A stretch of DNA of 64,000 nt from Naganishia liquefaciens (Eukaryota; Basidiomycota; Tremellomycetes; Filobasidiales; Filobasidiaceae): positions 496,001 to 560,000 of the forward strand of contig BLZA01000049.1 of assembly GCA_013423385.1 (NCBI GenBank), written 5' to 3'. Both the position numbers and the translations under genes were made by a program. Position 1 is the first letter of the stretch, and each line of letters opens with the position of its first letter. Under the pieces are notes generated by a model that worked only from the letters and a program-made list of their open reading frames with translations, was not told where the DNA came from and searched no databases. Shown here one piece after another: positions 1 through 64,000 of the stretch.

Positions 1-549
1 ACCGTTGACGACAACCAGACCACCGTCTCCTTCCCCGTTTACGAAGGTGAACGAACCCAGTGCAAGGACAACAGGCTGTTGGGTGAATTCGAACTTTCCG
101 GTATTCCCCCCATGCCCCGAGGACAGGCCGAGCTTGTCTGCACCTTCGAGGTTGACGCCAACGGTCTGCTGAAGGTCTCCGCTCAGGACCGAGCATCCGG
201 CCGAAAGGCCCAGATCACCATCCAGAACTCGGTTGGCCGATTGTCCGGTGCCGAGATCGACCAGATGATCAAGGACGCTGAGCAGTTCAAGCAGGCCGAC
301 AAGGACTTCTCCGCCAAGCACGAAGCCCGATCCGAGCTCGAGAACCAGCTCCACCAGTGCGAGATGACCCTGTCCGCCCCGGAGATGGCTTCGCGACTCA
401 AGCGAGGATCCAAGGCCCAGGTTGAAGGTGAAATCGCGAAGGCCCTCGAGAAGTTGGAGCAGGAGAACGCCACCGCCGACGAGCTTCGACGTGCCGGTTT
501 GAACGTCAAGCGAGCCATGCAGAAGGCCATGGCTTCCGCCGGCAAGTAA
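1..549 (+). CDS. SSB1: Ssb-type cytosolic Hsp70 chaperone, C-terminal part
   Basis: The reading frame is open from base 1 and ends at TAA 547-549, giving the last 182 residues of an Hsp70; the ATPase domain lies outside the window. Visible parts are the end of the beta-sandwich substrate-binding domain (TTVSFPVYEGER, LLGEFELSGIPPMPRG, FEVDANGLLKVSAQD) and the helical lid (VGRLSGAEIDQMIKDAEQFK). The lid has the short end typical of ribosome-associated Ssb chaperones, with no EEVD tail and no HDEL, so it is neither Ssa nor the ER Kar2 type. The role known for the family is folding of nascent chains on ribosomes. Arginine is encoded mostly by CGA, a bias also seen in the ADP/ATP carrier gene here, fitting high expression. 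No intron falls in this part. It converges with YPI1. Confidence 0.9.
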   Translation, partial: TVDDNQTTVSFPVYEGERTQCKDNRLLGEFELSGIPPMPRGQAELVCTFEVDANGLLKVSAQDRASGRKAQITIQNSVGRLSGAEIDQMIKDAEQFKQADKDFSAKHEARSELENQLHQCEMTLSAPEMASRLKRGSKAQVEGEIAKALEKLEQENATADELRRAGLNVKRAMQKAMASAGK

Positions 550-908
550 GCGTTTCATCGCTTAGGTTGACGTCGGGAAGGGGGGAGGTTGCGGCAGCAG
601 GTCACGTCGGGAGACGAGATAGAACATGTAACCAAACAACAGAATGGTCCTTTCGGCTTTGCCTGTGTATCGCGCTTCCTCTTGCGCTCATGACTTTTGT
701 ATTATAAAACATAATTCAAAAGCACTGGCTTCAGTCACGCTTCTGATGGCTTTCGCATTCATTAGAACAGTCGAGTGCTTCCAGATTCCGGCTTCTCGGT
801 TGTTCAGTCGGCTTGTGTCTTACTGCAGACAATTCTCAGCATGTTACCATTCAAAGTAGCCCATGTTACATGTGATCTGCAGTATCAAGTCTTCCGCATT
901 ACTGCCGT
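550..908. other. Convergent 3' intergenic region
   Basis: This spacer separates the stop codons of the Ssb gene and YPI1. It should hold both 3' untranslated regions. I see no further gene, repeat or RNA in it. Confidence 0.6.
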
Positions 909-1798
909 CTAATGATTTAAGCCACCTTGCCCGTTCCCCTGCTCAGCTACCGAAGGCGAGCTATCCCGAACGGCTTGGCCGTCCGACTGACCGGCGCCCT
1001 CCAGTTTTGCGAGTTTCTGTGCCTTCTTCAATTCCTTCTTCCGCTTCTTTTCCATCGGGTCGTATTCATAGGCATTCGGTTTGAGCTTGCGGGGTTTCTT
1101 CTTGCCATGACTGTGGGAGGAGTGGTCATGGTGACACGTTTCCCCGTCTGCGTGCTTGTGCAAGCTGAGCGGATCCGGTCGACGTGTCGTACGTGCGGGT
1201 CTGCGCGCGAGGGGTCGAAATAAGTATGATGGAGGATTGCGCTTTTCAGTTGGCTTACCTGGCACCTCCGCTGCCACCGCCCCCGTCGCTTTCCGAACTA
1301 GTCTCGCTCTCATCGGTGGCCTTACCCTTTCCCTTAGCTCCTCGTGAGTACATGTCTCGTCCTCCAGCACCGATGCCGCGCAAAAGACCATTGTCAGGTT
1401 TGTCAGATCCAGATGCTGGACTATCGGAATCAGAGTCGGACGAAGAAGATGATGACGATGAACTGGACGAAGATTCGCCAAATGCCCGTGGCTTGTGATA
1501 GATACAGCAGACTTCGATATCAAAACAGTATATCAGCTGACGAAAGTTGAGCACAAGGAATGAACCTACTCTTGCTGCTTTTACGCCCGAGATGTTCATT
1601 GTCAATAACCTTTTCGTCCCACGCGACTCTTGGCCTGTTGATATCTCCTCCAAGCAGCCTCAGTCGCAAAACAGGGGCTTCACCGCTGCCTTGCGTTCCA
1701 CCTTCTCCACTGCCGGAAGCTTCACTCGTTGCCCTCTCGGGAGTTGGCGTGGCGGTGATGATTTGAGAGCCGCTGATGGCTTCGCGTTCGCGTTGCAT
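909..1798 (-). CDS. YPI1: Type-1 protein phosphatase inhibitor Ypi1 (inhibitor-3 family)
   Basis: Three exons (1798-1570, 1511-1259, 1164-909; introns 58 and 94 nt) encode 245 aa. The family core is plain: an RVxW-type PP1-docking motif in RPRVAWDEKVIDNE, followed by LGRKSSK and, across intron 1, ICCIYHKPR. This is the inhibitor-3/Ypi1 signature of conserved Lys/Ser and Cys residues. It is followed by a long Ser/Asp tract, a His-rich stretch (HHDHSSHSHG) and a Lys-rich segment ending NAYEYDPMEKKRKKELKKAQ. The known role is nuclear regulation of PP1 (Glc7) with Sds22. The ATG at 1798 was chosen because the frame upstream has only a GTG before the conserved region. Splice sites were set by the conserved motif and phase. 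The acidic poly-Ser tract is longer than in yeast. Confidence 0.88.
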
Positions 1799-2405
1799 CG
1801 TAGTTGACGTGCCGAAAAAGGGAGGGTCGATGGCGCTTTGTTTCACGTTTGTTGCTCGGGAGCCGCAGAGCCTTAAAAGATCGTATCACGATGGTTCTGC
1901 AAGCACGGTCGGGTCGGCACACAACGACACCCGATATGTCGAGGAAGCTGTCGAGGGACATGGATAGATAGTCAGCATAAAGGGGGCATAATGCGATCGA
2001 GTCGGCTTACGTCAGGTGTCGAGTCAAGTTTGCCATCGAGATCCATTTCTCTCTCAAGCTTTCATCAGCAGTATGTCCGGTCGCCTGATATGTAGATCCC
2101 TTGTTTCTAGAGTTTCAAATCAGAAAATCCAGGAAGCAGGGCATGATACCTCCTGACAGCAGTAACGATTTGCTGCGACTAAGGCGTGACATCCAGTGGG
2201 GAAGGTGCGATATGCACAACAAAGTAAGCTTTTCTTTGACCGCATGCGCGAGCCAAAAGACGTTGCCAGTCTCGTTGGCCTTCCTGATCAGAACTGTCAT
2301 TCTGGCTCATAGTCTCCGCTTGATTGACAAGCTCGCACCAAGGATTGATGCATTTGATGGAGATTCCTGCAAGGCAGCGACAGAAGACATCACCTCGACC
2401 AATCC

Positions 2406-2412
2406 AAAAAAA
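2406..2412 (-). terminator. Pol III T-run after tRNA-Gly
   Basis: Seven consecutive T on the minus strand begin five bases past the tRNA 3' end, the usual RNA polymerase III stop. Confidence 0.7.
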
Positions 2413-2416
2413 GTTG

Positions 2417-2506
2417 TATCTCCAAGGGGAGTCGAACCCCTGCCGATCGCAAGTTGAGCCGTTGAGGCAGTGGCAAGCGACCATGATACCGTTTCACCAT
2501 AGAGAT
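2417..2506 (-). tRNA. tRNA-Gly(GCC) with intron, copy 1
   Basis: The 90-nt gene folds as a cloverleaf. The acceptor stem is ATCTCTA with TGGAGAT (one G-U pair) and discriminator A. The D arm is GTGA...TCAT, the anticodon stem GTCGC with GCGAT, and the T arm AGGGG-TTCGACT-CCCCT. The anticodon loop starts TTGCCA, giving anticodon GCC (glycine). About 19 nt of intron follow position 37. The sequence, including the intron, is identical to the copy at 22887-22976 on the other strand. Confidence 0.9.
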
Positions 2507-2900
2507 GTTGATTGTTGCCATTTACGTCATTTGTATGATATTTCGGTAAACCTAGCATCTGCGCTTCTCAACCGCTGATCCTCATCACCACTATCAATCA
2601 GACATACTACGCAAGGGGTACTGAAGGAGCCATGGATGCGCCGACAAAGCACGGAATATGCAGTCCTTGTACGATTCGCCGCAACTTAGAAGCTTTGAAA
2701 CAAAGTTACAGTCGATATGCATGACGCCATGAAGCCTCTATTCTAGGTCAGATACAAAGTAATGTCCCTGTGTGGTGGCGCAAGCTATATTACAGTACAC
2801 AGGCGCATATGCGATGCAGACTATGCGATGAATGTTCAAAGTGGGCCTTCCTATGTTGCCCGGGGGGTCCGGACTCTCCCTGAGAGACTGATGCCGACCA

Positions 2901-5900
2901 TTAATTGTGCTTCGGACGGCTGCCGGCGACGGAGGCGATCTCGCTGAAGGGCGGCAGGGTGATTTGCGGTTTGCTGTCGTTGTTTCCGCTCTTCTGCTCG
3001 ATGAGTCAGACAAATGTAAGTAAAGGTGCGAAGACATTCGCCAAGAGGACTTACATTATAAACCATCTGGCCTTCAGGGATGGCGAGATCTGGTTCCCGG
3101 AAGAAGTACGTTGCCGACGGAGTGACAGATGATCCAAGAGGTCGACCGACTCCTACACCTCCCGCAACAGCATGTCCTATGGTGTGTCCGTATGGTGTCG
3201 TTGGGCCACTGACACTGGACGCGGTCGGCAGGTATCCTCCAGTGGATGAGCTACCTGGCGTGGTCCCCGACAAAACGTCGAGGTTTGCTCGACTTTGGAA
3301 ATCTCGAGCCAATTGGCGATCTATCGATGCATTGGAGCCCGTTTGGAACCTGTAACCCAATGATGACTTGGAGGCATTAGGATCGTGAACAGAAGAATTC
3401 GAAGCAGCGCGGAGATCATAGGATTGCTTGCGATTGCCACCCGGTCCGGGACTGATGGGAGTGCGTCAGTCAAGGAAGAAGTCCATAGGATGATTACTCA
3501 CTCGCTATCCACAGTCAAGCGGCTCGCATTGATCAAGCCGGAATGCGCGGAAATGTTGGAAGTAGAATGATCGTCTCTTTGCGTGAGACGTCTGGACTTG
3601 GCGCGGTACGGATCTTCCCCGTGGTAAAGGTCGGTCATAGAGGACTGCTGTATTTGACGGAGATTGTGTTCGGACAATTTCTGCTGATCGGATTGCTCAG
3701 CGTTAAAGGAGTAGGTGCTTCTGGATGCGGCTCCCTGACTCTGATACAAGGAAGGCTGTCTCGGTGATTCCGGATACTGTCTTTGCACGCTGGTCCCGCT
3801 GGTGTGCGAAGTCTTGGAGCTGTGCGCCGCTTCAGATCGTTTATCGATGCCTCCATGAACGTGACTCCATTCCAATTCGGATTTGGATCCGGCCATCTTG
3901 CGCTGTTGTTCAAGCTGTGTTCGCTTCTGCATAACGGCTCGGGCTCTTTCCTTTTGCGCTCTTTCTGCTGCTTCACGCTTGGCCTTTTCCAACTCTTTTG
4001 CCTGCCTTTCAGCCTCCTTCTTGGCTTTCTTCGGATCTGTGATCGTGGATATATCGACCTGGGGAGTTGTCAAGACAACTTGTGACTGGAACCTATCTGT
4101 AGCCTTGGCGCCAGCTTGCGTTCTTGATATTGGCGCATTGGTGGTCAATGGTACGATATTGGCAGAAGGCAGAGGCGAAGACGTCTTCTCGTGACCGCCA
4201 CCGAAGACGGAACTGAGGCCCCATTTCTTCTTCTTCGATGACATCGGCAGAGCACTTGAAGATTGCGATGACATCAGGTGTGGATCTGGATGTCGAACTG
4301 GTTCCGCTGCGGTATCGACCATATCCACATCTTCCGGTAGAGAAGCCAGTGCCGAGCTTGCAAGCTGGCCTGACCCGGAGCCGAACGATCGCTGCGAGCC
4401 AAAATGACTTGCCCCGTCGTATGGCGACCCCGGCTGTTGCCCCGAGACCAGGGTCGTCGGACTCGCCATGTGCGGCGGCAGATGACTGCGCTGATAGGGA
4501 GGTATTGACGGGATCGAGGTATGAGACGGATTAGAATCTACTGATAGGGAAGAAGCTGAACCTGATGCCGCAGCATAAGGACTAAATGTTCGGTTCAGAT
4601 TCACGCCAGGGTTGACGTAATCGGACGTGCGTTGTAATGGCGGAGGAACGACACGCGACGAACTGGGGTCCGCCGGCGCCCTTCCTTGCGAAGGGATTTC
4701 CGACACTGGCTGTCTGCGCCCAAATGTGCTGAGGGAGTCGGTCGGAAGGTCTAATTCACGAAGCTGGTCAACTAAAGCTGAAGCGCCTCCTCTACCGCCG
4801 GTATGGGCGTGCGATAGATTGAGCATTGTTTGTGATGAAGAGGCGGACGGCACGTGCTTGGCAACGGGCACGTACCCGGGCTGTAGCGAATACTGCGAGC
4901 CGTAATTGCTCGTGCGATCGGAACTCTGATAGAATGGTCGGATATCCGGCGAGATGACGGGAGGCGGCAATGTTCTACCGTCTTGTCCACCGAACGCCGA
5001 TTTGCCATGTACAGGCGAAGCCGAATGAGATGGCGGCAGAGACCGTGCGACTACCTCTTCACGTGGCGGCAAGGCATAGCCTTCTGGAGCTCGTTGTCGA
5101 TCGATATCTCTTAAAAGTGATCCCAGCTCAGCAAGCGATGGCTGACCATTGGAGAATGGTATTTCTGGTAGCTGTGCAACTCCGCGCAAAAGGGGCTGCG
5201 TGAGGTGGAAGTACCGGTGATGCATACAATCCTCGGCAGTGAGGCGCGCCTTGGAATTGTAACGCAGAAGGTCTTGAATGCAGTCCACAAGGGAGATTGG
5301 GGTGGAGGGAGGAAACAAACCCGCGAAGTGAACCGGCGTTTTCTGTAAGGGAAGCTTGAATAGGCAGGAATTCGAATGCTTGATTGAGAGCGACATACCT
5401 TGGGAAAAGCAAAGCCGACGGCCTTCGCCATTTTTATCCCCCGAATCCACTCTCCTCCTCCAAACATACGGCCACGTTCATCCAAACCGTAATCCGCGCT
5501 GGGGTCACCGAGAACCTCGCAAATTCTCCAGACTTGATCGACCTCGCTCTGACCTGGAAACAAGGCCTTGAGATTGACCAATTCCGCCATAATCGTCCCA
5601 AATGCCCAAAGATCCACCGGTGCCGAATAAGTTTTGCTTCTCAGGAGGACCTCGGGTGCGCGATACCATCTTGTCGAGACATACTCGGTATATGGTGGAG
5701 CGGATTCGAGCGAACGGGCAAGACCAAAGTCGGCCAGCTTGACGATGACAGCGACATCTTTCTCAACCTTTGGAGGCGGTCGAACGGGCGGCGTGAGGCC
5801 CGCGCGAAGCATCGCTTGATCGGCTATCTGATTTTCGGGATCAATAACAGGCGCATAATCTTGAAGTCCTGTTGTAGTGACCAAGAGATTCTCAGGTTTC

Positions 5901-7019
5901 ATATCCCGATGGAAGTAGCCAGATTTGTGAATGTGATGTAGTCCTCCGACGACTTGATGAAAAATGGAGGCAACAAGCCCTCCAGCCAGAGCGCGTCCTT
6001 TTCGGGATTTCGTCAGCTGATACATGTTTCCTTCCATGCATTCGAACACAAAGTAGAGCTCTTTTGTGTTTGGCAGCAGGAAGGCGTCGTAAAGGGGGAT
6101 AATGTTCGGATGCGGCCCAAGTTCCCGTAAAGACTAGTGATGCAAAAGCCGGTCAGATCATATAGATGCAGGAACGCAGATACTTACGACCAATTCTCCA
6201 AGCTTTGAAGCTTGCTGCCAACCGCCCTCCCAGACCCTCTTCATCCGCTTGACTGCGACCAACCGTTTGCCCACCCATTCTTGACGAGCGCCAGCGCCAC
6301 ACTGCATTGCCGACAATTTGGTTTCCGGTGCCAAAGCTGACGACCAATCACATAACCAGACCGTTCCGAAAGATCCGTCGCCGACTAGCTTGACGGCACT
6401 ATACGATCGAGGCGCGTCTGATGATTGTGTAAGTCATACATTCCAGCAGGGAAACGCCCTTATGCTCACCTGGAGGTAATACCCCTATTCTGCCATCTGG
6501 GTACCGCTTTCTTACCCTCGACGCATCGATTGATTGCTGCATGACAACGTCTCCTTCTCCTCGCCCATCCACCAGTACCGTTCCGGTCGATTTCCGTTGA
6601 TGACGCGGCTCTGGCGGACTGTTCAAATTGCCTCGGGAATCGCTGACTTCTATCCCTTCCATCCTATCCACGATGGAGTTCGCGTGCGCCTGAGCATTCT
6701 GACTCGTTTGCCGCAAGTCGTATTGGTGCGCCGGTGTTAGGCCTCCCGAGGGGGGACTCATCTGAGCCTCTGTAAATTGCCGTGATGGGCTGGGCGAATA
6801 ATCCTCTTGGACCGCTGGCGACCGGTATGGACTAACTGAATCAGGGGATTGAAAGCCATTTCCAGGTTCGCGATATTGCGGAATACTTCCAGGTCGATAG
6901 CGTAGAAGAGGCTGACTTGCCTTGGCTTGCAGAAATTCATCTGATCGGCCTGCATTATCGCCAGCGAAGTAGGACATCGTCGGAGAGCCTACTTGATGAG
7001 CCGCTCGAGTTTCTATCAT
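2901..7019 (-). CDS. CRK1: Ime2/Crk1-like (RCK/MAK family) protein kinase
   Basis: Six exons (7019-6470, 6417-6188, 6133-5399, 5342-3502, 3451-3055, 2993-2901; introns 50-61 nt) encode 1281 aa. A disordered N-terminal region of about 185 residues precedes the kinase domain: glycine loop VGDGSFGTVW, catalytic loop HRDMKPENLL, DFG, and activation segment TEYVSTRWYRAPE with a TxY pair. Between the HRD and DFG motifs lies a proline-rich insert of about 45 residues. A long Ser/Pro-rich tail follows, ending SKPQITLPPFSEIASVAG. The activation motif and tail place it with fungal Ime2/Crk1 kinases, known in basidiomycete yeasts to control mating, morphology and meiosis. This assignment is by family; the exact orthologue is inferred. 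A second in-frame ATG lies at residue 15, so the start may be 6977. Confidence 0.85.
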
Positions 7020-7210
7020 AGGTCGATTAAGCAGTGGTTGTCTGACACGAACGTTGCCGTAGGGTGATGCAGGGCCCAGTTATTCAATCCCGGGCTTGGT
7101 GAAGGTATTGAGAACAGCAGCCCCAGACTGCCGACAATAGGCTGGCTGACGGTCGTCCTCCGTGATGTCTCCCGCTGGTAACTGGCTGTCGGATCCTCCT
7201 TGCGTTTCAA

Positions 7211-10200
7211 TGTCTGTCGCGAAATCCCTAGCTGTCCACCGCTTGCACCTCCCGCCTTCGTCGATGGTTGACCGCGAGACGGACGACGCTGCTATGCGAT
7301 AGACGTGCTACGGGATGGTTACGAGGATAGAGTGAGGGAGGAGCGGAAAAAATAAGCCAGTATGACAAGGCTAGTATTGCAAGTCTGGTTTGGCAGCTGG
7401 TGTGTGGCTTCGCGCTATGCTTAGCGGCGGGGGCGATCGACGGAATTGGGCAAAGTTCGTTTCAATACTTTCTAGCTCCGGTCAGGGTCAGCTCTTCCGG
7501 GTATGATTTATTTGTGCTTCCGTGGTTCGCCTTCCCAGAGTCAACTTTGGTACACCTCAAGCTTTGGGCGCTCATGACAGAGAGGAACATGCGGCGCCGG
7601 CGATGATGTAGATGGACCCGCTGGTTCGACATATGAAAGCCGTATGCGAATGAGGAAACGCGCATACCGACTGATTGATCACCCTACTGCCCTGTCGGGT
7701 CGAAGCAGCTGATCGGCCGACGGCAGCTGTTTGAGCTGTTACTTGAGGTACACCAGCGTGTTTGCTTGCTAGCGTGGTATCCAAATGATATTCAAATATT
7801 GTGCTGCCGTTGTTTTACGGAACAAGTCTAGAAGCTTATAGAGTATCCAGTCAGCAGGCACAGCTGCTGGCACGACTGACCGACAGATTTACCGACAGCA
7901 TCACAGCAGCTGTAGCTCGTTTACCCTGCTGCCATAAAGCCCGTAAGTGCTGTGCGGTCATTCAGCTCAGTTAGCTACGCTATTCTGCTTGAACTGTCAA
8001 ACCTTGCTCGATTCGAGGAAAGAGTTTTTCAAAGCTGGTCATTTGTCTTCACAGCGAATTCATCTTGGACCGTAGATCCAAAGAACAGTACCCGGAGGCA
8101 TCTCTTCATCTATGCCGAGCTAAGACTTTGTAGCTGAATAGGGTAAACGTCCACGCGAAAGGGTCGTCGATCCTTCTCGAGAACTTTCTCGTTTCTCGTT
8201 CCACGAGGTAATTCATGAGGTCATTCTTGACGAATCGACAAGCTAGCTGACATGTGGTCGTCTACACAGCGCTTTGTGATCGTGATCGCGATAACCAGAG
8301 ACATGAATGCTAGAAAGCTTTGAGCGCTTCGAGGACTAGGGGGAGATGGGGACCGAACCGTGCTGCGCGGGACCAGCGTTTTCCCCTTCAGCTTCTCCAG
8401 CTCTTGATCGTCAGAGCTGTCCTCAATTTCCCACTAATCCACACGAAACGCTACCATTTTTACTTATTCGAACTTGTACAACATTCAGCCACTTGTACTG
8501 GTAAGCTTACTGCCGCCTTGCATGTAGACTGTTCCGCGGCAAGTTTGATAGCGGACAGGCAAAGCCAGGACCTGTTGAACAGCTGCTTGAATGAATCCTG
8601 ATCCAGTAACCTTGATCCACATCACATCAGGCGTGCCGCGTCCACCTCGTGAGCTATTCTGCCCCAGCGATTCAAAGCGCATACTGTATGTAGGCCGGCA
8701 GACGAGCTTGCTAGATGCATTGGACGACAGCCGTGACAACCGCATCCGGCTCCGACTCATGGCTTTGATATCAGAAAATTCTTCAAAAGACCGCAACATT
8801 ATGGTCAAAGCCACAAGGTCTGATTGACAGTTACCGGATGTAGCAGTTCTCAACGACTCTCAAAATTCACTTCCGACATTATTAGTAGCTCCTGTACATG
8901 TCGTATGCGAGCATGCGAGCTAGTACTTCTGGTTACTAACTCGGAACCGAAAAGGAAACAAAAACAGACTTCCGACAACTCAACGTGGGGTTTCAGGTAG
9001 TGTTTCAGAGAGACTTTCAGAGTTTCAGGTCGTGAAGCTGGTCATCTTGAATGCGCGGTTGAGTGACAGCTTGACTGACATGGGGACATGCTGTTTGTGC
9101 AAAATGTTGCTGAATCATGAACAATGAGTCCGCTGGCATGCAGGTCGTCATTGTTCATCCCCGAATCGCACGGTCAGCAGACCCGCACTGGTGCAAGCTG
9201 CTATTGACGAGACAGCGCGTTGATGATCCCTGATAGCTTCTCTCGCCGATCTCTCTGATTGTCGAACTGACACCCGATTCGTGAGGAACTTTGCGCTGTT
9301 CAGCTCGCACTCCAAAAAAAAACGTCAAGATCTTCAAGCAGTCTGATGAGATTCAGGCACGAAGAAGACGTTTTTCCTGTGAATGAGATAGGTACGAAAA
9401 TGGCACGAATAGCTGAGTGTACTGAGCAGTCCAGTCCAGTGATTAGTCCAGTGATTAGTCCAGTGATGAACTGTGATGATCAAGCTGGTGAGCAGCTTCA
9501 ATTGAGAAGCTTTCTGAGCTGAGGTAGCAAATAGTATACGAGAACATCTCGTAATAGCCGTCGTAATATGGGCTCCTCGCTCGTGTCCTTTCCAGTCAGT
9601 TTTCCTATTGCGAGTCCTGAATCCCCACACTCAGTATTCTCGTGATCAGTATTGATCGATATTCTGCAGGTACCGTGAAACTCTACATTGCAGCTTTCAC
9701 GGTCGGCAGTTAGTGTTGACGAGTGTCCTATAGGCAAGCTGCAATTCTAGCTACAGACCAAAGCATATGGACAACAGTTAATTGGTTATTTCAGTTCCGC
9801 GCAGATATTTTTGCTGATCTCGTAAACAGGAACAAACCAGCTATCGAAGCCATGCACAAAGCTATACGATGCGACCGGCCATCTGGTGACGTTACAGTAT
9901 GCGATGACAGATTCGGCGACGTCATCTGCCCTGATGAGAACCATCCTCTGGATGAGTTAAGAATGACCGACGAAGCTACCTACGGTTCCACACATACTGA
10001 CCAGCTTGATTAGCTCTTTCGCTCTTTGTGTGAATTGTCGGCGTCTGCTCATCTGGATCTACATACGCGGGAGTCACCTGGCCCTGGTCCATTGTTCGCA
10101 TGGACAAGCTGACTGGTAGTAACCTAATTGATTCCTGGGCAACTTTGTAAAAGGCAACATCTCAGGAAGAGTCTTTACATCTCATCAGATTCACACGACA

Positions 10201-11202
10201 CTGCAAACAGGTCGTCATCTTCCGCGACGCTCCCACCAGCCTGCGTTGCGAGGGCCACCGCTCGCACGATGGTGAGACCTGTGACGTCGCAAGGGTATGA
10301 CAGACATCGACACGCTGTCAGCATTCAATTCTTCATCGGCAGGAACGGAGGGTCGCGAAAGGCCGAAGGCCGTCGGCCCTTGGTGACCGGCCGATGACAT
10401 GTCACTGACGAGGGCTGGACGGCCGCTCCGATATACGCGACAAGCGACATGTCACATTTGTGCGGCTTTTCTGACTCTCGCCGTAGCCGCCGCCGGCCAA
10501 ACAGTCCCATGCGACTGCTGCGACCGGGCATGTTGTCCGCCCTATAGGCGGATCACCGGAGCGACGAATAGTATGATCGCTTGGCAAATTGCACAGAGGC
10601 TCAGGTGGATACTGGTGGATAGCCACACAGCGGTATGGTCGCTGCACGACAATGGTCAGGTCCGATCAGACATTCTCTGGACCGATATCAGGAGCTACAA
10701 CGTATCAGCTATCGCGTCTTCCCATCGACCAAGCAAGGCACCGCCTCCAAACCACCCCTCTCCCGCACAGCGTCGTTACATCCTTCCATCCATCCTTGTG
10801 GCGCATTTTCAAGGCAAATTCCGCGACCGAATCTCCTCGCCTCCACTATCCCGAACCTCGGACCTAATAAGGTCTCACTCGAATTGCTGACTAGACGTCG
10901 ATCCGACAATCTCATTCCTTTTCTCGGATTTTCTTTCAGCACCCGTGGAGGATGATAACTCATTGTAACCGAGCCCAGGGCGTGGCTAGCTGCGTAGCCT
11001 ATGTCGGTAGCAATATCCCCCCCCCCCCCCAAAAAAAAAAGAAGCTAAACAGAGGCAATCACTTGGTCATTTTCATTCTTGCATGTGTGTTTCACCCATG
11101 CACAGATCCAAAGTTGAGTTGCGAATCATCATACACTGTTGCCCATCTCTTTCGGCCCCACGCCACACACGGCGTTGAGCGGCGGTCCCAAGGAGAAATC
11201 CA
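7211..11202. other. Gene-free region, about 4 kb
   Basis: No open frame here reads as a known protein, and most frames are short or lack an ATG. It holds simple-sequence features: three near-copies of a 12-base unit around 9424-9470, repeated TTTCAG words near 8996-9030, and a C14-A10 homopolymer junction at 11017-11040. AGCTG/CAGCT words look over-represented. It may be decayed transposon or regulatory DNA, but I recognise no element. Confidence 0.5.
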
Positions 11203-13209
11203 CTACAACTTTGCCTGTCGCGCCTTTTTGGCCTTGTCCGCCTCATCCTTGACAAACTTGTCCCGCACATGCCTCCTTTGGATCTTGCCCGTTGCAGTCC
11301 TGTGAGATTCCCCACGCGATCAGTACTCGATGGAGACGCGCGTCGGGTGGGGGGGGGGACGACGTACTTGGGAATAGCGGGCGTAAAAATGATACGTTCG
11401 GGAATCTTGAACTGCGTCGTCCCACGATCCATGAGCACATACGCGGGGCTGAAAAGGGGGGAAAAACCCGCGCACCTTGGCAACCTTGCCCGCCAACGCA
11501 CGCTTCAACGACTCCTCATCCACCTTGGCCCCGGACTTGGGCACGACGGCCGCCCACACTTTTTCGCCATACTTGGCGTCCTCGACGCCGAACGCGACGG
11601 CCTCGGCGACACCGTCGAGCGCGAGCAGGGCCGAGTCCAGCTCGATCGGGGAGATTTTCTCGCCGCCGCGGTTGATGAGCTACTCTCCGCGAAAAGTGGG
11701 TTAGCATCTGTGCAGGTGTAGCGAAGGGGGGAAGGGGGACTGACCTCTTTCAGACGACCGGTGAGGACGAGGTAGCCCTCTTGGGTCAAGTATCCTTCAT
11801 CCCCGGTCCGGAACCACCTTGCCTCTGCGCCCCGGCCGTTTTCCCCGGGCCAGTAGCCCTCCTTGTTGGCCTTTTCATTATTCACATACCCGAGCATGAC
11901 ATTCTTGCCGCGGATACACACTTCCCCGCGTTCGCCCGGCGCCGTCACCGCGCGTCCGTCCTCGGGCGCGCGAATGGTCAATTCCACGCCCTGTGGTTTC
12001 CCGACCGAACCGGGGTACCGCGGTCCGTTGTGCGGCAAGGGAGACCCACACATGGCGTGGGCTGCTTCACTCATGGCATACGCCTCGAGGACGGGCGCGT
12101 GGAAGGTTTCTTCAAGCCGATGGAATACGGTCGGGCTGAGACTGCTGCTACATGAGCGAATGAACCGGATGTTCGGGATCGGGGAGGGTAAAGGCGTGGC
12201 GAGGAGGATGCTGTGGATGGTGGGCACGGCGGTGTACCATGTGCAGTGGTGCGTCGTGTAGTCCCGCCAAAAGGTATGGGCGCTAAATTTCGGGGGAATG
12301 ACCACGGATGAGCCGGCGAGGAGGGGCGCGAGGAGGCCGCAGACGAGGCCGTGGACTGCGCACGGGGAGGGATTAGGGCACGTGATGGGCGCGCGCGGGG
12401 AAATGCCGAAGGGGGGGGGGACGTACCGTGGAAGAGGGGCATGACCAAGAGCCCGCGGTCGGCCGGGGTGAATTCGTACGTGTTGCAGATGTTGCGCATG
12501 GTGGTGAGCAGGTTGAGGTGCGTTAAAGGAACGGCTACGGGGGATTCGCGGGATTAGACTGGTTGTACTACCACGGGAGAGAGCGACGCAGCGCGCGATC
12601 CGCACCTTTGGGTCGTCCCGTCGTGCCACTCGTGTGCAATACCAGCGCCACATCCTGCTCCAACACTTGGTTTGAGCCATCCGCTTGATTCGCATTGGCG
12701 ACCATTCCTTGTCCTTGTTGCTTGCCGCCGGAGCGCTGTGTGCGCTCGACCATGACCTCGAGCTTGACATCCTCGACCGAGGCGCCGTTTCGACGATTGA
12801 CAACCTTGACGACCATGACTCCGCACGCCCTTCCCGCCTTTACGGCCGGTGCATCCAACGTGGTATCCGCGGCGACGAGCAAGACGGCCGACTGCGTATC
12901 TTGAAGATAGAATTCCACCTCTGCTTGAGAATACGCCGGATTCAGGGGCGCCGATACGCCACGCAGGGACGTGGTCGCAAAGAATCCGGCGGTGAATTCC
13001 AGACTGTTGATGAGCGACATGCTGACAACGTCACCTCCGCGGACACCGATATGGGCGAGCTGACGTGCAAAGGCGGCGACATGGGTGGCGAGGGAGGGGT
13101 AGGAGATGGACTGCGCGTTGGGGCCGGGGATGATGACGGCCGTGGCGTTCGGGTCAGCATGGGATGGGCTGAGTGCGGTGAAGAGGGCGGGGAGTGTGAG
13201 GTGTGACAT
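11203..13209 (-). CDS. PCS60: Peroxisomal acyl-CoA synthetase, Pcs60/Fat2-like
   Basis: Six exons (13209-12606, 12534-12427, 12355-11745, 11679-11476, 11411-11368, 11299-11203; introns 64-71 nt) encode 555 aa of an AMP-forming adenylate enzyme. Visible motifs are the P-loop LHTSGTTGRPKAVPLTH, YAMSEAAHAMCG, GEVCIRGKNVMLGY, the RTGDEGYL aspartate, INRGGEKISP and the catalytic lysine in PKTATGKIQRR. The last three residues are AKL, a PTS1 peroxisomal signal. Yeast Pcs60 makes oxalyl-CoA from oxalate, CoA and ATP, so oxalate is the likeliest substrate; a medium- or short-chain fatty acid remains possible. The start is the first ATG of the conserved region. A 227-bp divergent promoter is shared with DBP7. 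Confidence 0.85.
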
Positions 13210-13436
13210 GATGGGATGCGATGCTTTGGGGAGGCGGGAGTGAGAAGAGGCAGGGGGAGCGGGATGATGACGCTCTCCTTGTGGCGCCGCAGCCGGCGTG
13301 GTCGGGCATCTCCGACAGTCACGTGACGGGGGGCGCCCAAATTGATCGGACTCGAGAGAGAGAGGATTCAGTAGAGACAGCCACAGCCACCGACCCATAG
13401 AATAGACCATTACCACTCCCACACACACCCGCCGCC
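13210..13436. promoter_or_regulatory. Divergent promoter, PCS60-like / DBP7
   Basis: The 227 bp between the two opposed start codons must hold both promoters. I see no clear TATA box. It has a short CCACAGCCACCG-type C-rich stretch near the DBP7 side. Confidence 0.5.
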
Positions 13437-16400
13437 ATGGACGACGGCATAGAGCTCAACTTTGCAGCCACAGGCGGCACCCTCGCGCCCAGGAAGAAGC
13501 AGGGTGGCCGATGGACAGACCGGTGAGCAGTGCTCGCGCGATCGGGCAGACACAAGGGAAAAACCCCGCTGAATCCGTCTACAGACTCAAGGCCAACAAG
13601 CTCGCCAAGCGGCGCGTCGAAAAGCCCAAGGCCAAGCCAGTCGCCGCCGCCGCCGCCGCCGCCGCCGCACCGGCACAACGACAGCCAAAACAGGTACCCA
13701 TGTTTGATCTCCCCGACGTCGCCAAACGCGCGCCCGTTCAACCGGATCCTCGACCGGCAAAGCGTGCACGAACAGATACGACGGCGACGACGGCGGCGGA
13801 CGATGGATTCAACAATGTCGACGTCTCGGCCCTCGTCAAGAGTGCGACGACGGGTCACGCGCGACCCGCCACACAGGGCTCATACAGTAAACCGTCGCAC
13901 CCGGCCTCGGGCGCCGCCCAGAGCGCACCCAACGCGCAATTCATCTCGTCCCTGTTCAGCTCCAACCCGACGCGTCCCTCGGCCAAGACGGAAATCGACC
14001 TCGACGCCACGGCTTCGGACGTACGCAACGCCTCCAATGCCCCGCTTGCCGCAGGCACCGCCGGCGTTCGGAGCGGGGACAGCACGACGTTCCAGGGACT
14101 CGGACTCGATCCGATTTTGATTCGGCATTTGAGCGGGAAAATGTCCATTGAACGGCCGACGCGGATTCAGAGGGTGGCGTTGCGGGGTTTACTTGATCCG
14201 ACGCCGTTGACGACGCATACACCGGCCGGAGACTTTTCACTGACGCCGTTCTTGACGAGCGATCCCGCACGACAGCGCGATGCGTTTATTCAATCGCAGA
14301 CCGGTTCCGGAAAGACGCTTTCCTACCTGTTGCCAATCATCCAAACATTGCTGCCACTCGCGAGCCGCCGGGATATCGGATACATTGATCGCTCCATCGG
14401 CACGCTCGCCATCATCTTGGCCCCGACGCGGGAACTGGCACGCCAGATTGACGATGTCGTGCAGCGGATCCTGAACGGGTTGAACCTCGGAATCACGGAT
14501 GCCGAGCTCGAGGCGATCGAGCGGGGTAAGCCGGTGGTAGACGAGACGGACGACGCGCCGCCCAAGCAAGTGTACGGCCGTTACCTCGTTAGCGCCGTCC
14601 TCACGGGCGGTGCCACCAAAAACCACGAAAAGACTCGACTCCGACGCGGCTGTCCGATCCTCGTCTGTACGCCCGGTCGTTTACTCGACCACTTGCAAAA
14701 CACGTCGAGCTTCAAGTGCGACAAGTTGATGTGGCTCGTGCTCGACGAAGCGGATCGGTTGATCGAGGAAGGGTTCGGGGAAACGTTGCGTGGGATCATG
14801 AAGGCACTCGAGGGCAGGCGGAATATCGGGTACGAATTGGATAGGACGGTTGGCAAGTCGACGCTGCGTGCGGGAGCGGCAGCGGGGAAGAAGAAGAAGA
14901 AGACGGCGCAGGCGGCCAAGGTGGTGATTCCCGGGTTTGAGGATGAAGACGAGGACGAGGACGAGGACGAGGCCGAAGACGATGAGTGGGACTATGAGAC
15001 GCTCGGTCCCAAGGGCGCCGCTGCCGCTGCCGCTACGGCAACAACAGAAGACATCAACAGCGCCAATCACACCATGTGGCCGTACTGGGATCTCGGCCGA
15101 CGGACGATCCTCTGTTCCGCGACCGTCTCGGGCGAAGTGCAAAAACTCGCCGGCGTGGCGCTCAAGAACCCGCGCATGTACCGCGGAACGGACGTGCCAG
15201 AGGGCGAAAACGAGGACGTGCCCGAGCCCGAGCTCAAGGCGATCGTGTCGACGCTTCCCGCGCAACAGCAAGCGACCGCCGCCGCCGAGTCCCACAAGAC
15301 GGGCGGTGAACGCCAAGAGGAAAAATTCACACCGCCGTCGCAACTCGATCAGCGATACATGATCGTCCCGCTCAAGCTCCGTCTCGTTACACTCGTCTCG
15401 CTCATGCGGTCCCTCGTCGCCAAGGCGAACGCGGCGATAAAGACCGGCCAAGCGACGACGGGCACCAAGATTATCGTCTTTCTCTCGTGCACGGATTCCG
15501 TCGATTTCCATTGGCAGCTGCTCGGCGGCGTCCAGATGGGCACCGTCAGGAACCCGCCCACTAAGCCGGACCAGGTCGCGCACAACTGCGCACTCTTGCC
15601 CTCGACTTCGGTCATGCGTCTGCACGGATCCTTGCCCGTCGCCACGCGTCGTGCATCGCTCCAGGCATTCGCGACGCCCCATACCGTCACGGACGGCAAT
15701 CAAAACGCCATCCTCCTGTGTACCTCAGTCGCATCGCGCGGTCTCGATCTCCCGCTCGTCAAGGCCGTCATTCAGTACGACCTGCCGACGGAACAAGGCA
15801 TCAACGAGTACGTTCATCGGGTCGGCCGTACCGCGCGTGTGGGGCGCGGCGGTGAAAGTTGGGCGTTTGTCGAGGACCATGAACAAGGCTGGGTCGATTG
15901 GGTCGAGGCCGGCATGTCGCACAAGGGCGATCAGGTGCAGTTGCGTCAGGTCGCCGTCGAGGATGTTCTCCGGCGCGGATTTGGCGGCGGGAGCGCCAAG
16001 AGCCATATCGAGTATGAGGCACGGGCGACGCAGGTGCAGCTGGCGTTTGAACGTTGGGTGCTCGAGAGCGACGAGGTGGGTCCTAACCCAGGCGCTGTCG
16101 TGCCACTAATATTTCCGCTGACCCCCTTCTGCAGAACGCCGCCCTGGCGCGCAACGCATTCTCATCCTACGTGCGGGCATACTCGACCCATCCGGCCGAG
16201 GAGAAGAAATATTTTCACGTCAAGAACCTGCATCTCGGTCACCTGGCGAAATCGTTTGCGCTGCGTGAGACGCCCGGCAAGATTGGCGCCGGCAAGTCTG
16301 CGGCCAAGGCCAAGACGTCGGGAGCCAAGAATAAGAATGGCAAGCGCGCCGCCGTCGATAGCGATGACGAATTTGATGTCAACACGGCCAAGACCAAGAA

Positions 16401-16563
16401 GAAGGAGACGGATACCGAACGACGAATGTATGAGGCCGTTCGTAAGCAAGGTCGTGCCGTTCGGGCAGACGGAAAGCTCGGTGAACTCGGCAACGACGCC
16501 TACCAGGTGTACGGCGGCGGCGGCATCGAGCTGGAAAAGTTGGTGTCGGGGAAAAAATTTTGA
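13437..16563 (+). CDS. DBP7: DEAD-box RNA helicase Dbp7 (DDX31 family)
   Basis: Three exons (13437-13522, 13585-16075, 16135-16563; introns 62 and 59 nt) encode 1001 aa. The start MDDGIELNF with GGRWTDR is typical of Dbp7. Helicase motifs run in order: Q motif RIQRVAL, motif I SQTGSGKT, Ia [10 protein letters not shown], Ib [40 protein letters not shown] and [10 protein letters not shown]. An Ala tract (GCC repeat, about 13654-13679) and an acidic D/E tract (about 14937-14975) interrupt it. The family acts in nucleolar assembly of the 60S ribosomal subunit. The Lys-rich C-terminal region ([15 protein letters not shown] onward) is the usual DUF4217-like extension. At 1001 aa it is longer than yeast Dbp7 because of low-complexity inserts. 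Confidence 0.93.
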
Positions 16564-16717
16564 GCGGGCACATGCCCACGGGGGCGAAATCATACATACA
16601 AACATACATAGATTGGCTTGCAAGTTGTACGGTATCGACGAGGTTGTATGGCTATCTGCATGGCGCGCGTGACGCAAGTATGGATACATTGGTTTATTTT
16701 ACACGTCTCTCAGACTC

Positions 16718-19686
16718 CTACAGCGCCCAGACCTTGGCGGTGCCGTCCCGTCCTCCCGTCACCAGATACTTGTCCATGAAACGCAATCGCTCGGCGGGTT
16801 TGGTATGTCCATTGACAACCAGTCGTGTGTGTTCGCCCGACGTCCGGTTGTACACCTAATGTCACACAAGGGGTGAGCGCCTGTCCAAGGTATTCTGAGA
16901 AGAAAACGAACCTCGACCCCGTTCTCGCCCGTGCAAGAGATCACCTTGCGAGAGTCAAACTGCAATGCCGTCACCGGGAATTCGTATTTGAGCGTATCCA
17001 CGATGTTGCCCATCCTCAGATCCCAAGTCTAGACGAGACATTAATAGGCGTCGTGGAGAGACGTACTCGGGACCCACCCTGATCGTCTTGTCGAGACCGC
17101 CGCTGATGATGAAATTCTCGTCAAATTGGAGACATGTGACGGGCGCCGTATGCCCAATCAAGGTTCGATGCGCCTGACCCGTACGCACTGCCCGCCCGCC
17201 GATGATCGTCAGCGTGAGATCTCGGCAACCAGGCATGACACTCACTGTCCCACATGCGAACGCCACCGTCGCCGCTGCCGCTCGCCAAGGCATACCCCCA
17301 GAACTGCACTCCGCCTACGAAATCCTGATACATTTCCCAACTGCCGTCGGCGTACGGCGGCGTCGGAACGGCGAATGACTGGCCCGTCGCGGCCGAAAGC
17401 AGCCCGGCCCCTGGAAGCCCCACGAGCGATGCGCCCGGTGATGCCAGCAGCTCGTGGTCGTCGTACGACGAACTGCGATAATGCGTCGATGAACGTGCCA
17501 GGATGCCCGGACGACGGGGTGACATGGGTGTGTGCACGGTATCCACCGTGACCGCTGGCGGGTTCGAGATGGCCCAGAGAATGTCCATCGTCAGGATGCA
17601 CTGGCCCGTGTTGACGTCCCACTGGCGGATCGTCTTGTCCGAGGAGCCGGTGACCTGTACCGCCGCTCAGTCTTGCAACCCCCCGGGAAGCCGAGTCCAC
17701 TGTCAACTCACGAGACATCCATCTTCGTAGTAGAGTGCTGTCACAGCCTTGGAATGCCCCTCGAGCACACGGATACACGGCGTCTCGCTGACCGTCTTGA
17801 ACGCCCTTTCCGCCTCATCGGCCGCAGCGTCTGCGTCATGCTCCGCCCTGGCCTGTTGCTCATCCTCGACATGCAAGCCGTCCAGCCCCCGTCGAACTTT
17901 TTCCTCGGTCTGGAGCAACCGCTCTTCATAGTCCTCTACCTGCTTCAGATCCCAGAGGTGCACCGTGCCGTCGGATCCACCCGTCAGACAGATGGTATCC
18001 TCGACTTGAATCGCCTTGACTGATCCTGCAAGGCAATCGGGATCAATCGCATGAGCTCGGTCCGCAATGGGGAGGGGGGAGCGCGCGCGTGAGACTCCAG
18101 CGTACCAGTGTGTCCGCGCAATTTCCCAATCTCCTCTCCATCGCACAGGTCCCACACCTTGACGACGTCGTCTTGTCCGGCCGTCACGAGCGTCCCATAC
18201 GGCTCTGTAAAGTCCAACGCGGTGATTGGCGCCGTATGATCCGCCAAGGTCTGCCACCCGAGGCATTAGCCATGAACGTATTATCGGGCGTCACGACGTA
18301 CCATAAACGCCACGTCCTTGGGCAATTCGTCGTGCTCCGAGGGCAAGAACGCCGGTCCGCGTCGTCTGCGCGAGCTCTTGTTCGGGTTGCCGACGGCGTT
18401 GGCGAGGACCGCACCGGCGGCCGAGGTGGATGCGATGGTGGGCGAGGCCATGGCTTCTCTGACGCCTTCGACTAGGTGGGAGCATGACGGGGATTTAGCT
18501 ATTTGTGGCGGGTTGCGGGCCGGAGCGGAGAGCGGCACCGACGTACGTTCATCCTCTAATTCGAGATCTTCCTCTTGCAGCCGCATAAGACTCGTCTCGA
18601 GTCGACGCTTGATTCCCTCGAGCGCGTCAATCTTGGCCGCGACTTCTTCAATCTCGACCGACAACAGGTTCTAGATAGATCCACCATCCCGCCCGATCAG
18701 TTTTCCGCGCAGTGATCACCGCTGCTCGCTTCGCGTAGACGGCCGACTTACCCTTCGCACGCGCAAATTATCCTTGTCCATTCCGATTTCATCCGCCTGC
18801 CGCATCAGTTCCTCCAATCCCAACTCCTTGCCACCACCACCGGCATGCCGCGCATCCTTGTACCCCTTTCGCCTGCGCCGACTCTTCCTCCCAACCGTCT
18901 TGGCCACCGCATCTTGCTCTCCCGCTCCCGCCGCACCAAACACATCATCATCATCTCCTTCCCCCTCGGTCAACAACCCGCGCGCACGATCCCCGAGCCG
19001 CTTCAACCCGATCTTCCGGCCCCCCGCGCCGAGGCCGACTTCCTCGTCCGCGAGCCCACCACGCACGCGCCGACGTCGAAGCTTGGCCATTTCCGAGGAC
19101 GGGATCGTCGCTTTGAAGCCCTGAATCAACGGGACCTTGTCTACTGCCGCAGCCGTGCGCCGGTGGTGCGCGGAAAAGCTATTGCCGGAAGACTCTTCCT
19201 CGGTGGTGGTGGTGGTGACGTCGAGGGGCGTCGCAAGTAGCCGTGGGACGGCTTCCATGATCATCAACGAGGTGGCCGTCGGTTTTTCCTTGCTGTATCT
19301 GAATGTCTGGGGCAGGCCCGTGCTGAATCGACCGAGGGCAGAGATGCCGCCGCCGCCGCCGCCGCCGCCGCCGCTTGGGTATGAACCGAGAATGCGCTGC
19401 GCCGAGGCATTCTTGCCGCTGATGCCGTTTGGATTCATCACATGCGGAGCCACTGGCAGCCGCCCCGTCAGCCACGCTTGCACGCAGGGCGAATGTACCA
19501 CGCCCCCAAAGACTCACAGTCTGAAATCATCTTGATGCTCTCGGGCCTCAACCCATCGGCATGAAACGGCGCCATGATCGCCTCCCTGACGGCGCTCAAC
19601 GTGTGCCCGTGGCCCGTCAGCGCCGAGGTGACGGGCTCGAGGGCGTCCCTGAGCGGGCGTTTCTTGGTGGCCGGATCGGGAGCCAT
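16718..19686 (-). CDS. MDV1: Mitochondrial fission adaptor Mdv1/Caf4 (coiled coil plus WD40)
   Basis: Ten exons (19686-19518, 19452-18752, 18670-18547, 18471-18302, 18250-18106, 18025-17712, 17654-17246, 17187-17078, 17028-16912, 16855-16718) encode about 798 aa. The N-terminal half is helical and low complexity, with a poly-Gly run from a GCC repeat. A coiled coil follows ([19 protein letters not shown]). Seven WD40-type repeats then run from [13 protein letters not shown] to [12 protein letters not shown], including [33 protein letters not shown] and [14 protein letters not shown]. The known role is to link Fis1 to dynamin Dnm1 on the outer mitochondrial membrane. Intron 1 was set at 65 nt because a CTGAC branch-like site lies before the chosen acceptor; a 41-nt alternative would add 8 residues in frame. 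Confidence 0.85.
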
Positions 19687-19928
19687 GGGTGTGGTGCGGT
19701 GTTGCAGCGTGCGTAGCAGTGACCCGTGGGAGTGCGCATTGATGATGGATCTAATAAGCAAGTATGACGCGGAAAGGGCGCCCTCCCCTTTCCCGCCCAA
19801 AGTCACGTGCACCGGGCGATCGGGGCGAGCGGGGCGGGCGTGTTTCACTCCAAATAGGGGTTTCGCGCTCTTCTCTTTCCTTGTTCCCTTCCTCCCTTCC
19901 TCCCCCTTTCCATCCCCGCCCATCCACC
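19687..19928. promoter_or_regulatory. Divergent promoter, MDV1 / mitochondrial ribosomal-type gene
   Basis: This 242-bp spacer between opposed ATGs has a pyrimidine-rich stretch (CTTTCC/CTTCC repeats, about 19870-19915) just ahead of the small gene's start. Confidence 0.5.
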
Positions 19929-20532
19929 ATGTCCCTCCGTCGCGCACCCCTCGCCCAAGCCGTTCAGTCTCTGCAAAACGGCACAGGCGCAAACACCGTC
20001 CTTCCCGACACCGTGCGCGCCATCTCGCTCACGTACACCTACCGACGAGCCGGAAAACACGTCGAGTGAGCCCCCGCATGCCCTCTCTCCACACGTCTTC
20101 CTCCTCCTTCTCGTCGCCGCTGATCCCCTACCCCTACCCCTCCCCCTTCCCACCAGCGAATTCATCAAAAAAATCGCACCAAGACTAGCCTACGTGAACC
20201 CATCCGTCGAGTTCACCATCTCGCACCGTCCGACACCGAGCACAAAGGCCAAAGACCCAGAGCTGCAGAAGCGTGCAGAGGCTGCCAAGGAGGAAATCGC
20301 GCGTCAAGGCGGGGTTGAGCCGACGATGACGGTCGAGTTTCGTGAGTCTCGGTCGAGTACAGCAGGGAAAGGCGGTCGTGAGCTGATTCTATCAGACGCT
20401 CGCGGATTAGACGACGCGCCGGCAACGTCGGTCAAGGTGCTGCGCGGGATGGAGACGAGTAGGATCTTGGGCGAGTTGGTCGCCATGGCCGAGGGACGCT
20501 CGACATTGGCTCAGACGGAGGGCAAGGCATAG
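19929..20532 (+). CDS. Probable mitochondrial ribosomal protein, L51/S25/CI-B8 fold
   Basis: Two exons (19929-20065, 20157-20532; 91-nt intron) encode 170 aa. The pattern is that of the small thioredoxin-like L51/S25/CI-B8 family: an N-terminal beta strand (AISLTYTYRRAGKH), helix (DEFIKKIAPRLAYVNP), second strand (VEFTISHRP), a charged loop, then MTVEF and a late VKVLRG strand. Members are mitochondrial ribosome subunits (mL43, mS25, Mrp49/mL61) or complex I subunit B8. The length and charged middle fit a ribosomal subunit better than complex I B8, but I cannot say which one. An Arg-containing amphipathic N-terminus (MSLRRAPLAQAVQSLQ) could serve as a mitochondrial presequence. Confidence 0.6.
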
Positions 20533-20697
20533 AGAGAGAGGGAGAGAGACAGACAGGCCTTTCGGAACGTCTTTCAAGTTGGCCTCAACCGGGAATCCCC
20601 GTTTCACGAGTCGTCAATTCGTGGGCCAATGATGTAGATTCTACCCATGTGAATATATATATTCATATATAACTCGGCAAGCACACCATCGACACGC

Positions 20698-22446
20698 CTA
20701 GAGCTCATCATGATGTCCCGCCTCCTCATCCTCTTCGACATCCTCGGCATCCCCGACAGCCGCCTCGGTCACGTTCAGCTCGTCCTCAAACTCGAGCGGG
20801 TTGTTGCTGTTCTCGGTCACAAAGTCGATCAACGCTTCGAGCGATCGGTCGCCGGTGTAATCGATAAAGTCCCGCGTGCCGGCGCGCTTGAACTTGATGG
20901 TCGGGAAGCCGGCGACCTCGAACGGGGCACTAGCGGGGATATCGTTCTCGGTGGCATCCATCTTGGCGCTGTGGGGGGGGGAGGGAGGGGAAACTGTCAG
21001 CGTCGGTCCAGGGGAATTGTCAGAGACGGGAAAAGCTCACATGGTCAACGTGTTCTTAAAGTCTTCAAAGTGCTCTCCGAGCGAATCCCAAATCGGCGCC
21101 AATCGCTGACAGTGGCCACACCAGGGAGCGTAAAATTCGACAAAGACATCCTTGTCGTCGTCAAAGATGACCTTGTCAAACTCCTCTCCAACCAAGGTGT
21201 AGACGGGCTCATCCTGGGACGCCGGAACGGGCGCGCTCTTCAACGTCGGCTCGAGTTTACCGGCTTCAAAGTCCTCGACCCATGAGCCAATCTCCTCGGG
21301 CTTGAACTTGTCACCCGCGGCCGGGAAAACAAACTTTTTGCCCCGGCCAGTCGGCGACATATCCTGGATGACAACGGCCGGGTAGTTTTCCGTATCGACG
21401 CTGAGCGACTTGCCGTGTTCGACAAACGTGACACCGTCAATCCAGACAAAGTTGACCTTGCCCTTGGCTGCCTTGGCGATGGGCTTGATGGCCTGGACGA
21501 GGCTGTTCAATCGCGAGTCATCCGGCTTGATGAACAGGTACGCAAGGGGCAGACCCTGCTCGGCGTACGACGCAAAGTTTTCCGGGGTAACTTGGTCCAT
21601 CAACGGAGTCGACTGTTCCTGAACCCATCCCTTGAGGTAGTCTTCCGAGACGGACGAGGGCTTTTCGGGAACAACGACCATCCCTTCGTCAAATGCCTTG
21701 TACATGACGATGGACGGGAAGCCGGCTTCCGAGGGGGCCAAAGACGGGTCGGTCGCGTAACCAAAGAGGAACTTTTCGCGCATCTGGTCGGCGAGTTTTT
21801 TGAAAGACTTGTTGACGTCGTTCTCAGACTTGGCGTAGGCGATAAGGACACTGCCAGGGCGATAATGGTCAGCGGCAATTCCGCAATCATACGTGTCGTA
21901 CGTACACCTTGTCCTTGGTCTTGAACTCGTCGTGGTTGTCAGGTGTGACTTGCGTCAATGCCGGAAGAGATTGCCTGAAAGCTTGGTCAGATCCGGCACG
22001 ATCTCACAGCACGGGACACTCACTTGACCATGTAACTGATAATACCGTCGGCCTTTCGAGGACCAGTGTAGTCGGCGGGGACACCTTCACGGAAGACCTT
22101 CAAGGTGCTACAGCAAGGGGATTAAGCTCGAGCGAATCCTAGAGTCGATGCCAACCTACGGGTAACCCCTGATTCCCTGCTCCTGACACAGATCCTGCTG
22201 CTCAGTGCAATCGACTTTCATAACCTTGATTCCATGCTTGTTCTTGAGCTCGGTAGCGGCCTCCTCGTAATGCGGTGCCAAACTCTTGCAGTGACCGCAC
22301 CACGGCGCAAAGAATTCCACGAGCGCCAGCTTTTCGCCATTGACTTCACTGTCAAACGACGATTTTGTGAGATCGATGACGTCCGATGCCGCGCGGGCAG
22401 CAGCGGAGAGGAGAAGGAGCGATGCCGCTTGGGAGAAGAAGCGCAT
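20698..22446 (-). CDS. PDI1: Protein disulfide isomerase, ER lumen
   Basis: Five exons (22446-22160, 22107-22024, 21974-21906, 21850-21041, 20968-20698; introns 49-72 nt) encode 506 aa. A signal peptide (MRFFSQAASLLLLSAAARA) is followed by thioredoxin domain a with APWCGHCK, domains b and b', domain a' with APWCGHCQ, an acidic C-terminal segment and the retrieval signal HDEL. Both CxxC sites are intact, so it should oxidise and isomerise disulfides in secretory proteins. Length is standard for the family. The third exon is only 69 nt; its donor was chosen to restore DKVVLIAYAKS. The gene converges with the ribosomal-type gene 166 bp away. TATATA words at about 20655-20672 may belong to a 3' end signal. 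Confidence 0.95.
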
Positions 22447-22579
22447 GATGGGTGGATGGAATGGATGGATTTGCCGCCCGACGATGCGCAGAGAATGCCG
22501 GTCGGCGAGTGATATATGCTGAGTCTGCCTTCCACGGCGGCACGCGGATGAGCAAGCACGCGGATCCAAAAGAACGCGC

Positions 22580-22588
22580 GCCACGTCC
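22580..22588 (-). promoter_or_regulatory. Possible UPR element upstream of PDI1
   Basis: On the PDI1 sense strand this reads GGGACGTGGCG, about 135 bp before the ATG. GACGTGG resembles the bZIP (Hac1/Hxl1/XBP1) core TGACGTGG. A CATATATC TATA-like word lies closer at about 22511-22518. PDI genes are classic unfolded-protein-response targets; the site itself is only a sequence match. Confidence 0.3.
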
Positions 22589-22886
22589 CCGCGTCGATCT
22601 GCCTGGCGCGGAGGGCACCGTTAATTAGCCCGGGAGCCGAATTCGTCAAGGAGTAGGGTTGGGTCCGCTGTTCGCCACCATTCCGGGTTACCGTATGCTG
22701 GACCCGTCTAGAAGTGCGGATCGGGCAGGATCTCCTGATCAATGGTGTGGAATGAAAGCCTGAGACATCCGAGGGGTCCGATGGTAGGCATGTTGACCTA
22801 GATGAGCGCGGACGAAGTTTGGGCTGAAAGAGCTCGCTTGGGTCATCAGGTTATCTCTCTTTGTGGCTTGAATTCCCACAACCAGC

Positions 22887-22976
22887 ATCTCTATGGTGAA
22901 ACGGTATCATGGTCGCTTGCCACTGCCTCAACGGCTCAACTTGCGATCGGCAGGGGTTCGACTCCCCTTGGAGATA
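22887..22976 (+). tRNA. tRNA-Gly(GCC) with intron, copy 2
   Basis: This is base-for-base the same 90-nt gene as at 2417-2506, on the opposite strand, including the ~19-nt intron after the GCC anticodon. A T5 Pol III stop follows at 22981-22985. Confidence 0.9.
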
Positions 22977-22980
22977 CATC

Positions 22981-22985
22981 TTTTT
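22981..22985 (+). terminator. Pol III T-run after tRNA-Gly copy 2
   Basis: Five T start five bases past the tRNA end, enough for R polymerase III termination. Confidence 0.6.
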
Positions 22986-23288
22986 GACCATCCATGTTCA
23001 GTGATGGCTGGGCCCTTATTCTGATGACGCCTCACCAGAGTGTCAAGGTATGGCAAACTCTGGGCTGCCCTTGGGCCGAACCCTTGAACCTTGAAAGAGA
23101 TCTTCCAGTATCCAGAGAGATAGCGAGTCGCTAAGCCGGCGTGTCAGGATACATGCTCTACAAAGTATAATATCGATGTGTGCGGCCTGCCAATCGCAGC
23201 CTGGTGCGACTGCACGAAGAACCGAGTGGGAGCCGGGATCCCGTCAAGGGAGAACACAACTTTCGCGCACGAACCAATCCTTGCCCAA
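22986..23288. other. Spacer between tRNA-Gly and inverted repeat
   Basis: No gene is visible. In the inversion model below, this is the left flank whose end (23288) is a rearrangement junction. Confidence 0.5.
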
Positions 23289-23379
23289 GTCTACTCGTGC
23301 GTGCGATTTCGCCATCCCGAGCGGACGAAAAGCTAATGCCCGCCTTGTTTTCTGCTTTTCTCGCAGCGGTGGCGCTTAA
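23289..23379 (+). pseudogene. Duplicated 3' tail of the ADP/ATP carrier gene
   Basis: It carries the last 8 bases of carrier exon 2 (GTCTACTC), the 70-nt final intron (23297-23366) and the 13-nt last exon ending in TAA (23367-23379), as in the true gene at 32103-32013. Nothing of the carrier lies upstream, so this is an orphan fragment left by a rearrangement and makes no protein. Confidence 0.8.
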
Positions 23380-24018
23380 ACGCGACAATTCCCGATAGGA
23401 AGCCTTTACGGACGGTGACGGTGGTCTTAGATAGAGAAGAAGTCAAGAGGAGCATGCAATGCAGTTGTAATCCTCTTTTCCTCTACCCGCAATCACTCGA
23501 GGTGTCCGGCATTGGAGCCTCGAGTCGATATAATCAAAAATTGCATCTCACATTCGCCGGCTGGCTCCTGGTGTATCACTTGCCTTGGCGAGCCATTGCA
23601 TCCAGACCGAGCCCATACGTACGCTCTCAAGAGTCGATTCTGCCATCCCTCCCTACGCTGTCCCGACTTGCGTTGACACCCCACAGAGCCCCAGTCCCGG
23701 TACACTTGCTGGCCTCAATCGGGTTTCTGCGCGGATTTGAGTGTTCGTCATTGCCCTTCATCGCTTGGCCTTTGCTCGGGGAGTTGAATCGGCTATCAAG
23801 CTCTGAGGCAAGTGGCGGCAGGCCATGTCGCCTCCCCGGGTGCAGCAAACTGGACATTGGGCCACGTTGTACTTCAGCTCATGTATATATCTCCTGCTGA
23901 AGAAGACGTCGCATCATGATCGTATATCCCGAGTCTATACACCGTTGCTTTCTGACACTACCCGCCTTGCCTGCGCACGGCAGATGCCTCCTTGTCTCAG
24001 TAATCTTCTATCATCGGC
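23289..24018 (+). repeat. Inverted repeat, copy 1 (730 bp)
   Basis: This segment matches the reverse complement of 31383-32103. From 23289 to about 23770 the copies look identical by eye; from there to 24018 they differ by many substitutions and small gaps. The left edge starts within the last codons of an ADP/ATP carrier gene and the right edge includes the native 3' end of WDR59 (PMIEDY and stop). Both copies share an open frame of at least 127 codons (from 23415 here), but I find no protein family in it. Confidence 0.9.
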
Positions 24019-27000
24019 GAGTCCAGATACATCGAGTCGGCTAGGGTTCCCAAGGGCAAGTCAACGTTCGGAATGACTTCAGAAGCGGATGTTTGAACGG
24101 CGCCAAGGGATGTGTTTAGCCCACCTGTCGATTGGCAAGCACAGCCGCAACCTTGCGGGCACACCAGGACCTCATCCGACATGGCTGAACTCCAGCCTGC
24201 GAGACACGACTGATGCGCGACATGAAGGCAAGTTGCACATATGGTCGATAATCCTAGACCGCATTGATCAGCCCTCTCATAACGAAGAAGACGCGATTCT
24301 GCGCCAGAGCTTACCTCTAACTGGCAATCGGCACACTGAGCACGGAGGAGCCGCATGGATAATGTTGCATTTCAAGCATTTACCGGATGCAGCGTCGATG
24401 ATGTCCTCACGGCACGCGGTACATACTTGCCGAATGTCTGGCGCAGTTTCACAGGTCAATTTTCACTCCAGGCCACCAGACTTTCGGCACTCACCGATCG
24501 TGAACTCCTTCGCTAACTGCGGCGTGACATACGTGCCATCATCGTCCTCGATGGCGAGCTGGACTATATCCGTTGCTTGAATATGGAGTCCCCATCGAAG
24601 GAGCAGTTCCGCATAAGCGAATCGGGTGGAGGAAAATTCGCGGACAATCTGCCTGAAAGGTTCCAGTTGCTGTCTAATAAAGCATTCGAGCGAGTGAGTG
24701 ATTGAATTATAGAACTAGCAGATTCGGCTGAATCGCTTACTGCAGGGGTGTCTGTTCGCGAATAGGGCGGATTTGCCAAGTATCCCTTTTCTCGTATCGA
24801 CCGTTTCTGGGCAGAGCAGAGATTGACCCCTGTCTACCGAATTTACCGTCCTGAACAGGTGACCCAAAGGTCACTCTGCTCCCTTGTTTTGCCATGCCAA
24901 CGCCGCCAATCGAAGATTCCATGGGAACGGATGATCTGAAAGTCGAACCCAAACTGTTATCCGGACCAGATTCGATGGCTTTGCTGAAGATCTGCGCGCG
25001 AAAGTTGTGGCGGTCTCGAGGGCTGGCTGACCGATTCGGAGACCTGGTCGAGTAGCGGAGATTGGCGGCTGTCTGCATCACCGGCACGCGGTCTTCGCCC
25101 TCTAGCTCCGTGGGGAAGATCGAGATTTCGGAGCCTTGACGGTCCCGTGACAGAAACTGGCTGATTTGGCTTGGATTGCTGGACTTCATGCTTAAACTAA
25201 GCGGCAGATATTGAGCGAAACCAGAAGTCTTCGCCGTGGCTACATTCCATCCTGTGTACGGAGTCGCTGGACTGGGTGATGGCCCTCGAATGAATTGCTG
25301 ACTACTGCGTCTCTTCCGGAATGCCGGTCGGGTCAGGAAGTAGTCGTCCTGTTGATTTGTCCGAATCACTGGCGCAGCCAGTTCCGCATGCGAGAGTCGA
25401 CCTAACATGGATATGATGAATGGCAATGAAATGTGAATAGCAGAATGTGCTTACTCGCCGCCATTTCTTGAAGCAGTAACCAGTTTTCGAGGACATTCAC
25501 CATGGCAGCCAAGGTCTGTACGTCCCTAAGCGAAGCCAGTTTCACGAACCTATAAGGTTTCGCAGCTCGATTATCGAAAATCTGCGGCTGTGAGACAGAC
25601 TTACAATGATCTGATAAACGCGTGATCAGGCAAATCCATAGATCTTTCGCTTTGCTTCTCCCGTGCCAAGGCGACCTTATGGCGGAACGGGCGAGGTTTT
25701 GCTTGGTGCAAGGCATAGTCATTGTGTCGGGTCGCTTGGGATGCAGAGCCGGCTCCGGAAGGCTCAAGGGAGGTTGTCATCGCTTTCCAGACTTGGGCAA
25801 TGGAAGTTCGACCCGCTTCTCTGGATACTTCCATATTGGTCTTGCAGGATACGCTGCCATTATCGATGCTGTATTTCTCCGCCAATGCTTTGTCCGGCGA
25901 TGTGAGATCGGCAAACGGTTTTAGACTCAGAATCGACGTCGGAATCTGCTGCCGCATAAGGTGATGACGCTCTTGAGATCTGGCCCGGGGATCGTAGAAA
26001 GTGTTCGTGGTCGTAACGCTATAAGGCTATCCCGGCTTTTCATTAGCACAAGTTGTTCCCCGCGTCACAGGCGACTTACTCGTGTAAGTCCTTGTGCAAA
26101 TATCAAACCAGCCAATTGACATCGGTCATCATGTTTCTGATTCGATCGCTTGACAGATCCCATTCGGGTCAAAGCTGACATAGCCTTCAACAAAGAGGAA
26201 TGCTGTCCTCCCCCTTTGCCGGACAATGCTGCCGTCTTGACCATCAAGCCGGTAGAAGGTGACGGGGAATGAGAAAGGAATCGCTTGCGCGACGGAGCGA
26301 TCTTGGGGAAGAAAGTTACCAATTCGCCTGAGAATAGCTATTTTAGTGAAAGGTATGGAGATGAATCTGCCGTAAACGCTTACCATTTGGCCCCCAGGTC
26401 GCTCCGCAGGACCGTTTGCTTGGTACATTGTGTTGGATGACTCCGGCTTCAGAGTCAGAATCCGAATCAGATGCTCTAAACGTTGATCGACCTCTGGTTT
26501 CCTCGTGCCCGAGCAGATATGCGATGCATCGCACAAGGCAAGGCCTTTCATCTTCACAGATACGCTGTATGGCTTGCTTCATGGTCCGGTGCGTCGGTGC
26601 CGGTATGTCCGATTTTTCTTCTAGGTCGAAGGAGGGAAGACCCTCCTTGCCTCCTATTCTGGGATAGCCAGGAGGAAAGCGGAATCTGATTCGCAAGAAG
26701 ACGAGTCGACCGCCTTCCCCCCAAGGTCCCTTGAGCGTCGCTATACAGATGCGCCTTTTGAAGTCCATCTAAGCAGAAATATGAATCCGCTCAGCATCTG
26801 CCTATGAGTATACCTCTCGCTACTATTGAGCCACTCACGCTCTCAAACTTAACCCGAGGATAGGCGATTCGTACTTCTTTGATCCTGCAGAGACGACACA
26901 CATAAGCCTGTGACGCGTAGTAACAGCGATCGTGCTAACGTACTCGTCTGAAAGACCAATCTGGTCATCATCCGGCTCTGCAACGAGACTCTCGCGCCTG

Positions 27001-29372
27001 TCACTCAAGCGAGAAACTGCAAGAGGGTGCTTGTACATGCGGTCTACTGATCGAGCTCGAGAAACGGAAGCGGTATTCGAGGTGGTGCCAATATATGACG
27101 TCCTCCGAGAGTTATCAGTAGAGTTGTCGCTGGATTCTTTACCAGCTTTCTCGCGACGAATCTGCGATGTTTCTTGAGCTCGAGCGTCATCGAGATAAAC
27201 ATGCCGCTTACGGTGTTGACTCCGCCAATCCAGTCCATTTGGTCGATGCCCTTCCGCTTTCGTCTCTTGCCTCCTACAACACCTCTCGTCATAACGGCCT
27301 TCTTTTCGACAGGCGGATGAGTATCGCCGCCCTTGACCTTTTGCTTTGGCAAAAAGGGAGTGGGTACCGGCAAGATAGCCTCCACTCGCTGTCGCAAAGA
27401 CATGGTTCGCAACCGATCCCGCTCTGAGTACTTCAAATCGGGGAAAAAGCCGGACTTCGTGCGGTATGGCGATATCATTTCTGCGCACGGCGTTGGCGTT
27501 AGAGGGGTGGCACCAGACATGCTGTCCCCATCCCAATTCGCATAGCTGATATCGGGAGCGTTTCTGCGGGAGACTAACACGTCGATTGGCGCACCTCGCC
27601 TGTATCCAGCTCGCTCGAGCACATCTATTGCGACTGGAATGATCCTGAATTTGCGATCCTTGGACCACGTAATCAATTGGAATTCCCGGTCTTCGAATTG
27701 TGGATCTTTGCCGCCCCTTGTCCGCCAGACGAACTCCTTGACCGGTGCGTCATAGCCAGCGAATGTCTCCAAAGGTTCTCGTCCGTCACGTCCCCACATT
27801 TGCAGCGCAGAAGGTCCCCTCTGGGGAAGTGCGAGGACTCCATCACCGAACGGTAGATGACGAGCCCTCCAGACAGGATTGTTTGTCTTGATGGTCGTTG
27901 TGGGTTCCGCAGGAGCAGGAACAGAGGGGAAGTATTGATTACTGACGCAGAGGCCGTCTGCAAGATCGTCAATGCTCCAGAATTTGATCGTCATGTCTGT
28001 GCAAGTGACAAAGTTCAGGTATTAGGCCACGCAAAGGTGCAGCGGGCTCACCTAAGGAACATGTGACAATTTTATGCCTCTTGCGCCTGTCCCAATCGAT
28101 GCCGTATATGCGACTGTCATGCGCCTTGATGGACGTGATGGGAACTGCTCCTTTCTGCCATCGAAGATAAGTACTTTCGGATCTCGCCGAAAGAGAGGAC
28201 GACATACTCTGGTATCCCAAATACATAGTCTATTTCCGTGCGCACTGGCAATCATGTAGTCATGCTGCCGATTCCACTTCACTTGCGTTCCAGCATCTCC
28301 CCAATCAGCCAGACGGATCACGGCTCTGTTATTGTCCCCAACCCGCAGATCCCAACCCTTGACGGATCCATCGATACTTGTTGTAGCCATCAGATTCGGG
28401 TCCCTCGCGTGCCAGTTGATATCGGTGATAGAACGAGCGTGAGCGAAAATCAGACGAGAGAGGCAAGATGACGGCGAAGTGGAGCGTAGATCCCAGATAA
28501 GTAGTTTTTGAGAAGAGGTTGTCAAGATGAGATTGGATGTTACGGGGTGAGGCGACCACTGGCAGCTAGGTGACCAGCTTGAGAAGGATTGTTTTCCGGC
28601 ATCTGCGACCATACTTACTCGGCAACCTGCCATGTTCCTCCCTGAGGGACGTATCGAGGCGTTTGCTCTGGATACTTCAAGTCCAAGATATACAGACCTT
28701 GACGCCTACACCCATGATGATAAGCTTTTGCCCCTCATCTTTGCCGGAATGGGCTTACGATGCCAGGCATACGTCACGGTTGGAAGGACTGATGGACAGA
28801 GATCCAACAGGAATCGGAAGATTGATGGCTTGAAGGGAGCGGCTTATCTCAGTGTCCACCTAACATTCGAAACATGACCGCTTACAGAACTCTTTGTAGA
28901 AGTCGTCGGACTGCATCCTAGCCTCCCTGTCTTCCTCTTTCTCGAACAAATCGCTTGCGTTGACTCTACCGTTCTCTGCAGAATCGTCGGCATGACCGGT
29001 CTTGTCTAATCCGCGCTGAGATCCCGCCCTCGATGGCGGAGCTGACTGCGAAGGCACCCGAATCACTGTCTGTGTTGAAGTGCTCGAGCGAACAAGACTC
29101 GGCTTGAACGGCTTCGGAGTCTGGTTGCCAGTGTTTGCATCGGATTCAGATCCCTCCGCAGGAGAACGTCGTACACGACTGGCGCTGTCATCATCCTCGG
29201 TGTCGCCCAGGACCGGAGTCGAAGTCGATCTCTGAGGAGTTCCCCTTGGCCTTTCTTGCAGTATTCGCGCAGATGTTGAGGTATCCTTGAATGGTCCGGG
29301 ACTTGACGAGGCTGCAATCGGCGTGATTTCCCCGGAACGCGGCGGGTCCACAGATGATGGGGAGCTGGCCAT
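23997..29372 (-). CDS. WDR59: WDR59/Sea3 (Mtc5), GATOR2/SEA complex subunit
   Basis: Sixteen exons (29372-28886, 28828-28759, 28705-28619, 28565-28208, 28154-28052, 27996-27212, 27161-26944, 26884-26839, 26768-26384, 26327-26080, 26026-25605, 25549-25455, 25401-24741, 24673-24495, 24437-24315, 24253-23997) encode 1507 aa. A disordered N-terminus leads to an N-terminal WD40 propeller (CQWSPHPVTSNLIL, SITDINWHARDPNLMATTSI, GTQVKWNRQHDYMIASA). An RWD domain follows (EIKEVRIAYPRVKFES, RFRFPPGYPR), then helical segments (FAYAELLLRWGL) and a C-terminal zinc RING (CSVCRLPVRG, CATCLHVAHQSC, CPQGCGCAC). This order defines WDR59/Sea3. GATOR2 relieves GATOR1 to keep TORC1 active on vacuoles. The final codons lie inside inverted repeat copy 1. 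One acceptor (28565) was preferred over 28577 for intron length. Confidence 0.9.
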
Positions 29373-29694
29373 GTTCCGACTATGTATTCAGCATGCCGAG
29401 GGTTGTAAAAGACCTGCTTGACCTTTTAGTAGCGGTCTGTCGGCATTCATTTCCCGTCAAGACATCTATCGACCGTATGCATGGTTAGACCGGGTAGACC
29501 CAGCATGATGCGATTCAGTTATGCGATCGGAGTTCACCTGCGCGGATGCTATTTTTCGGGTGTATGGGTGGGATTTCCTTGAAGAGGCGACTTCTCTTCG
29601 TGGATGCATCTCTGCGCAAGTCCTATGACCTGCAGCTACGCTCGTTTAGCTGTTATCTCCCAGCACTACAGAAAAGCCCTAAACCAGAAAAAAC
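29373..29694. promoter_or_regulatory. Divergent promoter, WDR59 / URA4
   Basis: This 322-bp spacer separates the opposed starts. Both genes lie inside the inverted-repeat-bounded segment, so the promoter would have moved with them. Confidence 0.5.
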
Positions 29695-31065
29695 ATGGAT
29701 CAAATCACAATTCCCGCTCCTGCCGAGTGAGCCTACTGACACCGAGAAAGCGCTTCGCTGGTCTAATGCAGAGCTCCTTAGCTTTCACGTTCACCTTCGA
29801 CAGGGGGCCATGTCGGAGCTTGTCACTCCCCACGTTGCCCTTGGTGGCATTCAAACCGCCTACGTGATGCCCAACCTGTTGCCTCCCATCACGTCGACGG
29901 AGCAAGCACTCTCTTACAAGCGAGACCTCCAAAAGCTCGCCCCCAACACCGAGTTCTTGATGACACTCTACCTGCACGAAAATATGTTGGAGGAAGTCGA
30001 AGTCGAAGAGAACGGAGAAAAGAAAAAAGTTTTGCGAGGCGTTCACGAGATTCGTAAAGCTAGTCGAGCGGGAATTCGGGGTGAGTCTTACTTGATGCCA
30101 TGTGCTGCGGAAAGGCGAATGACTGGGAATATATCAGGAGTAAAATCGTACCCAAGAGGCGTGACGACACACTCTTCTACCGGTATCGAATCCTATGAGC
30201 CGTACTACCCCGTTTTCAGGGCTCTTGAAGAGGAGGGTATGGTGCTCAACCTCCATGGGGAGGTCCCGAGCGATGACGCGGAGGTAAGACGATCTTAGGA
30301 GAACAGTCTTGCATGATATCTAATTATCCCTACAGAACATCTCCGTCTTGAACGCGGAAAAGCACTTTCTTAAGCACTTGCGCAAGCTCGCTAGCGACTT
30401 CCCCAAATTGAAGATTGTTTTGGAACACGCCACAACGAAGGAAGCCGTTGACTGCGTAGGGCTTTCGTTGCGTGTTGGCTGGAACGCGTTGGCTAAACGA
30501 CCTCGAACAGGTGAAATCTCTTTCCGATAATGTCGGCTGCACCATCACTCCTCATCACCTGGTTCTGACGATCGACGCCGTTCCCGCTCAACCGTTCCAC
30601 TTCTGCAAGCCGATCGCTAAGGAGCCCATTGACCGACGAGCGCTTCTCGATGTCGTTGCGTCTGGTCACCCTCGTTTCTTCTTGGGCAGCGACAGCGCCC
30701 CGCATCCCATCAAGAGCAAGGTGCCGAAGCTGCCGAACACCTCGGTCGAGGCAGAGGGCCCGCACGGAGCCGTTGAGGGGGACGGTCCGCAGCCGTGCGC
30801 CGCTGGTGTCTACACCTCTCCTGTCCTTTTGCCTTTGGTTGCATACATCCTGGAAAAGGCCGGTGCACTGGATAAACTCGAAGGATTCGTTTCTGGAAAC
30901 GGTCGAGCCTTTTACGGCTTGCCAGTTGACAAGAATGATCGCGCGGTAACGCTGCAGCGCGTCAAGGGAAAGAAGGTGCCCGCCTTTTTCAAGGGAGCTC
31001 AGGAGGGCGCTGAAGTGGTGCCATTCATGGCGGGAGAAGAGCTAGGATGGGAAATAGCCGCCTAA
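29695..31065 (+). CDS. URA4: Dihydroorotase (pyrimidine synthesis)
   Basis: Five exons (29695-29726, 29782-30080, 30138-30283, 30336-30455, 30511-31065; introns 52-57 nt) encode 383 aa. The zinc-binding DFHVHLRQG motif spans the first intron. Other class II dihydroorotase landmarks are YVMPNLLPPITS, the lysine in GVKSYPRG (carbamylated in the family), LNLHGE, LEHATT, TITPHHL and LGSDSAPHP. It closes carbamoyl-aspartate to dihydroorotate, the third step of UMP synthesis, in the cytosol. Length equals the yeast Ura4 class. The first exon is only 32 nt. Confidence 0.95.
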
Positions 31066-31382
31066 ATCATCCGCTCGTTCAGTTGTATTAAGCTGGGAAA
31101 TTTCATCATTTCTTGGGAGCACAGGACCTGGCTCGCAACACAATCATTGTGCAAAAAAGAGGAGTCCTAGCTGCCACCTTGACAAGGGCATGTGAAGCAC
31201 CAAATTTCTGCTCGAGCGGTTCCCTCCTACCGCCTTGCGACTGTCTCTGGCACGCGTTCAAATCTATTGTTGGGAGATCGCTTGACAGTCCTCTGGGCTG
31301 TCCGGGCAGAAAGTCAGTCGCGTGGCGCAAGAGGTGATATACTGTTAAAGTATGATGCTTTGAGTCTGACCCTCACCTCCTA
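31066..31382. other. Spacer between URA4 and inverted repeat copy 2
   Basis: The URA4 3' flank, with no gene visible. Its right end (31382) is a rearrangement junction in the inversion model. Confidence 0.5.
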
Positions 31383-32103
31383 GCCGATGATAGACGATCA
31401 CTGAGAACAAGGGGATTATCTGCCGTGCTCAGACAAGGCGGATAGTGTCAGAAAGCAACGGTGTATAGACTTGGGATATAAAATCACGATGTGACGTTTT
31501 CATCAGCAGGATATGAGCTGAAGTACGTGGCCCAACGTCCAGTTTGCCGCACCCGCGGATTCGACATAGCCTGCCGCCACTTGTCCCAGACCTTGATAGC
31601 CAATTCGGCGGCCCGAGCAGAGGCCAAGCGATGAAGGGCAATGACGAACACTCAAATCCGCGCAGAAACCCGATTGAGGCCAGCAAGTGTACCGGGACTG
31701 GGGCTCTGTGGGGTGTCAACGCAAGTCGGGACAGCGTAGGGAGGGATGGCAGAATCGACTCTTGAGAGCGTACGTATGGGCTCGGTCTGGATGCAATGGC
31801 TCGCCAAGGCAAGTGATACACCAGGAGCCAGCCGGCGAATGTGAGATGCAATTTTTGATTATATCGACTCGAGGCTCCAATGCCGGACACCTCGAGTGAT
31901 TGCGGGTAGAGGAAAAGAGGATTACAACTGCATTGCATGCTCCTCTTGACTTCTTCTCTATCTAAGACCACCGTCACCGTCCGTAAAGGCTTCCTATCGG
32001 GAATTGTCGCGTTTAAGCGCCACCGCTGCGAGAAAAGCAGAAAACAAGGCGGGCATTAGCTTTTCGTCCGCTCGGGATGGCGAAATCGCACGCACGAGTA
32101 GAC
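31383..32103 (-). repeat. Inverted repeat, copy 2 (721 bp)
   Basis: Reverse-complement partner of 23289-24018. Its right end is the native 3' end of the ADP/ATP carrier gene. Its left end carries a relic of the last WDR59 codons on the plus strand, reading PMIDDH and stop (31384-31404) with no WDR59 sequence before it. The half next to the carrier gene looks identical to copy 1; the WDR59-side half is diverged. Confidence 0.9.
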
Positions 32104-33073
32104 CTTTCCGAACATCAACTCCTGGAGCTTGTCGTAGAGCGACAAGACACCGGCACCGGCAACACCTCGCAAGATGTTGGCACCAGCACCCTTGAAGAGC
32201 GACTTGACACCCTCGGCGGCAACGATCTGCGAACCGGCGTCGAACATGGACTTGTAGTGGACCTTGGCACCGGAAGTCATCATCATTCGTCTGTCAAGAC
32301 GAGATATAAGCATTTACTCGGATATGACGATCGTGCAAAACTCACCGTCGGATGGTGTCCAGAGGGTAAGAAGCCAAACCAGCACCAGTAGTAACACCCC
32401 AACCGAGAGCGAACGAGGCCAAGAAGTTGCCCTCGAGGGGACCGACAAGGACGACAGGCTTGATCGAGTCGTACATACCGAAGTAGAGACCTCGGTAGAC
32501 AACGATACCGACAACGGAAGGAACGAAACCTCGGTAGAGACCAGCGATACCGTCAGAAGCCAAAGTCTTCTTGTAAACGTCGACGAGACCGTTGAACTGT
32601 CGGGAACCACCAGACTTGGCAGACTTGTTGTCGTTGGCGAGACGGGTTCGGGCGTAGTCGAGCGAGTAAACGAACAAGAGGGAAGAAGCACCGGCGGCAC
32701 CACCCGAGGCGATGTTTCCGGCGAACCACTTCCAGTAACCCTCAGACTTCTTGAAGCCGAACAGGGACTTGAAGTAGTCCTTGAAGGCAAAGTTCAAAGC
32801 CTGGGTGGGGAAGTATCGGATAACGTTGGCGGTGTTTCCTCGCCAGAGGGAAGCGAGACCCTCGTCGGCGTAGGTTCGTCGGAAACAGTCACCGATACCC
32901 TTGTAAGGGGTGGACAATCGACCCTGCTTGATCATTTCGTCCTGGTTCTGGACCAAGAGCTTAATTCGCTCAATGGGGGCGGCAGCGGTCTTGGCGACAG
33001 CGGCAGAGACACCACCCATCATGAAGTCGATGGTGAAGGACTTCAAGTCCTTCGGCTTCTTAACGTCAGACAT
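32013..33073 (-). CDS. AAC1: Mitochondrial ADP/ATP carrier
   Basis: Three exons (33073-32346, 32290-32096, 32025-32013; introns 55 and 70 nt) encode 311 aa. Three mitochondrial carrier repeats are present with their PxD/E motifs ([30 protein letters not shown]). RRRMMM is the ADP/ATP carrier signature. It exchanges ADP for ATP across the inner mitochondrial membrane. The last exon is just 13 nt and gives the ending VYSGGA, matching the usual GGxx tail; reading through the donor would give a 12-residue unrelated tail instead. That exon lies in inverted repeat copy 2. Codon use is strongly biased (CGA for Arg), as in the Ssb gene, fitting high expression. Confidence 0.95.
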
Positions 33074-33079
33074 TTTTGG

Positions 33080-33138
33080 CTGAGGAGAGAAAGAATTGTC
33101 AGCAACTGGTGGGACGACACTGGTGCAATTCTACTCAC
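33080..33138 (-). other. Probable 5' UTR intron of the ADP/ATP carrier gene
   Basis: Upstream of the ATG the sense strand has a donor ACT|GTGAGTAG and an acceptor CTCCTCAG|CCAAAAATG 59 nt apart. Length and sites match the coding introns of this window. Introns in the 5' UTR are common in highly expressed fungal genes. Confidence 0.55.
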
Positions 33139-33791
33139 AGTGGTGATTTAGAGAAGAAGAAAGGGAGAAGGAGAGACGTCCGTGGGCACTACCTCGAGCT
33201 GCTGTCTCTCCGCAACAACGGCAAAGTCGACAGTGGACAGAACATTATATTGGACGGGCACGAGCGGTGGCCGACCCCGGAGCGAAAATTCGTGCAGAGG
33301 GGAAAGCTGCAAGCGTGGGCGCTGCAACAGACTCGCGTGATTGGTCGCCCGCTCCCAGCTATCTCCGCCGGCCGGTCGCGCTTTTTCGTCGACTGGGCAA
33401 ACCTGGAATGCGCCAGCGGGCGGATGGCCGCAGCCTCGCGGTCTTTTCCGACGTCTGTGCTGGCAGTGCATCGCAGGGCCCCCGGCCTCTCTTCTTTCCC
33501 ACGATGTCGCGCAAACGGACCGCGAGACCGGTGTCATCAGTATCCGAGCTGAGACCCGAGCGGCCATCATGTTCATGGTGTTTCTATGTTCATAGAGCTG
33601 TTCAAAGATGTCTTGTTCGCTGCAGTCGACGGGTCCACAGGCATCGAGCATCGCCAAACCTCTGCAAAGACCTCGGTGAACCGGCACAAGTATTCAGTAG
33701 ACCTACAAAATCATGGGTAATCGGTAGATAGATTGCTACATCGCGCCAAGCCTATATATTTGTTTTATTCGTTTTGTCTGCCTGCAGATGT
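33139..33791. other. ADP/ATP carrier promoter region and phosphatase 3' flank
   Basis: About 650 bp with overlapping antisense open frames but no recognisable protein. It must contain the carrier promoter; no clear TATA box stands out. Confidence 0.5.
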
Positions 33792-35013
33792 CTATGATGA
33801 TTCGTCGATCTCCAACTGAAGCTGGCCATCGACAACCGTGCAGGACACCCTGAATGCCGCACCTGATCAGCTTTCTCGTCTCAAAACCGGTCTCGGACAC
33901 TCACTTGGTCAGGTCATCCACGATCCAAGTCGCGCCCATTCCGGTCACCTGCTCTCTGGTATGCGATGTGCAAACGGCCAACACCCGAGCACCACTGGCG
34001 ACCCCCGACTTAATACCACTGGGGGCGTCCTCGAAGACGATGCAGTTCTCAATGGCCTTGCCGAGCTTTTCTGCTCCAGTGTGATATCTGTTTCGCGGCG
34101 ATGATCAATTGAATTGCATCCCAGGGGAAACACAATCTTACGGTTCTGGATGAGGCTTGCCATTCTTGACATCGTTTGCAGTTACCATCTTTGGTGGGAG
34201 TGGACACTGCGCAATTTTGAGTGCGGGTTGCGCGTAGTGAACAGTAGCTGACATTGAAACATGAGCATGAAGCGATACATGCTCGCACGTGAGTGAGTAC
34301 ACACCAGATGTGACGATTGTCCAAGAGTCTTCCGGGATCTGGGCCGGTGATCAGCCTAAGATCTCTGGACTAATGGTGAAGCAACGAACCGACGCAAGCA
34401 ACTTCGGAACACCAGGCAAAATTTCCAAACCCTTCTCTCCCTTTTCCTTGAGCCGGGCTCCCTCGGCAAGAATCATGTTCTCGAAACGCGCAATTTCCTC
34501 GACAATGTTTTCGGGCTTGACATTGCACCATTTCTTCAGGCTACACCGAGTAATCAGTGAGGAGCGTCATCGGTTTCCCGCCTGTGACTCACTTGTCCTC
34601 TGTTCGGACGCCGTGAGAAGCTGAAGCGGGGAATGCAACAAGTTTAGCAAAACGCGCTGTCAGAAAGCCAAAAATACGCACTCCTCAACACCTCCTCAAG
34701 ATCAAGACCATGTTCCGCCTCGTAGACTTTCCAAGTAGCCAAGACTCCCGGAGTGCTGAAAGCTCACCTGTCAGATCCTGATTCATGCGAGAATGAAGCC
34801 ACTCATACGTACCTATCAATGAGCGTGCCGTCCATGTCTTTCGGCGCAAATACCGATAAAAAGTCATGTTGAGGCGCCGATCATTGAGAATGGACGACGC
34901 AGGAAAAGGTGCAGTGAGGAGGATCATATTCGTTCGTCAGAGTGCCTGACCTTGCGCTTCGAAACAGACTTACCAAAAAGCAGACCATCGGCTTTCACAA
35001 TTTCGCGAGTCAT
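33792..35013 (-). CDS. HAD-superfamily phosphatase, glycerol-3-phosphatase/DOG type
   Basis: Nine short exons (35013-34974, 34837-34813, 34755-34682, 34620-34593, 34540-34390, 34338-34305, 34247-34142, 34087-33905, 33849-33792) encode 232 aa. HAD motifs appear after splicing: motif I DMDGTLIDS with nucleophile Asp, motif II TIVTSAT, the motif III lysine in NDVKNGKPHPEPY, and motif IV IVFEDAPSG. This matches yeast Gpp1/2 glycerol-3-phosphatases and Dog1/2 2-deoxyglucose-6-phosphatases; I cannot separate them. A glycerol role would link to osmotic stress. Intron 1 is unusually long here (136 nt), and exons of 25 and 28 nt make this the most finely split gene in the window. The start at 35013 gives the usual short N-terminus. 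Confidence 0.82.
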
Positions 35014-35740
35014 TTTGATTGGTTTGCTGAGTTTCAAAAGTTTGGCAGTAACAAGATGCACGGTATCGTGAGAAGATTCAACGAGATAAGAGCTAGCGGT
35101 ATAAATGAAAGCGGGTTGTGAAGGCGAAGACACTGGAACGCTGCATAAGGTGAACTGGGAAACGATCGGTCTATCCACCGGATGGACGCCGAAGGTGGAG
35201 GTCGGACCCGGATCCGAAAAATCAGGACTCTTTGTCGAGAGTGCGATCTTCGCTGACAAGCTTCCTCAGGGCCCAGATCTAACCACAGGAGTTCTCACTC
35301 ATTCAGAGTCAGGATGACGGCTCTCGCCTCGTAACTATTCGCTTGGCAGATCATGCAAGGAATTCCATATCAGGACAGGGCAAAACAGGGCTCGACTTCG
35401 AGCGCGCTGATTGTCGGCTGAAAAGTTCGACTAACAACGCGTTTCAAGGGGTTGTTTCAGGTTGAAACAGCTGCACAGAAACTCCGCGATCCGGAGACGT
35501 GGTCCCTTTCAGCCCGACAATGGGAGATTTCGAGGCACCTTGTCGACCGCTCGATACCAGGTCAGCTGGATATTCGAGTATCGTTGGATCACATTTGTCG
35601 ACATGGTATTTCCGTGCAAACATTTCTCTCGTTACAGGCATTCAAAGAATCGAAGGGTCGATTTCCCCGTAGGCTGGAAGTCACAGTCGCCCTATCTTGA
35701 GTTTCTTGCCAGGCCGCCTGTATCTTTTCATCGATAGGAA
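35014..35740. promoter_or_regulatory. Divergent intergenic region, HAD phosphatase / GH5 gene
   Basis: About 730 bp between opposed starts. Antisense open frames are present but none resembles a protein family. I saw no distinctive site. Confidence 0.4.
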
Positions 35741-38309
35741 ATGAGGCTGGTCCCTTGCCTTATCCTCCTGCCGTCGTTCGCGGCAATATCCTCCTTATCA
35801 CAGAACGTTGGCTCTCCAAGTCGCCCTTTACCTATATTGGAGCCGCTTGCCACTTTTCGAGATCGGTGGAATACAAACGACTGTCGTGATCTATTGTCTG
35901 CAGATGTTGGAGGATGGAGAAAGTGCTGCGTACCATTGAATTCCGCGGAACAGGTTCCCAGCAACTGCCGCAGTCCGACAGCTCTTAAGGCCAAGCTGAG
36001 TGACCAGGAGGACTTTGACGAGCAGGACTTTACGAAGGGATGGACGGTACCGGCTGTCGAGACCGAACGGTTGACTGAAACACCGTCTGACGCCTTGACA
36101 GCCTCGTACCATGAACCGCCGACCTCGACTGAAAAAAGGACGGCCTCTGCGGTACCCGTAGTAGGTTCGACGACCGGTGCGTTACTCACAGGCGATATCC
36201 TCAGTCAAGCTCCCCCCGTTCCCACCATGCTCACTGCTCAGCTGACTACATCAATTGACTCCGGCGCTGTGACGGATGATGGTTATCGGGCGGAAGGAGG
36301 ATCCGTGACCAGTACCGCTCCTGCTGGACAGCTAATTGCGAGCCAGATCGACGGGTCACCGACGGACACTCCGACCTCGTACACCGCCTCCGAGGAATTC
36401 CAAACAGTGCTGCATCCGGACGACAACCCTCCGCCCAGCGACGACATCTTGACAATCAGCTCAGACATCTACAGACATCGCGCACAATCTGCAGTGAACC
36501 TCGGATTCTGGTTCGTCGCAGAGCAGTACGGTACTCCCGAGTATTTTAGGGGTTGTGCCACCAATGACACGGCCGAGTACAATATTGCGGAGGGATGCGC
36601 AAAGGAGTACATGGAAGACTTCTGGAGCTCGTATGTGTCCACCAGTCAGCTCGATGCACGATCGTCCTGATGACAGCCCAAAGATTCATCACTGAGAAGG
36701 ACTTTGCTGTCATGGCCGAATTGGGTATCAATACGGTTCGCCTTCCAGCGAGTGAGGCTCTCTATTCGCGAAGTGCCTTGACTGACACAAAGTTCTTCAG
36801 ATAGGGTACTGGAGCGTTGGCAAGGAGAATTGCCACTGCGAGAAGACTCCCTTCTGGCCATTTATCGACAAGTATGCGTCACAATGGAGCTACGTGCTTA
36901 AGGCCATCGCGTGGGCAGCCAAGTATAACATCGGAGTTCTAGTGGATTTTCACGCAGCGGAGGGCAGTCAGAACGGGTGGGGTGAGTCCTGGAGGCTTGA
37001 GTCGCCGCCGAAAGACTTACTTGCTTCCAGACCACTCCGGCGTTCATTCACGCCAACCTTTGTTTCTCACTGATCCCGCAAATATGGAGCACACTACCGA
37101 GATTCTGATCTGGATCGCACAGCAGATTAAGGATATGCCGAATATCGTTGGTTTGCAATTGCTAAACGAGCCATATCCTGACACCCCAGAAATAATTGAC
37201 CCCTGGTGTGAGTCTAGCGATAGAAGTCCTGTCTTTCTCAGCGCATACCATTAACCGCAATCAGATGAGTCTACGATGGCCGCCCTCAAGACAATTCTCG
37301 GTGACGATTTCCCCTTCTATGTCTTCGGAAACAACGCCAACCGGGCCGCATGGGTAAAGCGACAGACAGGTTTCGTGGTCATGGACTTTCATTTGGTGAG
37401 CTTCACTTCAAGCCGCAAGAGATCCAGCTCATTCAATATGTTTCGCAGTACTTTCTCTGGAACGCCCGGATAGGTGCAATGACCGTTGAAGAGCTCATCT
37501 CCCGCATGTCCACGTATTATGGTCCATTGCTGGATTCTTTCGGACCAAACTTGATCGTAAATTTCCATGTCATCGACTTCAGCCGGACGCGAGCTGATAC
37601 TCCTATGAAACGACTTCTCGGTGGGCTAGATTGGAGAATGGGCTTGTACACTCAGCAACCCATCAACCAGCTGGCAGGACTATACCAGGTTTTGCGATGC
37701 TCAGGTGTGACCTTTTCAGGTGTCTGAGAGACGATACTGAGCTTGTTCCGGTAGGTCGCGCTCCTTAATCGGGCTTCTGTGGCGGGATGGCACTACTGGA
37801 GTATGTCGGCGATCAGACCAAGGCGCCGTTTCTGATGGCAATATTGCTTAAATCAGGCTGGAAAACTGAGGGGAACTATAACAGCACTTGGAGCTTCTTA
37901 TCGAGTACCGGCGGTTCGAACGGCTTGCGCAGGGCGCAAAGTGATCAACGCGAACTTCTTATTCCTCCGGCGCACCAACCTGATTTTTTCATCGACACGA
38001 CGGTAGCGTCTGGCCCGGCTAAGAACGATCTCTTTGAGAAACGCTCCCTGTTGGCCTTGGAGAATCCCGAAGCGTTGGCTATTTGGGAACAAGGCTGCGA
38101 GACTGCTCAGCACTTCGCGAGATTCGGGAGCCGGTATGTATCACCTCTTTACAACTTTCGGCATCTGCGCTGCTATTGTTTGACACGGTACTTTCAGACT
38201 CGGTTTCAGTCGACAGTGGGTCAGAAGATGGAGACTTGATACCCCGCAATCGGAGCAGGAGTACCATGAGCACTTCAGTAGGGGACTGCAAGATTGTGCA
38301 TCGACATAG
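35741..38309 (+). CDS. Secreted GH5 exo-beta-1,3-glucanase-like protein
   Basis: Nine exons (35741-36630, 36684-36751, 36805-36981, 37031-37207, 37265-37395, 37449-37688, 37755-37800, 37857-38133, 38198-38309) encode 705 aa. A signal peptide (MRLVPCLILLPSFAAISS) and about 230 Ser/Thr-rich residues precede a GH5 barrel: NLGFWFVAEQYGTPEYF, ELGINTVRLP, YNIGVLVDFHAA, VGLQLLNEPYPD (acid/base Glu), AGWHYWSWKTEGNYNSTW and AQHFARFGSR. This is the Exg1-like layout of wall beta-1,3-glucan hydrolases. Oddity: where relatives have the nucleophile in VGEWS-like sequence, this model reads IVNFHVIDFSR, without a glutamate in place. Either it is a non-catalytic relative or the splice model is wrong there. 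The exon 2-3 junction (LPARYW) is also less certain. Confidence 0.78.
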
Positions 38310-38986
38310 GTATAGTGTTCATTCGCAAATAGATGAAGGATATTGAGGAGCAAGTCCGCTACCATAGCTGCTGGGGGAGAGGTTTCCCTGATTCCCTTTC
38401 AGTCGAGGCTTATAAGGTGAGAAAGGAGTCGTACAAGCTCCTCTGTCTTGGGTATTTGATGCGAACTTCTGTGACTGGGATGGGATAAAGTATAGCTGAT
38501 TGGAAAATCAAAGATGAATGCTTTCAGCGATGAGGGTTGTCAGTACTCAGATGACTTACATGTCGCTCGAGCGCGTTGTCGCTGTGCCTGGGTCTGCGAG
38601 TCACCCCTTGGTCGTTTATCATCTGTAACACTAGAGACGTTAAGCGCTTTCGCTGCGGGCTCAGAAGATATCAGTTGCTCTGGCTGATGTGCACTTTGGA
38701 AACTATGTATCTTTCCACTTGATTGCATTCATACTCCGGACACACCGAAACCTTTCCCGGTGTCATATGCAAATCGGGGAACGGCTCATATCCAAAGAAG
38801 GAAGCGCAACATGCAGCTTGTCGCGATTAATATTCCGAAAGTGCGCCAACTCTGCCGAACAACAGAAATCATCATCATAGTCATACTGCGAGTCGTGAAA
38901 AGATCGTTAAGGCATACAATTTCGTCAAAGCGTAAATGTCGTGAACCAAGCTCATACAAGAATTCCACCTAAAGTATCGTTGATGC
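38310..38986. other. Convergent 3' intergenic region, GH5 / chitinase
   Basis: About 680 bp between two stop codons. No gene, RNA or repeat is recognisable. Confidence 0.5.
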
Positions 38987-40948
38987 TCAAGCCATCACTG
39001 CTAGCATCATAGAAGTCGCCAGCGACTTCTGCCATTCCCAGTACATAATTCCACCGTTCCATCCTTGCTCCTTTGCCTGTTTGACGCATGAGTTCAGAGT
39101 GGAGGCTGACATGTATCCATTTGCAGCGCCACCCTCGTCGAGGGGCTTGCCGATAACGATCTTGCTGAGCGGAACGGATGAGTAGCTGTTAATCTCGAAG
39201 ACAGATGTCGAGGGGAAGTTGCCTCCCGACTTGAAGATGAGGGAGTCGCAATCGATGTAGATCTGGCCTTGATTATAGAACTGGATCTGAGGAGCGAAAT
39301 ACTCTGATCAGCAAAACGGAACAGAGAATTAGGCGAAGCGACATACGTTGTAAAAGTCGATTCCGTCTCCGACAGCCTGGTGAACCTTGGTGTATCCTCC
39401 GCCAGTATATTGCCCTGTCGACGTGAACCACGGTGCCTGCGGGGCATGTGAGATGATGTAGGGCATGGGAAGTTGTTGTCTCAGAACGGTCTGAAAGGCT
39501 AGAGAAAAAGAGGCGGATCAGATCCCTATTTATGACTGAGCGACGATCACGTGTAGGACGTACTGATAAGCCACGCCTCCGCAACACCAGTATTAAAAGC
39601 GTTGTTGTCTTCGTAGTCAATATCGACGCCATCGAGATCATTGGCCTTGACGAAAGCCGCCAGGTTCTGGGCGCATGTTGTAGGGTCGACGCCGGCTGTC
39701 GTTGGTGTGTCTATCAAGGGAGGATCAGTTAAGACGATCGCCGCTGATGACGAAAACAAAAGCACGACGGAAGTCGTTTACGTACCCGTTGAACCGAAGG
39801 CGGAAACCATCAACGCCACTCCAGCCGCGTTATACTGAGCCTTGACCGCCTGTCTCTCCGTGCTCGACAAACTGTTCCAGAATAGCGCGTTATCGACGGC
39901 TCCACGGTCCGATAGCCAGAAGGCGAGAAGGAATCGGTTATAGCCTTGAATATCACCGAGAGAGGGCATAGAGGTGAGCCAGGTATCCGAGTAAATAACG
40001 TAGTGCGGCGCGGAGAGGGCTGCTTGACTGGATGATCCGGTACTGGAGGGAGACGCGACCGAGGATGACAAGGAGACTGTTACTACCGGTGAAGGTATGT
40101 CGGTGGCCCATGACTTGCGGCCTGTTCGTGTTGTGCTGGCAGTGGAGGAAGTAGACCAGGCGTTTGCGGTGGGGGTCGGAGTCCACCAGGTATTGGTCCA
40201 CGTCGATGCCTCGACGTGAGAAGAAGCTGAGACCGTTTCCGAAGCTACCGACGAAGAGTCGGTTTGCGATGCTGTTTGTGAACGAGTCATGAGCAAGAGC
40301 GTGGCGGTGTTGTTCAGTCACATACCGTCTTGCCAATGGAAGAGAGCATTGCCGATAAGAGACGGCGAAGCTGTCGGCGTGACGGTCGACCACGGGTTGG
40401 TGGGTATCAAAGTGGACGTCTGTTCTGCAGCTGCGGTCGTGGATTGAGTTTGCGTTGTCGTCAGAGAGAAGGCCTCGTCCTGCAAGGTCTCGGTCGCGAG
40501 CTCTTCAGGACTAGAATGTGACGCTGACGCTGTCTGATAACCGTCCTCTTGCGAAGCCGGAGACATCTCGGACGGAGTGTCTGCCTGCCACGGCCAGATG
40601 CATCCCGTCTTGGTAGGATCGACGGAACACACCAGGTCCGATGTACAAGTGCGCATGGTATTCCAGCGATCATCAAAGCAGCCTGGAGCAGGGCGTATCA
40701 GATGATATCATCAGATAAGGAAAAGGATACTCACGTTGCAGATCGGATGCCTGACACCGCCACGCGCCATAAGTACACGCATCATCCCTCGCTTCAAGCG
40801 TTTGGTTCCCCTCGTCTCGGACGACGATCTTGGTGAACCGGTTGTGTCGAGCGTGGTGGCGTCTTCGCGGAAGATATTGTGACCCTGAAGCCGATGCGAC
40901 GGAAAGGAGTGTCAAGAGGAGAAGGGTAGAGGCGAGGACTCGAAGCAT
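38987..40948 (-). CDS. Secreted GH18 chitinase
   Basis: Six exons (40948-40735, 40682-40326, 40271-39786, 39710-39564, 39498-39347, 39286-38987; introns 52-75 nt) encode 551 aa. A signal peptide (MLRVLASTLLLLTLLSVASA) is followed by a Cys-containing module of about 65 residues (ACTYGAWRCQ, CFDDRWNTMRTCTSDLVC, KTGCIW). It resembles the Cys-rich modules that accompany fungal GH18 enzymes. A Ser/Thr-rich linker of about 130 residues leads to the GH18 barrel, with the catalytic DxxDxDxE as DGVDIDYED. Later barrel strands include HAPQAPWFTST, GIDFYNIQFYNQG and GIMYWEWQ. It should cut chitin during wall remodelling or cell separation. The linker predicts heavy O-glycosylation. No GPI signal is seen. 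Confidence 0.9.
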
Positions 40949-41629
40949 GATGACTGATGCGGGGAATCGATGGCGAGGGGCTGAGCCAGTCAGCGGAGAA
41001 TGCAGGAGGTGAGAAGGAGGCGAGATCAACTCGAAGGGATGCGGCGGAGACTGGATCACAGCCGAATAAGACTTGATGAAGGTCAAGTCATATATAAATA
41101 TATATATATAGAGAGCATTGTCCACACGCGCATCCCGTCCTCTGATACTGGACAAAAAATGATTCGCAGCTGGTGTTTCACTTTGCGACGTGCATTTTCT
41201 CCTTGCGTGAAATGCAATGTTCTTCCGTGTTCTACGCGAACGCGATCAAGCGATCAATATGGCAAAGGCATCCTTTGGTGATGCGAATTCGTGATGAGTG
41301 ATGATGCGCTGTCATAATTGTATGGTCGATCATCGATAGATCAGCTCGTTTGGTCTGCAGGAAGCGCCGCAAGGAATGTCCGATATGGTGGGCGGATCCA
41401 CTGCCGCAAGGGAGACGCGAACTGCGCACACACTGATGGGGCTCGTCCACGCTCACTCCTCGATCCACATCATGTACTAGCAGTATCTGCCATCTACGTG
41501 CGAATTCATAATGAGCGTTCGTGACCTGTGATGTCAGTCGAACATCGTTCACTTTCTATGCCCATATACAACCGATTATACAAGCGCGTACTTTATCCTG
41601 GCAACTGCCATCCGGCTAGTCGAGCCCAC
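40949..41629. promoter_or_regulatory. Chitinase promoter and SPA2 3' flank, with TATA tract
   Basis: About 680 bp upstream of the chitinase. A clear AT tract, ATATATAAATATATATATATA, lies at about 41091-41111, some 145-165 bp before the chitinase ATG. It reads as TATA on the minus strand and is the strongest TATA-like element in the window. Nothing else is recognisable. Confidence 0.5.
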
Positions 41630-44600
41630 CTATCCATTCAACTTCATGAGCGCCCGCAGACTCTTCGCCATGCCAAAGGCAGCACTCGCGATTGCCTGCC
41701 GGACCTCCTTGGAAAAGTCGGTACTGTTCTGATGCAAGCTGAGTCGTTCCGTCGCGCGCATCATGTCATCCAGTAAAGGCTGTCCTTCCGCGGCACGCTG
41801 GGGCGGCATCGCGCTTGCCGTGACCGAGACGATCGAGGAGGAGACGACGATCACCTGCGAAAGGCATTCACTCAGCCTTGAATTGCTGTTGCTGACCGCT
41901 GCGGGATTGCTGCCGTTCCGAATCTCGGCCAGGAGTTGTTGGATGGCGTTGACAAGTGCCGAGGACTGGCCGGACAGATAGAGCTGATAAAACATAGCTG
42001 ATTTAGCACTTTTTGGCAATAGAGAACAACTAACGTACTTTGGCCTTTTCCCACTCCTCCTTCGACGGCTCAGACTGATGGGCGAAAGATGAAGGCGCTG
42101 TTTCCATCGGTGCCGCACTGGATTCTGTATTTGTGCTGAATTCTGAGCGTGAACTATCCCCGTTTTTGGGCGCCATTTCCAACCCTGGACCCGCTGGTAA
42201 AGCCGGAGAGACAGTCTCGACAAGATCGGTGTCCTGTATGTTATCGGTATTCGCTTTGGCATTGGCCGCCTCGGTAGAGATTACTATGGGCCGGTTTGTC
42301 TTGAAACCTGCGATAGACGCTTTCCTGTCGAGATCGAATGCGTCGGAACGACCCATAGAAGACGCAAGCGAGATGGCAGAGCCGCTGCGAGCTTGACGTT
42401 GAGGTGAATTACCCGGACTCGGCTTTGGAGAAGTACTCGGCACTAGAGAATGCATGCCCACCGGGAACTGCTCGGCATGATGGAGAGCGCGATTCGGGCT
42501 CAAGAGCCCGTTGTCTGATCCTTCGTCGCTTGAGATGATGCTTTCGCGAACGCTAGATTTTTCGTTCGATGCTCCTTGCAAAGTTTGCAAGGCTCCGGAC
42601 GATCTTCGTCTGGCCTCGCTCATTTCTGAGAAGCTGCGTCTGCCCTCGGATGGACCAGAACCGGAAGGTTTAGCTGTCCTCCTGATCTTCAAGAGTTTGA
42701 TCAAGTCGACGACGTTGGCGGAGACGTGACCAGCTGCAGCATCGATCAGGCTGATTGGCGATAAGCCCGAGGAAGTCGCATGGCTTCTGGCGGCAGACAT
42801 GAGATTGTTCAGTGTCGAGGAGGACTGGTGTTTCAGGCTCTCCAGTCTTGTCTGATCGACTTGGAAATTGGGTTCCTTCTCGAATGCTTTTACGTCTTCC
42901 GAGATCTGTGAGATTGCGACTACCACCTCTTTCATCGCGGAAAGAACACTTGATGGATGACTCGATCTGTGGCAGACAATCATGAGCGGGCGTCAAGACC
43001 ATCTTTGTAGACAGGTCGCTTACCTGGCAGCCTGCAGGAGGGAATCTATAGCGGTTTGGAATTCTGTCACGTGGATATCCGCGATGTTGCCATCCGGCGA
43101 GGCAGGCATGTGGTCTTGGGTAGTCGGCCGAGACACAAACATCATGGAAGTGGCTGCGAGGTTGTAAGAGACGGAGAGCGACGGATGGCCATGCATGCGC
43201 ACCTTTGAGATTCCGCAGGTCCGTCTTCGCAGCTTCCCACCTCCGCTTGTATTCCTGCACTTCGCCATCCAGTCTTCTGATTACTGCGGCATCTTCTTCT
43301 CTGTCGGCTAATAATTCCTCATTGCGTATAGCCAAAGAGCTCAACTCCTCCATGAGAACAGTGAGCTCATTGCGCAGATCTCGAACGGCTTCATCATTCT
43401 GGTATGAAGTGTTAGCGACGCGATTACGCGCAAAAACACACCACTTGCCTCGACTTGATTTCTTTGGGATGCAGCATTCCGCAACTGTTCCCGCTGCCGT
43501 GTGAGCTGTTCTTCCATCTCGCGACAACGCTCTTTCCACATTGTCAGCTCGGCCTGTTCTTCCTTTCGGCGACCTTCAATACGATGCTGCTCGTTGTCGT
43601 TATATGCCTTTGCTGTCTCCAAGTCCCTTTGCAGAGAACGGACATTCTCCGCTAATGTTCCGGTATGCTGTCCCGCAGGTGTGAGATCGATGACGTCGGA
43701 ACAGCCACCATACTCACCTCCTTATGATTTCGAACTTCATCCTCCAATTCTCGCGCACGATTCCGTTCCCACTCTTCTCTCTTTGTGCTGCCGTCGACTT
43801 CCCTCTGCATACTGGCGAGTCGTCGCTCCATACCAGCAAGCTTAGCTTCGAGATCCGTGCGTAGCTTGCGCTCCCTTATCAAATCCAGCGTGCTGGAAGC
43901 AGATCCAGTCTGGATCGCGGGCTCGATAGACCCGCCCGGGGGTGTTGGCGAGGTCTTGCGCTGATCGCCAATTTGCGGATAATCTTGACCATGCCCATCC
44001 GACGATAACAACCCTCTTCGTATAGACTGAGTTTGGGGATCAACACCGTCCTTGTCCGAGTTTGAAGATTCTAGCCTTTCCTCATACTCGTTATAACGAC
44101 GACCTTGATTAGAAAGTCGTTTGCTGCGTCGCCTGGTTTCGCCCTCGAGCAAATCCGTGCTCTTCGAAGCTCGTTGGTCAATCTCGGGAGACGTATCCCC
44201 ATCGCTGAAGACTCCTTCGGATTGACTTGCGAACGGGACCTCGATAACCTCCTCTGTTATTGTGGATTTCTTCGGTACCACAATGTCGTTCGATGTCTGG
44301 AATGGCGCTTGCTTCTGCAACGCTGCAGGAGCGGCAGTTGGCGGATACGCCGACATGGGAGACTCCCCAGACTGCAAGAATGGGGAAATACTGTATTAGA
44401 AACCGTTATAGCGAAATCGCGTCGATCAAGTAAGACCCACCACAGATTGCGGAAATGCAGGAACCGACAGCTCAGGAGGTGCCATGTCTCTTTGGAAATC
44501 CGGAAACCGTCGATTCAGCTCATAGAACACGTCACTTGCGAGATCCTTGAATCTATTCTTTGGCAGTGTTGCAAGCTTTTGGCGCGCTTGATTACGCTTG

Positions 44601-45524
44601 GGGTGAAAGTCTGTTCGAACAGGAAGAAAGGGGTCTGCGGACAATTCTGTCTTAGCAGAGATTTTTTGATTCGTGGATTGACGGCTCACTTTCATCGCCT
44701 CTTCCTGCCTCTACGTCTTCTCTCCGCACAAGCTCATCATAAACATCCGTGCTAAGCTCCTGAAACTGGCTTCTCGTCAATCTCGTTAACTTCTCTCGAG
44801 CGGATGCCCTGGCACCGGGTGCCTCTAACACGTCGTTGAGGTCAATATCAAGATGACGAGAAGGTGAAGCATGAAATCACAACATACCTGCCTGAAGGTA
44901 TTCCCGCAGATGAGATCGCAACGATCTCCAGTGCAGCTTCGCGGTATCCCTTGCAACGTCATCAGTCCCGCGCTGATGCGACAACGGCATGCTCGAGCTC
45001 GTCGGAATATGCGGACCTTCACTCCCGCCGCGCGATCGCTGCCTTGAATGCTCTTGATGCGGACGCGAGGACACGTTTGCGGCTGAATAGGCAGTGGTCG
45101 CCGAGATTGATCGTCCGCCCTGTCCGGGGCGAGCGGGATTATTGGACATCAACGAAGAAGGATCCTCTCTTGGGTAATCCGCGACAAGATGTTGCGCCAT
45201 TATCGGTCGAGAGGACGAATTCTTGCGTATTGGGGCTTGACTGCTATTGCCATAGGCACTGGAGGCCTGATACGCGTTCTGTCCAGGTTGCGGTCTTGCG
45301 AGGTTATCCGAGAGGGAGAGTGACGATTTGATCCCGGGATGTCCGAGACCTAAACCGCTTCCAGCGTTGTTAACCCTTCTATCATCCACACCATTCCGTC
45401 CAAATGCCGTCCCGCTTGACGAGACACTGGCGTTGTTACCATGGCCATATGCTGAGAATGAAAGACCCCCGCCGATACCGCTAGAAGCGGAAGTTACTGC
45501 AGGCGATATGGGAGAAGAGGCCAT
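41630..45524 (-). CDS. SPA2: Polarisome scaffold Spa2 (SHD domain protein)
   Basis: Nine exons (45524-44888, 44824-44690, 44646-44441, 44371-43718, 43667-43449, 43398-43203, 43153-43024, 42966-42039, 41983-41630) encode 1152 aa. After a Ser-rich N-terminus come two Spa2-homology (SHD) repeats: ARASAREKLTRLTRSQFQEL with STDVYDELVRRE, and NQARQKLATLPKNRFKDLAS with DVFYELNRRFP. A long coiled coil follows (HTGTLAENVRSLQRD, MEEQLTRQREQL, AVIRRLDGEVQEYKRRW), then a helical conserved C-terminal region. The family organises actin, formins and MAPK signalling at growing tips. Intron 5 has the donor AG|GCAAGT, a GC-AG intron, needed to keep the coiled coil in frame. Intron 2 is only 43 nt. Confidence 0.88.
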
Positions 45525-45953
45525 TGCTATGGCTCGAGAAGACGGAAACTTTGAATACGTGCCTCGAGTTCACTGTATGTCGAAGTCTTGATAAAGGGAT
45601 GGTGGTAGCTCGGCGACAATTTTAGTTCCTGGAGAGAGGGCAACAGCTGTTCGCCTGGCAAAGTGTGACAGTGGTGCGAGATGTGGAGACGTCTACCTGC
45701 GGTCCTCCATGGCCCCAGAATGACAGAATGTGACGGGTAGCTCGACAGTCGGTTTGTTGATGAAACGAACGCGGCCAGCAGAAATCTGAAACGGGGACGT
45801 GTTTTTCATCCGAGACACGCCTTCTCCGATCGGCTGAAAAGTTGAATGCATAACAGTAGGAAGTCATGGTGTTATCGCGGGAACATACTTGGGAGCCTCA
45901 AAGACATTGGTGTCGTAAAGTGGCAGGCATATGCTCCGATCATATCGACCAGG
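45525..45953. promoter_or_regulatory. Divergent promoter, SPA2 / methyltransferase
   Basis: This spacer of about 430 bp separates the chosen starts. The methyltransferase frame is open upstream to 45846, so its true start could lie closer to SPA2. Confidence 0.45.
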
Positions 45954-47951
45954 ATGGCATCGCGACATTTACCCCCTACCCAACTCCTGCCGCCACTACC
46001 GCCACAGTCGCGCAACACCCTCTCGCCCATCGTTCGGGAGCGTATTTCGGAATGCATACGCACTCTTCGCGGAATGATCGTGACACCGGTTTTAATCAGT
46101 GGTGATGTCGTCACTGAGATCGAGCAACCCAAGAAGACCCAAGGCGAACCTCTGACCGTCGTTGCTGGCACCGAGGAATCAGGAACGGATGCCGAACCTA
46201 AGCGAAACGAGGAGGACGACGAAGAAGACGGGTTCTATCTGGATGAATTCGAAAGATCATGGGCGGAGCGATGGCTCAATGGCGTCATCACTCGAGGAGA
46301 AGGATGGCTAATAGAGGTCGAACCAGAAGACGAGAAAAGCATAGAAGGCGACACCGAGCCACCGGAGGGGGAGGAAGACCTGGAGCAATGGGAAGAATAT
46401 CTTGCCAGAGAACGAGTGCTGCAGGACGCCAGTGAGCTGTTATCGCTTATGGTTTCCTGTACAGGTACGTTGAGCGTTCAATGTCATGAAACCTCGGTCT
46501 CTAAGTACACCTTTCGCAAGGCGCGGGAGCCATCTTGCGTGAGCTGGTCTTCCCAGTCGCAGAGAGTCCAGTCAAACCTTCCGGCTCCACAGAATCATCA
46601 CCAAAAGCTCGCCGGCGTAACACGTTGACGACTCCGAGGGATATCACGCTCAAGTTACATGACGCCGCTATCGACGATCACACCGCTGTCGGAGTCCAGA
46701 CATGGGGATCTTGCATTCTGCTGGGCCGGATGATGTCAAGTGAGCCGAAAGTGTTCTTCGACTTACCTTGCCTCGAGGACGCTTTGCCGGTCCGAATATT
46801 GGAACTCGGGGCAGGTACAGGACTCATAAGCATGCTGTGCCACGAGATACTGAACAAGCGGGAAATGGTACCTGGTCGGTGTGATGCGAGATCGACGAGT
46901 CGGAAAGCCGAAATCATCGCCACAGATTATCACCCTCTCGTCTTGGACAACATGCGTAAATGCTTCGACTTGAATTTTCCAAATGACTCGTACCTTGACC
47001 TGGATGCCAGTAGTCGCACGGCAGAGATTACAAGAAGTCGAGCGGGCCTTGGCGTGATGCCGCTCGATTGGATGGTTTTCCCCTCACAAGCTGAGAAATA
47101 CCACCGTGCAAGCGGAAGAAAGAGCACAATCAATGGAAATGGAGTCACAGAGGAGCAGTCATCGAAGGACAAGGCTTCCCCGTATGCAGCAGACTCGATA
47201 TGGAAGCCGACTACTCCAGAGCAATTATTTGATGGCGGAGACAGTATTCCAGCACAAGGGCTCAACCCGCATCTCACCTCGCCGTTTGATATGATAGTGG
47301 CTGCCGATTGCGTTTACGATACAGCGCATGCTGGCATGATTAGAGATTGCGTCAAATGGTCGCTCAAATTGCCAGAGGTAGACAATAGCGGTAACATAAC
47401 GCGACAAGGTGGCGTGCTGGTGAGTCTCTCGGTTTGTTCCTCCAACAGCTGTTCAAATGCTTCCCGTGTAGCATCTCTTGTCTCCACTTCGGCCCACATA
47501 TGCCGAAGAGACTATCAGCATCGCCAATGCGTTCCCATTTATCGATGCTCTGCCGTCTCGGCAAAGGCGAGCCGCTCGGCGACAGGCTTCCAAGTCCGAT
47601 CGCGCGCAAGGTATCTACGACAGCGGAGTCGCTACGCCCTTGACCCCGAACGGTCATAAAGCCTCGAGCATTGAATCTATTTTGGAACTGGACAAAATGC
47701 GCTTCGACAAGACCAAATCTAGAACCAAGTACCTATATGACAGCGGAATTGCAACACCGGTGCCCGAGTCGGAGATGGCCAAGGACGCAGGCCTGTCGGT
47801 CGACAAATGGATGGATGAGAATGACATGGGTCTCGGCGAGGAAGGCGGTTGGGTTCTCTGTACGAAACGCCGGTCTGAGCTAGAAAGAATGAAGGGTAAT
47901 GGCAGGTCTGACGAAGTCGAATACTGGGCTTGGGAGATATCGTGGGCCTAG
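45954..47951 (+). CDS. Family-16 (METTL21/Efm-like) protein methyltransferase
   Basis: Three exons (45954-46464, 46521-47419, 47472-47951; introns 56 and 52 nt) encode 629 aa. The centre is a class I SAM-dependent methyltransferase of the lysine-methylating family 16. It shows motif I ILELGAGTGLISM, the acidic SAM-ribose strand IIATDYHPLVLDNM, and FDMIVAADCVYD. Upstream GVQTWGSCILLGRMM fits the family's conserved Trp-Gly entry helix. Relatives methylate elongation factors or other proteins; the target here is unknown. An acidic N-terminal region and large insertions make it longer than yeast relatives. The C-terminal part carries two copies of a YDSG(V/I)ATP motif about 40 residues apart, whose role I do not know. 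Confidence 0.75.
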
Positions 47952-48111
47952 AACTAGGAGTAGACTGAGGCTAGTTTGGCTGTAGGCAAGAGTCTTGGAT
48001 AAGGCTACATAGAGGCTAGTCAGCCTATACAACACTAAAGTTTACAATCGAATTCGCATGTGAGCGCGTACTGGTACTCAGCAAACGAAGGCATGCTTGC
48101 TCTGTCTTGTG

Positions 48112-51019
48112 TCATGCACAGCCGGCGCGAGGAGGCTTGTTCCACATAAATTCTGGCTTGTCATCACCCATGTATGGCCTTATCCCTCCCGCATGGTATG
48201 GACAAGCTGCTAGGCGCGGCATTCGCTGGTATTAGACATCGACAATCGGGTGATGAAGGTACCTTCTGAGACTTACGTTTATCGCCTATCGCCATTCCTT
48301 GTCCCCATTGCATCGTCCTAGGCCGGCGTTCGACCATAGCATAGTCTACACAGGTATGATCAAGCTGGAGAAACAAAGCTGATAGTGTAGACTTACGAAT
48401 ACCTTCATCGTTGACCCAGTGGAAGTCTTTGCAAGCGCCTTCTCCGGGCGCGTGAAGCACTTCTTCCTTCTCCCTTTCGTCCGAAGGCAAATCATCTTGC
48501 AAGAATGGGTGCATCAAGGCTTGATGGGAGGTGTATCTTTTGGTAGGATCCATGACCAGCAACCGTTTGAGAAGATCGAAGGCAGAATCGATAGCCCGGA
48601 TATGCGCTTTCGCTTCAATCGGGGTCGCTCGAATGTATGGAGGATCCCATATCTTAGGGTTCAACTTGCATACCAATTCGAGCAAGCTATCGGGAGCATT
48701 GCCGAGACCTGGAACGGTTGTCGATATGATACGACCTACGAGAAGGCGTGAGCTTTGGCAGGTTCAGCGTTTTCCCCGCTAGTCCGCTTACTGTGCAGAT
48801 GTGCGGCTTTCTCAAGCTGTCCTTGGCCGAATATGCACCCGATCTCAAGAAGCGCTTCCATATCATCACCCGATACGAAGACAGGAAACTTCTGGCACAT
48901 AATACTGAGCAAGATGACACCCGCAGCCCAGACGTCGATGGCTTGAAAAGGAATCAGGGGCGGTCTGCTTGCGTTTGACGCGCAAGGCTTACCAACGGTC
49001 TGGTCTGGGCACTTTAACAACACCTCGGGAGCTCTGAAACCTCTGGTGCCGGCTCGATTCGCCCTTGCGCTCGGTCTGTATTGATGGAGATCATCCATAT
49101 TGGCCCATTGTACTTGATTGAGGAGAAGCTGACCTGGGATCCTCCTTGCGTACACCGACTCTTCCCACTGAGAGCCGCTTTTTGGCTTCGTACATCGCCT
49201 GCTCTATTTTCGCTGAATCCGCTGAGTTTAAAGGAGCTCGATAACCATGCGGCTTCAAATATGTGGCCGCAGCGTGTCCACAGGTCACCTTGCTGGGTGG
49301 ATAATAGCGTTCAGCGAGACCAAAGTCAACTAAAACGCCATGGCCGGACTCGTAGTCGAACAAGAAGTTGGCTGGCTTGACATCGCGATGTACGATGCCA
49401 CGTCGATGACAGTCGTTCAAGGCTCGGAAAAGGCAACGCATGTACTTGCGAATGTGAGGTGGATCCAGATTTCTGAAGAACAGCTATATGCAAATTTTGG
49501 AATGATTGGTTCGAGGGAATCGGTGACATCCTCGGAGAAATCTGACTCACACGAAAGTCATCATTGGGCTGATACGGCATACTAATGATTACCTGATCCT
49601 CGTCTCGGAATGCAGTGATCAATTGTGCCACATTGCGACATGCTCTGTTCATTGCGCAGGTAATAAGCAAAACGCTTCGCGAGCGATTTCCAGGCAGGGA
49701 GCTTACCTCAGGTCCTCCATAATGTCCAGCTCGTTATATATCCTGTCTGGACTGCTCGTGACATAGATCCTCTTCAGCGCGACCCAGACTTGGCCATCCG
49801 CAGAGGTATTTCGCCGCTGATCTCCACTCGCGGACTCGTTGGCGCCCCGATCAAAGTTTTCTTTGAGACGAGACAACGCATCATTGTTCTCTGCTTCCCT
49901 TTCCAGTTGCTTCCGGGCAGCTGCATCACTTGGCACGGTCCGCAATGCTGCCTCCCAGTACCAATTATCATGCTGAGCGTAGTTCTTGTCTATAGCTTTG
50001 TAGACTGAAGAGAATGTGCCTGAAGGAAGCGGTATTGTCAGTGCCCGGCCGAGATCTTGACTTAGAATCGTTACCTTCGCCTAAACGGTCCACAATAGTG
50101 TAGTTTTCATTCACGCCATTGATGTACAAGTTGATCCGTCTGATGTCCTCCCGCATTGCAGTCTGGTCCTCATAGCTCTTTGACTGCATATGCAAGCGGT
50201 ACAAGGGGGAACTCCGAAAGGCCGCGCCGTCGGAATGATTCATGTCGGAATGTTCATCAGAATCCGATGGAGGGAACGATGCTGGCGGACAACCGTTTAC
50301 ATCTCTCTAGAAGTTCAAAGTCGGTTCGACTATGAGCTGGATGTATCAATGGCGGAAATTATCGCATACCTGCTCGTGCTCCTTCTCCTGTTCGGAAGAA
50401 TCGCTCGGGCCGGAAATATCGTCATCTTTGCTGTCAGTCATCCGGGTCTCCGTCCGCTCAGGCTCCGTTAATTCAGATGACTCTTTTTCGATCCTGGGCG
50501 CCTCAGTGACTCCCCCATGCGAAGTCTTGGGCCTTTTCCCATGATTGACGACTTCAATATTCGTGGCACCTGTCGTCGTAGCGTCCGCCGTTCTCTTTGT
50601 TCGGCCTTCGTGGAGAACAACAGTGGTTTCGTTTTCCGGCAAAGAGTCTGGCAGGATGTTTCTCGTCCGTCGTGCAGATTGCCTTTTCGGCGGCTCCAAG
50701 CCTGTACGCCTGTGCAAGTCTTCGGCGCTTGGAACATCGGTCTAGCGTAGAGAGCCGGATCAGAAGAGCTGACGCTTCCGTGTTAGAGAAAGCTCACCAT
50801 ATTGTCCGATCCCATGACCGTATCTTGGCTCAAAGCTGTCCCGCGCTCCACCAGCGGTACGTTATCCACTTCGATACGCAAGATACGTCCCTGCAGCGAG
50901 TCGTCCCCTGCCGATTCGTCTTCATCTTGATGGACGTCTCCGAGAGATGCTGTTGATGGATCAAGAAGGGGATTCGAATGGTTGTACGTTGGATGCGAGG
51001 GGGGATCGAGGTACATCAT
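48112..51019 (-). CDS. CDC7: Cdc7 (DDK) cell-cycle protein kinase
   Basis: Eleven exons (51019-50798, 50741-50370, 50306-50075, 50019-49707, 49644-49551, 49483-49156, 49112-48993, 48941-48792, 48735-48397, 48345-48277, 48209-48112) encode 778 aa. A disordered N-terminal region of about 250 residues precedes the kinase: YTIVDRLGEGTFSSVYKAID, WVALKRIYVTSSPDRIYNEL, CLFRALNDCHRRGIVHRDVK with PANFLFD, VDFGLAERY, then the Cdc7-type activation insert and AGTRGFRAPEVLLKC. Late lobe motifs are AIDVWAAGVILL and RLLVMDPTKRYTSHQALMHPF. With Dbf4 it phosphorylates MCM helicase to start replication. Exon 6-7 uses a 43-nt intron. The last exon is supported by phase only and is the weakest part of the model. 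Two MCB boxes lie upstream. Confidence 0.88.
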
Positions 51020-51187
51020 TTCAAGGATGGATACTACCGCATGAGGCGTGGCTGATTGGCGGTGATCTGTATAAGCAGATGATGGATGAAACCGCAGAGG
51101 GCTGGAACCGCAAAATACTCTCTCAAACATTTTCGATGTCAGTGGTGATTCCAAATGTCTCAGTTGGAAGTCCGCAAACTGGCCTCG

Positions 51188-51204
51188 ACGCGTCACAAAC
51201 GCGT
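51188..51204. promoter_or_regulatory. Paired MCB (ACGCGT) boxes upstream of CDC7
   Basis: Two palindromic ACGCGT words sit at 51188-51193 and 51199-51204, about 170-185 bp before the CDC7 ATG. Fungal MBF (Mbp1-Swi6) binds this sequence to drive G1/S genes. Their pairing at one helical turn (11 bp) and position suit a functional site; binding is inferred. Confidence 0.5.
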
Positions 51205-51858
51205 TCGATCAGCTCGGGAACTTCAGTCGCGTAAAGGAGATCTGCTCTCTGAAGCTTCTTACGGTTTGCGTTGCCCAGAGCTGCTATCGACGACACCGTT
51301 CACGCATGTTAAGTCCTTTTCCGGGACGTCAAGATGGCTGTCTCATTCGCGCACGAATTTTCTCGATATATTGCAAGAGCAGGAAGAGCCAGAGCTTTAG
51401 AATCCGAGCACGAAGTAGCGTCATCCTTCTCGCCCTGATATCTCCTTCCAAGCTTTGCGATTCAAAGACTCTTTCGCCGATCGGCAAGACAGAGGGCCCC
51501 GGACACACGATCAGCGTTATGACAACGCCCTTAGGTTTAGACGTTGTCAGCCCGTCAGCCGCGAACGCATACAGCGAAACTAGATGTTGGTTTAGCTCTC
51601 GGCGCCTTGATTAATTCGTCACTACTGTTGATCGCCCAGGTCCAAGAGTGATCGAGCGGCGCGGGAGTCACAGCGTTCTCGTACTGTTTCACTTCCTTGC
51701 TGGTTCCCTCTCAAGTCATCCGCTGTAAAGGGATATCCCTACAACGGCGCAATCGCCTCGAACTTGGCAAACGCAGCCTCAGGCAGTCGTAGGCTGGATT
51801 GGGAGCTCTGAGAAGCCCTCGCCCTCATCCATCAAAGCCATCCTCACCGAGAATTGAC
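51205..51858. other. Rest of the CDC7 / GPATCH1 divergent intergenic region
   Basis: Short open frames only, none recognisable. It should hold the GPATCH1 promoter. A TG dinucleotide repeat lies at about 51955-51975, inside GPATCH1 intron 1 just beyond this interval. Confidence 0.45.
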
Positions 51859-54800
51859 ATGACGTCTCGGTTACGAAAGAAGCTGGAAGACTTGGATGAA
51901 GCAGGAAACAATCTCAATGAATCGTTCTGTCTCGTACGTCGTAACAAAGATTCGTGTGTGCGTGTGTGTGTGTGTGGATTCCTGATTGTAATGATCTCTG
52001 CTAGATTGGAACTCCATTGCCTTCATTGGCAGATACCAAGCGAGACCAAAACGAATTCGTTCCGATATGGAAGCAGGAGGTAATCGGCATATCGAAGACG
52101 GATTTCCCGGGAAAAGACTGACTTTTCTGTGGATAGGTTCGAGACGAGCAAGGCAGAAGGCGCTTTCATGGAGCATTCACAGGCGGTTTTTCTGCGGGAT
52201 ACTACAATACTGTCGGTTCAAAGGAAGGATGGACACCTGCTTCTTTCAAGTCTTCCCGGTCAAATCGAGCCGGCAATGCCTCCCGGCAACAGGCTGCGGA
52301 AGACTTCATGGATGAAGAGGATCTGCAGGACCTGAGGAACAGCAGAAAGCTTGAAAACACTGATACTTTCAAGACCGATGGCTTCACCTCAACTGCAGAT
52401 GAGTTGGGCAGATCCGAGTAAGTGATTGAGATCAGCGACTTTGGCGAAGCTTGCTGATCTACGGATCAGCTCTATCGGTTCAGCACTGAAGTCTCTCGTC
52501 CAACCGTCATCATCGTCGATGGGGCAGAAACTGCTGATGAAAATGGGATGGCGACCAGGACAGGGCATCGGTCCGCGAGTTTCCGCGAGAAAACGAAAAA
52601 TCCAGGAGGCCAAGCTCTCGGGACGCCCGTATCAACCAAGATCAGAAGAACTCGCCGTAGATGAAGAAGAGGGCAAACACCGTTTTGCTCCAAGGGATTC
52701 CAAGCTCATGGTCTTTGAGCAGAAGACGGACAAGGGAGGCTTGGGCTATGTCAAGGGCCAAAGCATACAATCATCCGACGCTGCGAGAGCGAAAATCGAG
52801 CAGCCGAGTTTGAGTGGTACGCAAGGCGGTGCTTGACATGTACAGCTCATACTAATGACCCGCATGCAGCTGGCTTCGGGCTAGGCATCGATGACGCAGA
52901 TGAGGACGACATGGATATCTATCATACCGATGGTTTGCGTGCTGATCACGGTGCAAGAGTGGCATTCGACATGGACGATCAAGATAATATCGTACTGCTC
53001 GGTCATGGTGTAGTCGGCGCAGACAGGGCCCGGAAGGCACGACCTGATCCTAGCCAAGATGGCCGCACACTCAAGGTCAAGAAAAAGGTAGAGGCGCCGG
53101 GAGACAATCACAAATGGAGCGATGGAAAGCCAGTAATTACGGGATTTGTCATAGATCCGAATGCCACAACTCAGGATAAGTGGTAAGAAGACTACAGGTC
53201 ATGGACGATTTCTAGCGGGCTAATCTAGCCGCCGAGAAAAGGTTCGATTTCCCTTCCGTACCCGATGGCTGGAGGCCACGCCCCTCCAGGGTCTGGCACA
53301 AGGGCTCCAAGTGGGACCAGACAGAACCGGTGGCGTTGAAGCCTTTGCTACCGAATGCTGAGAAACGTTCTGCTTTGACGGCAGATCAGGTAAGCCATGT
53401 GTGCAGAATAATAGACGGGTCTAAAGTTTATCCTGTGTCAGAGAGGGGACATTTTAGGGGAAGAGCAGCTACAATCTTCCACCAAATCCATTTTTGAATA
53501 TATGTCCGCGAAAAGCAAAGAGAGACTGGCCCAGGCAACTGGCGCTCATCAATTGACTGGTGTCAGTCTGACGGTTGAAGAACCCGCCGAGCCGCGGGAC
53601 GGCGTCATTGTTCCTCCACTATCTCCGCGCACCGCATCCGCTGCGTTGAAGGGATTCATTCCATTCGGTGATGATCCCGCCAAACAGGAACGGTACAAAT
53701 CGTATCTCGTTTCTCAAACGCACAACACAGCGGATCCGAATCCAAAGCTACTGCCGGGCCGCCCGGTCCACGAAATCAATAAAGAGCTTTCCGACTTTTC
53801 CAAGTCGGCCGCAATGTTCAAGCCAATGAGCTTTGCGATGGCGAACCGTTTCACCACGAGTTCCGCGAGCGCACAAGACGTCCAACAACCAAAGCCTGGA
53901 TTGCATGTGCCGGACCCCGACAAGTTGGGCGACTGGCTGGACAGTACCAAAACCCCAGCAGAAGTCAAGGAGGTACTCACTCCTCGCCAAGAAGCTGCAA
54001 AGGCTGGAATGTACGGGAAGATGACGAGAACTGAAGAGGATTGGGCACCCAACAAGTTGCTTTGCAAGCGGTTCGGCGTGGCTGACCCGTATCCCGACGG
54101 TCTTCCGGGAACGACAAATCAGGAGCCAGCGACACCGTCGGGCGGTCCCTTGGGCACGCGGCCTCTGCTGACTGCCCCTGGGCAAGACGTAGCATGGCAG
54201 AGCAAGTTTATTAATGTGCCTTTATCGGAGGACGCTCCATCCAGTGGTTCAGAGACGGGTGCAAATGGACCCCGCCGACCGAAAACATTAGCAGAAGTTG
54301 GCTTGGCAGACGACGAGAACCAAGGGCGGGACACGTTGACTTACAAGAAGCCGGAAATTGACATCTTCAAGGCGATCTTTGCGGATGCGGATGACGATAA
54401 CGATGACGAAGATGATGACCAGGAGGGCGACGAAAAACCAGGGCGATCTAATCCATTGGGGATGCTCAAGCCTGCTGCCATTCCGCCGTCGAAACTTCGA
54501 CAACCTGTCATCGAAAAACTAGGCGAAGGCTCGGCCCTGGCCCCGCTCGACATCATCGGCAGGGACATCGATCCTGCCTCCTATCGCCCTGTCTTCGCTC
54601 GACCATCGTCGAAACGCGGAAGTGATAAGCTCGAGTCGGACCTTGCCTCGAACTCTGAAGCAGCAGACACCGAAGGACGGAGATCGAAGAAATCGAGGAA
54701 AGAGAAGAAGAAAGCCAACAAAATTTTGATGAGCTTTGACGTAGGCGAGGAGGAGGAGGATGACAACCTGTCCGAGCGGAAAAGCAAAAAAATGAGGGAC

Positions 54801-54914
54801 AAGCCACAGGGCAGGCGCGCTAGCCCTGAAGATGATGGGGTGTGGGTGGAAAAGGAAGCAGTCGTAGACACGCAGGTCTCTTCCAAGCGCAAGCGAGCAG
54901 AAGACTTTTTGTAA
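51859..54914 (+). CDS. GPATCH1: G-patch protein GPATCH1 (DUF1604), splicing factor
   Basis: Seven exons (51859-51933, 52005-52079, 52137-52417, 52470-52816, 52870-53182, 53242-53389, 53442-54914; introns 52-71 nt) encode 903 aa. The N-terminal DUF1604 block is clear: [40 protein letters not shown] and [10 protein letters not shown]. The G-patch follows ([20 protein letters not shown]). Conserved later segments are [31 protein letters not shown] and [13 protein letters not shown]. The C-terminus is rich in Lys/Glu with nuclear-localisation-like stretches ([12 protein letters not shown]). The family binds late catalytic spliceosomes with a DEAH helicase such as DHX35 and affects splicing choice, fitting an intron-dense genome. 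Confidence 0.92.
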
Positions 54915-55459
54915 TGTCCTTTACGGCCCATAGCGATCGACAGCCGCTGTTCCTTTCGGTCGAATGCATGGCTTATGCCTCACAATTTGTCTGGTTTCAC
55001 CACATGTTAGATTACCCAGTGACAATCATCACACAGCTCCCAAGCCCTGTATCTAGGCATGCCGTTGGCGGGAAATACATCTCGGGTACTATCTGCCTTA
55101 CTCCTGAATGTGATTTGCTGGTAGGCAGAAGCTTGACCAGAATGCCAGAGCGAACGTGAAACATCAAGCGAATTCGCTCGTCTTCGTCGCATGGCGAGAC
55201 CATCTTCGAAGACTGCTTCGATCTCTGCGTCATGCATGAGTATTGCAGCGAGGGGTCTCAACCTCGGTCAACATGTTATTTCGAGGGCGTAAGATCGGAT
55301 AGCAGTGTCGAAAAGACCGTCAGAGCTCTTGTTGGTCCACCAAAAGGTCCTGGAAGATGGAGACCTCGAAAAAAAAGCTGTTTAGTCGTAAATCCTTGCG
55401 ATCCCCCGCTAACCAAAGAAGATACGCTATCCCCAGCTTGGGTAGCTGGCAAAATAACT
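54915..55459. other. Intergenic region, GPATCH1 to tRNA-Phe
   Basis: About 545 bp with no recognisable gene. A run of four A at 55450-55453 gives a T4 on the minus strand just past the tRNA, a weak Pol III stop. Confidence 0.5.
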
Positions 55460-55561
55460 TGTCAGTTCTGTGGATTGAACACAGGACCTGCGGTATCCTA
55501 GACGTTCATACAATGTGCTGTAACGCTTCAGACCGTCGCTCTCCCACTGAGCTAAACCGAC
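55460..55561 (-). tRNA. tRNA-Phe(GAA) with 30-nt intron
   Basis: The 102-nt gene folds with acceptor GTCGGTT/AACTGAC, D arm GCTC-AGTGGGA-GAGC, anticodon loop CTGAAG (anticodon GAA) and T arm CTGTG-TTCAATC-CACAG, with discriminator A. About 30 nt of intron follow G37. The outermost anticodon-stem pair is A-C, a small oddity. Confidence 0.88.
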
Positions 55562-58152
55562 TTCAGATGCTGCAAAAATTGTCAGCCGTCATATCACCCC
55601 AAAATGCCGAAGCTTTGCCCGCCCGCCTTTCGACGCTCAGACATGCCAACTCTATCGAGGCATGACTTATCTGTATACCATGACAAAGCTCACGACTCCT
55701 CTCGCGCTACGCGCAGAAATCTCCGATAGCTTCCGCGATTCGGATTGCATGAAAAGCCCGGCTTAAGGGCATTCAGGGCCGAACAGCCGGTCATGTCGTC
55801 TATGCACTAAGCTCCTGTGTGCTGCAGAACTTGCTGGAGACAGCTGGCTGGACAGCCTGACAGACCCGGCGATTGCCAGTTCAGCGTCCGGAATGAAAGT
55901 GAAACCTCAAGTGCCGACTCGGAGCCTATAGAGAGGAGCTCATGAAAAGCTTCGGGGGGAAGCTTCGTAAGCCGGACTGGCTGCCGCACTGTGTGACGTG
56001 TTGTTGTGCACCGACAGCTCGCGCCGACGGCTATGTTCACGTTGAAGCTATAACCGTCGGCGTGTGTGCACATTCAGCTCATTATTAGTTGGAGAGCTGA
56101 TGTCAGCCCATCTCCGGTACATCTCCCCGGCCTGACACTACTGTGGTACCGTGTCGCCATGTCAGATCCTCTGCATATTCCATAAGCTTCACAGCATCCT
56201 CCCTCCGTGAGCCCCTTCGACATATCCGGCAATTCAGTTGGCGACTCGCCTCGACATATCTTTCGATAGGACGCCACAACTCAGCGAGCTTGATGTTGTG
56301 TGATATTGAAGCGGTCTGCTTAGGTCGCGAGCCCTATCAGCTAACAGCCAGCGAACCGCCAGCTACTCTACCCTAGCTTCTATCCCGCGCTCCGCATGCA
56401 TAACCTTACACATGCATTCAGCCAACAGCTCGCCCAGCGCTCTTGGTTGCAGGTCTTGCTGGCTGTCTTGCTCGAGGCGATTGTCGACGCCATTGAGCTG
56501 GCCACTGAGTTAGACATGACCACTCAGGCCACGTCGGGATGGATTATCAGATCTTCACGCAATGGACCAGATCTTCGATTCTGGCAGCGGATCTGACCGG
56601 CTTGGTCTAATTTACATATGGTATGCGACTACGCAGCTGACTACGTGGCTTCGTCGATCCAGTTCCTAATCTGTTGACACTCTGTTGACAGATCGTTGAT
56701 TCTAGCCCTTATTAGTGACAGAGTTGTCCCATTCTTCGCGATTATCTATGTAGGCATAGCTGAAAGCCACAGCGGAACTCAGCCAGCCTCGGGCAATGCC
56801 GGAGCTGATGCAGGCGACATCACGCAGCCCATCACATGGGCGATGAGTGCCCACCACGTACCACAAGGTGCTGACGGATATTGGCTGCAGGTCGTTTGGG
56901 GTCCTACGCTTTGCGGCCTCTCTCGATGGCTGGCTCATGGAAGCGTATGAGCTCGCGTATGAAAGAAAGAAAGCAGGGAAGGAGTGCAGCCGTTTGATCG
57001 AGGAGTCGGTTGCGCACAACAACAATACGCGATGACTGGTATTCGCACAGCTGTGCAAGCTGTTAAGCGTGTCGTATCCCCCATTTCAGGCTTGCCCGCC
57101 ATAGAACTCCCTTTGTGTGTCGAACGCGAGTGCAATATGCGTATCGAGACAGCTTTCGAGCTGAAGAATCCGCTTCAGTAGAGCAAGAAGCAGAAGAAGC
57201 GGCCAGTTCATCAGCCCGGATGGCACCAAACGATTTGCTTTGCAGAGATCTTGATTTTCGCAACCAACTTGTCAAATACCTCATTGACTTGCCAACTCAC
57301 CGAGAGAATTGCTAAGCCCGCGGTTGGACACAGAAGATCAGACAAAGCACGAGCTCAATAGACATCCGTCTGCCAGTTCTTGACTTCTTGCTTCCTCTAG
57401 CCAGTCCTCTAGCCTGAGGAGCTGCCTGAGGAAGGCGAATTGTCGGCTCTTGTCGGCATTTAAGATACGCCGAGGGCTTTCAAAGCTTCAATGTGACTCA
57501 CAGAACGGAAATGCCGCGGCTGAAGCTGCAAGGCGGCTATACAGGATTTCACATAGATTAACGGTTGGCTGTCAGCTGACCACAATATAGTGGCTCCTTA
57601 CTTCCGCAAGAGGTTGTTCGAGGCGAGCCAAGACGGCAGCAACAGCTGCAGCAACTTTGAGAGGTACTCCAGCTGGTACTCTCAACAGGAGCCGATATCT
57701 GATGCGGAACGCGGAAGCACGAAATGCTCTTCTCGCAGAAAATTTTCACAGGTGGCAGACTCGAAAGACGTTCCGGCCACGAAGCTGAATCCAAGACTCA
57801 ATTGTGTGAAGACGTCGTTTAGGTTTAGGATGGCGCCAACACTGACAGCGGATCGAACTTGAATAGATTGTAATGCTGGCCTGATTCCTAATTGTTACAA
57901 CGGTTGCGGCTATGTCACCATTCTAAACTGCCCTGTGGCAGCCAAAAATCATACAAGAAAGATCCCTAGGCCCTCCAAAAGATTGACAAGGGATGCTAGA
58001 GTCATGCAGTTATGCGTGTTGTGTGCGAATTGAGTGATGTGATGATGTTGATGACGACGATGATGATGTGGTAACGACAATGAATGCTTGAGAACCCATG
58101 ACGAATTATAGGGTGATGCTGATATAGGGTGATGCTGATGACGGACAGGCTC
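55562..58152. other. Gene-free region, about 2.6 kb
   Basis: No frame resembles a known protein. It holds many AGCTG/CAGCT words like the 7.2-11.2 kb region. At 58103-58142 there are two tandem copies of a TATAGGGTGATGCTGA unit, next to a GATGATG-rich stretch near 58030-58070. I recognise no mobile element. Confidence 0.5.
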
Positions 58153-59587
58153 TTACACCGGAATAGGCATGTCGGTACAGCCATACACCGAGTAAGGACC
58201 ATAGACGGGCTCCTTTGTGCCATCAGGTGCACAGCTCCGATTCAACCTGCCGGACGTGCCGATGATGTTGACCGGTTGTACAAACGTGGTCTCTGGCGTC
58301 TGGCACATTTGAGAATCGGGGCTGGAATGCGTCGAGGAAGTAAGGTCGTCCGAACTGTCAATTGCCGAAGCCGACGCCGATGATGCGTCGAGCGCGGGAG
58401 TGGAACCGCCTGCAAGGCCTCCAGCGCGACGGACATGTTGCCTTGCTGCGTACTCAAAACCCGTGGTGAATTGAGGTTTCCGCGATGATGTGTTGATGCT
58501 TGATGCGGCACGTCTCGTGTTTGGTCGCGTTGCTGTCAAGCCTGAGCCGTTCGCATATGCTTGGAAGGAGCGGGCGGACGCACTGGGCGCCGCATCCGAC
58601 GTCGAAGTGACGTATCCACTGTTGGAGCGCGGAACATCGATGTTCGGTGCGAATGTCGAGATCGAAGGGACTGACGCAACACGATGTGGCGGCTCTATCG
58701 ATTGAGACGTGCTGTTTGCGCTGCCCGCACTGACAGGAAGGACAGAGACTGAAGACTCCATTCGACCAACGACCTTCGGACGCTTGGCTGGCAGTGGCGC
58801 TGACTGGCTCGAATCGGTCGGGCTGGTTGACAGCGGTGATGGACGAATCAGTTCGACCTCGCGCGGGATTGCTGCCGCAGCGAGAGCGCTTTGGCGCTTG
58901 GCGAAGATGGCGGCATTCGAGTGTTCGCCGGAAACTATTCGCTCAAAATCTTCGACCTCCTCGGATGATGCATTCTGCGAAGTGTTAGTAGCCATCCTGT
59001 AAAAAATCCTTATTGACACCCACCAATTGCCAATTGAGATAGCCACACATTTCTCGCTCCATCTGGTTCATCTCCTTCAATGCAAACATCTTCTGTCCAA
59101 CTATACACCAACTCTGATTGCTGTAGGTGTCATCACAAACGACCTTGGAGGCGATCATGAATGCCGAGATGAAGAGCCTGTGTCCAGAGGAACCCTTGGC
59201 GGAAGGGTATCTATGCTTGAGACGCTGCAGGTAGACGAGAGCGACAAGCGTGACAAAATGTGGCAGACGAGTTCGGTAGAGGGCATAGGCGATAAAGTGC
59301 GCAAGCGTTGGCTGTACTGTCGGTGGATTGGTGGCAGGCGGAAGATCGGGACACTGGAAAGTGGCTCGAATGAAACGACTTGACATGCGGGCCGTTTCCT
59401 CGTGGCCATAATATGGGTCCTTGCGCGATGACCTCTTCTCCACGGATGCTTGTGTAGATTGAGCACCAGCTCGACCTTCCTTCGGGTCTGCAGACGTTGC
59501 TGAATGCCTCCTAGCTGCTACTGATGATGACTCGGCTGGGACAGTCATATTCGAAGCAGCTTGCAAGGTATTAAAGTCAACAGTCAT
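58153..59587 (-). CDS. Pcl-type cyclin (Pho85 cyclin family)
   Basis: Two exons (59587-59024, 58974-58153; 49-nt intron with a CTAAC branch site) encode 461 aa. The cyclin box spans about residues 80-190: FIRATFQCPDLPPA, FIAYALYRTRLPHFVTLVAL, VYLQRLKHRYP, GHRLFISAFMIASKVVCDD, WCIVGQKMFALKEMNQMERE and MCGYLNWQL. After the splice the conserved helix continues as NASSEEVEDFERIV. This is the Pcl1/2-like cyclin fold that partners Pho85-type CDKs in polarity and G1 control. The remaining 250 residues are Ser-rich and disordered. The ATG at 59587 is the first in frame; an upstream apparent start is a TTG. Which Pcl subgroup it belongs to is not decided. Confidence 0.85.
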
Positions 59588-62500
59588 GAGACTGGTTGCG
59601 ACGAGAGATCGACTGTCGTGGAAAGAACTCGACGATGTTCTAGGCAAGGGTTGAAAGCTGATGCACAAAATATATACAAGTGATCAGACGAGGGTTGACG
59701 CACGCCTGGAAACGGGAACTTACAGATGACGAAGAACGCGCGTAGAGAAGGTGTAACCAGTGGATTCCGATTGAACGATCTTTAGTACTGATGCGAAGAG
59801 CTGACTGCCTTGAAGTATTGATGCGATGTTGATTTGTCCAGGTTAAAAAGATATCGAAGGCAAAGCCGTAGCGAGCTGAAGATATATATCAGAAGCAATT
59901 GTAGCCGATGGAGAAAAGGAGTTAAAGACGGGTTCTCGTTCTGATGGCCGATGGGACATCTTTCAAGTATCACCCGCCTTGATTGACAATACAGTCAACC
60001 GGGCTCGCCCACCTAAAGTCCTAAACATCCGGACAAACCGCAGGGCCACGATTTCGTACGATTTCGTAGCGCGTGTTTGCGTAATGATGGTCCCCCCGAT
60101 GAGAATTCAGCCCACCAGCTAGCCCGCCGGTGTCTTACGGCGGATTTCCGTTTACCGGGCTCAGAGGGGACTCGTCAACATTTGGTGTATTTGCGGGGCT
60201 ATGTGCGGGCAAACTGATCCCAGATCAGACGCCTGACTAACTGCGCAGCCAAGCAAGCTTCTTTGTGATACTTCGAACCCCGCACTACCCCATGTACAGA
60301 AGTTTCACGCTGCGCCTCTGGGCCGCGTTCCATCATCGATTCCCAGCGGATTCCCGAAAAAACAGCCGCTGCGGCGGGATTCCTCCATTGCTGCCCCGTC
60401 TTACGCTAACTCTTGCTGCTTGCCACGGTAGTGTGATCTCGCGTGGCGCGTGACACATAAGCATCATCGGCAGATACGCGAGCTCAACTCAAACACCCGA
60501 CTATAGTAAAAGACCCGCAAGGGAGCAAATCGATCGGTATTTTTACACGCAGTCTAAAAAATTCAGTGTATTAACACCGAGACCGGAGTTATTTTGAGTG
60601 CGGCAATCTCGATAATCTTTCAGAAACATCCCTATCGCCCTCTATCTCCTCAGACATGTGTAGAGAATCGCTCAGAGGCCGCTGTAAGGCTGTTTCTGAA
60701 CAGCGAGGAATCGGATTGGAGTTGAACGTGGACGCTACGTGAACCCTACGAGAACTAGCTGGTGAACTTCTAGCCGATAGGTGAATTAGGTGAATTATCA
60801 GCTGGCGAGGTTGGCGATGCGCTCAGGTCTGTCTGAGCGTGAGCCCCGCATCTGCATGTCTCGCATTGCTTTCTCTCCCCGAAAAATACTCCCCAAGCTC
60901 TTTTCAAGCTCCCAAGACATCCAATCCAAGAGCTAGTCCAAGTCGCTCCGGCGGGATGGATGCAAGTCAAGTCAAAGTCGATCCGACGGGGTGGATGTCT
61001 TCTGCCATCCGAGTGTCTGGGCATTCCGCTTGTGACGTGAAAGTTGATGAGCAATCAAGTCAGAGTTCATGTTAGCCAGCATAGCCGGACCTCATCCTAA
61101 TTGGTGGCGGACGACCGCGAGAAACGACGATCTAGCTGACGATCGTCCACAGGTCGTCGCCGAGTTATCTCTCCGTCGCCCCTGAATCTCACTGTCGCGA
61201 AAGGGAATCGAGGCGACGTAGGCGGTTTGCGGTCTGCGAAACTGACATCGGTGGAGCAGTCAGGTCACCGAGAGGCGACGCGCGTTCTTAGTTTAGCCTG
61301 TAACAATAAACTCAAACCTCAAAGCGAATGACAGAGGGCAGAGAGCTGAGCACATACGTGGCGGAGGGCAGGACATTTGACAAGAACATGTCAATCTCAT
61401 CATGTAGCTTACGATGTGCCGGCTGCGAGACGGCCAGTCACACTATTTTTCACTACTCATTCGCAGCGCGAAGTGCCAGCATCTAGGAGAAACTGGTGGT
61501 GGCTCCGGTAACGAGCTCCGGGAGCTCCGGTAGCTGCTCCGGAGCTTGCTTCATTTATCGTCAGGCTTGAGCTCGCTATTGCTGGCCCAGGCAGCTAGCT
61601 CTGTGAATACAGCTCGTGAAGATCCCGCTTAATTAGACAAGTCGATCGGCGGTTGATCCGTTGATCTTCCGTCCGATTAAACTCGGAGCGCTCCATGAGC
61701 TGCCAGCTTGTTTGTTAGCTGCTAACCCGTGTGACAGTACTATACCGTGCGACGCCCTAAATCTCGGGTTCGCATCATGAGCGTATCATGTATGGGACAA
61801 TCGAACGTTCTCAGGAAACCTGTCACTAGCTGTGTGAGGACGGAGCTGAGGTGGGTTGACGGAACTATCGGCCGCAACAGAGCGCAGTAGCTAGCGGCAA
61901 GCAAATAGCTGAAGGAGATCAGGAATCAGAGCTGGAATCAGTGAGCGAGTAATGCGAGAACTATAAAATGGGTGACAGCTTGGATGACTGAGATGCTTGA
62001 ATGTTAAACGAGGGTGAACGTCGAGCTCGGTGCAATCAGGGGTGCGTTACATGGTATGTTCGTAGCACGGCTTCATTTCAGCATTTGCTTTCCCCTGTGA
62101 GTTGCTTGTGTCCGCCTCGCCAACTGTCATTAGCCTTGTTGTCCGCCATTAGTGGATATTCTAGTGCTGAGCTGGCCTCGGGGAATTCTCGCAGAGTCTT
62201 TAAACCACTCTTGCGTACATATGAGTGCGTGAAATGGCGCGTGCATGCTGTTGTGAATCGGATAACTGTTAGGCCACGGGCTAGAAGCCATGGGTCTTGG
62301 TTTCGCGATACCGCGACTTAGCATCGGAAGCTCTTTGGGGACCGGTGCGAACATTCAGCACCGGTCCATCGCTCGAGAAGACGTGAACGTTCGACACGCC
62401 ACGGTCGGCGACAGCCATGCGGTGTGTGTCGACGGCCGTGCTGACCATATCATCGACTGAAAAATTGTCGGGCAAGTGGTACTGGCTAGTATGTCCGCTA

Positions 62501-64000
62501 GTATGTGGCTTTCACAATCACCACCTATTTCGAGATTCCCCTAGAAGCAGCACATGCATTTGTCGGCTTACACTTCTATCGACACTATTGGCAGGCTAAC
62601 AGGAGATTACTGATTCTGGAGAGAAACAGCCGGATATCCGATCTATTGAACCACCGGGATGGCTGTCGTCGGCACCCGGCATCTTTGCGCGCGAGCGGCC
62701 GTGGCTGGCAGTGCGGCCGGCGTGCAGAGGTGCTGGATGAGGAAGCGAGGGCCATATTCACATCGGTACATCGCCGCGGCGCAACGCTCAGGTATGACCG
62801 AGCAAATCTTGCGCCCTTTGGGAGCGCTTCGGCTCATGATCAATCAATCACCTGTCCAGTTTTTGTAAGACAGCATCACCCATGTAAAGCCGATGTACAC
62901 CAGCCAGATCCACTCGAGGCTTTGCATATTCCATGAGCGGTCAGCGCCACGGAAGACGTCTCAGCTAACGTGTCCGTGAATTCGGTGCATGAATTATGAT
63001 GCCTCGCTAGCCCAACGGACACGTCGAGGTTGGATCTCTTGGACACCTTCGTGAGCACACTTGATGGCCAATCCAGTATTGCCATTCCCCATGCGGTTTC
63101 CCGAAATATGCTGTTAAGGTCACCGACGATGAAAGCAACGCGCAATATCGAAACGGCGGGTTATCTGACGAATTCGAGGGGCCAAAGAGCATGACAGAGG
63201 GCATCACCGAGGAGTACACGGTGACATTGACGTTGCCACGCAATGCTACAGTCAGCAGATTCGGGGATCGCGCAAGACCTTCCGAGGTGAGCCGGTCAAC
63301 AAATCTGAAGTCCGCCACGGAAGTTACATTGGCCATTCACCGTCGACTCCGTCGCACAGTCGTCTCAAGTTATGTCTCGTCCTAGGAGGCGCGCTGCTTG
63401 TCCTGGGAAGCCTGCGCGCCATTCCCTTGATCCGCAGCTCCCGAAGAGTACGATCGTCTTTGCCTGGAAACGCTCGGAGGCACTATGCCACCGCTCGATC
63501 ACAGACAGGACTTCTGCAACAACCTGTCACATCGGTCTGAGGTTTCGGTGCGCCGTGTTGTCTCGCGTGACGAATCGGCATGAGCTTGATTCGGTTCTTG
63601 ACGGCCCCGCCCCGAAAACAGTCCGGGCATCATCGTAATGCCCATCCTCATGGAGCGGAATTTTGCTTGGACATTGAGATCGAACAGCGATTGCGAGATC
63701 GGTGTTGGAGGCGCGTTGAGTGATCCACAGATGTCGAGCATGGAACGACTGGAAGCGGGGGGGGGGATAGGCCAGTGCGTTGTCACTTCCAGTGCATAAT
63801 CAACAGCTCCGAAGACTGCTCTCATACTGTAGCTGTAACTGAAGGCTGTGATTGCAGATCGAGTGGATCTGCCGACCGACGCACTGCCTCCATAGTAGCA
63901 ACCGTCAACAGGGTATCAATTGACTTCCTCGATGTGAGCGTGTTTCGGCCGGAGTACGCAGGACAGTCAATGAGTTTGAGATTGCGCGATGCAGTACTGC
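59588..64000. other. Gene-free region to the right edge, about 4.4 kb
   Basis: After the cyclin promoter no protein family is recognisable. Short frames at 62.0-63.9 kb on the minus strand have some protein-like character (for example SLEWIWLVYIGFTWVM near 62880-62930) and might be eroded coding DNA. Simple features include GAGCTCCGG-type repeats at 61500-61550, a repeated CTAGTATGT word near 62486-62505, and a G10 run near 63759. AGCTG-type words are again frequent. Confidence 0.45.

Follow-up and report, generated by a model that had tools for sequence, protein, structure and literature searches.

A mosaic inverted duplication flanks the WDR59–URA4 block of Naganishia liquefaciens, a possible flip cassette

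In the 64,000-nucleotide stretch of Naganishia liquefaciens DNA analysed here (the window), a block containing the WDR59 and URA4 genes lies between two inverted copies of a sequence composed of gene ends and spacer, and these copies are perfectly identical over 483 bp and diverged over the rest. We consider it probable that an old inverted duplication of the spacer arose by break repair, that its arms later recombined, and that the WDR59–URA4 block is a possible flip cassette. The mosaic nature of the pair is new and was absent from an earlier note on this DNA, which had read the two copies as the signature of a single staggered-break inversion.

Arms composed of gene ends and spacer

The window spans positions 496001–560000 of contig C24, in an assembly of 19.4 Mb and 28 contigs. 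The two arms, at 23289–24021 (+) and 31380–32103 (−), align over 735 columns with 93.9% identity and are separated by a gap of ~7.36 kb. A repeat scan returned the same pair as two ungapped blocks, and a chance match is excluded (E reported as 0). The earlier note had placed an inverted ~720-bp duplication at 23289–24018 and 31383–32103 and had suggested that the copies be aligned and their junctions mapped; with this done, the duplication proves to be real and the ends first given for it are correct within 3 bp. The same DNA stands in opposite orientation at both ends of the segment, as a staggered-break inversion would leave it. The features of the locus, in window coordinates, are as follows.

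22887–22977, + strand: tRNA-Gly with intron (GCC), separated by 311 bp from the copy 1 junction on its right; Rfam tRNA, 48 bits
23289–23771, + strand: copy 1, part identical to copy 2 (s); spacer preceded by an orphan carrier 3′ end (the final 8 bases of exon 2, then the 70-nt intron and the last exon at 23367–23379)
23772–24021, + strand: copy 1, diverged part (x, 250 bp); spacer and the final codons of the intact WDR59 gene, stop included
23997–29372, − strand: WDR59 (GATOR2 subunit), inside the block; stop 23999–23997, ORF 28860–29372, start codon as in the ORF list
29546–31065, + strand: dihydroorotase (URA4), inside the block; start uncertain
31380–31620, − strand: copy 2, diverged part (x′, 241 bp); spacer and degraded remnant of the WDR59 end
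31621–32103, − strand: copy 2, part identical to copy 1 (s); spacer and the 3′ end of the carrier gene, here intact
32013–33073, − strand: ADP/ATP carrier; three exons, 33073–32346, 32290–32096 and 32025–32013

The repeat spans the carrier end, whose last exon measures 13 nt, the spacer and the last WDR59 codons. As the earlier note had described, each copy has the 3′ end of the carrier on one side and that of WDR59 on the other; the full WDR59 gene is joined to copy 1 only, and the full carrier gene to copy 2 only. The WDR59 remnant of copy 2 (31381–31404, given for the + strand) reads PMIDDH between two stops, the intact counterpart being PMIEDY followed by its stop. Because both copies keep the convergent order of the gene ends, the unused end being an orphan in copy 1 and degraded in copy 2, there is good support for an ancestor in which WDR59 and the carrier lay tail to tail around one spacer, in line with the earlier proposal that the two genes were once convergent neighbours.

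When copy 1 was used as a query against the 19.4-Mb assembly, two places only were found within the limits of that search; the arm DNA is otherwise single-copy and is no transposon. A transposon origin of the arms, or a transposon-mediated inversion, was rejected on this copy number and on their composition of gene ends and spacer. The URA4-side flank was found at one place in the search. The left flank gave matches at at least eight places including itself, six on the same contig and two on contig C17, and its recurrence is limited to the tRNA part. This tRNA is assigned to Gly when introns are allowed and to Ala under bacterial settings; another intron-bearing tRNA-Gly gene of the window lies at 2416–2506.

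The spliced translation of the carrier gene is open for 311 aa, and its exon 1 matches Mito_carr (PF00153, E 1.8e-53). Among the matches listed, the carrier shares 96% identity with four named Naganishia carriers and up to 98% with unnamed metagenome proteins; these carriers are highly conserved, a Tremellales protein in the same list reaching 93%, and the top-ranked match, labelled Penicillium chrysogenum, shows 79% identity over 81%. The predicted C-terminus, ...KVYSGGA, is identical in 6 of 12 fetched relatives (P0002–P0004 and P0006–P0008), reads ...KVYSGGSG or ...KVYAGGA in three more and is otherwise in the remaining three (P0010, P0011 and P0018). This C-terminal agreement supports the splice model with the 13-nt last exon.

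In WDR59, Pfam places WD40 just over its cutoff (27.6 versus 27 bits) and gives a sub-threshold match to zf-RING_16 (25.6 bits, cutoff 27.4). Among the matches listed for the joined exons are proteins that carry the name WDR59 or WDR59/RTC1-like, and the best row shows 47% identity over 54%. The end of the gene (23997–24150) extends ~40 residues past the RING-like zinc finger; several Tremellomycete relatives seemingly have much longer tails. The joined dihydroorotase exons share 89% identity with a Naganishia friedmannii protein and 83% with N. albida dihydroorotase, values that by themselves make a Naganishia or close relative (Tremellomycetes, Filobasidiales) very probable as the source; Pfam assigned no family at E 0.01 to the two exons given singly.

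A step in identity along the arms

The differences between the copies are not spread along their length. Columns 1–483 of the alignment, on the carrier side (23289–23771 = 32103–31621), contain no difference, and the other 252 columns contain 45, comprising 32 substitutions and 13 gap columns. Over the 239 ungapped bases of the diverged part we counted 20 transitions and 12 transversions (K80 0.149). The best changepoint falls at column 483 with a likelihood ratio of 102, the maximum from 1000 permutations, scanned at every third column, being 23.4. A single event with nothing later should give the copies an even age along their length; with 0/483 beside 45/252, the two parts do not have one uninterrupted common history.

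The simplest account of the step would be a later exchange between the arms, that is, a conversion of 483 bp. Such a step is expected from conversion and also from late extension of copy 1. According to this main rival, an old inversion duplicated the WDR59-side part only (now 250/241 bp); a later break at the left end then invaded copy 2 there, copied 483 bp as far as the carrier exon and joined the left flank. Such an extension accounts at once for the perfect identity from the step outward to the junction itself (23289), and fits the identity up to this exact outer end of homology at least as well as conversion does. Repair-based inverted duplications are also discussed for the Drosophila inversion O7, in the part of PMC7584159 available to us. 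The late extension requires two independent duplications at one place, however, and we regard it as rather improbable.

It is unlikely, though worth weighing, that assembly produced the orientation of the block or made the 483 bp perfectly identical. An exact inverted repeat of 483 bp is ambiguous for short reads, and a run of 12 N at C24:618945–618956 hints at scaffolding, other readings of it being possible; in Saccharomyces, an excerpt of PMC9731477 indicates, flip/flop orientation is usually unreadable from short-read assemblies, with arms longer than those described here. An assembly error can hardly account for the duplication itself, since the copies differ from each other in their diverged parts.

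We consider very unlikely the strict form of the earlier model, in which the spacer was duplicated by one staggered-break inversion with no further event. The arms and the gene ends fit it, and inverted duplicates of single-copy DNA at segment ends are an accepted mark of such events (PMC3355041, in the portion consulted), but it does not yield 0/483 beside 45/252. Selection holding both copies of the 483 bp identical is scarcely credible: no support for it was found, the arms giving no Rfam match to an RNA gene up to E 1, and the stretch includes intron and spacer and in copy 1 has no carrier gene attached.

Origin of the second copy and the putative cassette

Of the single staggered-break inversion of the URA4–WDR59 block proposed earlier, the convergent ancestor stands, whereas the single event is not established, identity being uneven. 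Recombination between arms can also turn the segment, so the present orientation is silent on how the second copy arose. Staggered breaks lead to the same final map as a templated inverted insertion of the spacer with a subsequent flip, and both predict WDR59 tail-to-tail with the carrier and position 23288 beside the sequence left of 31380. Since a copied-in spacer plus a flip predicts the same, a tail-to-tail WDR59/carrier pair and adjacency of 23288 and 31382 in relatives would not single out staggered breaks, which are one possible route; a copied-in spacer with a flip is also allowed as the first event. For Drosophila, staggered breaks that duplicate the spacer during inversion of a block have been described (PMC3355041 and PMC7584159, as far as their excerpts extend), and in the same portion of PMC7584159 repair without staggered breaks is argued for inversion O7 and repair-based origins of inverted duplications are discussed. 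We favour a staggered or repair-linked inversion with later conversion.

The history that we propose, drawn from this one assembly, would have two steps. The spacer between WDR59 and the carrier would first have been duplicated in inverted orientation ~7.4 kb from the original during repair of a chromosome break. Recombination between the arms would then have overwritten one arm with the sequence of the other along the 483 bp of the carrier side. As a possible consequence, a crossover anywhere in these 483 identical bases would turn the WDR59–URA4 block with all genes intact. Reasoning from the coordinates, either orientation should spare every gene, because the same carrier end is present on both arms, with WDR59 and dihydroorotase inside and the carrier outside; in the flipped form, WDR59 would face the carrier again.

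Near-identical inverted repeats, exact over 483 bp, flank the segment as in a flip/flop region. Since identical arms allow a flip, a staggered-break inversion cannot be proved from the assembled orientation; the order seen here may have been derived by inversion, may be one isomer of a standing pair, or may simply be the one that the assembly happened to choose. The identity step carries a more general warning: duplication at both ends can be taken as proof of such an inversion only where divergence is even along the arms. Should the cassette flip, it would be a small fungal flip/flop locus made from ordinary gene ends, with no special repeat gene needed.

Other repeat pairs, relatives and known systems

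In 294 kb of the same contig (C24:466001–760000), 27 repeat pairs were found at E 1e-8 and 35 at E 1e-4. Ten of the latter were left after a filter that dropped pairs less than 0.5 kb apart (tandem and overlapping ones included), pairs more than 30 kb apart and pairs falling on a hand-made list of tRNAs based on ARAGORN, Rfam and BLAST positions. Five of the ten are inverted and represent three loci, with intervals of 7.4, 3.2 and 4.2 kb; the five direct pairs represent four loci and are weaker (66–85% identity, at most 72.5 bits). With equal counts in a small sample, no bias towards inverted pairs is proved. Outside the filtered set, a direct pair at C24:495059–496182 and 753665–754841 (69% over 1191 columns, 257 kb apart) probably represents paralogous genes. 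The two further inverted loci are the following.

C24:735132–735568/738770–739207 (L029:5128–5568, 8770–9210): second inverted locus, 82% identity, 3.2 kb between arms
C24:691797–692376/696545–697147 (L025:1797–2376, 6545–7147): third inverted locus, three pieces of 73, 81 and 92% identity, 4.2 kb between arms

A longer alignment of the second locus gave 74.1% over 615 columns, and one forced gapped alignment of the third gave 59.1% over 897 columns. Genome probes of 441 bp for the second locus and 184 bp for the third each found two places. A Pfam search of 10 frames of L025 and L029 assigned a family to none of the 10. A tRNA gene lies between the arms of the third locus (L025:5946–6027). 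Visual inspection had suggested tRNA-like motifs in the arms of the second and third loci, but these were dropped for want of Rfam support. Both loci are weaker than the WDR59–URA4 pair and are candidate inversion marks.

We put forward as a tentative and rather doubtful idea that break repair in this yeast lineage routinely leaves short inverted duplications of unique DNA around blocks a few kb long, and that partial gene conversion keeps some of these duplications as live flip switches. If the routine break-repair reading is true, the small inversions that reshuffle fungal gene order would leave a readable scar. With the two nearby inverted duplications, how small inversions arise in fungi can be tested by simply comparing genomes within the genus.

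Locus tags visible among the 120 carrier matches listed include those of N. onofrii, N. adeliensis and N. vaughanmartiniae; among the 120 dihydroorotase matches listed the only Naganishia tag is that of N. friedmannii, and among the 120 WDR59 matches listed, many of them with no name or with names shortened, none is named Naganishia. No adjacency in relatives could be read from the locus tags of the listed carrier, WDR59 and dihydroorotase matches. The contig named for the N. albida carrier (P0011) and the contig named for the dihydroorotase of that species (P0243) both measure 574,230 bp and are probably identical. Pattern scans, one for each set, confirmed 0 of 5 matches to a WDR59 exon in viral contigs and 0 of 21 matches to a carrier exon in bacterial and archaeal contigs. 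Among the papers listed on Naganishia genomes, inversion and synteny, none concerns this locus by title or abstract opening, and those listed on inverted duplications at fungal inversion breakpoints treat a Drosophila inversion and a Segregation Distorter supergene.

The closest functional parallel is the 24-kb flip/flop region of Saccharomyces chromosome XIV, where, according to the available portion of PMC9731477, gene conversion is proposed to keep the inverted repeats alike and occasionally to invert the segment. As at the locus described here, a fungal gene block lies between near-identical inverted repeats and conversion is proposed. The Saccharomyces region has 4.2-kb arms with whole sporulation genes, a 24-kb block and both orientations among strains (same portion), whereas here the arms are 0.7 kb of gene ends and spacer, the interval is 7.4 kb and flipping is suggested from one assembly. 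In that system orientation was unchanged across ~53,800 mitoses and 950 meioses (same source, in part), and such stability, with arms much longer than those here, would by analogy count against a fast switch.

Inversions 2h and 2q of D. mojavensis likewise have non-repetitive DNA in opposite orientation at both segment ends, and one copy at 2h has decayed, a further likeness; they were compared with the non-inverted order of D. virilis (PMC3355041, in its excerpted text), whereas here a single assembly shows mosaic identity. Recurrent mammalian inversions are similar in that inverted repeats allow repeated turning (PMC3961182, and an X-chromosome case, Caceres et al, as cited in PMC9731477, both in excerpt); the evidence for their recurrence comes from many genotyped people and from other species (PMC3961182, same excerpt), compared with one assembly for the WDR59–URA4 block.
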